Assembly (NCBI GenBank): GCA_016763185.1
Contig: JAESUG010000204.1
Coordinates: 1 to 42,944, forward strand
DNA: 42,944 bases
Source: Robiginitomaculum sp.
Lineage (GTDB): Bacteria; Pseudomonadota; Alphaproteobacteria; Caulobacterales; Maricaulaceae
Direction of reading: 5' to 3'
Part shown: positions 1-42,944 of the stretch, in pieces
How positions within the stretch are numbered: position 1 is the stretch's first letter
Layout: each line of letters opens with the position of its first letter
Translations under genes and position numbers: made by a program
The notes under the pieces: model-generated
The model's input: only the letters and a program-made list of their open reading frames with translations
Told to the model about the DNA's origin: nothing
Database searches by the model: none

Positions 1-1
1 A

Positions 2-1555
2 AAAACCAATATTGATGCCATCAATTTACAGCTGAAGCTTCCCAGTCTCGACAAAAAAATGAGCTTAAACGGTGATGTAAGCGTTAACGGTACGGCCTAT
101 ACCCTATCGTTAGGCCTCGCCTCGCTTCGTGGATTTTTAGAAGGCGCGCAAACAGCAGTGACCCTTGCCGTAGCCAGTGATTTCTTACGATTTTCATTTG
201 ACGGTGCCTTTGCCCAAAGCGAAGACTTGGAACTGGCTGGAACCATGAACATTGATGTTCCTTCTTTACAGAAACTAGCCAAAGAACAAGGTCAGACTTT
301 CTCGGCAAGCCCCGGTACATTCGAGAATTTTTCCGTAACGGGCTTCGTCAAAGGTCGTCCCAATCATTTAAGTTTTGACAATGCCAATTTGGTTTTTGAC
401 AACATCAAAGCAACTGGCAAATTCTCGGCCCAGCTTGGCGGTGCTACCCCGAAATTTTCAGGCAATCTGCGCGTGGCACGCCTTGACCTTAATCCGTATT
501 TGCCGCCCCCACCAGCCAAAAGCATAACCATTGCGCCTTGGGCAGATGACACGCTGTCAATGGAACCACTTCGGGCTGCCAATGGTAATTTCACATTGGA
601 TGTGGACAGCATCCTGGTTCGTAATATTGAGTTTGGCGCGACCACCCTACAAACCAATTTGGTAAATGGTCGATTGGAAGCCAACCTAACCAAAACCAGT
701 CTTTATGGCGGCGCTGGCACCGGCCAAATTGTCCTAAATGGACGAGGTAGAACACCGTCATTCTCGATGAAATTTAACATTGCAGATGTCGAAGCTTTGC
801 CGTTGTTTGACGCGGCTACTGGTTTCAACCGCCTGTCTGGTACCGGCGAGTTGGCTATAAGCTTGTTAACCTCTGGCACATCGGTGGATGCGATGATGAA
901 CAATTTATCAGGCACCACCAACCTACACTTGAGCGATGGTGCCATTCTTGGGATTAATTTGGCCAATGTGTTACGCAATGCCCAAACCTATTTGCTAACC
1001 GGCGCCCTGCCCGCCAATTTAAACACCCAAGAGAAAACCGATTTCTCCAGCTTGCAAGGTTCATTCAATATTGCGGGCGGCGTAGCCCGCAATACGGATA
1101 TGTTGATGGTTGGCCCGTTGGTGCGCGTTACCGGAAATGGCCAAGTCGACCTTGGTCAGCAAACCCTAGATTATCGTATCACCCCCAAAGCCGTTGCCTC
1201 GTTACAAGGCCAAGGCGGCAAAACCGACTTGAGCGGCCTCAGCGCACCGTTTCGCATCCACGGCTCTTGGAACAACGTAAAAGCCGGAATTGACACCAAA
1301 GCTTTGGCCGAAATCGTAGCCAACCAAGCCAAAACCCAAGTTCGCAAATTGATCGGTGACAATATCGGCGGTGATGTCGGCAAAGTACTACAAGGATTGC
1401 TCGGCCCCAAACCGGAACCCACCGCCCAGCCAACATCGGAGCCACCAACCGAAAAATCCGACGAGGAAAAAGCTTTGGAAACATTGGGGAATTTGTTTGG
1501 TTTTGGTAAAAAACAAGAACCACCTACCGAAGAAGCAAAAGACGGTGATGAATAA
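2..1555 (+). CDS. AsmA-family protein, C-terminal part (5' end outside window)
   Basis: The reading frame is open back to base 2 with no stop, so the gene starts outside the window; the ATG at 59 is internal. About 517 residues are visible. The sequence alternates short beta-strand-like stretches with Asn/Gly turns, as in the repetitive beta-groove region of AsmA/YhdP-type proteins, and includes a conserved-looking stretch near 840-1000 (GTGELAISLLTSGTSVDAMM, then LSDGAILGINLANVLRNAQT) typical of the AsmA C-terminal domain. The last ~60 residues are Pro/Glu/Lys-rich and probably disordered. AsmA proteins are inner-membrane-anchored periplasmic proteins linked to outer-membrane assembly and phospholipid transport. 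That role here is inferred from the family; the membrane anchor would lie upstream of the window. Confidence 0.85.
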   Translation, partial: KTNIDAINLQLKLPSLDKKMSLNGDVSVNGTAYTLSLGLASLRGFLEGAQTAVTLAVASDFLRFSFDGAFAQSEDLELAGTMNIDVPSLQKLAKEQGQTFSASPGTFENFSVTGFVKGRPNHLSFDNANLVFDNIKATGKFSAQLGGATPKFSGNLRVARLDLNPYLPPPPAKSITIAPWADDTLSMEPLRAANGNFTLDVDSILVRNIEFGATTLQTNLVNGRLEANLTKTSLYGGAGTGQIVLNGRGRTPSFSMKFNIADVEALPLFDAATGFNRLSGTGELAISLLTSGTSVDAMMNNLSGTTNLHLSDGAILGINLANVLRNAQTYLLTGALPANLNTQEKTDFSSLQGSFNIAGGVARNTDMLMVGPLVRVTGNGQVDLGQQTLDYRITPKAVASLQGQGGKTDLSGLSAPFRIHGSWNNVKAGIDTKALAEIVANQAKTQVRKLIGDNIGGDVGKVLQGLLGPKPEPTAQPTSEPPTEKSDEEKALETLGNLFGFGKKQEPPTEEAKDGDE

Positions 1556-1687
1556 ATCTGCGCCAACTGCTTGTTTCTTCTCAATAGAAAGTTTGAAATT
1601 GCCGAAGTAATAATTTAAGCTAGACGGACGCTTAAAAACTGGGTTGATGCTCAAAGCCCAGACCATTCCTTATTCATGGAGACCTTG

Positions 1688-2170
1688 ATGTCACCCTTCC
1701 AACGCTCGGCGATATTTTCGTCGGTTTGTCTGCTGTTATCCGCTTGTGGCGCTGAACCAACCCAGCCAGCCAATACGTCACCTGCGAACACAACGCCAGC
1801 ACCGGCACCGGTGAATATTGAGTTACCGGCAGAGCTAGCCGGTGCTGATCTTCGCGCTGGCCAAGGTGAATACGCCAAATGCCGGGCCTGTCATACGGTT
1901 GATACCGGCGGGCCAAATCGAGTGGGGCCAAACCTGTACGGCATATTTGGCCAAGCTACTGCCCAAAACCCGAAATTTCGCTATTCAAAGCCGATGCAAA
2001 ATAGTGACATAGTGTGGGATATCCCAACCATGGATCAATGGCTGGCCAATCCACGTACATTTTTACCCGGCACCAGCATGATATTTGTTGGGGTTCGCGA
2101 TGATACCAAACGCAAAAACTTGATGGCCTATCTATATGTACAAACCGGCGGCGAAGCGCAAAACGATTAG
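1688..2170 (+). CDS. Lipoprotein cytochrome c (class I, c2-like)
   Basis: A 160-residue protein. The ATG at 1688 is preferred over the in-frame ATG at 1676 because a GGAGA ribosome site lies 6 nt upstream of it. The N-terminus is a lipoprotein signal ending in the lipobox LSAC (Cys20), followed by a Thr/Pro/Ala-rich linker to about residue 45. The haem attachment motif CRACH is at residues 65-69 and Met131 in PGTSM is the likely sixth haem ligand. The G-x-VGPNLYGIFG stretch is typical of mitochondrial-type and c2 cytochromes. The protein should be membrane-tethered in the periplasm and carry electrons between respiratory complexes. No oxidase or reductase gene is adjacent, so its partner is unknown. 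Confidence 0.9.
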   Translation: MSPFQRSAIFSSVCLLLSACGAEPTQPANTSPANTTPAPAPVNIELPAELAGADLRAGQGEYAKCRACHTVDTGGPNRVGPNLYGIFGQATAQNPKFRYSKPMQNSDIVWDIPTMDQWLANPRTFLPGTSMIFVGVRDDTKRKNLMAYLYVQTGGEAQND

Positions 2171-2221
2171 AATAGATGACAGCGCGCAGCAGAGCGTTTA
2201 TTATGTCCATCCCTTTGATAG

Positions 2222-3787
2222 ATGTGTGATGTACAAAGCATGAGAAAATACTCCGACAAACTGGCCCATAAAAACCTGTTCACGGCGTTACTACAAGCCA
2301 AGTCCAGATACGGCGGTAAAACTGATGCCATCGTCGATGCCGATGACCGTGTATTGACCTATGCCGAGATCATCCGAGCCAGCTTTGCCATTGGCAGCGT
2401 GCTCACCCGCCATACCAAAAAGGGCGAAAAAGTCGGTATCATGCTACCGACCGGAGCCGGGGCAATCATTGCGTTCTTCTCGGTTTTGGCGATGGGTCGG
2501 ATACCGGCGATGATGAATTTTACCGCCGGCACTAGAAACCTTAAATTTGCCTGTCAAGCTGCTGAAATTAAATCGATTATTACGGCACATCGATTTATTG
2601 AATTGGCCGAACTAGAGCCACTGATTGCCTCGCTTACCGACACCGCCGTGTTTTTGTATCTTGAAGACTTACGCGAAGAAATGAATGCAAAAGACAAGGT
2701 ATTTGCGATATTGGGACCGATATTTCCGTGGGTGTTTGCGTCTCTTGCCCATTATGCCGAACCGGGCGTTATTCTTTTTACCTCCGGCACTGAAGGCGAC
2801 CCCAAAGGTGTAGTGCTCTCGCACGCCAATGTGGTCGGTAATGTCGAGCAAATTCGTTGTCATATTGATCTACGCACCGATGATATTGTGTTCAACCCAT
2901 TGCCCACTTTTCATTGTTTTGGCTTAACCGGCGGTGTGTTATTACCGTTATTTTCGGGGATGAAAGCGGCACTTTACCCGTCGCCCTTGCACACCAAAAC
3001 CATCCCAGAGCGAATTCGAACCACGGGTGCTACCATATTATTTGCCACCGACACCTTCATTAGCCGCTATGCCAGAGCTGGCAATCAAGGCGATTTGGAC
3101 AGCATACGCTTTGCCGTTTGCGGTGCCGAGCGCGTTCGCGACGAAACCAGATCAATGATCCGCAAAAAATATAACGTGCCATTACTAGAAGGCTATGGCG
3201 CAACCGAGACCGCCCCGGTGATTGCGGTCAATCAACCCGATGACAACCGCCACGGCACGGTGGGCAAGCTGTTACCCGGCATTGAACACCGCCTCGAACC
3301 GGTACCAGGCATCGAAGAAGGTGGCCGCTTGTTCGTACGCGGGGTCAATGTCATGTCGGGCTATCTCTATCCCAGCGCCCCCGGCATTGTCGAAGCGCCG
3401 CAGGACCAATGGCACGACACCGGCGATATTGTCGAAGTCAGCACAGAAAATTACATAACCATCAAAGGCCGGGCCAAAAGATTTGCCAAAATTGGCGGTG
3501 AAATGGTCTCCCTAGCCGTAGTCGAAAATTGCGCCAAAGCGGTATGGCCCGACAACGAACACGTCGCCACCACCCGCCCCGACGCAAAAAAGGGCGAAAC
3601 CATCATCCTCACCAGCGATAGCCCCGATGCCAACCGCGCCGAATTACAAGTATGGGCCAAATCCCACGGCGTACCCGAACTGGCCGTCCCCCGCAAAATC
3701 GAAATCGTCGAAACCATCCCAGTACTGGGCACCGGCAAAGTAGATTACGTAGCCGTCGAACGCGATTTAGAGGCCAAGGGCTATTAA
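2222..3787 (+). CDS. Aas-like acyl-ACP / acyl-CoA synthetase (AMP-forming), stand-alone
   Basis: A 521-residue ANL-superfamily enzyme that would adenylate a fatty acid and transfer it to ACP or CoA. Visible motifs are the phosphate loop LFTSGTEGDPKG (185-196), FNPLPTFHCFGLTGG (224-238), YGATET (325-330), DTGD (399-402), the hinge region GRAKRFAKIGGE (416-427) and a C-terminal Lys in GTGKVDY. The GTEGDPKGVVLSHAN and PLPTFHCFGLTGG segments resemble the synthetase half of Aas, the bifunctional 2-acylglycerophosphoethanolamine acyltransferase/acyl-ACP synthetase. The PlsC-like half is absent and no PlsC gene is adjacent. No clear ribosome site precedes 2222 or the alternative ATG at 2240, so the start is uncertain. 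The carrier (ACP or CoA) cannot be decided from sequence alone. Confidence 0.85.
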   Translation: MCDVQSMRKYSDKLAHKNLFTALLQAKSRYGGKTDAIVDADDRVLTYAEIIRASFAIGSVLTRHTKKGEKVGIMLPTGAGAIIAFFSVLAMGRIPAMMNFTAGTRNLKFACQAAEIKSIITAHRFIELAELEPLIASLTDTAVFLYLEDLREEMNAKDKVFAILGPIFPWVFASLAHYAEPGVILFTSGTEGDPKGVVLSHANVVGNVEQIRCHIDLRTDDIVFNPLPTFHCFGLTGGVLLPLFSGMKAALYPSPLHTKTIPERIRTTGATILFATDTFISRYARAGNQGDLDSIRFAVCGAERVRDETRSMIRKKYNVPLLEGYGATETAPVIAVNQPDDNRHGTVGKLLPGIEHRLEPVPGIEEGGRLFVRGVNVMSGYLYPSAPGIVEAPQDQWHDTGDIVEVSTENYITIKGRAKRFAKIGGEMVSLAVVENCAKAVWPDNEHVATTRPDAKKGETIILTSDSPDANRAELQVWAKSHGVPELAVPRKIEIVETIPVLGTGKVDYVAVERDLEAKGY

Positions 3788-3789
3788 CT

Positions 3790-3885
3790 GACAAGAACTG
3801 GACCCCGGATCGTAGTCCGGGGACCGATCATTGGCTCAACACATTCCTCAGTCCACGGCCCCCGCGCCGGGATCCAGTTCTTGTC
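3790..3885. repeat. 96-bp palindromic intergenic repeat (family member A)
   Basis: The outer arms at 3790-3808 and 3867-3885 are 19-bp inverted repeats with one mismatch, reading GACAAGAACTGGACCCCGG in the left arm. A second hairpin, CCCCGGA-N6-TCCGGGG, lies inside at 3803-3822. It begins 3 bp after the acyl-ACP synthetase stop and faces the 3' end of the aldolase gene, so it could act as a bidirectional terminator. It shares AAGAACTGGA (or its complement) with the elements at 4841-4925 and 14435-14605. Confidence 0.85.
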
Positions 3886-3906
3886 CAGGAGCCGTAAAGA
3901 ACATCC

Positions 3907-4761
3907 CTAATGTCTCCACCCAGGAAGACTCCGCTCTAGTTTACGCAGCAGGCCGGGCCAGATTAAATTATCACCAAAGCCGGGCATGAATGCGGCGGCG
4001 CCTTGCTCGTGGACGCGGTGGCCCATTTCGGCAGGTTCTTCGTGCAGATGGGCTTCACCACCAGCAGCTTGGGCGAGGATTTGTGTTTTGCAGGCGTTTT
4101 CCAGAAAATACATGCGAGCAAAGGCAATGGCACAGTTTTCCCCGACGCTTAATGTACCGTGATTGCGGAGCATGAGCAGGTTTTTGCTCCCTAATGACGC
4201 AACAATCCGCTGGCGCTCGTCCAGATCAAGGGCGATCCCCTCATAGTCATGATAGGCCAGATCATCATGCACCACCATTGCGGGTTGGGTGTACCGCCGC
4301 AAGCCCTTCTTTTGCACGGAAACCGCAATGCCATAAGGAGTGTGCAAATGCATGACGCACCCTGCGTCTTTGCGCGCATTGTGGACCGCGGAATGGATGG
4401 TAAATCCGGCCGGGTTCACAAAATATGGCGAGCTACCGATAATATTCCCATCCAAATCAATTTTCACCAAGCTCGACGCGGTCATCTCGTCAAACAACAC
4501 GCCGTATGGATTGATTAAAAACCGCTCTTGCATCTGATCATCTGCGTCCGGTTCGTCCGGTAATCGTGCCGAAATATGAGTAAAAACCAAATCCGTCCAG
4601 CCATAGACGGCGGTTAACCGGTACAGGGCCGCCAACTCAACTCGCGCCTGCCATTCTGTTGGCGAGACTTTATTCTCCAGACGCTCTATTTGAGTGGGAT
4701 CAACAATATCAAAACCAGAACTAACGCCCATGGCCATGGGTATATCTGCTTGCTTGTTCAT
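3907..4761 (-). CDS. Class II aldolase/adducin-family protein
   Basis: A 284-residue protein if started at the ATG at 4761, which has AAGGA 8 nt upstream. The open frame runs back to 4833 but has no ribosome site there. Family features are FTHISAR, an HLHTPYG motif with the paired metal-binding histidines, and RNHGTL with the third histidine. These bind the divalent metal in L-fuculose-phosphate aldolase and relatives. The sequence resembles the long group often annotated only as class II aldolase/adducin-domain protein, so substrate and reaction are unknown. The gene follows lpd on the same strand but is separated by 217 bp containing a strong inverted repeat, so it is probably not part of the pdh operon. 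Confidence 0.85.
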   Translation of the reverse strand: MNKQADIPMAMGVSSGFDIVDPTQIERLENKVSPTEWQARVELAALYRLTAVYGWTDLVFTHISARLPDEPDADDQMQERFLINPYGVLFDEMTASSLVKIDLDGNIIGSSPYFVNPAGFTIHSAVHNARKDAGCVMHLHTPYGIAVSVQKKGLRRYTQPAMVVHDDLAYHDYEGIALDLDERQRIVASLGSKNLLMLRNHGTLSVGENCAIAFARMYFLENACKTQILAQAAGGEAHLHEEPAEMGHRVHEQGAAAFMPGFGDNLIWPGLLRKLERSLPGWRH

Positions 4762-4840
4762 TATCGCATTCCTTGTGTTTTCTTGGCTCAGTATAGCAAA
4801 GTTTTGCCAAATGAGAATAGGAACACTTTCCACATCACGC

Positions 4841-4925
4841 TGTCATTCCGATGAAAATCGGAATCCAGTTCTTTCACCAATCACGGTATGACAAAAGCTA
4901 GATTCCGATTTTCATCGGAATGACA
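4841..4925. repeat. Perfect 25-bp inverted repeat (family member B)
   Basis: The arms at 4841-4865 and 4901-4925 are perfect reverse complements of 25 bp around a 35-bp spacer. The left arm begins TGTCATTCCGATGAAAATCG. Each arm is also partly self-complementary (ATTCCGAT/ATCGGAAT), so the element can form one long stem or two short hairpins. The spacer side carries TCCAGTTCTT (4864-4873), shared with the elements at 3790 and 14435. It lies between the lpd stop and the aldolase start and could end pdh-cluster transcripts. Confidence 0.9.
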
Positions 4926-4978
4926 ATGGGTGGTGATGGCAAGGCATAGTTTTATCAACTTGTAAGCCCATCTAACCC

Positions 4979-6394
4979 CTACATATGGATGCCGCGATCA
5001 TAGGCGTTTAATACGCTTTCGTGCATCATTTCGCTTAACGTCGGATGGGCGAATACGGTTTCCAGCAACTCGGCTTCGGTGGTTTCCAAGGTGCGGCCAA
5101 TGACAAAACCTTGAATCAACTCGGTAACTTCGGCGCCGATCATATGGGCGCCAAGCAATTCACCGGTTTTGGCGTCAAAAATGGTTTTGATGAAGCCTTC
5201 GGCCTCGCCCATTGCGATGGCTTTACCATTGCCGATGAAGGGGAATTTGCCGACCCGAATTTCGACCCCAGCGTCTTTTGCCGCTTGTTCGCTTAACCCA
5301 ACTGAGGCAATTTGCGGACGGCAATAGGTGCAGCCAGCGATATTGGCGTGGTTTAATGGATGCGGGCTTTCGCCTGCGATTTTTTCGACGCAAATCACGC
5401 CCTCATGACTGGCTTTGTGGGCCAACCACGGCGGTGCGGTGATATCACCGATGGCATAGAGACCTTTGACATTGGTTTTGGAGTATTCGTCAACGACCAC
5501 ATGGCCTCGGTCCAATTTAACCCCCAGTTTGCCAAGGCCGATATCATCGGTGTTGGCTTCGATCCCAATCGCTAAAATCACGCGCTCGGCCTCTATTTTG
5601 TTGATTTTACCGTCGGCGAGGAGGATTTGCGCTTGGACATTACCCGCCTGTTTGGTGATTTTCTTGACTTGGGCGCTGGTTAGGATTTCCATGCCCTGTT
5701 TGGCAAAGGCTTTCTCGGCAAAGGCGCTAATTTCGGTATCTTCAACCGGCAAAATACGCTCTTGCATTTCTACCAAAGTTACCTTGCACCCAAAGGCTTG
5801 GTAAAAACTGGCGAACTCAATGCCAATTGCGCCCGATCCAATGACCAATAATGATTTTGGCATAATGTCGGGCACCATGGCTTCGCGGGCGGTCCAGATC
5901 AATTTGCCATCCGGCTCCAGCCCAAGTGCCGGTATGGTGCGCGCCCGCGCCCCCGTTGCTAAGATCACATGTTTCGCCGTTAAATTGCTTTGCTTGCCGG
6001 CTTTGTCGGTTACCACCACCATTGGCGCGTCTTTGCCCTTGGCCAAGCGCCCTTCGCCCGCGATAACTTCAACCTTGTTCTTTTTGAGTAAAAACTTCAC
6101 CCCTTGCGACAATTGTCCGGCGACATCGCGCGAGCGTTTGACGATTTTTGCCAAATCAAAGCCGGGTTTCGGGCATGACAGGCCATATTGTTCCGCATGA
6201 CCCATTAACTCGAATACCTCCGCCGAGCGCAACAAGGCTTTGGTCGGGATACAGCCCCAGTTCAAACAAACGCCGCCTAGTTCTTCGCGCTCGACCACGG
6301 CCACGGTTAATCCCAATTGGGCGGCGCGAATGGCGGCCACATACCCGCCGGGGCCAGAGCCAATGATCACAAGGTCAAATTGAGTTACGTTCAT
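4979..6394 (-). CDS. lpd: Dihydrolipoyl dehydrogenase (E3)
   Basis: A 471-residue flavoprotein that reoxidises dihydrolipoyl groups of 2-oxoacid dehydrogenases with NAD+. The N-terminal FAD-binding motif is IIGSGPGGYVAA (10-21). The redox-active disulfide is GGVCLNWGCIPT, with Cys43 and Cys48. The NAD-binding GSGAIGIEFA and the catalytic dyad motif HPTLSE (His450, Glu455) are present, and the length is normal. The ATG at 6394 lies 1 bp after the stop of the upstream thioesterase gene, with AAGGAAG just before it, so translation is probably coupled. Position downstream of pdhA, pdhB and pdhC suggests it serves pyruvate dehydrogenase; a second lpd for other complexes may exist elsewhere. Confidence 0.97.
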   Translation of the reverse strand: MNVTQFDLVIIGSGPGGYVAAIRAAQLGLTVAVVEREELGGVCLNWGCIPTKALLRSAEVFELMGHAEQYGLSCPKPGFDLAKIVKRSRDVAGQLSQGVKFLLKKNKVEVIAGEGRLAKGKDAPMVVVTDKAGKQSNLTAKHVILATGARARTIPALGLEPDGKLIWTAREAMVPDIMPKSLLVIGSGAIGIEFASFYQAFGCKVTLVEMQERILPVEDTEISAFAEKAFAKQGMEILTSAQVKKITKQAGNVQAQILLADGKINKIEAERVILAIGIEANTDDIGLGKLGVKLDRGHVVVDEYSKTNVKGLYAIGDITAPPWLAHKASHEGVICVEKIAGESPHPLNHANIAGCTYCRPQIASVGLSEQAAKDAGVEIRVGKFPFIGNGKAIAMGEAEGFIKTIFDAKTGELLGAHMIGAEVTELIQGFVIGRTLETTEAELLETVFAHPTLSEMMHESVLNAYDRGIHM

Positions 6395-6395
6395 T

Positions 6396-7166
6396 TCATG
6401 CTTCCTTTAATGGTGGGGCTGCTGTTGGACGGCCATCTTCGCCCAAGGCTACCATCACAAATTCCCCAACCGTGGCTTGGCGGCGTTCGCCATTGGTGAG
6501 ATCCTCGGCCCATAATTCCACCGCCACTCGCATCGAGGAGCGGCCAACACGCACCACTTGCGTACATAATTCCACCAATTCGCCCACATGGACCGAATGG
6601 GCAAAGTTGATCTCGTGTAATGCCGCCATCACCACCGAACAACGGGCATGGCGACTGGCCGCAATAAAAGCCGCTTTTTCCATCAAGGCCAAGGCTCTAC
6701 CGCCAAACAATAGGCCGCGATGGTCGGTATCGCCGGGGAATACCAGTTCAACATTACGGGTTCTTATTGGCGAAACCGGTACATAGTCCGGCACGGGCGG
6801 CAACGGTGTTTTGTTGGTTTTACGGTCCGTGGCCACCATCACAAAATCGCCTTGGGTGGTGACGTGCCTGCGGCCCGTGATTAGATTTTCTGCCGTTAGG
6901 CTGACCCGCACATTTAATGACGAGCGACCAACACTACGAATTTCACCCATCACATCGACGATTTCGCCAACCAATACCGGGTTTTTGAAATCAGTACGCT
7001 CTACGGCGGCCGTAACAAACCCGCGCCGCGCAAAGCGCGCAGCGGTCAAAAATGCCACTTTGTCCATAAACGCCAAGGCCGCGCCGCCAAACATATTGCC
7101 TTGGTGATTGGTTTGATCTGGAAATACCAAATCCACAAGCCGCACTTTATGTTGGGCTATGCTCAC
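6396..7166 (-). CDS. Acyl-CoA thioesterase with two hotdog domains
   Basis: A 256-residue protein with two YciA-like hotdog domains. The first begins LVFPDQTNHQGNMFGG (about 11-28) and the second LVFPGDTDHRGLLFGG (about 139-154); each keeps the catalytic-type Asn/Asp and the GG turn of acyl-CoA thioesterases. The start is GTG at 7166, overlapping the marC stop by 4 bp (GTGA), and the stop lies 1 bp before lpd. This arrangement implies co-translation with its neighbours. The enzyme would hydrolyse acyl-CoA to free acid and CoA. Its presence in the pdh cluster suggests control of acetyl- or acyl-CoA pools, which is inference. Substrate chain length is unknown. Confidence 0.88.
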   Translation of the reverse strand: MSIAQHKVRLVDLVFPDQTNHQGNMFGGAALAFMDKVAFLTAARFARRGFVTAAVERTDFKNPVLVGEIVDVMGEIRSVGRSSLNVRVSLTAENLITGRRHVTTQGDFVMVATDRKTNKTPLPPVPDYVPVSPIRTRNVELVFPGDTDHRGLLFGGRALALMEKAAFIAASRHARCSVVMAALHEINFAHSVHVGELVELCTQVVRVGRSSMRVAVELWAEDLTNGERRQATVGEFVMVALGEDGRPTAAPPLKEA

Positions 7167-7804
7167 GAAACGAAAAACACGTTGTGTAGGCCATCAAGAA
7201 TGAGCTGCATCGACAATGCCGCCAACAGCACGCCAAACACCCGTGTAATCAATGCCCCAAAGCTATGACCCAGTTTTTGCAACAACCAGGGTGCAATGAG
7301 CAGCAAACCCAAAGCAATCAACATATTGGCCGTCATCGCGCCAACGATCACCCCTTTGGCCGTCCAATCATTGGCTTGTGACATGAAAATCATCATTGCC
7401 GCAATGGCACCCGGTCCGCCCAAAAGTGGGATCGCCAACGGAAACACCGAAATATCTTCAGGGCCGTCTTCGTCTTCGGATATCGCCTCGGCACGGCTTT
7501 CTCGGCGGGCTTGGCGTTTGCCGAACAACATTTCCAATGACATTAACAATAGCATCAAGCCACCCGCAATTCGAAACGCATCCAATGATACACCCATGCG
7601 CGATAACAACCACTCGCCACCAAAGGCAAAGCTGAGCAACAACAACGACGCAAACATCGTGCCTTTTATGGCCATTTTTCGTCTATAGGCTGCGGGTTGT
7701 CCCGCCGTCATCGTCGCAAAGATTGGGGCTACACCCAACGCGTCAATCAACACAAACAAGGTCACAAACGCCGTAAGAAATAAATCAAGCATTGCAGTAT
7801 CCAT
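7163..7804 (-). CDS. MarC-family integral membrane protein
   Basis: A 213-residue hydrophobic protein starting at the ATG at 7804, which has AAGGA 10 nt upstream. The frame stays open to 7849, but the added residues are charged and have no ribosome site. It has six likely membrane segments, a central polar loop (FGKRQARRESRAEAISEDED) and the family signature region PLAIPLLGGPGAIAAMM. MarC proteins (UPF0056) are inner-membrane proteins of uncertain function; the old link to multiple antibiotic resistance is not supported for most members. It lies 103 bp downstream of pdhC and overlaps the thioesterase gene by 4 bp. Confidence 0.88.
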   Translation of the reverse strand: MDTAMLDLFLTAFVTLFVLIDALGVAPIFATMTAGQPAAYRRKMAIKGTMFASLLLLSFAFGGEWLLSRMGVSLDAFRIAGGLMLLLMSLEMLFGKRQARRESRAEAISEDEDGPEDISVFPLAIPLLGGPGAIAAMMIFMSQANDWTAKGVIVGAMTANMLIALGLLLIAPWLLQKLGHSFGALITRVFGVLLAALSMQLILDGLHNVFFVS

Positions 7805-7907
7805 CAAAATTAGTTCCTTGTTTTGCTCGAATTTGCGATTAATCTTCACTACCCAACGGGAGTTTCACCATAGGTTCTATGCAAAAATGCGTGGCTATAG
7901 GTTTTAA

Positions 7908-9125
7908 TCATAACAACATCAATCCCGGATTTTCAATCATTGCCTTAAAGGCGGCCAAGAACCGTGCGCCAACAGCACCATCGACCACCCGATGATCACA
8001 GGTCAAGGTAACGCTCATCACGGTGGCAATGCCAAGCACGCCATCATTTACGACCGGGCGCGGCTCACCGGCGCCAATGGACAGGATACAGCCTTGCGGC
8101 TCGTTAATGATCGAGGCGAACGATTTAATGCCCATCATGCCAAGGTTTGAGACAGTGAAAGTACCGCCTTGGTACTCCTCTGGCTTTAGTTTACGGTTGC
8201 GGGCGCGGGTGGCCAGATCTTTGGTTTCGGATGAAATATCGGCCAGCCCTTTAGCATGCGCGGCGCGGATCACCGGGGTAATTAGCCCGCCGTCAACGGC
8301 AACGGCAATACAGACATCGGCATTATGCCATAATTTGAGACCGTCTGGTGTATAGCTGGCATTGGCTTCGGGTACTTTTTTCAGGGCCAAGGCACAGGCG
8401 CGTACAATAAAATCATTGACTGAAATTTTTATACCATCGTCGGCGGTTTCAAGATTGATCGCTTTGCGCGTTGCCAATAATGCATCCAAACGACAATCTA
8501 CATTCAGCGGGAAATGCGGCACATCGCGAAATGATGCGGTCATTCTGGCGGCAATGGTTTTGCGCATGCCATCCAACGCGATAAGGTCAAAGCCATCGGT
8601 CGCAAGGGGTGTTGTTGTGGACGTGGTTGCGGACGTAGCGCTCAAGGCCGCCTCGATATCGCGTTTAATGACGCGGCCATGGGTGCCGGTTCCGGGTATC
8701 GTCGCAATGTCTAATCCGGCTTGTTTGGCCAAGCGCTTGGCCAACGGCGAAGCTTTGACGCGGGTGCCTGATGGGGTTGGTTCCGCTACTGGCACAGGGG
8801 CCGCCGGTTGCGCTGGCTGTGGCTCGACTGCCGGTGCAGTCGGGCTTGGTGGCGCAGCCGTTTTGATGTTTGGCATGGCCTCGCCATCTTGCAACAACAC
8901 CGCGATTACCGTGTTGATTTTTATGTTTTCGGGACCGGCTTTTATCAGAATTTTGCCAACAATACCTTCGTCTATGGCTTCGATTTCCATGGTGGCTTTG
9001 TCGGTTTCGATCTCGGCTAAAATATCGCCAGATTGCACTTCATCGCCTTCGGATACCAGCCATTTAGCCAAGATACCCTCTTCCATGGTCGGGCTAAGCG
9101 CTGGCATTAGAATTTCAATCGGCAT
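7908..9125 (-). CDS. pdhC: Pyruvate dehydrogenase E2, dihydrolipoamide acetyltransferase
   Basis: A 405-residue E2 core enzyme that transfers the acetyl group from lipoyl-lysine to CoA. It has a single lipoyl domain with [11 protein letters not shown] (Lys43), a Pro/Ala linker (about 88-120), a peripheral-subunit-binding domain (about 123-159; [15 protein letters not shown], then [12 protein letters not shown]) and the catalytic domain ending with DHRVVDG (His378, Asp382). The start ATG has AAGGAA 8 nt upstream and lies 11 bp after the GFA-family gene. The first ~45 codons are strongly similar at DNA level to those of pdhB. The E1-beta lipoyl domain means the complex carries lipoyl groups on two subunits. 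Confidence 0.96.
8992..9101. repeat. Lipoyl-coding direct repeat, copy in pdhC
   Basis: Bases 8992-9029 are identical (38 of 38) to 10771-10808 in pdhB, and 9076-9101 are identical (26 of 26) to 10855-10880. Both blocks have the same offset of 1779 bp, so the copies are collinear without gaps. By eye there are about 17 mismatches across 8991-9125. Confidence 0.85.
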
Positions 9126-9136
9126 GTGTTATTTCC

Positions 9137-9529
9137 TTAGGCCAAGTGGGTCAGCGAACTAACATTTGCTTCCCAGTTTTCCCCATCAAAATCTTCGTGA
9201 ATTATTTCCTCAAACGTTGCTTGTTTGATGCAGTTTACGTTAATCGAAACCCCGTTCGGGTTGGAGCGCGGAATGTAAAACGACTTTACGCCACAGACTT
9301 TACAAAACAGATGGTTGGCGGTTTTGCTGTTAAATTGATAACTGGTTAGTTGTTCTTCGCCAGTTTTTAGCGAAAACTGCGCCTTGGGGACGATCAAATG
9401 CAAAAACCCGCTCATAACGCAAATACTGCAATTGCATAATTGCGCAGTAATACAAACCGGCGCTTGCACTGAAAACGTAACGGCACCGCAATGACAGCCG
9501 CCGTGATGGGATGCCAAGGCGCTAGACAT
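9137..9529 (-). CDS. GFA / CENP-V-domain zinc protein within the pdh cluster
   Basis: A 130-residue protein from the ATG at 9529, which overlaps the pdhB stop by 8 bp (ATGTCTAG). The frame extends back to 9646 but that part is pdhB coding sequence. Zinc-ligand cysteines fit the glutathione-dependent formaldehyde-activating family: GGCHCGAV (Cys12, Cys14), CNCSIC (Cys31, Cys33, Cys36) and [11 protein letters not shown]. Named members bind glutathione and promote its adduct formation with formaldehyde, but most have no demonstrated activity. It sits between E1-beta and E2 on the same strand with translational overlap, so it should be co-expressed with pyruvate dehydrogenase. Its function there is unknown. 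Confidence 0.87.
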
Positions 9530-10904
9530 AACACACATCGCGCACCGCTTGGGCAATCCGCTGTGGGATTGGCATGGCCAAGGCTTCCAAATTCGCAGCA
9601 TAGGCCAACGGTGCTTCGACCTGATGAACCCGTTTCGGCGGTGCATCTAAGTCGTCAAATGCCTGCTCGGTAACCATGGCAGCAATTTCAGCACCGATCC
9701 CCATCCGGCCCCAACTTTCTTCAACGGTGACCAAGCGGTTGGTTTTGCGCACTGATGTCAAAATGGTATCGCAGTCCAAGGGGCGAATGGTTCGCAAATC
9801 AATCACCTCTACTGAAATGCCCTCATTGGCCAGAATTTCAGCAGCAGCCAATGAAAACCCAACCATTCTTGAATGGGCGGTAATGGTGGCATCCGTGCCA
9901 GTACGCCGCACCAGTGCTTTGCCAATGGGAACCAGCCAATCATCAACCGCCGGTACATCAAACACTTCGCCATACATCAGCTCGTGTTCCAAGAACACCA
10001 CAGGGTTCGGATTGCGAATGGCCGATTTAAGCAGGCCTTTGGCATCGGCGGCATCATAAGGGGCAAGCACGATAAGGCCCGGCACATGCCCATACCACGG
10101 GGCGTAATCCTGACTGTGTTGGGCGCCAACGCGGCTGGCGGCCCCATTGGGGCCACGAAACACAATGGGACAGGCCATTTGCCCGCCGGACATATATCTG
10201 GTTTTTGCGGCTGAATTAATGATGTGGTCCATCGCCTGCATCGCAAAGTTAAACGTCATAAACTCGACAATGGGCCGCAAGCCAGCAAACGCAGCCCCCA
10301 CGCCTAATCCGGCAAATCCATGTTCGGTAATTGGAGTGTCAATTACCCGGCGGGCGCCAAATTCTTCGAGCATGTCGCGGCTGACTTTGTAGGCACCTTG
10401 ATATTGCGCCACTTCCTCGCCCATCAAAAATACGTCATCGTCGCGGCGCATTTCTTCGGCCATCGCATCGCGTAAGGCATCGCGGATACTGGTGGCAATC
10501 ATTTCGGTGCCCGCCGGAATATCGGTTTCCGGTGGGGTTCGAGCGGTGGCCACAGCAATGGGGGTTAGCTCGGCAGCGGGTGCGTTTGCCTCAGGTTCCG
10601 GTGCGGGTGTGGGTTCAGGTTTGGGTTCAGGTTTGGTTTCCATCTCGGTATCCGCATCGTCGCCCTCTTCGAGCAAAATCGCAATCACCTTATTGACCAG
10701 CACATTTTCGGAACCACTGGGCACCAGAATTTTGCCCATCACCCCTTCATCCACGGACTCGATTTCCATCGTGGCTTTGTCGGTTTCGATCTCGGCTAAA
10801 ATATCGCCCGAACGGATTACATCGCCTTCGGCCACCAGCCATTTGGACAAAGTGCCCTCTTCCATGGTCGGGCTAAGCGCCGGCATTAAAATTTCAATCG
10901 CCAT
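9522..10904 (-). CDS. pdhB: Pyruvate dehydrogenase E1 beta with N-terminal lipoyl domain
   Basis: A 460-residue protein. The ATG at 10904 is preferred to the TTG just before it because AGGAA lies 6 nt upstream. Residues 1-80 are a lipoyl domain (Lys43 in [11 protein letters not shown]), followed by a Glu/Pro/Ala linker to about residue 130 and then a transketolase-type E1-beta domain ([43 protein letters not shown]). The lipoylated E1-beta layout is characteristic of alphaproteobacterial pyruvate dehydrogenases. With PdhA it forms the thiamine-diphosphate-dependent decarboxylase. The stop overlaps the start of the GFA-family gene. Confidence 0.96.
10771..10880. repeat. Lipoyl-coding direct repeat, copy in pdhB
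   Basis: This is the partner of 8992-9101. It covers the start of the E1-beta lipoyl domain and includes the lipoyl-lysine codon region. Confidence 0.85.
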
Positions 10905-10932
10905 CAATAATTCCTAAATTACCGGTGTATAT

Positions 10933-11949
10933 TTACGCCAAAATATCAGTCATCAACTCGGATACGTCCGGCTCTGGGCTGTCTTGGGCAAAATCAGACG
11001 CGTCGTTAACCACGGCGCGCACTTGTTTGTCCATTGCCTTTAACGCGGCTTCATCGGCAAAACCTGCTTTTAAAATTAAAGCTTTCAGCTGTTCAATCGG
11101 GTCGCTTTTGGCGCGCACTTCGTTGACTTCGTCGCGGGTTCGGTATTTCGCCGGGTCCGACATCGAATGTCCGCGATAGCGATAGGTTTTCATCTCTAAA
11201 ATAATCGGCCCCTTGCCGGACCTTGCATGCTTCACCGCCATATCACCGGCTTCACGAACCGCCAGCACATCCATGCCATCAACCTCAAACCCTGGTATGC
11301 CGAAACTAAGCCCGCGTTTGTGCAAATGGATTTCCGACGATGCGCGCTCTATCGACGTGCCCATCGCGTAATGATTATTTTCAATCACGTAAATCACCGG
11401 CAAATTCCACAACTTAGCCATGTTAAAGCTCTCGTAAACCTGCCCCTGATTGGCCGCGCCATCACCGAAATAAGCCAATGACACCCGGTCATTTTGCCGA
11501 TAGGCGTTGGCAAATGCAAGACCGGTGCCTAGCGATACTTGCGCCCCAACAATGCCATGGCCGCCATAGAAGTTTTTCTCGGTGGAAAACATGTGCATGC
11601 TGCCACCTTTGCCGCGTGAATAACCGGTTTCGCGGCCCGTTAACTCGGCCATTACCCCACGTGCTTCCATGCCCAATGCCAGCATATGTCCGTGATCGCG
11701 ATAGCCGGTGATGACTTGATCGCCCTCGTCGATGGCCGCTTGCATGCCAACCACCACGGCTTCTTGGCCAATGTAAAGATGACAAAACCCGGCAATCAAC
11801 CCCATGCCATACAACTGTCCGGCTTTTTCCTCAAAACGGCGGATCAATAGCATTTCGTGGTAATAATGAAGCAATTGCTTAGGGTCGCGATTGCTAGCTT
11901 TCGCCGGTTTGCGGGTTTTAGATTTCGACTTGGATTTTGGTGCAGACAT
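10933..11949 (-). CDS. pdhA: Pyruvate dehydrogenase E1 alpha
   Basis: A 338-residue thiamine-diphosphate enzyme that decarboxylates pyruvate and passes the acetyl unit to lipoyl groups. The first ~20 residues are Lys/Ser-rich. The diphosphate/Mg2+ motif starts GDGAANQG (162-169) and ends at Asn191-Asn192 (IENN). YRDHGH and the C-terminal phosphorylation-loop-like YRYRGHSMSDP are also present. The gene lies 28 bp upstream of pdhB and downstream of ftsB on the same strand, a neighbourhood common in Alphaproteobacteria. A 12-bp palindrome overlaps the ribosome-site region just before the ATG. Confidence 0.97.
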   Translation of the reverse strand: MSAPKSKSKSKTRKPAKASNRDPKQLLHYYHEMLLIRRFEEKAGQLYGMGLIAGFCHLYIGQEAVVVGMQAAIDEGDQVITGYRDHGHMLALGMEARGVMAELTGRETGYSRGKGGSMHMFSTEKNFYGGHGIVGAQVSLGTGLAFANAYRQNDRVSLAYFGDGAANQGQVYESFNMAKLWNLPVIYVIENNHYAMGTSIERASSEIHLHKRGLSFGIPGFEVDGMDVLAVREAGDMAVKHARSGKGPIILEMKTYRYRGHSMSDPAKYRTRDEVNEVRAKSDPIEQLKALILKAGFADEAALKAMDKQVRAVVNDASDFAQDSPEPDVSELMTDILA

Positions 11950-11951
11950 AT

Positions 11952-11963
11952 TTCACATGTGAA
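11952..11963. promoter_or_regulatory. 12-bp palindrome before pdhA, possible operator
   Basis: TTCACATGTGAA is a perfect palindrome lying 3 to 14 nt upstream of the pdhA ATG (11949). It could be a repressor site or simply part of a weak ribosome-binding region. It does not match the E. coli PdhR site (TTGGT-N3-ACCAA). Confidence 0.35.
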
Positions 11964-12040
11964 CTTATATTGTGAGTGATGCTCTGGTGTACCCAAATAC
12001 CAACCCCTCGTCTAGGGGATTTTAGCCAAAGAGGTTTTGT

Positions 12041-12352
12041 TTAAAATGGTGTCTGATGAACGTTGGCTGTTATAATTATGCGATCGTCTGGATGGATATA
12101 GTGCAACTTAGCACGAACTCGCTCGTCCAGATAATCCAAATCGAGCGATCGGTCCCGTAACATTTGATTTTGTTTTTCCAAAACCGCGGCCCGTTGTTGT
12201 AATTGGCTTAGCTCAACACGAAACTCGGCCTCTGCGTGCCGATAAGTCGACCATTTCAGCACGCTTTGATCACCGCTAAGTGCGTGATAACTAAAATATA
12301 CAATCATTGCTGCAATGCCAAAACTTGGCAGAAATCGCTTCAACTGCGACAT
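12041..12352 (-). CDS. ftsB: FtsB/DivIC-family cell-division protein
   Basis: A 103-residue protein from the ATG at 12352; a GTG at 12358 is a possible alternative. It has a short cytoplasmic N-terminus, one membrane segment (about 10-26), a coiled coil (about 38-70; LSQLQQRAAVLEKQNQMLRD) and a short periplasmic tail. This is the architecture of FtsB, which bridges FtsL and FtsQ in the divisome. Position upstream of pdhA fits the common alphaproteobacterial order. A small hairpin (CCCCT-N5-AGGGG, 12004-12018) lies in the gap to pdhA, so the two genes may be only partly cotranscribed. Confidence 0.85.
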   Translation of the reverse strand: MSQLKRFLPSFGIAAMIVYFSYHALSGDQSVLKWSTYRHAEAEFRVELSQLQQRAAVLEKQNQMLRDRSLDLDYLDERVRAKLHYIHPDDRIIITANVHQTPF

Positions 12353-12493
12353 ATTCACCCGTGTTCGCGCCGCTTTCTGCGATTGCGCTTATTTTTGCTG
12401 AGATATTCTGCCCAGCTATTTTTTTTTGTAACCTAGCAAATATCAGTAAACATCAGGTTAGCAAATTTTTATTTTTGCAAAACAGTCTGTTGA

Positions 12494-12521
12494 TTGACCA
12501 CGCTTCAAACCGCGCTACACT
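12494..12521 (+). promoter_or_regulatory. Candidate sigma-70-type promoter for the M2 peptidase gene
   Basis: TTGACC (12494-12499) and TACACT (12516-12521) are separated by 16 bp. A start of transcription near 12528 would give a leader of about 44 nt containing an imperfect hairpin around 12538-12556 and the GGGAGA ribosome site at 12558. Confidence 0.45.
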
Positions 12522-12571
12522 CTTGGGGAACGTATTTTTCCGCCATTGCGGGAAACCGGGAGACAGACAGA

Positions 12572-14407
12572 ATGAAAAAACTTCTTATGGGCGTTGCCGC
12601 CTTAGCTTTGATCGGGTGCAGCCAGCAAACCGACGACACCACGCCAGCAAATAGTCAAAATGCGGCACCAACAATTGCCGAAGCCGAAGTGTTTATCGCC
12701 AATGCCGAGAAACAATTGGTGGAAATGGGTGAATATGGCGCCAAGATATTTTGGGTAAATGCCAATTTCATTACCGAAGATACCGACTGGCTCGCCACAA
12801 GGGTTGGCGCCGAATTTACCAAGCTTGGTGTTGATCTGGCCAATGGTGCCAAACGGTATAATGATTTGGAATTGCCGGATGAACTTGCCCGCAAAATGAA
12901 GTTTTTGAAAATTGGTCTGACCCTACCTGCACCGTCCAAAGTTGAAGGCGCGGCAGAAGAACTAAGCGAAATCTCCACATGGCTTAGCTCGACCTATGCC
13001 AAGGGCCAGATTGAAATGAACGGCCAAATGGTGCCGCGCAATGACCTAGAAGCATTAATGGGCACGGTTCGCGATCCTGAAATTTTGCAAGAAATGTGGA
13101 CCAAATGGCGTGAAGTATCGGTACCGATGGGACCAAAATATGCCCGTCTTGTTGAGATCGGCAATGAAGGCGCACGCGAACTGGGCTTTCAAGATTTGGG
13201 TGAGTTATGGCTGTCGGGTTATGATATGGAAGCCGCTGAAATGGCCGCTGAGGTTGATCGGTTGTGGGGGCAGGTAAAGCCGCTTTATGAACAGTTACAT
13301 TGTTATGCGCGTGCGGGTCTGTCCGCACAATATGGTGAGGACGTGCAACCGACCGATGGCCCCATTCGGGCTGACTTGCTTGGAAATATGTGGGCGCAGC
13401 AATGGGGCAATATTTATCCAATGGTCGCGCCCAAAGGCGGTAGTGACGTCGGTTATGATCTAACCCAGCTATTAAAGGAGCACGAGTATACACCGATCAA
13501 GATGGCCGAGGCTGGTGAGGCGTTTTTCTCGTCGCTTGGCCTGGATCCATTGCCGGATACGTTTTGGTCGCGCTCACTATTTACCAAACCACGTGATCGC
13601 GATGTAATCTGTCATGCATCAGCGTGGAATTTGGATGGGGTTGATGATATTCGAGTGAAAATGTGTACCAAAATCAATGCCAATGATTTTCAAACCATGC
13701 ACCATGAATTGGGCCACAACTATTACCAACGGGCCTATAATCACCAACCTAGGCTGTTCCAATCCGGCGCTCATGATGGTTTTCACGAAGCGATTGGTGA
13801 CTTTATTTCACTTTCCATCACGCCGCGCTATTTGGCGGATATTGGCCTGATCAGCGAAGACATGATCCCGGACGCGAATGCCGATACTGGGTTATTGCTG
13901 AACCAAGCTTTGGACAAAATATCGTTTTTGCCGTTCGCCTATATGATGGATAAATGGCGCTGGCAGGTATTTTCTGGTGATATTACGCCGGAAAACTATA
14001 ACCAAAGCTGGTGGGATTTACGTACCGAGTTTCAAGGCATTGTCCCGCCCGGCGGCGCCCGTCCAGCAGACGCATTTGACCCCGGTTCAAAGTTTCACAT
14101 TCCGGGAAATACCCCTTATTTGCGTTATTTCTTGTCGTTTGTGATGCAGTTTCAATTCCATCAAGCCGCCTGTGATATGGCCGGTTGGGAAGGTCCATTA
14201 CACCGGTGTTCGATTTATGGTTCGGATGTAGTTGGCGAAAAATTCCAAGAAATGTTGGCCATGGGTCAATCGCGGCCTTGGCCCGATGCTTTGGAGGCTT
14301 TTACCGGCACTCGTGAAATGGATGGTTCGGCAATTATTGCGTATTTTGAACCATTGATGGAATATCTCGAAACCCAAAACCAAGGGCAATCTTGCGGCTG
14401 GAAATAA
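12572..14407 (+). CDS. M2-family peptidyl-dipeptidase (ACE-like) lipoprotein
   Basis: A 611-residue zinc metallopeptidase. The ATG at 12572 has GGGAGA 8 nt upstream; the longer frame from 12494 covers the promoter and is rejected. The N-terminus is a lipoprotein signal with lipobox LIGC (Cys16). The zinc site is HELGH (378-382), with Glu406 as third ligand in HEAIGD, 23 residues after the second His as in angiotensin-converting enzyme. M2 enzymes remove C-terminal dipeptides. Bacterial M2 members are periplasmic or outer-membrane-anchored and are common in peptide-using marine and soil Proteobacteria. The gene stands alone, convergent with the amidase gene across a repeat-rich gap. Confidence 0.93.
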   Translation: MKKLLMGVAALALIGCSQQTDDTTPANSQNAAPTIAEAEVFIANAEKQLVEMGEYGAKIFWVNANFITEDTDWLATRVGAEFTKLGVDLANGAKRYNDLELPDELARKMKFLKIGLTLPAPSKVEGAAEELSEISTWLSSTYAKGQIEMNGQMVPRNDLEALMGTVRDPEILQEMWTKWREVSVPMGPKYARLVEIGNEGARELGFQDLGELWLSGYDMEAAEMAAEVDRLWGQVKPLYEQLHCYARAGLSAQYGEDVQPTDGPIRADLLGNMWAQQWGNIYPMVAPKGGSDVGYDLTQLLKEHEYTPIKMAEAGEAFFSSLGLDPLPDTFWSRSLFTKPRDRDVICHASAWNLDGVDDIRVKMCTKINANDFQTMHHELGHNYYQRAYNHQPRLFQSGAHDGFHEAIGDFISLSITPRYLADIGLISEDMIPDANADTGLLLNQALDKISFLPFAYMMDKWRWQVFSGDITPENYNQSWWDLRTEFQGIVPPGGARPADAFDPGSKFHIPGNTPYLRYFLSFVMQFQFHQAACDMAGWEGPLHRCSIYGSDVVGEKFQEMLAMGQSRPWPDALEAFTGTREMDGSAIIAYFEPLMEYLETQNQGQSCGWK

Positions 14408-14434
14408 ATTAAAACTGTTTACGCTCTCATTTTT

Positions 14435-14605
14435 AGTCCCCGGTCTTGAGCCGGGGTCAAGCCTTTTTGGGAAATCTAAAAAGTAAAGAACTGGACCCCG
14501 GTTCAAGGCCGGGGACCCTGGTGTAAAAGGCTGGGGTTGTGATGGATTGGGAACGAGCCGGGGACCGTGGTGCAAAAGCCGAGAGCGGCGGTAGACTAGG
14601 AACGA
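14435..14605. repeat. Hairpin cluster with 49-bp tandem repeat (family member C)
   Basis: Between the convergent M2 peptidase and amidase genes lie two GC hairpins, CCCCGG-N7-CCGGGG at 14438-14456 and CCCCGG-N7-CCGGGG at 14496-14514. After them comes a degenerate direct repeat of period 49: 14511-14556 and 14560-14605 both begin GGGGACC.TGGTG.AAAAG and end GGGAACGA or AGGAACGA. AAGAACTGGA at 14486-14495 links it to the elements at 3790 and 4841. The hairpins could terminate transcription from both sides. Confidence 0.8.
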
Positions 14606-14658
14606 ATGGTGCAAATCGAAACATGTCTTAACTCGTCAAACATGATAGTTAATCAATT

Positions 14659-15981
14659 TTAATTCGATGCATGTAGTCGATCGTTTTGGCGAAAATACTC
14701 ATCAACGGCATCGCCGACCGCATTGGTTATTTTTTTAATATACCGCGCTTTATTCAAATTAGCTTCATCGTGCTTATTCGATAAAAATCCCATTTCAATC
14801 AACACCGCCGGCACATCTGGGGCCAGCAATACGAATAAATTTCCATCACGGTGGCTATTGCGGACCAACGGTCCAGCTTTGGCCAGTTTTGGGATGAGTA
14901 TTCCAGCAAACACCGCCGATTGATTTTGAGTTTGGCGTTGGGATAAGTCAAACAAGATATCACTGACCTCTGGCCGTGACACGGCCAAATCCACATCAAT
15001 CAGCCAATTGCTGCCCTTTAGGATTTCAGGGCGCGAACGGCCACTGGCCCGTTCTGCTAGGGTGTAGACGGAGGCACCTCTGGCCTTGGGGTTGCTTGCC
15101 GAGTCTGCGTGCAATGATATAAATAAATCAGCTTCATGTTGCCTGGCAATTCTCACCCGGCCTTCTAGTTCAATAAATCGGTCGGTACTGCGGGTGAGGT
15201 GAACATAGTATTTTCCATTGCGTTCAAGCCGCTTCTTTAGGGCCAAGGCGGCTCTTAGATTAACGTGCTTTTCCCAAGTTTTCTTTACCTTGCCAATCGA
15301 TCCGGGGTCTTTACCACCATGGCCCGCATCAATCACAATCACCCGTTTTTCATTGGCATTATTGGTTTTGAGGGTTGGCGCTAAGGCCACAGCAAGTATG
15401 GGTTCCGCTGGGGGCGCGACTGACTTTGAGGCCATCGAAGGTAAAAATGGTTCGTCAAAACCAGAACCGGCAATAAAGCTAATTAAATCTGTTTGCTCCA
15501 GGTCAAACACCAACCGGTGCATTTTATAATCATGAGTTGGCGCTAGATAAAACTCGCGGGCGATTTTAATCGGTCCAGCCAATTCAAACACCAAGCGCGA
15601 GGTTGCCGGCGAATTGGCAGCAAAGCGAAACCGTTGCACCATACCTTCGCCAACACCCTCACCTTGTTGAACTGCGAAGGTTTTATCAAGGTTCCAACCC
15701 AGTTTGGGAAAATCCATCACCAATCGAGCGCCCTGGCTGGCCAAGGTAAACCAACTATATTCTTGTTTGTTATCAAACTCGATGACAATACGAGTTTGCT
15801 CAACCGTGCCGGAAAACCGAACCGCTTGCACCTCGTCTGCGGCGGCATGTATTGAGCTAACCCCCCATACCAACAAGGATATAGCGAACAACCAACAACT
15901 AAAATTTCTAGAAACAAACAATGATACGGTTCCGTGAATGCTATTTGTGGATAGGTTAATCAAGAAGTCTAGCACAAGCAT
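14659..15981 (-). CDS. amiC: N-acetylmuramoyl-L-alanine amidase, AmiC type
   Basis: A 440-residue periplasmic amidase that cuts the bond between muramic acid and the peptide stem at division. Order: signal sequence (hydrophobic 30-46), AMIN domain (about 50-165) that targets peptidoglycan or septum, linker, and the Amidase_3 domain from about 213. Zinc ligands fit VIDAGHGGKDPG (His221), Glu237 and LHADSA (His291); the catalytic Glu lies in LIEMGFLSN. The hydrophobic segment starts late from the ATG at 15981, so initiation may be downstream (for example the TTG at 15921). Divergent from rne, a common alphaproteobacterial pairing; the usual downstream mrcA (PBP1A) gene is missing and a repeat cluster occupies that place. 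Confidence 0.92.
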   Translation of the reverse strand: MLVLDFLINLSTNSIHGTVSLFVSRNFSCWLFAISLLVWGVSSIHAAADEVQAVRFSGTVEQTRIVIEFDNKQEYSWFTLASQGARLVMDFPKLGWNLDKTFAVQQGEGVGEGMVQRFRFAANSPATSRLVFELAGPIKIAREFYLAPTHDYKMHRLVFDLEQTDLISFIAGSGFDEPFLPSMASKSVAPPAEPILAVALAPTLKTNNANEKRVIVIDAGHGGKDPGSIGKVKKTWEKHVNLRAALALKKRLERNGKYYVHLTRSTDRFIELEGRVRIARQHEADLFISLHADSASNPKARGASVYTLAERASGRSRPEILKGSNWLIDVDLAVSRPEVSDILFDLSQRQTQNQSAVFAGILIPKLAKAGPLVRNSHRDGNLFVLLAPDVPAVLIEMGFLSNKHDEANLNKARYIKKITNAVGDAVDEYFRQNDRLHASN

Positions 15982-16222
15982 GTTGACGATTGGTTGATTG
16001 TGCTAACTTTTACATTTGGGTCTTTTCAATTGCGATAGCATAGTGCATGTTACGGTCATTCGGAATGTTGATTTGCATATTTCTGGGATGAGCAGGTTTC
16101 CTGCCCCTAAGAGATGCAAGTACCCGTAAACTGGCCAGATGTTTTTTGCTCTGCAAATGAAGGTACTGGTCACAAATTTTTCAACCGCTTTGCGGCTAAA
16201 TAAAACCCGACCGATACCGGGC

Positions 16223-16289
16223 ATTGTAGAAATACCGTAGAAATACCATTGTAGGAATACCACCGTAAAAATACCATTATAGGAATACC
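16223..16289 (+). repeat. 14-nt tandem repeat upstream of rne
   Basis: Copies are at 16223-16236, 16248-16261, 16262-16275 and 16276-16289, with an 11-nt shortened copy at 16237-16247. Typical units read ATTGTAGGAATACC and ACCGTAAAAATACC. The array ends 158 bp before the RNase E start codon. Confidence 0.85.
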
Positions 16290-16325
16290 CCTAATCATGT
16301 TTCTGTCCCTTGTTCGACCCATAAT

Positions 16326-16362
16326 ACAACCATCGGGCGCGTCTTTATTCGCGCCGGGTTGT
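16326..16362 (+). promoter_or_regulatory. Hairpin in the probable rne leader
   Basis: Two stacked stems pair ACAACC with GGTTGT and GGCGCG with CGCGCC around an 8-nt loop (TCTTTATT). It lies 85 nt before the start codon. RNase E regulates its own mRNA through leader hairpins in E. coli; the same role here is inference. No T-run follows, so it is not a standard terminator. Confidence 0.5.
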
Positions 16363-16447
16363 GGATGGTTCACAAACAACAGAACCCAAATATATAGCCC
16401 CTTGTCACGCCCCATATGGGCGGGCGCAACGGGCGAAGAGAGAATTT

Positions 16448-19078
16448 ATGACAAAAAGAATGTTAATCGACGCCGCCCATCCCGAACAAACACGGGTGGC
16501 CATTGTTGACGGAAATCGAGTTGAAGAATTTGATTTCGAATCACAAAGTAAAAAACAATTAAGAGGTAATATTTATCTGGCCAAAATAACCCGGGTTGAA
16601 CCGTCGTTACAGGCTGCCTTTGTTGACTATGGCGGCAACCGCCACGGATTTTTAGCTTTTAACGAAATTCACCCGGATTATTATCAAATCCCTGTGGAAG
16701 ATCGTGCCAAATTACTGGCTGCTGAAGCGGCTGAAGCTGCTATTGAGTCTGAGGCTGACGAGTTGGAAGCAACGGACGAAGTCATCGACGAAGATGCTGA
16801 ACACGATAATACTGCCCAAGATGCCAGCACGGTTGAAGAAGAGGAAATCGCACAAGAAGCTATAAAACAACGCGAAAAACGCCGCCATAAGAATTATCGG
16901 CGCTATAAAATCCAAGAAGTAATCAAACATGGTCAGATCATGTTGATACAAGTGGTCAAAGAAGAACGCGGCACCAAAGGCGCGGCCCTTACCACATATA
17001 TGTCCCTAGCCGGTCGATATTGCGTGTTGATGCCAAATACCGCCAAGGGCGGCGGAATTTCACGAAAAATTTCAAATGCAGCGGACCGCAGTCGACTAAA
17101 AAGCATTACCAGTGAATTGGAAATTGCCCCCGGTATGGGGTTGATTATTCGTACAGCGGGCTCCAAACGCAACAAAACTGAGATCAAGCGCGACTATGAC
17201 TATTTATCCCGATTATGGGGTACCATTCGCGACAATACCCTAAAATCCACGGCACCATCATTGGTTCACGAGGAAGGCGGTCTGGTTCGGCGTGCTGTAC
17301 GAGATTTATATGACAAGGACATTGAATCAGTCCTCGTCGAAGGCGAAGTAGCGTTTAAAGAAGCCAAAGAATTCATGACATTGCTCATGCCATCACACGC
17401 ATCAAACGTCATTCATTATCAGGAAAAATACCCGATATTCCTGCGCTATCAAGTCGAAGATCAGCTTGAAACCATCCACTCACCAGAAGTTCAGTTAAAA
17501 TCTGGCGGCTATTTGGTCATCCACCAAACCGAAGCTTTGGTGGCGATTGATGTCAACTCTGGCCGAGCCACACGAGAGCGCAATATTGAAACCACTGCCG
17601 TTAAAACCAACCTAGAAGCCGCCGATGAAGCTTGTCGTCAAATGCGATTGCGCGATTTGGCCGGCCTGATTGTGATCGACTTCATCGACATGGAGGAGAA
17701 CAAAAACAACCGAGCCGTCGAAAAGCGCATGAAAGACGCGCTAAAACGGGATCGAGCTAGAGTTCAAGCGGGCCGGATATCGATGTTTGGCTTGTTTGAA
17801 ATGTCACGGCAACGCCGCCGGGCCTCCGTCATTGAGGGCACCAGTCAAACGTGCCCAACATGTAATGGCTTAGGTGTGGTTCGCTCAATCGAATCCAGTG
17901 CCTTGACTGCCTTGCAAGCTCTAGAATCCGAAGGCATGCGTAAACGCGCCAAATCGATAAAACTAACAGCACCGTCCGCGGTCGCGTTGTATATTTTAAA
18001 TGAAAAGCGCACCCAGGTGGCCGAAATCGAAGCGCAAGCAAGCATGCGGGTTATCGTTGAAGCTGACCCGAACATGCACCCACCCATGCATGAAATCGAA
18101 GTTCTGGATATGTTGCCAAACGGTGGCAAATCAGAAACAACCAGCGCGAAAGAGCCGTCAAATCGTAAAGGCCGAGCTAGCCGCAAACCAAAGAAAACGC
18201 CAGATCAACCGGCAAGCGACAAGCCAGCCGCAACCCCTGATGAGACAGACAGCGCCGAAACGCCAAAACGTCGCCGCCGGGGTCGCCGTGGTGGCCGCGC
18301 CCGTGGCAAACCAGATGCAGATCAGATTGCGGCAACCGGTATAGAACCCGAAGTAACATCGAACGAAACCCCCAACACATCTTCAGATGTCTCGCCTATA
18401 ATAGCGAAAGCTGGCACCGATGAACCCGGGCCAAAACGCCGTGTGCGCCGCAAACGTAAATCAGCCAATGCTGATGACGAAACACAGATCACACCGCAGG
18501 CCGCCTCTACAGATAAGGTTGCAGCCGAAACCGCCCAGCCATCAGATAAACCAACACGCCCAAAGCGCATTCGTCGCTCCAAACGGCCAGAGACTAGCCC
18601 ACCCGTCTTGGTGGTCGAAAACACAGCTGAAGAAACACCCTCGCCGAGTAAACCGAGCCGGCGTGTTCGAAAACGTGCGACAACAGCAGAGAAGCCAAAT
18701 GCGCCATCGAAGGTCACACCATCAGAAGCACCATCCGTTGACCCGACACCGGCAAAGCCAACCCGCCGAGTTCGAAAGCGCCCAACAAAGGAAACGTCGG
18801 TAACGGCTGAAACACCCAAAAAACCAACCAAAAAACCGGCAACGCGTAAAGCAACACCCAAAGCAAAACCGGCAACCAAGGCGCCAACACCATCGGCACG
18901 CAAAGTCAGGACTCGCAAAAAACCCGTTGCAGAGGTTGCCGTTAAGCCCGCTGCCAAGCCAAAGAAGGCGACACCTAAACCCGCAGCCGCTGTTGAAGCG
19001 GTGAAAAGCGAGGTTACTTCGAAAAAAACCAAACGTAGCTGGGCTAGTCGAATTTTTGGAGATGGCGAAACAGAGTAA
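16448..19078 (+). CDS. rne: Ribonuclease E
   Basis: An 876-residue endoribonuclease and degradosome scaffold. The start is the ATG at 16448 (MTKRMLID), after GAGAG. The S1 domain (about 38-180) is split by a Glu/Ala/Asp-rich insertion (about 90-140). Catalytic Asp368 (AIDVNSGRATRERN) and Asp411 (VIDFIDME) are 43 residues apart, as in E. coli Asp303/Asp346; the Zn-link CPTCNG (Cys469, Cys472) has matching spacing. From about residue 560 the protein is a low-complexity Lys/Arg/Pro/Ala tail with at least five arginine-rich motifs of RRVRKR type, probably binding RNA. The C-terminus has a short tryptophan-containing motif (KRSWASRIFGD), possibly a PNPase-docking site. Divergent from amiC. Confidence 0.97.
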   Translation: MTKRMLIDAAHPEQTRVAIVDGNRVEEFDFESQSKKQLRGNIYLAKITRVEPSLQAAFVDYGGNRHGFLAFNEIHPDYYQIPVEDRAKLLAAEAAEAAIESEADELEATDEVIDEDAEHDNTAQDASTVEEEEIAQEAIKQREKRRHKNYRRYKIQEVIKHGQIMLIQVVKEERGTKGAALTTYMSLAGRYCVLMPNTAKGGGISRKISNAADRSRLKSITSELEIAPGMGLIIRTAGSKRNKTEIKRDYDYLSRLWGTIRDNTLKSTAPSLVHEEGGLVRRAVRDLYDKDIESVLVEGEVAFKEAKEFMTLLMPSHASNVIHYQEKYPIFLRYQVEDQLETIHSPEVQLKSGGYLVIHQTEALVAIDVNSGRATRERNIETTAVKTNLEAADEACRQMRLRDLAGLIVIDFIDMEENKNNRAVEKRMKDALKRDRARVQAGRISMFGLFEMSRQRRRASVIEGTSQTCPTCNGLGVVRSIESSALTALQALESEGMRKRAKSIKLTAPSAVALYILNEKRTQVAEIEAQASMRVIVEADPNMHPPMHEIEVLDMLPNGGKSETTSAKEPSNRKGRASRKPKKTPDQPASDKPAATPDETDSAETPKRRRRGRRGGRARGKPDADQIAATGIEPEVTSNETPNTSSDVSPIIAKAGTDEPGPKRRVRRKRKSANADDETQITPQAASTDKVAAETAQPSDKPTRPKRIRRSKRPETSPPVLVVENTAEETPSPSKPSRRVRKRATTAEKPNAPSKVTPSEAPSVDPTPAKPTRRVRKRPTKETSVTAETPKKPTKKPATRKATPKAKPATKAPTPSARKVRTRKKPVAEVAVKPAAKPKKATPKPAAAVEAVKSEVTSKKTKRSWASRIFGDGETE

Positions 19079-19146
19079 TTGGGCGTATACTGCAAACGAT
19101 TTCCCTACGGTGACGGTAACAAGTACGTCAGATGAAGTTGTTTCTA

Positions 19147-19175
19147 TTGCGCTGCTTCCAAGTTATGCTTACAAA
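19147..19175 (+). promoter_or_regulatory. Candidate promoter upstream of the M48 protease gene
   Basis: TTGCGC (19147-19152) and TACAAA (19170-19175) are spaced by 17 bp in the 134-bp gap after rne. The match to consensus is moderate. Confidence 0.3.
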
Positions 19176-19212
19176 AACGAGGCGGTGGGGATCGAAACGG
19201 AGAACGCGGACC

Positions 19213-20595
19213 ATGCGTCAGATTGCGATTGTTATAACCTTGTTTTTCGGGCTGACCGTTGGCGGATTAGTCTTTGGTTCAGCCGCATCGGCGCAAACGA
19301 TCCGCGACGCAGAAATCGAAAGTGCGCTGCGTGAATATGCGCATCCGATATTGTTGGCCGCAGGTTTAAATCCACCTGATGTTGGTATTCATGTCATCGG
19401 CAGCCGAGAGATCAATGCATTTGTCACCCGTGGGCAAAATATGTTTTATCATACCGGCCTTATCTTACAGGCCGAAACGCCGAATGAGTTAATCGGCGTA
19501 ATCGCGCACGAAACCGCTCATATATCCTCCGGACATTTAGCGCGGCAATCTGATGCGATCAGCAAAGCCTCAAGGCCAATACTGTTAACCATGGGGCTAG
19601 GTATTCTGGCCGCTGTTGCCGGCGAGCCACAAGCTGCGGCGGCATTATTAGGCAGTGCGCAACAATTTGGTGTGCTGACCTTCTTTGTCCATACCCGTAT
19701 CCAGGAGGCCTCGGCGGATCAAGCCGCCGCTAAATTTCTGGAAGCAACAGGACAATCCGGTGGTGGCTTATTGAAGTTTTATGAACGCTTTAGTTTTCAA
19801 GAGATTATGAGCGGTGCCAAACGGTTTCCTTATTTTCGCACCCACCCTCTTTCATCACAACGCCTTGACTCACTCGCCGATGAAGTGCGCGCTTCCACCT
19901 ATTTCGATATCCCCGATAGCGATGAAAGAATTTTCCAATTAAAAATGATCCAAGCCAAAATTATTGGCTTTTTGGATCCGCCACAACAAGTGTTCAATCT
20001 ATACCCAGAAACCGATCAAAGCTTGCCGGCCAAATATGCCCGCGCCATCGCCCATTATCAGGCGGCATCAACCAAGATAGCCTTAGAAAAAATCCAAGAA
20101 CTATTCCTAGCACAACCGCAGAACCCTTATTTCAACGAGTTGTATGGTCAAGTGTTATTTGAATCAGGTCGTGCTGAGGAATCTATTATCTATCACCAAA
20201 AGGCCGTCGATTTGGCACCGAATGCCCCGTTATTACACTTAAATCTAGCCAAATCTTTGATTGCAACCAATAATATTGAGAACCTAGAAAAAGCCCGATC
20301 ACATGCGAACTATGTGCTCCAAGTTGAGCCCGGAAATGCATTCGCCTGGTATCAGCTATCCCTGCTGCACGAAAAAACTGGAGAAATTGGGTTGGCAAAA
20401 TTGGCCACAGCCGAGCAAGCTTATGCTATGCATGATTTTTTGCGCGCGCAAGGGTTTGCCCAACGCGCCAAGCAAGACCTAGAGCCGAACACCCCACAAT
20501 GGCGACGTGCCAATGATATTTTATTGGTGATCGCTGCCGACCCACAAATTCGACGGTTTATACAAGAATCCCGGCGTCGGTCGCAACGGCGATAA
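19213..20595 (+). CDS. M48-family metalloprotease with TPR repeats (BepA-like)
   Basis: A 460-residue periplasmic zinc protease. The ATG at 19213 has GGAGAA about 9 nt upstream and begins a good signal peptide (MRQIAIVITLFFGL... ending ASA-QT near residue 28); the longer frame from 19132 is rejected. The zinc motif is HETAH (99-103) in VIAHETAHISSGH, with the further ligand Glu probably in QEASADQAA. Residues about 260-430 look like tetratricopeptide repeats. This layout matches BepA (YfgC), which checks outer-membrane protein assembly by degrading stalled LptD or BAM substrates. Its position after rne and before a DsbA-like gene recurs in Alphaproteobacteria. Confidence 0.92.
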   Translation: MRQIAIVITLFFGLTVGGLVFGSAASAQTIRDAEIESALREYAHPILLAAGLNPPDVGIHVIGSREINAFVTRGQNMFYHTGLILQAETPNELIGVIAHETAHISSGHLARQSDAISKASRPILLTMGLGILAAVAGEPQAAAALLGSAQQFGVLTFFVHTRIQEASADQAAAKFLEATGQSGGGLLKFYERFSFQEIMSGAKRFPYFRTHPLSSQRLDSLADEVRASTYFDIPDSDERIFQLKMIQAKIIGFLDPPQQVFNLYPETDQSLPAKYARAIAHYQAASTKIALEKIQELFLAQPQNPYFNELYGQVLFESGRAEESIIYHQKAVDLAPNAPLLHLNLAKSLIATNNIENLEKARSHANYVLQVEPGNAFAWYQLSLLHEKTGEIGLAKLATAEQAYAMHDFLRAQGFAQRAKQDLEPNTPQWRRANDILLVIAADPQIRRFIQESRRRSQRR

Positions 20596-20709
20596 GATAA
20601 ATCCCACCCGGTTTCTCGAACAAATAACGAGGTGATAAAAACATCTCTTAATAAATCACTGTCATAGATCACAGCATCTAAAAATGATTCGCATCAAGGA
20701 ACCGCTTTC

Positions 20710-21498
20710 ATGAATAAACCTACCGTTTTTACCATTTTAGTTTCCGTCGCACTTTCGGCGATACTTTCTGTAGGCATCAATATCTATGCCCTAAAATCGG
20801 ACCGGTTTGACAGCAAGCCACCGGCGGGAGAAGCCGCAAGTGACTATGTGAAACAAGCATTACTTGCTGATCCTGCAATGTTGGAGGATGTATTTGCCGC
20901 CCTGCAAAAGCAACGGGAGCAACAACAAACCCAAAATGTCTTAGCCGCTCTTGAGAACGCGCAGCCCGCACTTTATTCGGATACTCGCGACCCGGTGCTA
21001 GGAAATCCAGAGGCAAAATTTACCATTGTTGAATTCTTTGACTATAATTGTGGGTATTGCAAAATCTCCGCCAAATGGATGAAAGAGAAATTTGCACAAC
21101 ACCCTGATGATATTCGGATTATTTTTAAAGACTTCCCTGTGTTAGAGGGCCGAGCCGAAGGTTCCAAAGAAGCCAGCTCTGCCTCACTTGCGGTTTGGAA
21201 ACAAGGCGCACAAGTCTTCCATAATTTTCATTTCGCAATGATGGAAGCCAAAGGTGGCTATGATAGTCAACGGATTGACGAAATTGCCGCTGCATCTGGT
21301 GTAAATGTCACACAAATGCGCGCTGATATGACAGCAGATGAAGCTCAGTTTGAAGCTCATATGAGCGATATATATAACCTTGCTAGTTCGCTGGAAATTA
21401 ATGGAACACCGGCTTTTGTCGCGGATGGTGTACTGGTTCATGGTGCGGATACACAGCAATTACAACAATTATTAGATCAAAAACTGGCGGAGACGTAA
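20710..21498 (+). CDS. DsbA-family thiol:disulfide oxidoreductase
   Basis: A 262-residue protein started by the ATG at 20710 with AAGGAA 9 nt upstream. An N-terminal membrane anchor or signal (about 5-27) precedes an alpha-helical stretch and a thioredoxin fold with an inserted helical domain. The active site is CGYC (Cys114, Cys117) and the cis-Pro lies in EINGTPAFVADG. It resembles the Com1/ScsC-like DsbA group with an N-terminal extension, which in some members drives oligomerisation and isomerase activity. It would introduce or shuffle disulfides in the periplasm. The stop overlaps the start of the YceI-like gene by 1 bp (TAATG). Confidence 0.92.
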   Translation: MNKPTVFTILVSVALSAILSVGINIYALKSDRFDSKPPAGEAASDYVKQALLADPAMLEDVFAALQKQREQQQTQNVLAALENAQPALYSDTRDPVLGNPEAKFTIVEFFDYNCGYCKISAKWMKEKFAQHPDDIRIIFKDFPVLEGRAEGSKEASSASLAVWKQGAQVFHNFHFAMMEAKGGYDSQRIDEIAAASGVNVTQMRADMTADEAQFEAHMSDIYNLASSLEINGTPAFVADGVLVHGADTQQLQQLLDQKLAET

Positions 21499-22115
21499 TG
21501 CAAAAAAATCAATTTTCCTGGCGTACGGCGCTTATCATTCCAGCTATTATTATGGGCATGCTTAGCTGTGCGCCAAGTCCCGCCCCAACCCCGCACAGTT
21601 GGACAATTGACTCCGCCGCATCACAAATTACCTTGTTTGCAATCAAGGCCGATGCCATCGGGGAAACATTCACCCTCGATGTTACAGAAGGTTCAATCTC
21701 AAGCACGGGCGCAGCCCAAGTCATCATCGGTTTGCAAAGCATTGAAACCGGAATTCCAATCCGCAATGGGCGCATGCGTGAACATTTGTTCAAAATTGCC
21801 GACTGGCCATTGGCCAAAGTTTCTGGCCAGATTGATCTCGGCCATGCCCAAAACTTAACCATTGGGCAACGCCTCGACATCACCACAGAAATGACCGTCG
21901 ACTTACATGGAATATCCAATATTTATGATGTCAAATTCGTCCTGACCCGCCTGTCCGCATCTCGCGTATTGGTGCAAAGCGCACAGCCGATCTCCGTCAC
22001 CGCCGATGATTTTGAGCTAAATGAAGGCTTGGCAAAACTACAGCAATTGGTCGATCTTCCCAGCATCACGCCCGTGGTTGCCGTTAGCTTTACCTTGGTT
22101 TTCCAAGGGGTTTAA
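21498..22115 (+). CDS. YceI-family lipoprotein
   Basis: A 205-residue protein translated with the DsbA-like gene (TAATG overlap, GGAG 6 nt before the ATG). It has a lipoprotein signal with lipobox MLSC (Cys24) and a YceI-like lipocalin-type barrel (HSWTIDSAASQITLFAIKAD; GRMREHLFKIADWP; MTVDLHGI). YceI proteins bind isoprenoid-type lipids and are usually soluble periplasmic; the lipid anchor would tether this one to a membrane. Its function is unknown. It is convergent with thiG, with only 7 bp between the stops. Confidence 0.88.
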   Translation: MQKNQFSWRTALIIPAIIMGMLSCAPSPAPTPHSWTIDSAASQITLFAIKADAIGETFTLDVTEGSISSTGAAQVIIGLQSIETGIPIRNGRMREHLFKIADWPLAKVSGQIDLGHAQNLTIGQRLDITTEMTVDLHGISNIYDVKFVLTRLSASRVLVQSAQPISVTADDFELNEGLAKLQQLVDLPSITPVVAVSFTLVFQGV

Positions 22116-22122
22116 CCTCGGC

Positions 22123-22896
22123 CTAAATCAGTCCCGCCAATGGGCTGGAAGGGTCAGCATAGCGTTTTTTGGGCATTCTTCCGGCTAGATAAGCTTCGCG
22201 GCCCGCGATCACTGCGTGTTTCATCGCCCGCGCCATCCGCACCGGATCTTTGGCCTCGGCAATCGCCGTATTCATCAATACCCCATCACAGCCCAGCTCC
22301 ATCGCGATACTAGCGTCCGATGCAGTACCGACACCAGCATCAACGATCACTGGCACCGAACTTTGTTCGACGATCAGCCGGATATTGACTAGGTTTTGCA
22401 GGCCCAAGCCGGAACCAATTGGCGCACCCAACGGCATAATCGCGACACAGCCCATGTCCTCAAGTTTACGGGCAAATACCGGGTCATCGGAACAATATAC
22501 CATCACTTTGAACCCCTCATCGATCAGCATTTTTGCCGAGCGCAAAGTTTCCACCATGTCCGGGTATAAATGTTTTGGGTCCGAGAGAACTTCAAGTTTC
22601 ACCAAATCCCAGCCCCCAGCTTCGCGGGCCAAGCGCAAGGTCCGCACCGCATCCTCACCGGTAAAACAGCCGGCGGTATTCGGTAAATAGACGGTTTTCG
22701 TGGGGTCAATGAAGTCGACCAACATCGGCTCATTGGGGTCCGACAAATTAACCCGACGCATGGCTACGGTAACAATATCCGCACCCGATGCTGCCAACGC
22801 ATCTGCATTTTGCTGATAATCCTTATACTTCCCAGTCCCAATAATCAGCCGCGAAGCATATTCGCGTCCGGCAATCACCAAAGGTTTATCTTGCAC
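22123..22896 (-). CDS. thiG: Thiazole synthase
   Basis: A 257-residue TIM-barrel enzyme that joins 1-deoxy-D-xylulose 5-phosphate, dehydroglycine and ThiS thiocarboxylate into the thiazole of thiamine. The start is GTG at 22896 with GGAG 8 nt upstream. The Schiff-base lysine is Lys100 in WDLVKLEVL, and the phosphate-binding segments ([25 protein letters not shown]) are present. It is 18 bp downstream of thiS on the same strand. No thiO, thiH, thiF, thiE or thiC is in the window, so the pathway is split. The product supplies the thiamine diphosphate cofactor used by PdhA/PdhB. Confidence 0.96.
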
Positions 22897-22914
22897 TTAT
22901 TTTCTCCAACATTT

Positions 22915-23115
22915 TCAACCACCACCAATGAACCGCACAATCTCGATCCGATCGCCCTCTTTCACCATAGTTTCAGCAAAAAGGGAACGCGGTACGATCT
23001 CTAAATTGCGCTCAACGGCGACTTTTGCTGGATTTAGTTCCAATGAGGTTAGCATTTGCAGGACACTTGTCTCATTTTCTAGGTCTCGCACCTCGCCATT
23101 CATGGTAATTTTCAT
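22915..23115 (-). CDS. thiS: Sulfur carrier protein ThiS
   Basis: A 66-residue beta-grasp protein from the ATG at 23115 (MKITMNGEVRDLENE); the longer frame to 23160 adds non-homologous residues. It ends FIGGG. The terminal Gly carboxylate is adenylated and converted to the thiocarboxylate that gives sulfur to ThiG. The extra third Gly is minor. The divergent gene aroQ begins 82 bp away, so the thiS promoter lies in 23116-23197. Confidence 0.92.
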   Translation of the reverse strand: MKITMNGEVRDLENETSVLQMLTSLELNPAKVAVERNLEIVPRSLFAETMVKEGDRIEIVRFIGGG

Positions 23116-23197
23116 TGTATCTCGCTTTTGTTGCACAACAAAACTTGTCCTAATGGTCATTCCTCTATAAAACCCAAAAAAATTGATTTGGTACAGA

Positions 23198-23644
23198 ATG
23201 ACAAAAACTATCTACATCCTAAACGGTCCCAACCTCAACCGTCTTGGTACGCGCGAGCCAGATATTTACGGCACAACAAGTTTAGACGATATCGAAACCA
23301 AGTGCCGAGCCTTGGCAGATGCACAAAATATTGCACTAGAATTTCGCCAAACCAATACTGAAGGCGAATTGGTGACATGGGTGCAAGAGGCCACCGATCA
23401 TGGCGTATTCCTTATTATAAATGCCGCCGCTTATACCCATACGTCGGTGGCGTTATTCGATGCATTAAAATTGCTGACAATCCCGGTCATTGAGGTCCAT
23501 TTATCTAATCCTGCAGCCCGTGAAGCGTTTCGTAAAACCAATTATGTCAGTCCAGCCGCCACATCAGGGGTTTTTGGGTTTGGTGCAATGGGATACGAAA
23601 TGGCGATGACAGCCGCGTTTTCTGTGCTATCTTCTACAAAATAA
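23198..23644 (+). CDS. aroQ: 3-Dehydroquinate dehydratase, type II
   Basis: A 148-residue flavodoxin-like enzyme of the shikimate pathway. The ATG at 23198 gives MTKTIYILNGPNLNRLGTRE, the normal N-terminus; the frame back to 23183 uses TTG and adds nothing. The catalytic Tyr24 lies in PDIYG, with INAAAYTHTSVAL and EVHLSNPAAREAFR containing the substrate-binding Asn and the catalytic His region. It is followed 10 bp later by accB; the order aroQ-accB-accC-aat is widely conserved in Alphaproteobacteria. The ribosome site is weak. Confidence 0.95.
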   Translation: MTKTIYILNGPNLNRLGTREPDIYGTTSLDDIETKCRALADAQNIALEFRQTNTEGELVTWVQEATDHGVFLIINAAAYTHTSVALFDALKLLTIPVIEVHLSNPAAREAFRKTNYVSPAATSGVFGFGAMGYEMAMTAAFSVLSSTK

Positions 23645-23654
23645 CAAATGGAAT

Positions 23655-24152
23655 ATGGGTGAAATGGCAACAACCACAAAACCGACTTTAGGTAAAAACG
23701 AATTATTGATCATCCGTGAACTTGCGGATATTTTGCGCGAAACGGACTTAACCGACATTGAGCTAGAACGCGGGGATCTTAAATTAAAGATCAGCCGACG
23801 AGCCGCCAAGCAAGTGGTAAGCGCTGCTGTTTCTGCGCCATCTCTACCCGTGGCACAGCCGCAACCGATGGCCCCAGAAACCCCCGCCCCAGAAGCCGCG
23901 GTTGACATGTCAGCTCACCCCGGCGCGGTAGCGTCACCCATGGTTGGCACCGCTTATCTGTCGCCGGAGCCAGGCAAACCAGCCTTTGTCCAAATTGGCG
24001 ATCAAGTAACCAAAGGCGATACATTGCTATTGATTGAGGCCATGAAGACCTTTAATCCAATTTCAGCGCCACATTCGGGGACTGTTTTGGATATCATTGT
24101 TACCGAAGGCCAACCGGTCGAGTTTGACGAAGCTCTATTGGTCATTGCCTAA
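23655..24152 (+). CDS. accB: Biotin carboxyl carrier protein of acetyl-CoA carboxylase
   Basis: A 165-residue BCCP. The N-terminal part (ELLIIRELADILRETDLTDI) is the association region, followed by an Ala/Pro linker (about 55-88) and the biotinyl domain, with the modified Lys131 in IEAMKTFNP. The start could be the ATG at 23655 or at 23664. It lies 10 bp after aroQ and 35 bp before accC, consistent with one operon. The two proteins form the biotin carboxylase half-reaction that makes malonyl-CoA; accA and accD are not in the window. Confidence 0.95.
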   Translation: MGEMATTTKPTLGKNELLIIRELADILRETDLTDIELERGDLKLKISRRAAKQVVSAAVSAPSLPVAQPQPMAPETPAPEAAVDMSAHPGAVASPMVGTAYLSPEPGKPAFVQIGDQVTKGDTLLLIEAMKTFNPISAPHSGTVLDIIVTEGQPVEFDEALLVIA

Positions 24153-24187
24153 GCTAAACGCCCCGGCTTTGGGTAGGATGAAAACTG

Positions 24188-25537
24188 ATGTTTAAAAAAA
24201 TCTTGATTGCCAATCGTGGTGAAATTGCTTTGCGAGTTCATCGCGCTTGTAAGGAAATGGGTATTTTGACCGTAGCGGTACATTCGACCGCCGACCGAGA
24301 TGCCAAACATGTCCTGATTGCTGACGAAAGCGTCTGTATTGGCCCGCCAGCGCCTACGCAAAGCTATTTGAACGTGCCGGCGATTATGGCAGCGGCGGAA
24401 ATCACCGGTGCCGATGCCATTCACCCCGGCTATGGCTTTTTATCGGAAAACGCCAGATTTGCCGACATTGTAACCGCACATGATTTAACATTTATCGGCC
24501 CCACTGCCGATCACATCCGATTGATGGGCGACAAAATTTCCGCCAAAAAAGCAGTAATGGAAGCGGGTATTCCCGTAGTTCCCGGCTCCAAAGGCGAGAT
24601 CACCACCGAGGCACAGGCTAAAAAAGTAGCTGCCGAAATTGGTTTTCCATTATTGGTAAAAGCTGCCGCCGGCGGTGGTGGCCGCGGGATGAAGCTGGCT
24701 CGCACCGCTGCTGATCTGAGCGAAGCGGTATCTATGGCGCGGACCGAAGCCTTGGCCGCATTTGGCGATGGCTCGGTGTATTTGGAGCGGTACCTGGAAA
24801 CGCCGCGCCATGTGGAAGTGCAAATCCTAGCGGACGCGCACGGCAATGTGGTCCATTTGGGCGAACGAGATTGTTCACTACAACGACGCAACCAAAAAAT
24901 CCTCGAAGAAGCGCCCTGCCCGGTATTAACTGCCGAACACCGACAAGAAATCGGCGAAATTGTCTCCCGCGCCATCTCTAAAATTGGCTATTTGGGCGTA
25001 GGGACCATCGAGTTTCTGTACGAAAATGGCGAGTTCTTCTTCATCGAAATGAATACTCGTTTACAAGTTGAACACCCGGTGACCGAGGCGATTACCGGAA
25101 TTGATCTGGTGCGCGAACAAATCCGGGTGGCGGCCGGTGAAAAACTGTCGTTTACCCAAGACGACGTAAAATTTCGTGGCCACGCCATTGAGTGCCGCAT
25201 CAATGCCGAACATCCACGGACATTTGTGCCTTCACCTGGCAAAATTAAAGAGTTTCATGCGCCGGGCGGCCTTGGTGTTCGTTTAGATTCAGCTGTTTAC
25301 GCCGGATATTCAATCCCGCCATATTATGACAGTTTGATCGGAAAACTGATCGTCCACGGTGCAAATCGCCAAGAAGCCTTGATGCGATTGTCGCGAGCAT
25401 TGGATGAAATGGTGATCTCTGGCATCCACACGACTTTGCCGTTGTTTCAAGATTTAATGAATGAAGAGGATGTCATATCCGGCAATTACAATATTCATTG
25501 GTTGGAACATTGGCTGCAAGAGCAACAAGACGAGTGA
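24188..25537 (+). CDS. accC: Acetyl-CoA carboxylase, biotin carboxylase subunit
   Basis: A 449-residue ATP-grasp enzyme that carboxylates biotin on AccB. The N-terminus [20 protein letters not shown] is canonical. The glycine-rich ATP loop is GGGGRGM (162-168), and [16 protein letters not shown] with the metal and bicarbonate ligands is present, followed by the C-terminal domain. AGGATG precedes the ATG. The stop overlaps the aat start in a GTGA. Length is normal and no key residue appears missing. Confidence 0.97.
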
Positions 25538-26205
25538 CCTTTGGCGCCGATGACTTACTACAACTATACGCCAAAGGGAAATTCCCGATGGCAGACGACC
25601 GTAACACAGCCCGCGTATCAATCATTGACCCCGACTGGCGCGGCGTTTTACCGCTGGACCGGCTGCATTTACCCCGACGACTACGCCGAACGATACGCCA
25701 AGATCGCTTTAGCGTCCGTATCAATCAAAATTTTCCTACTTGTCTACGTCAATGCGCCGAAATGGCTCCAAACCGAACCGGAACCTGGATCAATCACGGC
25801 ATCGAAGCTCTGTGTCAGCAGCTTTTCTTAACCGGTAACGCCCATTCGGTGGAGTGCTATGTGCAAGACCAACTGGTCGGCGGTTTATATGGGATCACCC
25901 TTGGCGGTGCATTCTTTGGTGAAAGCATGTTCCAGCGGGCAACAAACGCCAGCAAAGTAGCGCTGTTTCATCTGTGCGCTCGCCTGATTAGACAAGGGTT
26001 TAGCTTGTTGGATGTCCAGTTTATCACCGATCATTTAAGCCAATTCGGAGCCATAGAAATACCCCGCAATACCTATCTTGAGCACTTAACAACAGCCCTG
26101 CCCCAAAATCCAAATTTCTCGATAAACCCAGCACCGATGCAAGGAGCCGAAGTATTAGAAATCCTTGACGCTGGCTATTTACAATCCAATACCCACACAT
26201 CGTAA
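25534..26205 (+). CDS. aat: Leucyl/phenylalanyl-tRNA-protein transferase
   Basis: A 223-residue enzyme of the bacterial N-degron pathway that adds Leu or Phe from tRNA to proteins with N-terminal Lys or Arg, marking them for ClpS/ClpAP. The start is GTG at 25534, overlapping the accC TGA by 4 bp; the frame open to 25498 lies inside accC. Motifs are [29 protein letters not shown]-like [27 protein letters not shown]-like [17 protein letters not shown] and [14 protein letters not shown]. The 3' end overlaps the convergent DUF2155 gene by 31 bp. Confidence 0.95.
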
Positions 26206-26573
26206 ACTGGATGTTCGAGCGGGTTCAGTGCCGGACTGGACGCAAACATCCAACCATTAAAAACGCGAATTCCGTCCACTTCCTGACCGGTGCCGTCGGT
26301 TGCCCGGTCATGTATTGTTAAAAATGCAAAGACTTCTGGCGTTTCCTCTGGGGGTCGTTTTCTGCAATAAAAAGGTTTTATGGTAAGCGCGCCAAATTTG
26401 CTGATCTCCCCTATTTTTACCTCAAAATCATGGGTGCTGGCGGTGACTTTATCTAATCCACGCAACACCACCCGCGTCCCAGGTTTTGAGGATAAATCGC
26501 TTTGCGCAACAGCGGAGAAACCAAATCCAAAATTGCTACATAGGCACAGCAAAATAGCGGTGCGTATCTTCAT
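26175..26573 (-). CDS. DUF2155-domain protein, probably periplasmic
   Basis: A 132-residue protein with a signal peptide (MKIRTAILLCLCSNFGFGFS, cleavage near AVA-QS). The conserved core runs from VVLRGLDKVTA through FGALTIKPFYCRKRPPEETP and [27 protein letters not shown], which matches the DUF2155 family found almost only in Alphaproteobacteria. Two cysteines (in FYCRKRP and LDCK) may form a disulfide. The function is unknown. The start overlaps the mlaD-like stop by 4 bp (ATGA), so it is translated with mlaD and NDUFA12. Confidence 0.9.
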   Translation of the reverse strand: MKIRTAILLCLCSNFGFGFSAVAQSDLSSKPGTRVVLRGLDKVTASTHDFEVKIGEISKFGALTIKPFYCRKRPPEETPEVFAFLTIHDRATDGTGQEVDGIRVFNGWMFASSPALNPLEHPVYDVWVLDCK

Positions 26574-27031
26574 TCTTCGGCGCTTTCGGAACTAGAATTA
26601 CCGGCAAACTGGCCCAATAACCCCAGCAAATCTACTGCGCCTTGGGTGTATTCAAAGCTTTCACCTTGTTGCAGCATGGCGTCCTCAGCGCCAGGTTCAA
26701 TCGAGATATAGGCTGAACCCAATAGGCCATCAGAGACGATTTTAGCCACCGAGTCCTCTGGTATTGGAACATCGGCACGGACACTTAAAGTTAGCTTGGC
26801 ATCATAGGTCGCCGTATCTAAGGTAATATCGGTAATTGTTCCAATTTTAACGCCAGCCAGACGGATATCCGTACCATTGGCAACACCGCCGATGGAGGAA
26901 AAATGGGCAATGAGATCAACCGCGCCGCTTGATCTTTTGTCACCGATCGTTGTTGAAACAAAAAACGCAAAAGCCGCCGCCACAACTAAGACGAACAAGC
27001 CAACAACGGTTTCAGTAAATTGCGTTTTCAT
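26570..27031 (-). CDS. mlaD: MlaD-family lipid-transport protein
   Basis: A 153-residue protein from the ATG at 27031, in ATGA overlap with the NDUFA12 stop; the open frame to 27160 is out-of-frame NDUFA12 sequence. One N-terminal membrane anchor (about 8-27; VGLFVLVVAAAFAFF) is followed by an MCE domain (SSIGGVANGTDIRLAGVKIG; SDGLLGSAYISIEPG). MlaD forms the periplasmic hexamer of the MlaFEDB phospholipid transporter. The mlaE, mlaF and mlaC genes are not adjacent here. The C-terminus is short and acidic. Confidence 0.93.
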   Translation of the reverse strand: MKTQFTETVVGLFVLVVAAAFAFFVSTTIGDKRSSGAVDLIAHFSSIGGVANGTDIRLAGVKIGTITDITLDTATYDAKLTLSVRADVPIPEDSVAKIVSDGLLGSAYISIEPGAEDAMLQQGESFEYTQGAVDLLGLLGQFAGNSSSESAEE

Positions 27032-27432
27032 CCTTGGTTCGGGTCCCATGCTTCGTAATCGCCGGTCGCGGCGTCGCGTTCGCCTGGGCTGGCCAACGAG
27101 CCTTTGCGCCGCCAGGCCCAGATGGTACCGGTGAGATTGGGTTGATGGTCTTTTTCCCACTCTTGGCGAAAAAGCGGTTCTTCGGACGGTGGATGCTCAA
27201 ATGTATGATGTAACCAACCATGCCATTCCGCCGGCACCCGTGAGGCATCGGCATAGCCTTTATAAACTACAAATCGGCGTTTTCTGCCATTAAAGCTCGC
27301 GCGTTTTTCCTCGAAATAGCGATTGCCGCAATCATCCTGCGCCACAAAAACGTACCCACGCAATAGGGTCACCAACGTGCCCAAGGTCGCCCCGTCCCAC
27401 CAAGCAAATAATCGTTTTATAAATTTGAACAT
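27028..27432 (-). CDS. NDUFA12-family complex I-associated protein
   Basis: A 134-residue homologue of the 17.2-kDa mitochondrial complex I subunit NDUFA12. Diagnostic parts are LVGTDEYGNRYYE-like VFVAQDDCGNRYFEEKR, RRFVVYKGYADASRVPAEWHGWLHHTF and the C-terminal YEAWDPNQG. In Alphaproteobacteria this protein is an accessory or assembly subunit of NADH:ubiquinone oxidoreductase; the nuo genes are elsewhere. GAGATC precedes the ATG. It is the first of a three-gene overlap set with mlaD and DUF2155, 53 bp after recO. Confidence 0.95.
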   Translation of the reverse strand: MFKFIKRLFAWWDGATLGTLVTLLRGYVFVAQDDCGNRYFEEKRASFNGRKRRFVVYKGYADASRVPAEWHGWLHHTFEHPPSEEPLFRQEWEKDHQPNLTGTIWAWRRKGSLASPGERDAATGDYEAWDPNQG

Positions 27433-27485
27433 GTTTTGATCTCTGTTTGCACGATGTAATTATGCCGTGTGTCGGCTATCGGTGT

Positions 27486-28208
27486 CTAGGTGTGTTTTAG
27501 CCGTTCGATCATTCTCTCACGCGAATCGGGCAATTGTTTGTCGACTGGCCACAGCACACGATGTTCGAGAAAATGCGCCGTTAATGCCAAACCGTTTTTG
27601 ATGTCATCCGGTTCTAACTCTGAGCTGGATTGGGTAAGAAACCCCGGCAATGGCAATAGTTTATCCAGATATGGCTCGGCAGATTTTGCACAAACCGCCC
27701 GTCCGGTACGCGGCGAGACATGAGTTAAGTTGGTGGTAACACCGGTCGCCGCACATTTGGAAAAATCCAATCCATAGCCAAGTTCAACAAGAATACCGCT
27801 TTCCAGCCGAATAAACAAAGCCGGCCAAATTTGCGGGTTATGCAGTTGCGATACCAAAATTGCAAACGCATCAAACACCCGCGCATGGGCTTCGCGTTCC
27901 GGTAATGTAATGCAAATCATCGCACAAGCGGCGCTAAGACCGCTAAGGGCCAAGGGGTCATCCAATAAGGACGCAATGCTAGAGGCCGCATCCTCCACCA
28001 CAAACATCCCCAAATGCTCGGAAAGTCTGGCCCGCCAAGACAAATGCAGCAAATTCCCCGGTTGCAACAACCCGCGCAGACGCTTGCCGCTCGCGCCGCG
28101 CACCAGTCCGGCACAACGGCCATGTTCGCGGGTTAAAACTTCGACAATCGCGCTGGCTTCACCGTGGCGACGCACCGCTAACACATAGCCGTCTGCGTGC
28201 CATTCCAT
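27486..28208 (-). CDS. recO: DNA repair protein RecO
   Basis: A 240-residue recombination mediator that helps load RecA in the RecFOR pathway. The ATG at 28208 overlaps the era stop by 1 bp (TAATG); the frame open to 28259 lies inside era. The N-terminal OB fold (MEWHADGYVLAVRRHGEASA, then VLTREHGRCAGLVRGASG) is characteristic, and the C-terminal helical domain includes SPRTGRAVC. The zinc-type cysteines are incomplete (one in KCAATG, one in AVCAKSAEPY), as in many proteobacterial RecO proteins. Confidence 0.94.
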   Translation of the reverse strand: MEWHADGYVLAVRRHGEASAIVEVLTREHGRCAGLVRGASGKRLRGLLQPGNLLHLSWRARLSEHLGMFVVEDAASSIASLLDDPLALSGLSAACAMICITLPEREAHARVFDAFAILVSQLHNPQIWPALFIRLESGILVELGYGLDFSKCAATGVTTNLTHVSPRTGRAVCAKSAEPYLDKLLPLPGFLTQSSSELEPDDIKNGLALTAHFLEHRVLWPVDKQLPDSRERMIERLKHT

Positions 28209-29149
28209 TATTCGAAATCCAATCCAAACTCGGTATAACGCTCGCGATCCTGGCTCCAATTGGCGACTTTGACGTGCAAGAATAAATGTACGGTTTGCTC
28301 CATGATTTGCATCAAATCTTGGCGTGAAGCCTGTCCAATGGCTTTGATCACTTTGCCATTTTTGCCAAGTACAATTTTTCGCTGGCTGTCGCGTTCAACA
28401 AAAATAATTTGTCGAATGACAACCGAACCATCCTTTTTTGTTTCCCAACTTTCGGTGGTTACGCTCGCCGAATAAGGCAATTCCTCATGCACACGCAACA
28501 TTAGTTTTTCACGGGTGACTTCCGCCGCTAACAACCGCATTGGCAAATCAGCCACTTGGTCCTTGGGATACAACCACGGGCCAACGGGTGCCTGCTCAGC
28601 CAACATCGTGCGCAAACCCTTTAGTCCAGAACCTTTGGTTGCAGATAACATTAGGATATCGGAATAAATACCTATTTTATTGAATTTTTCCGCTTGCTCT
28701 AACAAGTTTTCTTTTTCTAATAAGTCGATTTTATTGAGCACCAAAATAGATTTTTGACCCAGTTTGGTTAACTCAGCAACAATCGTTGCCACATCCGCTT
28801 TGGCTAGGTTATCTTGAGGTCGCGCTAGCTTTGGCTGATGGGCGCGATACCAAGCGGCGGCATCAACGAGGTGCACAATTTTGTCAGCCTCCTCCGCGCC
28901 CTGCCAAGCAGCGCGAACCATGGCCCGGTCCAGCCGCCGTTTCGGGGTGAAAACACCGGGGGTATCGACCAAGATCACTTGCGAGTTTTCCTCGATCATC
29001 ACGCCGCGTATCGGAAAGCGAGTGGTTTGTACTTTGTGGGTAACAATCGAAACCTTGCTGCCGACCAATGCATTGACCAAGGTTGACTTGCCGGCATTGG
29101 GCGCACCGATTAATGCGGCAAATCCACATCGGGAAACGGGATCGATCAT
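28208..29149 (-). CDS. era: GTPase Era
   Basis: A 313-residue ribosome-assembly GTPase acting on 16S rRNA maturation. The ATG at 29149 overlaps the rnc stop by 4 bp (ATGA). GTPase motifs are G1 GAPNAGKS (15-22), G2 TTRFP, G3 DTPG, G4 NKID and G5 SATKGSG. The C-terminal KH domain includes KIVLGKNGKVIKAIGQASR. The rnc-era-recO order is conserved across Proteobacteria and couples rRNA processing with ribosome assembly. Confidence 0.97.
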   Translation of the reverse strand: MIDPVSRCGFAALIGAPNAGKSTLVNALVGSKVSIVTHKVQTTRFPIRGVMIEENSQVILVDTPGVFTPKRRLDRAMVRAAWQGAEEADKIVHLVDAAAWYRAHQPKLARPQDNLAKADVATIVAELTKLGQKSILVLNKIDLLEKENLLEQAEKFNKIGIYSDILMLSATKGSGLKGLRTMLAEQAPVGPWLYPKDQVADLPMRLLAAEVTREKLMLRVHEELPYSASVTTESWETKKDGSVVIRQIIFVERDSQRKIVLGKNGKVIKAIGQASRQDLMQIMEQTVHLFLHVKVANWSQDRERYTEFGLDFE

Positions 29150-29832
29150 GTTTTTTTCACCACCTGTTCTAGCATTGCTTCCGCCGCCGCAGTTTCTGCA
29201 TGTTGTTTTGAATTGCCTTTTGCGGTTACCGACCATTGCTGTAATTCAACAGACACTTGAAATTCTGGGCGATGATCTGGCCCAACGCGACCGACTTGGG
29301 TGTATATAGGCAACCCATATTGATTGGCCAAGGCCCATTCTTGCAAACTGCTTTTTGGGTCTTTGGTAGTGCCTGAGATATTGGCCAATTGCTCCGCCCA
29401 AAATTGCTTAAAAAAGCGCTGGGCCTCTATCATGCCGCCATCCAGATATAATGCTGCCAGCAAAGCCTCGCACGCATCGCCCAAAATCGACGCTTTTTGC
29501 CGACCGCCATTTTTTTCTTCGGCCTTTGACAAATAAAGCGCTTCGCCTACCCCCGCAGCTATGGCCGCTTTGGCACAAGCTTCTTTGCACACAAGTGTAT
29601 TTAACTGCCGGGCCATTTGGCCTTCCGCTGCATCAATGCTGGCCTCAAATAAATAGTCGGCGACAATCAAACCCAAAATCCGATCGCCTAGGAACTCCAT
29701 ACGTTCATTATCGGCAACCGGTCGTCCATCGCCAAACGAGCCGTGGGTTAATGCGCGGCGCAATACGGCAATATCGGTAAACTGATAGCCAATGCGCTCT
29801 TGCAATGCCTGTTCATGCTGGTGAGAGCTCAC
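29146..29832 (-). CDS. rnc: Ribonuclease III
   Basis: A 228-residue double-stranded-RNA endonuclease that processes rRNA precursors. The start is GTG at 29832, overlapping the lepB stop by 4 bp. The catalytic signature is ERMEFLGDRILGLIVADYL, with a second acidic cluster at LGDACEALLAALYLDGG. The C-terminal dsRNA-binding domain runs from DPKSSLQEWALANQ to SKQHAETAAAEAML. The length is normal. Confidence 0.97.
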   Translation of the reverse strand: MSSHQHEQALQERIGYQFTDIAVLRRALTHGSFGDGRPVADNERMEFLGDRILGLIVADYLFEASIDAAEGQMARQLNTLVCKEACAKAAIAAGVGEALYLSKAEEKNGGRQKASILGDACEALLAALYLDGGMIEAQRFFKQFWAEQLANISGTTKDPKSSLQEWALANQYGLPIYTQVGRVGPDHRPEFQVSVELQQWSVTAKGNSKQHAETAAAEAMLEQVVKKT

Positions 29833-30578
29833 CGATCACTCCGCAAACTAACAAAGCTACGTTTTCTGAAATTCGCCCAAGTCCAAGGTTTTAACAATCG
29901 AAATTCCTCATTGACCGAAATCAATACAATTTCAGCACGACCAATCAGAGCCTCAGCCGACACCACACCCCAAACACGACTGTCTAATGAGTTGTCCCGG
30001 TTGTCACCCATCATGAAAAAATGCCCGTCCGGTACAATCTCAACCGGCGTATTGTCATACGGCGAGCGCCCCCGGTCCCATGTGATATAGCTTTTGCCAT
30101 TGGGCAGGGTTTCGCGAACGCGGGCAACCCGTTGTTGCTGGCCTCCAATGGTGACTATTTCCTCGCCTAACATCTCAACCGGTACTTGTTGGTTATTGAT
30201 CCAAAGCCGGCCATCGCGCATTTGCACCCGGTCCCCCGGCATGCCAATCACCCGTTTTATAAAGTCGGTTCGGTTGTCACGAGGCCATTTGAACACGGCG
30301 ATATCGCCTTGTTTTGGAGTTTGTTCCAAAATTCGACCGGAAAAAAGGTTGGGGGCTAACGGCAAAGAATATTTGGAATAGCCATAAGGATATTTCGAGC
30401 TAACCAGGTAATCACCGATCAATAATTGCGGATACATGCTGGCCGATGGAATATGAAACGGTTGAAAAAACAGGGTTCGCAAAAACAATGCAATCACCAA
30501 CGCCCACAGCAATGTCCAGAACAACTCGACAAACTCACGCCACACAGTGTTGGGTTTTATTTCTGACTTTTCGCTCAT
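29829..30578 (-). CDS. lepB: Signal peptidase I
   Basis: A 249-residue membrane protease that removes signal peptides from exported proteins. It has one N-terminal membrane segment (about 17-38), the catalytic Ser47 in PSASMYP, the catalytic Lys108 in DFIKRVIGMPGD and the box GDNRDNSLDSR. The ATG at 30578 overlaps the acpS stop by 1 bp (TAATG). The lepB-rnc-era order is standard in Proteobacteria. Confidence 0.97.
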   Translation of the reverse strand: MSEKSEIKPNTVWREFVELFWTLLWALVIALFLRTLFFQPFHIPSASMYPQLLIGDYLVSSKYPYGYSKYSLPLAPNLFSGRILEQTPKQGDIAVFKWPRDNRTDFIKRVIGMPGDRVQMRDGRLWINNQQVPVEMLGEEIVTIGGQQQRVARVRETLPNGKSYITWDRGRSPYDNTPVEIVPDGHFFMMGDNRDNSLDSRVWGVVSAEALIGRAEIVLISVNEEFRLLKPWTWANFRKRSFVSLRSDR

Positions 30579-30994
30579 TATTTTATTTTCTCTGATGGCA
30601 CCGGTAATGCTTCGATGATCACAAATGCCTGTGCCAAAGGGTAATCATCGGTGATGGTTAGATGAATGATGGGGGTATGCCCGTTTGGAGTCAAATCGTC
30701 CAGTCGCTTTGCAGCACCGCCGGTCAAAAACATGGCTGGCTTGCCACTTGGCAAATTGACCACCCCTAGCTCTTGCCATGCCACGCCGGACTTCACACCA
30801 CTGCCTAAGGCTTTTGCACACGCCTCTTTTGCCGCAAATCGTTTGGCATAGGAGGCCGCACGATTGTGACGTTTATTCGACTTGCTCCGTTCAACATGGG
30901 TAAATATTCTGCTTTCAAACCGTGGCCCAAATCGTGCCAACGTTTTCTCAATCCGGCGGATATCACAAAGATCGCTACCAATGCCCAAAATCAT
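30578..30994 (-). CDS. acpS: Holo-[acyl-carrier-protein] synthase
   Basis: A 138-residue phosphopantetheinyl transferase that activates ACP with Co[17 protein letters not shown] carries the Mg2+ ligand Asp8, and the second ligand Glu is in [13 protein letters not shown]. It is slightly longer than many homologues owing to a C-terminal tail (PVPSEKIK). The ATG overlaps the pdxJ stop by 4 bp, and pdxJ-acpS adjacency is a common proteobacterial arrangement. Confidence 0.95.
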
Positions 30995-31740
30995 GAAACG
31001 CCCTCGGCCCGCGCTTGTGCAATCAAATCCTTCATCTGTTGTACAACTGACGAAATTCCACCGAAAATCGCCTCAGAAACCAAGAAATGCCCGATATTAA
31101 GCTCGCGTATTTGCTCGATGACCGCCACCGGTTTTACGCTGTCAAAGGTCAGGCCATGGCCCGCATGAATTTCCAACCCAAGGCTGGCCCCATAGCGTGC
31201 GCCTTCGCGGATTTGCTGTAATACCAATTCAGCTTGTTCCATATCGCCAGCAAAGAAATGTTCGGCATAGGCACCGGTATGCAGCTCAATCACCGGTGCA
31301 CCCAGTGCTTTGGCGGCATCAATTTGAGTTCGGTCCGCCTCAATGAATAGCGAAACGCGGCTGCCATTTTCCTGCAAAGCCCGTACATAATGGGCCAGAT
31401 GATTGTGTTGCCCCGCCGCATCAAGTCCGCCTTCGGTGGTTCGTTCCTCGCGTTTTTCCGGGACAATACAGGCGGCATGAGGCTTGGCGGCCAAGGCAAT
31501 GGCCAGCATTTCTTCGGTGGCGGCGATCTCCAAATTGAGTGGCACACTGATTTCCTGGCGCAATCGCGCAATATCCGCATCAGAAATATGGCGGCGATCT
31601 TCACGCAAATGCGCCGTGATCCCATCCGCCCCCGCCGCCACCGCCATTTGCGCGGCCCGCACCGGGTCCGGATAAGCAACCCCGCGCGCATTGCGAATGG
31701 TCGCCACATGGTCAATATTCACCCCAAGGCGCGGGATCAT
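30991..31740 (-). CDS. pdxJ: Pyridoxine 5'-phosphate synthase
   Basis: A 249-residue TIM barrel that condenses 1-deoxy-D-xylulose 5-phosphate with 3-amino-2-oxopropyl phosphate. The N-terminus [18 protein letters not shown] is diagnostic, followed by [27 protein letters not shown] and [11 protein letters not shown]. The ATG overlaps the pyrE stop by 4 bp (ATGA). It shares the DXP precursor with the thiazole branch (thiG). Confidence 0.97.
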
Positions 31741-32324
31741 GCTTGTAACCCCCGACTGCCCGGCTTGATCGCTGGAATTTTTGCCAGATCAACAGGCAGG
31801 TCACCCTCGGCATAGGTTGGAAAATCAACCTCGGCCAAGGCCAATAATGGTACGCCAACATCCGCCGCACCCCCAGAGCGGTTAATCAAACAAGCCTCGG
31901 CCACCACCAAGCCCCCCATTTGTTGGATGGCCGCAATACATTCGCGCGAAGAAAGCCCGGTGGTAACGATGTCTTCGACCACCAAAACCCGTGCGCCCGG
32001 CTTCAACACGAACCCGCGCCGCAATACAAATTCACCGGCCTCGCGTTCCACATACATGGCCGATAAGCCTAATTGCCGGGCGGTTTCATAGCCGGGGATT
32101 AAGCCGCCAACCGCTGGAGAAATAATCACATCAAACGGGCCAAAGCCAGATTGCCTAACTTTGTCAGCCAAGGCCCGGCACAAGCGTTCTGTGCGAACCG
32201 GGTCCATAAACACAAAGGCTTTTTGCAAAAAAAATGGACTGCGCCGCCCGGATGACAAAATAAAATGCCCCTCCAATAGCGCCCCGGCTTGCCTAAACTC
32301 TTCGAGTACTTGCGCTTGGTTCAC
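31737..32324 (-). CDS. pyrE: Orotate phosphoribosyltransferase
   Basis: A 195-residue enzyme of pyrimidine synthesis that joins orotate and PRPP. The PRPP motif is [14 protein letters not shown], with [17 protein letters not shown] near the N-terminus and [15 protein letters not shown] in the middle. The start is GTG at 32324, in GTGA overlap with the rel stop. Its place directly after the (p)ppGpp enzyme gene is seen in several Alphaproteobacteria. Confidence 0.96.
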
Positions 32325-34549
32325 GGCTCTGTTCCTTCTACTTCTTGTCCCTTGACCCGATCTGCGGTGTCAACACAGGCGCAGGCTCGGATGGCGGCTA
32401 CGATATTCCACAAATGCTTTGCATCTAACACTTCTACATCAAACTCCATATCGAAAAAATCCTCGCCGCGACTTAGGGTCTTTACATCCATAATATTCCC
32501 GTTTGAGCGGCCCACCGCATCCGCAATTTCGGCTAACGAGCCAGAGCGATGGATTACGGTTGCCAAAATACGCCCAACCGATGCCCCCTCGGTGGCAGCT
32601 TGTGGGGTCCAGCTAATAGCAGTGGGTTCAATGCCATCATTGATCATGATAGCGGCATTTTCACAATCAACCACATGAACCTCAAAACCCTGCCCACGTT
32701 GGGGTAACGCTAAAATCCGGTCACCGGGGATCGGCGTACAACATTTGGCAAAATGGATGGACACCCCACGCGCCAACCCGTCACCGCCCACATAAAAATC
32801 AGCTGTTTCATCGGTGATCAACTCGCGCCGATAGACGTTTTTCACGGCCTCGCGATCTCGGCCCGGAAATAATGCATCCAAAAAATTCTCACCATTGAGC
32901 AAGCCACGGCCCAATTGAACATATAATTCGTTGATGCCTGATGTTTGCAGACGAGCCGCGGCTTTGGCTAAATTGACTTTTCCGGACAGCCCATTGCTGA
33001 GCAACAACCGCTCCACCAAACGCTTCCCAAGTTTCTTGAACTCTTTGGTTTCTGATTTTTTTATCAAGCGGCGAATGGCAGATCTAGCCCGGCCCGTAAC
33101 GACCATGCTTTCCCAACCTTGCGCCGGCTCTTTACGGCCACCGCGAATAATATCAACTGAATCGCCATTTTGTAACAATGTGCGTAATGGGCGCTCGCGG
33201 CCATTAATGTTGACACCAACACATTCATCGCCAATATCCGTATGCACCGCATAGGCAAAATCAATCGCCGTTGCCCCTTCTGGCAATGGGATCAATTTGC
33301 CATTTGGGGTGAAGGTAAACACTTGATCTTTGAACATTTCCAAACGGGCATGTTCCAAAAAATCATCCGGATCACCACCATGTTCCATAATTTCCAACAA
33401 TGGCTTTAACAGCTCCAACGGGTCGCCACCGGTCGCTTCATCAAAGACGTAACCACCTTGTTTATAGCGCCAATGTGCCGCAACCCCCTGCTCGGCAATT
33501 CGGTCCATTTCATGGGTGCGGATTTGCAACTCAACGCGGACATTGCCTTTGCCAATTACGGTGGTGTGCAAGGATTGATATTGGTTGGGTTTCGGTACCG
33601 AAATAAAATCATGAAACCGGTTTGGCACGCAACGCCAAGAGGTATGGATTAACCCCAATACGGTATAACATTGTTCAACATTTTCGACCAATATCCGAAA
33701 CGCATAAACATCGGCGACTTCGTCAAAGGTAATGTTTTTACGTTGTAGTTTACGCCAGATCGAATAGGGACGTTTTTCGCGGCCATAGACCACCGCCTCA
33801 AACTCTTTATCCAATACCAGATCCGTCAAATTAGCAGATAATTGTTGTACGGCTTGCATATGTCGATCGCGGACAACTTTTAGCCGTTTGGTGGTGGTAA
33901 TATAGGCAGCTGGGTCCAAGTAATGAAACGCTAGGTCTTCTAGCTCCGAGCAAATTTTCTGTACGCCGATCCGCCGCGCTAAAGGTGCATAAATATCCAA
34001 GGTTTCGCGGGCAATTCGTTCGCGTTTTTCGCGTAAAGATATATGGTTCAGCGTTCGCATATTGTGCAAGCGATCTGCTAATTTCACCAATAAAACCCGC
34101 ACATCTTTTGAGATCGCCAACACGAATTTTTGTAAGTTTTCACCTTGCGCCGAGCGGATTGATTTGACCTCAAGCTTGGTCAGCTTGGTTACACCATCGA
34201 CCAAATCCGCAATTTCTTGACCGAAAAGCTGCGCTAGTTCTTCCAAGGTTGCGTCCGTATCTTCAACGGTATCGTGCAATAATGCGGTAATCACAGATGC
34301 ACAATCTAGTCGCAACTCGATTAAAATCGCCGCAACATTCACCGGATGGGCGTAATAGGGTTCGCCAGACTTTCGGGTTTGAGTACCGTGCTTTTCTTTG
34401 GCATAGCTATAGGCTCGGCGCAAACGTTCCACATCCACATCCGGATCATATTTACGAACCGCGTTGATCAGTTGATCTGGTTTAAGAAAGGATGAGCGAA
34501 TACCACCGGAAAATCCGGGGGCGATCGGGGATTTATTCTCCCCTATCAT
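32321..34549 (-). CDS. rel: Bifunctional (p)ppGpp synthetase/hydrolase
   Basis: A 742-residue RelA/SpoT-family enzyme that makes and degrades the stringent-response alarmone. The HD hydrolase domain is intact ([27 protein letters not shown]). The synthetase domain includes [13 protein letters not shown] and the [21 protein letters not shown] region. A TGS domain ([22 protein letters not shown]), helical and CC regions ([14 protein letters not shown]) and a C-terminal ACT domain follow. Both catalytic domains look functional, so this is probably the single long Rel usual in Alphaproteobacteria. The start is 5 bp after the rpoZ stop, with a weak ribosome site. Confidence 0.96.
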
Positions 34550-34554
34550 CGGCT

Positions 34555-34908
34555 CTAGAACCGATTGTCGGGGGAACCGTCGCGATCCGCCGTTAGCGCC
34601 CGCAACATATCAAGTTCATTGGCGGGTTCTTCTTCTGCTTTTTGCTCAATCGCCAAGCGTTCTTCCTCGATTTCTTCTTCGGGTACGACTTGTTGTAGAC
34701 TTGAGATAAAGCTTTCTAATAGTACGGGAATACTCACCGCTTCTTCGGCGATTTCGCGCAAAGAAACCACAGTGTCTTTGTCATTGTTACGCTCTACCAA
34801 CAACGGCGCACCCGATAAAATCGCTCGTGCTCGATGGGCAGATAGCAATACCAGATCAAACCGGGTATCAACTTTTTCAATACAATCTTCAACCGTTACG
34901 CGGGCCAT
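34555..34908 (-). CDS. rpoZ: RNA polymerase omega subunit
   Basis: A 117-residue omega subunit that helps assemble RNA polymerase and forms part of a ppGpp-binding site in many Proteobacteria. [28 protein letters not shown] is typical, followed by [14 protein letters not shown]. The tail after residue 70 is Glu-rich and longer than in enteric bacteria, as is common in this class. It is the first gene of the rel-to-recO train; folK ends 59 bp upstream. Confidence 0.97.
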
Positions 34909-34967
34909 AGGCGATTCTCACTGGAAATTTTTGTTTCGACGAAGCGCCTTCAATACCCTTGCTGTTT

Positions 34968-35510
34968 TCATTTTGCAATGTCTATTTGCACCGCTTTGAT
35001 GACTTTCGTCGATTTACGGTCATTTATGGCAAGCGCATCGATCAATTTCGAAATTTTAACACCGGTTTTTGGGTGGATCCAATTCGGCGCGACCTCGGCC
35101 AAAGGTAATAACACAAACGCCCGTTCTGTGGCCCGTGGATGGGGCAGCATGACCCGTTCCGTTGCACATTGTAGCTGGCCATAGGCAATCAAGTCCAAAT
35201 CAAGAGTACGCGGCGCGTTGCGCACACCTCGTACCCGGCCAAACCTGGTTTCCATGCGTCCCAATTGGTTGAGCAAGCGAAGCGGCGATAGATGGCTCAT
35301 AAACCCCGCCACCATATTGACAAACGGGGGGTCGTTAGGGTTCGGCCACGCCGGGCTCGACCACAAAGACGAGCATTGTACCAACTGCAAATCATGCTCA
35401 TCCAATGCTCGTAATGCTGTGCAAAGAGTAGCGGCAGGGTCATTATTCGCAAATGGGAGGTTGGCCCCAAATGAAATATAGGCTTTTCTAAATTGTAGTG
35501 GCTGATTCAT
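34968..35510 (-). CDS. folK: 6-Hydroxymethyl-7,8-dihydropterin pyrophosphokinase
   Basis: A 180-residue kinase of folate synthesis. The N-terminus AYISFGANLPFANNDPAATL and the ATP/metal signature RTLDLDLIAYG followed by LPHPRATERAFVLLPLAEVAP are characteristic. The length is normal. The ATG at 35510 lies 20 bp from the divergent NYN-domain gene, so the two share a very short promoter region. The end is 59 bp before rpoZ. Confidence 0.95.
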   Translation of the reverse strand: MNQPLQFRKAYISFGANLPFANNDPAATLCTALRALDEHDLQLVQCSSLWSSPAWPNPNDPPFVNMVAGFMSHLSPLRLLNQLGRMETRFGRVRGVRNAPRTLDLDLIAYGQLQCATERVMLPHPRATERAFVLLPLAEVAPNWIHPKTGVKISKLIDALAINDRKSTKVIKAVQIDIAK

Positions 35511-35530
35511 AGTCTAGGAACTTAACATTT

Positions 35531-36079
35531 ATGGCATTTCATCCAGATGAACGTATTGGGCTATTTATTGATGGCGCAAATTTACATACCGCATTGCGCG
35601 GTTTGAATATTGAAATTGACTACCGCAAACTGTTGGACGAGTTTCGCAACCGAGGCCGCTTGATCCGCGCTGTATATTATACTGCTATGCTGGAGACCCA
35701 AGAAGTTTCTTCGATAAAGCCGTTGGTCGATTGGCTAAGCTATAATGGCTATGTGGTTTCGAGCAAACCCGCCAAAGAATACCACGACCCAATAACCGGG
35801 CGCACACGGATCAAAGGCGATATGGATGTCAATATTACCGTCGATGCACTGGCGGCGGCAAAATGGTTGGACCATTTGGTCTTGTTTTCTGGCGATGGTG
35901 ATTTTTGCCCCTTAATAGCCGCGCTGCAACAACAAGGGGTTCGAGTTTCTGTGGTGTCAACGGCCTTATCCTCGCCGCCGGTGATTGCCGATGCGCTGCG
36001 CCGCCAAGCGGACAATTTTATTGAACTGGCAGATTTGGCGAAACGTGTCGCCAGGCCCGCCGAGAACTTGACAGCATGA
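35531..36079 (+). CDS. NYN-domain (LabA/DUF88-like) protein, putative RNase
   Basis: A 182-residue PIN-like protein of the LabA group. Acidic residues expected for metal binding are in LFIDGANLHTAL (Asp14), KGDMDVNITVDAL and FSGDGDFCPL; the last motif, SGDGDF, is a family hallmark. NYN proteins of this group are predicted or shown to be ribonucleases acting on structured RNA. The gene is divergent from folK and overlaps the downstream uracil-DNA glycosylase gene by 4 bp (ATGA). Its target is unknown. Confidence 0.92.
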   Translation: MAFHPDERIGLFIDGANLHTALRGLNIEIDYRKLLDEFRNRGRLIRAVYYTAMLETQEVSSIKPLVDWLSYNGYVVSSKPAKEYHDPITGRTRIKGDMDVNITVDALAAAKWLDHLVLFSGDGDFCPLIAALQQQGVRVSVVSTALSSPPVIADALRRQADNFIELADLAKRVARPAENLTA

Positions 36080-36738
36080 GCGCCGTAACTCCCCCCGAAG
36101 CCCCCTATGATTGCCAATTATGTCCGCGCTTGGTGGCTTATCGGCAAGAAATTGCCGAAGCTGAACCGACATGGCATAACGGCCCTGTGGACTCATTTGG
36201 CCCCGAAACCGCTAAGTTTCTCGTAGTTGGCATGGCACCGGGTCGCGGCGGGGCCAACCGAACGGGTCGCCCATTTACCGGCGATGGCGCTGGAGATTTA
36301 TTGTTTAAGGCATTGTTAAAACATGGATTTGCCACTGGTTCCTACAATAAAACACCCGATGATGGGTTAGAGTTAATTGATTGCATGATTACCAATGCAG
36401 TTCGGTGCGTGCCGCCACAAAACAAACCCACTGGCGCGGAGGCCAATCAATGCCGTCCATTTTTGGTCAGCCGTATCGCTCATTTACCCAAACTAACGTT
36501 GCTGATGGCCTTAGGACATATTGCCCATAACAATGTGCTGACCACATTTGGGGTCAAGAAAACCGATTACCCGTTTTCGCACTGCGCGGTCCACAAAATA
36601 AAACTGGATGGCCGCAAGCTGACGCTGATCAACAGCTATCATTGCTCAAGATATAACACCAATACGGGACGTTTGACCGAAGATATGTTTGATCAAGTGT
36701 TTGAAAAAATTAAAACCAATTTGGCGGCCAACCCGTGA
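36076..36738 (+). CDS. Type 5 uracil-DNA glycosylase (UdgB-like)
   Basis: A 220-residue enzyme that removes uracil or hypoxanthine from DNA. Cys13 and Cys16 (CQLCPRL), with the cysteine in NAVRCVPP and a C-terminal cysteine, could hold a 4Fe-4S cluster. The active-site motif GMAPGRGGANRTGRPFTGD (about 52-70) is the family-5 form, in which the usual catalytic polar residue is absent. INSYHCSRYNTNTGRLT lies at the C-terminus. It is translated with the NYN gene through ATGA and is convergent with smpB, whose stop is 1 bp away. Confidence 0.93.
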   Translation: MSAVTPPEAPYDCQLCPRLVAYRQEIAEAEPTWHNGPVDSFGPETAKFLVVGMAPGRGGANRTGRPFTGDGAGDLLFKALLKHGFATGSYNKTPDDGLELIDCMITNAVRCVPPQNKPTGAEANQCRPFLVSRIAHLPKLTLLMALGHIAHNNVLTTFGVKKTDYPFSHCAVHKIKLDGRKLTLINSYHCSRYNTNTGRLTEDMFDQVFEKIKTNLAANP

Positions 36739-36739
36739 G

Positions 36740-37222
36740 CTAGCCACGGTCTCGCATCAGGCGCGATTGATCGCGTTTCCAATCGCGGTTTTTGGAAGTT
36801 TCGCGTTTATCATGCAGTTTTTTGCCGGTGGAGATCGCGATTTCCAACTTGACCAAGCCGCGTTTGTTAAAATACAGCTTTAGCGGCACAATGGTGCGGC
36901 CTTTTCGTTGAACAGCTTCAGCTAATTTTGCGACTTCACGTTTGTTCAGTAATAATTTTCTGGGACGAGTTGGCTCGTGATTGGACTGGTTTGCCGGTGA
37001 ATAAATTGGAAAAGTGGCATTGATCAAGGTTAAGCCATCGACCTCCATCGACACATAGCTTTCGGCAATATTGGCCTGCCCCTCGCGCAACGCTTTGACC
37101 TCGGTGCCGACCAGCATTAAGCCAGCCTCAAACACCTCTTCGATATGATACTCATATCGCGCCCGCCGATTATCGGCGATTTGAATACGACCTTCGGTTT
37201 GTTTTCGCCCTTTGCCAGACAT
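36740..37222 (-). CDS. smpB: SsrA-binding protein SmpB
   Basis: A 160-residue tmRNA-binding protein for rescue of stalled ribosomes. Characteristic pieces are [55 protein letters not shown] and the basic C-terminal tail ([20 protein letters not shown]). The ATG overlaps the dapA stop by 1 bp (TAATG). The dapA-smpB order is conserved in Alphaproteobacteria. No ssrA gene was seen in this window. Confidence 0.97.
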
Positions 37223-38088
37223 TATGATGCCAATTCGGACAATACTTGGTCCAGAACGGTTTGGGCGTGGGTATTGGCTGGCACCATCGGCAAGCGCAAT
37301 TCGTTTTGCATGAAGCCTAGCTTAGCCAACGCATATTTTGCTGGCGCGGGACTGGCATCAATGAACATGGCTGCGTGGGCCGCTTGTAGGCTGGTGTCTA
37401 ATTCTTGAGCCAAGGCAATATTGTTCTCGCGCAACGCAGTTTGAACCGCGGCGCACTGGCGTGGAAACACGTTGGCCGTAACCGAAATACAGCCAAGCCC
37501 CCCGGCTCGATAAAAATCCAACGCCGTACCATCATCGCCAGAAACTTGAATAAAGCCATCACCGCAAGCGTTTCTTTGCTGGGCGACGCGTTCGATGTTT
37601 CCGGTTGCATCTTTTACGCCGATCACATGACTTAATTTTGCAATTTCCCCCAGTGTCGCCACCGAAATGTCGACCATTGTTCGTCTTGGCACATTGTAAA
37701 CCAGCACCGGAATACCAACCTTATTGATCTCAGTAAAATGCGCCAAAATACCTTGTTGGCTCGGTTTGTTATACCAAGGTGCTGCGACAAGCACCGCATC
37801 TGCACCAGCCTGTTTGGCGATTTGCGCCAAAATCACAGCCCGATGGGTGGCGTTTGAACCGGCACCGGCAATCACCGGCACCCGTCCTTGAGCTTGGTTT
37901 ATGCAGGTTTCAACCACCAATTTATGTTCATCCAGCTCCAAAGTAACGCCCTCGCCGGTGGTTCCGCACGGCACCAATGCCTGGCTATGATTGCTGATTT
38001 GCCACTCAACGAAGGCACGAAACGCACGAACATCCACTTTGCCGTCGCAAAACGGTGTTACCAAAGCAGGTATTGACCCAAAAAACAT
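37222..38088 (-). CDS. dapA: 4-Hydroxy-tetrahydrodipicolinate synthase
   Basis: A 288-residue TIM-barrel lyase that condenses pyruvate with aspartate semialdehyde in lysine and meso-diaminopimelate synthesis. The ATG at 38088 has GAGG 6 nt upstream; the frame open to 38136 has no ribosome site. It contains GTTGEG (42-47), Tyr131 in VYNVPRRT and the Schiff-base Lys159 in [10 protein letters not shown]. Its product feeds the peptidoglycan that the neighbouring Slt and the amidase remodel. Confidence 0.96.
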
Positions 38089-38212
38089 AAAACACCTCGA
38101 ATAATAAAAATGGATATATAGACCTCGCCAAGCCATATTTCCAGCCGTGGCAAAATCTTGTTTGAATTTTTATTATATCCTAGTTATGCTTTCTTCTGCT
38201 AGGTTCAAATCC

Positions 38213-40213
38213 ATGCATTTACGAATATTCATTGTTGTTGCGTTCATGGTTGCCTTTCCGGCTGTCGCTAGCGAAATTGCGCCGTCAACAAAACCTATCC
38301 CTGCGAACATTAGCGGCATATTGGGCGATATAGAGTTTGCGCATTTTCGAAGAGCCATGCGCTCGGTAGCAGACAAAGATTGGGATCAAGTTCGAGGATA
38401 TCGCGCCGGGATTACGCACCCGGCCGCCATCGGGATCATTGATTGGCAATTGGCATTGCAGGATCAAAATGCCATTTTTTTTGATCTCGCCGATGCTGTT
38501 CGTACCTTGGAAGGCTGGCCGCGTCATCAACGAATTCGGGTTTTAACCGAAGCAAAAATAGCCAAATCCGGCATGCAACCCACCGCCATTATTAGCTGGT
38601 TTGCAAAGTGGCCCGCGATTTCTGGCCCCGGAAAGCTAGCCCTTGCCGAAGCTCTATTTACCAATAGCCAGCCAGAACTTGCCAAAGCGCTGGTCATTGA
38701 TGCCTGGCGACATCATTCTTTGAGCAAAGACATCAGCGCGCAGGTATTAAAAACCCACGGCGATGTGTTGGAAACTCACGATCACGAAATTCGGGTTGAT
38801 ATGTTACTGTGGCAACGAAGAAGCACCGCAGCCCGCAGGTTGCTCTCAAAAACCAGCCGCGATTTTCGCGATTTAAGCAAAGCCCGCATTGCACTCATGC
38901 GTCGAGGCCGAGGGGTCGACACGGCTGTTGACGCTGTACCCGCAACATTACAAACCCATATCAGCTTGTTGTTTGAGCGCGCCTTGTGGCGGCGCAAAGC
39001 TGGGCGCACCGGTGAAGCATTAGAATTATTGTTGCAATTGCCGGAAATCATTGTAACGCCACAAGGACAAAAACGGCTATGGACCGAGCGCCATATCCAC
39101 GCCCGCAGAGCCTTAAAAGACGGAAACTATGAAGCAGCCTATCAATTGGCCAAAGCCCATGGATTTGAACGCGGTGCCGATTTTGCCGCCGGTGAGTGGT
39201 TGGCCGGTTGGTTGGCGCTCACCAAATTACAGCAACCAGAAATCGCGAAGCAGCATTTCACCAAACTAGCCGAGAATGTGAGCACACCGGTGTCACAAGC
39301 GCGGGCGCGGTATTGGTTGGGTGAAACATGGCGGGTATTGGACAACCCCGAAAATGCCAAAACCGAGTATTTGCAAGCCGCAGTATTTAATTTTACCTAT
39401 TATGGGCAATTGGCCCAACAACAAATCGCACCTGGCTATCTAAACTTTGGCAATGACCCTGAACCTGGCCTTACGGATCGGCATATATTTGAAACACACC
39501 CGCAAGTACAGGCCATGAAATTATTGGCGATGATTGGCGATCTTCCAAATTACCGGCGGTTCAGCTATCACTTAGATGATCTGTTACCGGGCGCAGTTGA
39601 CCATGTGATGCTGGCCCGATTTAGCCGGAAAAACGGACAAGGCGGGATTGCCATTCGAGCCGCAAAAGCTGCGTTGATACGCAATGAAATTCTCCCAGAA
39701 AGCCAATGGCCCCTTATGGCGGTTCCCACCGACAGCAATCGCCCGGAGCCAGCCTTCTTATTGGCAATATCTCGTCAAGAAAGTGAGTTTAACGCCCGCG
39801 CTATCAGTCCTGCCGGCGCCCGCGGATTGATGCAATTAATGCCCGCAACCGCCAAACAAACGGCTAGGAACCAAGGGCGCACATATCATCGTGGCTGGCT
39901 TACCGACGATCCGGCGTACAATTTGGATTTAGGTTCGGCGCATTTACAAGAGCTGCTCGATAATTTTGATGGCTCGTATATTTTAAGTGCTGCGGCTTAT
40001 AACGCTGGCTCAAGACGCGCCAAACAATGGATCAAAGACTATGGCGACCCCAGAACCAACGCCAACCCCATTGATTGGGTCGAAAGCATCCCATTTTCTG
40101 AAACCCGCAACTATGTACAGCGGGTATTAGAGAACGTTCAAGTATATCGGAACAGGCTGTCCACGGAACCGACGCTCATCCGGTTAAACGAAGATTTAAA
40201 CCGCGGGCGGTGA
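38213..40213 (+). CDS. slt: Soluble-lytic-transglycosylase-type (Slt70-like) protein
   Basis: A 666-residue periplasmic enzyme from the ATG at 38213, which begins a signal peptide (MHLRIFIVVAFMVAF, cleavage near VAS-EI). ATGs at 38186 and 38147 are alternatives. The N-terminal ~480 residues are helical repeats forming the doughnut-like U/L domains. The SLT domain has the catalytic Glu523 in SRQESEFNARAISP, then GARGLMQLMPATA and AAYNAGSRRAKQWI. It cleaves glycan strands with formation of 1,6-anhydromuramic acid. It is divergent from dapA, with about 124 bp between starts. Confidence 0.95.
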   Translation: MHLRIFIVVAFMVAFPAVASEIAPSTKPIPANISGILGDIEFAHFRRAMRSVADKDWDQVRGYRAGITHPAAIGIIDWQLALQDQNAIFFDLADAVRTLEGWPRHQRIRVLTEAKIAKSGMQPTAIISWFAKWPAISGPGKLALAEALFTNSQPELAKALVIDAWRHHSLSKDISAQVLKTHGDVLETHDHEIRVDMLLWQRRSTAARRLLSKTSRDFRDLSKARIALMRRGRGVDTAVDAVPATLQTHISLLFERALWRRKAGRTGEALELLLQLPEIIVTPQGQKRLWTERHIHARRALKDGNYEAAYQLAKAHGFERGADFAAGEWLAGWLALTKLQQPEIAKQHFTKLAENVSTPVSQARARYWLGETWRVLDNPENAKTEYLQAAVFNFTYYGQLAQQQIAPGYLNFGNDPEPGLTDRHIFETHPQVQAMKLLAMIGDLPNYRRFSYHLDDLLPGAVDHVMLARFSRKNGQGGIAIRAAKAALIRNEILPESQWPLMAVPTDSNRPEPAFLLAISRQESEFNARAISPAGARGLMQLMPATAKQTARNQGRTYHRGWLTDDPAYNLDLGSAHLQELLDNFDGSYILSAAAYNAGSRRAKQWIKDYGDPRTNANPIDWVESIPFSETRNYVQRVLENVQVYRNRLSTEPTLIRLNEDLNRGR

Positions 40214-40398
40214 CGGTTGAAAAAAGTGTTGGCCTCCTCTTGCGACAGCGTAAAGAGCACGACAACTTAAAGAGCATGCACACTTAAAAATCACAACTTC
40301 GTGATAGAATTTGAGAATGCTTGTAGTGCCTTGATCCAAGAATAGACCATACATGCAAACACTTGCTTATAGGAGCAAGATCTTTGTAAGGAATTCAA
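40214..40398. other. 185-bp leader region of the outer-membrane protein gene
   Basis: It contains a 17-nt imperfect tandem repeat (AAAGAGCACGACAACTT at 40252-40268 and AAAGAGCATGCACACTT at 40269-40285). A small hairpin, CTTGCT-TATAGG-AGCAAG (40362-40379), lies just before the ribosome site AAGGA (40388-40392). TAGAAT at 40305 could be a -10 box but no good -35 is visible. Confidence 0.5.
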
Positions 40399-41151
40399 AT
40401 GTCTATCTTAAAATTATCTACGTTTGCCGCAATTGCTGCGGTGATAGCTGCACCAGCAGTTGCACAAAATACCTCGTCCTCTCCATTTTATGTTTCTGGA
40501 TTTGTCGGTACATCATTGTCATCAAACTCTGACTTTACGGGTGTTTCAAATCCTGATGCCGGTGTTCCTGGGCCAACCGGTGCCGCTGGCGTGCCACTTT
40601 CCGTTGATGTTGATTTTGACAGCAATGTTTATTTTGGTGGAGCAGTTGGCGCCCATCTTCCCTTTACCTTTTTTGGTATTTTTCACCCACGTATTGAACT
40701 TGAGATTAGTTCACTAGATTCAGATACCAATACCGGGTCGTTCAACAATGGCACGCAGACCTTTAGCGGCAATCAAGATGCCACTTTTTACTATTTCAAC
40801 AATTACTCCGACATTATATTTAACGATGACCAACGCCTAATACCTTATATTGGCGGCGGCATTGGCTTTGCGAATGTACGTTCTGATGTCGGATACTTTC
40901 CAGCCAGTGCCACAGCGCCGGTCTTTGCTGTCCAGGGCGAGGACACCGCTTTTGCCACGCACACAGCAATTGGCGCTACCTACAAAGTGAACAACAATGT
41001 TGGTCTTTATACAGAAGGTCGGTATTTTCAAATTAGAGGCGTAGACCTTGAACGGCGCTTTATCGGCGGCGGCGCTAATCTTTTTAGCGGCAATGTGAGC
41101 GATAACATTGACGGATTTACCATTACCGGCGGCCTACGTTTTAGTTTCTAA
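40399..41151 (+). CDS. Small outer-membrane beta-barrel protein
   Basis: A 250-residue protein with a clean signal peptide (MSILKLSTFAAIAAVIAAPA, cleavage after AVA at Q23). The mature part is rich in aromatic, Asn, Ser and Gly residues and shows alternating barrel-strand patterns (FYVSGFVGTSLSSNSDF; VGLYTEGRYFQIRGV; FTITGGLRFSF). The C-terminal Phe is the recognition signal for the BAM complex. It resembles OmpA/OmpW-like eight-strand barrels, without an OmpA peptidoglycan domain. Function is unknown. The ribosome site AAGGA is 6 nt before the ATG, and a strong terminator follows. Low charge and strong signals suggest an abundant protein, which is inference. Confidence 0.88.
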   Translation: MSILKLSTFAAIAAVIAAPAVAQNTSSSPFYVSGFVGTSLSSNSDFTGVSNPDAGVPGPTGAAGVPLSVDVDFDSNVYFGGAVGAHLPFTFFGIFHPRIELEISSLDSDTNTGSFNNGTQTFSGNQDATFYYFNNYSDIIFNDDQRLIPYIGGGIGFANVRSDVGYFPASATAPVFAVQGEDTAFATHTAIGATYKVNNNVGLYTEGRYFQIRGVDLERRFIGGGANLFSGNVSDNIDGFTITGGLRFSF

Positions 41152-41170
41152 GCTGACCAAAAACCAATAT

Positions 41171-41211
41171 AAAAAGAGCAAGCCTGCGTTCGCAAGCTTG
41201 CTCTTTTTTTT
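41171..41211. terminator. Bidirectional intrinsic terminator
   Basis: A perfect 13-bp stem (41171-41183 with 41196-41208, AAAAAGAGCAAGC and its complement) with an inner CTGCGTTCGCAA loop is followed by a T-run to 41211. The A-run on the left gives the same signal on the other strand. It lies between the convergent barrel-protein and TonB-receptor genes and should stop both. Confidence 0.93.
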
Positions 41212-41253
41212 AACTAGACCACCTCTTAACAAAGCAATTTTGGTATTTTGGGT

Positions 41254-42944
41254 TTAGAAGTTTTTCCGTAACAACACACCATAAGTTCTTGGTTGGTTTG
41301 GATAGCCGCTAAAGCTACCAGGTTGTGCTGTGGTCGCGAACGAAGCACCAAGGAATTCATCATTAAAGATGTTTCGACCATAAAAGGTGAGGTCCCAGTT
41401 ATTTTTTGAAATGCCCGTACTGGCATTAAATGTATTCACAGAGCGCCGATCCTGGCCAACGGCTGCGAGTATGGCATTTGCTGCATTAATAGTGCCACCG
41501 CCTTGAACGGAAACATCGCTGTCGTACTGATAATCAGCCCGGACAAATCCGTCATAACTTCCACTTTGCCAATTCCAATTGACCCTTGTAGACAAACTAG
41601 TGCCATGAATGCCACCGGGTCTAGTTCCAGAAACATCGCCAAATGTGGAGTTGGTGAATTCATCAAATACTGGATCGAGGAATGTACCAGCCAAGCCAAA
41701 GGACAAATTATCAGTGGCAAACCAAAGCAAATCAAACTCAACGCCTTGTACCGACTGTTGTTGGGCGTTGGCCAAGGTAAAAGCAACGCCGTTAAAGACA
41801 TTCGATTGGAAGTTCTCAAGAGTTTGATCAAACACCGTCACATTAAATGAACCGCGAGCAAAAGACGCTTTTAAACCAACTTCATAAACGAAGGCCTCTT
41901 CTGGATCGGCACGGCGGGTTGCCGCAACAAGAGTTGCCGGTTGCCCAGGCCTAGCCAGACCAAACAAGCCAGGTACAGCAACACCAAATACCGCATCAAG
42001 TTCAGCATTGGTTGGACGACTGTCACGAGATAAATTCCAAGACGTCGCCTTATAACCCGTAGCATAACTGGCATAGACATTCACATTGTCGGTCCAGTCA
42101 TAGGCAAGCCGCAATGTGAAATCGACATTCTCATCTCTGGACTGTCCATTTTCGCCAGAACTTGGAATGCCGAGCAGCGCTGGTAAGAATTGTAAGGCTT
42201 GCAAGGCTAAGGCCGTGTTACAGCTGCCAGGTGCGCTGGTAGGGGTACATGGCGTGGTTGCTGCGGCTGCGGCTGCGGCTGTTTGCCCTGGGAACAATGC
42301 AAAGTTCGCTGGTGTTGGCGCTGCGCCACCGGTAAATGCCCCAAACAGACCGGCAAATCCAATACCGACAAAATCTAGTTGCGAAAATAGATCCGTATTG
42401 ATTTGCGAAAGTGTCACGTCTTTGCGGTCATTCACATAGCTAACACCAAACGTCGCAGTTAGGCGCTCGGTGAGGTCAAAATCAAACTGACCAAACAGTG
42501 AGAACGACTGATTATCTTGGGTCGCGACCTCAAATACGCCTTGACCTGGCTGATGGAACGTTGTGCCGATCGGCAAACCCAAGGCAAACTCAAGACCACT
42601 TAGGGTGTCGGTTGCGCCAGTAGGATCAGCGAGCAAGTTCACAAAAGAACGAAACGCTGTGCCAAATGTAACATTATCAGTTTGGTCGATGTTTTCATTA
42701 AAATAAAAGCCACCGACTAGCCAATGGAACCGGTTATCGCCATTTGATGCCAACCGTAATTCCTGAGTGAAGGTATCAATTTGAATGTCTTGCTGATTGC
42801 CACTGATCAGGTCAACAGAGGTAAAGTCAATATCACCATCACGCTGGGTGTTTGAGCTACGATAGGATGAGATTGTGGTAAATGTGAAATTTTCAAAATC
42901 CACATCACCATGAAAGGACACACCGCCATTTTGAGCTGTATTGA
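41254..42944 (-). CDS. TonB-dependent receptor, C-terminal part (5' end outside window)
   Basis: The frame is open to the right edge, so the plug domain and signal peptide lie outside the window; the GTG at 42921 is internal. About 563 residues of the 22-strand barrel are visible, with repeated strand patterns (FTTISSYRSSN; FTQELRLASNG; WLVGGFYFNEN; VNVYASYATGYKATSWN; FVYEVGLKASF) and a C-terminal RKNF. The extracellular part includes an Ala-rich stretch and a Cys pair (CTPTSAPGSC). No transporter or regulator is adjacent to show the substrate. VYASYATGYKATSWN is typical of receptors in the broad CirA/FecA-like group of Caulobacter-type and sphingomonad Alphaproteobacteria. Confidence 0.93.
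   Translation of the reverse strand, partial: NTAQNGGVSFHGDVDFENFTFTTISSYRSSNTQRDGDIDFTSVDLISGNQQDIQIDTFTQELRLASNGDNRFHWLVGGFYFNENIDQTDNVTFGTAFRSFVNLLADPTGATDTLSGLEFALGLPIGTTFHQPGQGVFEVATQDNQSFSLFGQFDFDLTERLTATFGVSYVNDRKDVTLSQINTDLFSQLDFVGIGFAGLFGAFTGGAAPTPANFALFPGQTAAAAAAATTPCTPTSAPGSCNTALALQALQFLPALLGIPSSGENGQSRDENVDFTLRLAYDWTDNVNVYASYATGYKATSWNLSRDSRPTNAELDAVFGVAVPGLFGLARPGQPATLVAATRRADPEEAFVYEVGLKASFARGSFNVTVFDQTLENFQSNVFNGVAFTLANAQQQSVQGVEFDLLWFATDNLSFGLAGTFLDPVFDEFTNSTFGDVSGTRPGGIHGTSLSTRVNWNWQSGSYDGFVRADYQYDSDVSVQGGGTINAANAILAAVGQDRRSVNTFNASTGISKNNWDLTFYGRNIFNDEFLGASFATTAQPGSFSGYPNQPRTYGVLLRKNF
42261..42281. repeat. In-frame 6-bp tandem repeat in the TonB-receptor gene
   Basis: CTGCGG is repeated three times and followed by CTG. 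On the coding strand it encodes part of an Ala run in TAAAAAAATTP. Slippage by 6 bp would add or remove two Ala without a frameshift. Confidence 0.85.

What the first reader, a model, noticed from the sequence alone, without database searches (positions are those of the whole stretch)
16223..16289. 14-nt tandem repeat in the probable RNase E leader
Four full units and one shortened unit of an A/U-rich, near-regular sequence lie 158-225 bp before the rne start. RNase E prefers single-stranded A/U-rich sites and regulates its own mRNA in E. coli, so the array could be a cleavage or sensing platform. Two units also contain UAGGA, which resembles a CsrA-type site.
Basis: partly seen in the sequence, partly recalled or inferred. 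Interest (0 to 1): 0.55.

Follow-up and report, generated by a model that had tools for sequence, protein, structure and literature searches.

The report
Repeat beside hidden RNase E frame
A short DNA repeat in front of the gene for an RNA-cutting enzyme looks like a multiplied ribosome-landing site of a small reading frame that overlaps the start of that gene, an arrangement found in most of the related bacteria sampled.

Summary
The array is real: 16222-16289, units 14-11-14-14-14 nt plus C; 0 of 1000 shuffles score as high. It is private to this genome: absent from the other 49 order-level rne leaders scanned. Its neighbourhood is the finding. The last unit supplies a Shine-Dalgarno (AGGA, 16281-16284) for a 70-codon uORF (16297-16509) that runs out of frame across the rne start (16448). 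That frame is open at least 100 nt upstream of rne in 50 of 50 order-level genomes (this one included) and 68 of 80 named Alphaproteobacteria. Within the genus stops are avoided in it although the peptide is not conserved. A hairpin ends 4-9 nt before the uORF Shine-Dalgarno in 15 of 15 measured relatives; here the gap is 60 nt, or 7 nt without units 1-4. So the array is best read as a tandem expansion of the uORF ribosome-binding site. CsrA was not found; an RNase E platform is possible but unsupported. Ten paper searches showed no report of an rne uORF. Best inference: uORF translation restrains RNase E synthesis; the sign of that effect is untested.

The parts
16222..16289 (+). tandem array (14-11-14-14-14 nt + C)
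   Evidence: paired-unit pattern only here in own genome
16206..16221 (+). hairpin H1 (CCCG..CGGG), 4-bp stem, abutting the array; positional counterpart of the hairpin found 4-9 nt before the uORF Shine-Dalgarno in relatives
   Evidence: covariation of the counterpart in relatives
16253..16256 (+). AGGA in unit 3, a second Shine-Dalgarno-like copy
   Evidence: sequence
16281..16284 (+). AGGA in unit 5, proposed uORF Shine-Dalgarno, 12 nt before its ATG; aligns with GGA of relatives (11-12 nt spacing in clade A)
16297..16509 (+). uORF, 70 codons plus stop, out of frame with rne (offset 151 nt), stop inside rne
   Evidence: conservation
16448..19078 (+). rne (RNase E) from its ATG
   Evidence: Rne/Rng family TIGR00757 and PF10150 above cut-off
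16022..16047 (+). promoter-like conserved block CTTTTC-N13-TAGTGCA
   Evidence: 18 of 49 leaders, 1 of 49 reversed controls
16329..16372 (+). predicted hairpin inside the uORF (approximate limits)
   Evidence: single-sequence fold of 16200-16470; overall z only -1.2

Best explanation
FROM SEQUENCE COMPARISON: the array is best read as a lineage-private tandem expansion of the ribosome-binding-site segment (spacer plus Shine-Dalgarno) of an upstream reading frame (uORF) in the rne leader. The uORF overlaps the rne start out of frame and ends about 60 nt inside rne. An overlapping frame of this kind is kept in nearly all order-level and most class-level leaders sampled, while the peptide sequence is not. 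INFERRED: the act of translating the uORF, not its peptide, matters. Ribosomes that start on it run through the rne ribosome-binding site and stop 20-30 codons inside rne, so they compete with rne initiation and shield the leader from RNase E, setting a low, translation-coupled level of RNase E synthesis. The array moves the upstream hairpin from about 7 to 60 nt away from the uORF Shine-Dalgarno and adds one spare AGGA, which at most tunes uORF initiation.
For: Overlap frame open >=100 nt upstream of rne in 50 of 50 order-level genomes including this one (other frames 9 and 19 of 50) and in 36 of 38 leaders under 55% GC among the 110 (others 3 and 7). Without regard to openness, the ATG with the best Shine-Dalgarno 60-260 nt upstream lies in that frame in 38 of 50 order-level leaders (34 of the 38 open past the rne start) and 50 of 78 class-level ones; all ATGs there split 108/43/25 and 130/59/46 over the overlap frame, frame 0 and frame 2. 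ATG-to-ATG distance is constant: 151 nt in 7 of 7 and 130 nt in 9 of 9 leaders of two same-genus clades, ungapped in the aligned ones. Zero stops in the uORF frame in four clades, column-shuffle P 5e-5 and 6e-4 (genus), 0.029 and 0.0012 (two other groups); both other frames hold stops. Codon positions change equally, 199/204/194, so no sign of peptide constraint. Hairpin-to-SD gap 4-9 nt in 15 of 15 measured relatives, 60 nt here, 7 nt after subtracting the 53 nt of units 1-4. Two relatives carry other duplications just upstream of the uORF (L004 24-nt, L007 11-nt units).
Against: No expression or ribosome data. Per-genome openness is individually weak: P<0.05 in 20 of 110. The two non-genus groups were made of loci I picked for sharing this start distance, which conditions their P values; the genus clades leave out only L018. 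In L018 and L021 the conserved-looking RBS/ATG is in frame 0 and stops 27 and 102 nt before rne, although the overlap frame stays open there. Class-level frame 2 is often open too (49 of 80), partly because of high GC, and some Rhodobacteraceae, Ancylobacter and Xanthobacteraceae loci have the uORF in frame 2. Five of 80 class-level loci show no clear case. Repression is not shown; melting the uORF region also frees the rne RBS in silico, which would argue for activation, although native leaders hide that RBS hardly more than shuffled ones (mean z +0.5, n 20). Nothing shows that the array has any effect.
Confidence: 0.6

Rival explanations
1. The uORF activates: its ribosomes open leader structure so that rne can be initiated, or protect the long leader from decay.
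For: Forbidding pairing in the uORF region lowers the cost of opening the rne RBS in 33 of 34 leaders.
Against: That result is expected whenever partners are removed; against shuffled leaders the native rne RBS is hardly more hidden (mean z +0.5, n 20, one outlier of +4.9). The uORF-frame stop lies 59-89 nt inside rne in 30 of 30 leaders, too far for ordinary stop-restart coupling (recalled).
Confidence: 0.2
2. One reading: the array is an RNase E cleavage or sensing platform for feedback control.
For: A/U-rich (66%), predicted unstructured, next to a hairpin, in the leader of an enzyme that feeds back on its own leader in E. coli and probably Synechocystis (PMC10989929, passages).
Against: Absent from the other 49 order-level leaders scanned; no R-N-W-U-U match within the array.
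Confidence: 0.1
3. The array is neutral slippage debris with no effect on expression, in a spacer that tolerates length change. This can hold together with the uORF reading.
For: Private to one genome; unequal units; other duplications just upstream of the uORF in L004 and L007; AGGA absent from units 1, 2 and 4.
Against: The hairpin-to-SD gap is otherwise narrow, 4-9 nt in 15 of 15, suggesting that the spacing is usually constrained.
Confidence: 0.55
4. The uORF is the true start and a programmed frameshift joins it to RNase E.
For: The uORF frame runs open across the rne start in 17 of 17 same-genus leaders.
Against: No peptide conservation; the stop of the uORF frame varies from +59 to +89; the frame offset differs in some families.
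Confidence: 0.03

Closest known systems
E. coli rne 5' UTR feedback element (Rfam rne5, recalled; Diwa et al. 2000 seen only as a reference)
   Same: Long leader before rne with hairpins; possible control of RNase E synthesis.
   Different: No Rfam match at gathering score in the window or in 20 related loci. The feature here is an overlapping uORF, which I do not recall for E. coli and did not test there.
rne-II RNA, Pseudomonadales (RF01756; PMC2864571, table passage)
   Same: Named after rne; structured element.
   Different: No match; other class of bacteria.
Synechocystis rne leader with U-rich RNase E site (PMC10989929, passages)
   Same: Leader-based control of rne.
   Different: Described as cleavage at six uridines plus premature termination; the terms uORF and small ORF do not occur in its main text.
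Bacterial leader peptides and regulatory uORFs (e.g. peTrpL, PMC7298713, search listing only)
   Same: Small translated frame in a leader.
   Different: Here the peptide is not conserved and the frame overlaps the main start out of frame.

Membership tests
Rfam rne5 / rne-II feedback leader | match to the family covariance model | tested here: not met
   window; at E<=5 gave only one unrelated chance-level hit; 20 of the 109 related loci held then
Rfam rne5 / rne-II feedback leader | RNase E lowers its own mRNA through the leader | not testable with these tools
   needs reporter or RNase E depletion
CsrA-controlled leader | CsrA encoded in the genome | tested here: not met
   0 of 21 genomes; own genome 93.6% complete
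Regulatory uORF | start codon with Shine-Dalgarno in the leader, conserved | tested here: met
   exceptions L018, L021 by frame
Regulatory uORF | frame kept free of stops across diverged relatives | tested here: met
   (two genus clades; two further groups picked for a shared start distance); L018 left out
Regulatory uORF | translated in vivo | not testable with these tools
   no ribosome profiling held
Sequence-sensing leader peptide (attenuator type) | conserved peptide sequence | tested here: not met
   codon positions 199/204/194; no Pfam family above its cut-off for 3 peptides
RNase E cleavage platform | single-stranded A/U-rich stretch | tested here: met
   (prediction only)
RNase E cleavage platform | cleavage motif (R-N-W-U-U, recalled) in the repeat | tested here: not met
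   one match, overlapping the 5' border only
RNase E cleavage platform | in vivo cuts in the array | not testable with these tools
   needs 5' end mapping

The most novel reading that the evidence does not exclude
Most Alphaproteobacteria set RNase E synthesis with an out-of-frame uORF that overlaps the rne start, a peptide-independent ribosome-traffic device that ties the level of the main mRNA-decay enzyme to translation capacity. It would be distinct from the hairpin sensor of E. coli, and this genome would be a natural experiment in which a repeat has moved the hairpin 53 nt away from the uORF.
Probability: 0.4. Interest if true: 0.8.

Novelty: new variant of a known kind. Interest (0 to 1): 0.6.

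Why it matters
How Alphaproteobacteria control RNase E, their central mRNA-decay enzyme, is open as far as my ten searches of the held library show. A conserved frame overlapping the rne start gives a direct, one-codon experiment for that question, in laboratory model strains. It would also be a regulatory uORF kept for being translated and not for its peptide.

Tried and rejected
Interspersed repeat: not supported. The paired-unit pattern occurs only here in the own genome. The single unit with up to 2 mismatches has 3 hits in the array and 12 elsewhere (one with 1 mismatch), against 4 for the backward-read control; the other places were not read. Known RNA family: none. CsrA: not found. Sigma-70 scan of 15900-16500: 0 found, 1.5 expected. 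The terminator-like site on the minus strand at 16222-16205 is the H1 hairpin read on the other strand.

Outgroup: 20 unnamed same-phylum leaders, presumed Gammaproteobacteria from their RNase E N-terminus, were fetched; the rne start was found in 13; frame 1 open >=100 nt in 7, frame 2 in 6, frame 0 in 3 of 13. This control is uninformative and I make no claim about other classes. Accessibility modelling did not decide the sign of uORF action. Structure of 16200-16470 is only slightly better than shuffles (z -1.2).

Mended on the way: one search showed minus-strand loci in the wrong orientation, redone. Two rne-start finders missed many loci; starts came from match coordinates. Searches scanned a wrong stretch of L006 (short contig); one search leaves L006 out (49 leaders).

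The 54-locus hairpin statistic gives mean z -1.24 before the uORF (33 of 54 below -1) and +0.39 just after its ATG, but also -0.92 further upstream and -1.07 before rne; so hairpins are not unique to the H1 place. uORF starts were assigned by hand, and loci without a clear start were left out. (hairpin gaps) has no shuffled control. In one search the number of pairs changed on both sides (4) was reached in 20 of 500 shuffles, and further pair types (6) were below the shuffled mean (7.5).

Full report
THE OBSERVATION. The array stands at 16222-16289, units 14-11-14-14-14 nt plus one C. Its 28-nt form is the best-scoring tandem array of the window (98), and none of 1000 dinucleotide shuffles of the 466-nt intergenic region reached its lower 14-nt score of 73 (best 54). 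The two 28-nt halves differ at 2 positions, so the last step was probably a duplication of two units (inference). In the own genome the paired-unit pattern occurs only here. TRF on the 420 nt before rne in 50 order-level genomes (L006: 201 nt) finds this array in this genome alone, and only here does AATACC occur more than once.

WHERE IT LIES. rne (Rne/Rng family) starts at the ATG 16448; the matches of relatives begin at or within a few residues of the same place in most rows, and their leaders were read from there. On the other side lies a divergent frame ending at 15981 with an N-acetylmuramoyl-L-alanine amidase domain (PF01520). Comparing rne leaders of the same genus shows that the segment directly after the array, ending in ATG 16297, is conserved as a ribosome-binding site with a start codon. 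From that ATG a frame of 70 codons runs across the rne start, out of frame (offset 151 nt), and stops at 16509 inside rne.

THE uORF IS CONSERVED AS A FRAME. The distance from the uORF ATG to the rne ATG is 151 nt in 7 of 7 leaders of one same-genus clade (L002-L008) and 130 nt in 9 of 9 of another (L009-L017); the 15 of these 16 that were aligned are ungapped there within each clade, while the leader upstream of the uORF has many gaps. The overlap frame is open for at least 100 nt upstream of rne in 17 of 17 genus and 13 of 13 further order-level leaders and 20 of 20 additional order-level leaders; the other two frames in 9 and 19 of these 50. Among 80 named Alphaproteobacteria (the best 80 of 584 hits) the numbers are 68 for this frame, 31 and 49 for the others. 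The order is probably Caulobacterales, because the uORF of a same-order leader (L030) is nearly identical to that of a named Caulobacteraceae genome (L036); this is inference.

Three controls. First, G+C: among the 38 of 110 leaders under 55% G+C the overlap frame is open in 36, the others in 3 and 7. Second, without regard to openness: of all ATGs 60-260 nt upstream, the one with the strongest Shine-Dalgarno pairing lies in the overlap frame in 38 of 50 order-level and 50 of 78 class-level leaders (two of the 80 gave no ATG). ATGs as such are also more frequent in that frame (108 against 43 and 25; 130 against 59 and 46), so the Shine-Dalgarno adds only part of the excess. Third, shuffling alignment columns, which keeps relatedness and composition: zero stops in the uORF frame, with P 5e-5 and 6e-4 for the two genus clades and 0.029 and 0.0012 for seven Caulobacteraceae-like and five Sphingomonadales-like loci. 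The genus clades hold every same-genus leader but L018; the other two groups were made of loci picked for a shared start distance, so their P values are conditioned. Against all this: taken one genome at a time, openness is unusual (P<0.05) in only 20 of 110.

Exceptions. L018 and L021 have a conserved-looking ribosome-binding site whose ATG is in frame 0 and stops before rne. Of the 80 class-level loci 12 are not open in frame 1: L035, L083, L086, L087, L090, L091 and L104 have a frame-2 ORF overlapping rne instead; L040, L067, L072, L095 and L110 have no clear case. Some loci open in frame 1 still have their best start in frame 2 (for example L060).

THE PEPTIDE IS NOT CONSERVED. Changes between related uORFs fall equally on codon positions: 199, 204, 194 over the 21 pairs (of 36) of the 130-nt clade that differ by at most 30%, and 7, 14, 11 over 3 pairs (of 21) of the other clade; pairs are not independent. 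No Pfam family fits above its cut-off (3 peptides tried). Selection therefore looks to be on translation through the rne start, not on a product.

THE HAIRPIN AND THE ARRAY. In 15 of 15 measured same-genus relatives (L003-L017; L018 not measured) a hairpin with a 5-7 bp stem ends 4-9 nt before the uORF Shine-Dalgarno, with differing stem sequences. In eight of the nine sequences of the 130-nt clade (L013 left out) this helix and one before rne show changes on both sides (4 of 18 named pairs, as many in 20 of 500 shuffles; covariation score 0.171 against 0.112, 0 of 500 as high). In this genome the nearest hairpin (16206-16221, only 4 bp) is 60 nt away, and the array fills the gap; the 37-nt stretch ending 15 nt before its uORF ATG is unstructured (z +1.4). 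Removing units 1-4 (53 nt) gives 7 nt, the gap of L003 and L004, whose rne is closest (89% identity). The simplest history is that an ancestral spacer-plus-Shine-Dalgarno unit was multiplied, the last copy staying next to the start codon, with AGGA now only in units 3 and 5. L004 (24-nt unit) and L007 (11-nt unit) carry other small duplications just upstream of the uORF.

MECHANISM. From comparison: anatomy and conservation. Inferred: uORF ribosomes interfere with rne initiation and cover the leader. The uORF-frame stop 59-89 nt inside rne (30 of 30) makes stop-restart coupling unlikely. In silico, opening the rne ribosome-binding site is not specially hindered by the native leader (mean z +0.5, 20 leaders), so I favour interference over opening, but weakly. 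The array would at most tune uORF initiation by moving the hairpin away and adding a spare AGGA; it may well be neutral.

CsrA is not found in this or 20 related genomes. The array is A/U-rich and predicted unstructured, but the recalled RNase E motif R-N-W-U-U touches it only at the border, and the array is not conserved.

LITERATURE. Ten full-text searches of the held library brought no paper that, by its listing or the passages read, describes a uORF before rne. Passages seen: PMC10117765 (S. meliloti small proteome; the words rne and RNase E do not occur in its main text), PMC2864571, PMC5082802, PMC5472812, PMC6238624 (R. sphaeroides RNase E cleavage map; 12 of 16 places with the terms were shown, none on an rne leader), PMC10989929. 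Supplements could not be read, and subscription papers are mostly missing, so prior description is possible.

Noticed in passing
window 15983-15998: Direct repeat TTGACG-N5-TTGA between the amidase and rne, with counterparts in 17 of 49 order-level leaders and 0 of 49 reversed controls; possibly a promoter or regulator site.
   Followed up: partly
window 16022-16047: Promoter-like block CTTTTC..TAGTGCA, with counterparts 276-509 nt before rne in 18 of 49 order-level leaders, 1 of 49 reversed controls; not a sigma-70 consensus match.
   Followed up: partly
L060, L086, L087 upstream of rne: Rhodobacteraceae share a ribosome-binding site GGAGAAGAACCGCGATG with the uORF in frame 2, whereas L065, L075 and L082 have a similar start in frame 1: the overlap is kept while the frame differs.
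   Followed up: partly
L080, L092, L096, L098, L100, L106 upstream of rne: Six sphingomonad-like loci share CAGGTTGACG before the uORF ATG 208-241 nt upstream of rne.
   Followed up: no
window 10591-10640 and 40243-40288: Two further short tandem arrays (12-nt and 17-nt units, TRF scores 58 and 55).
   Followed up: no
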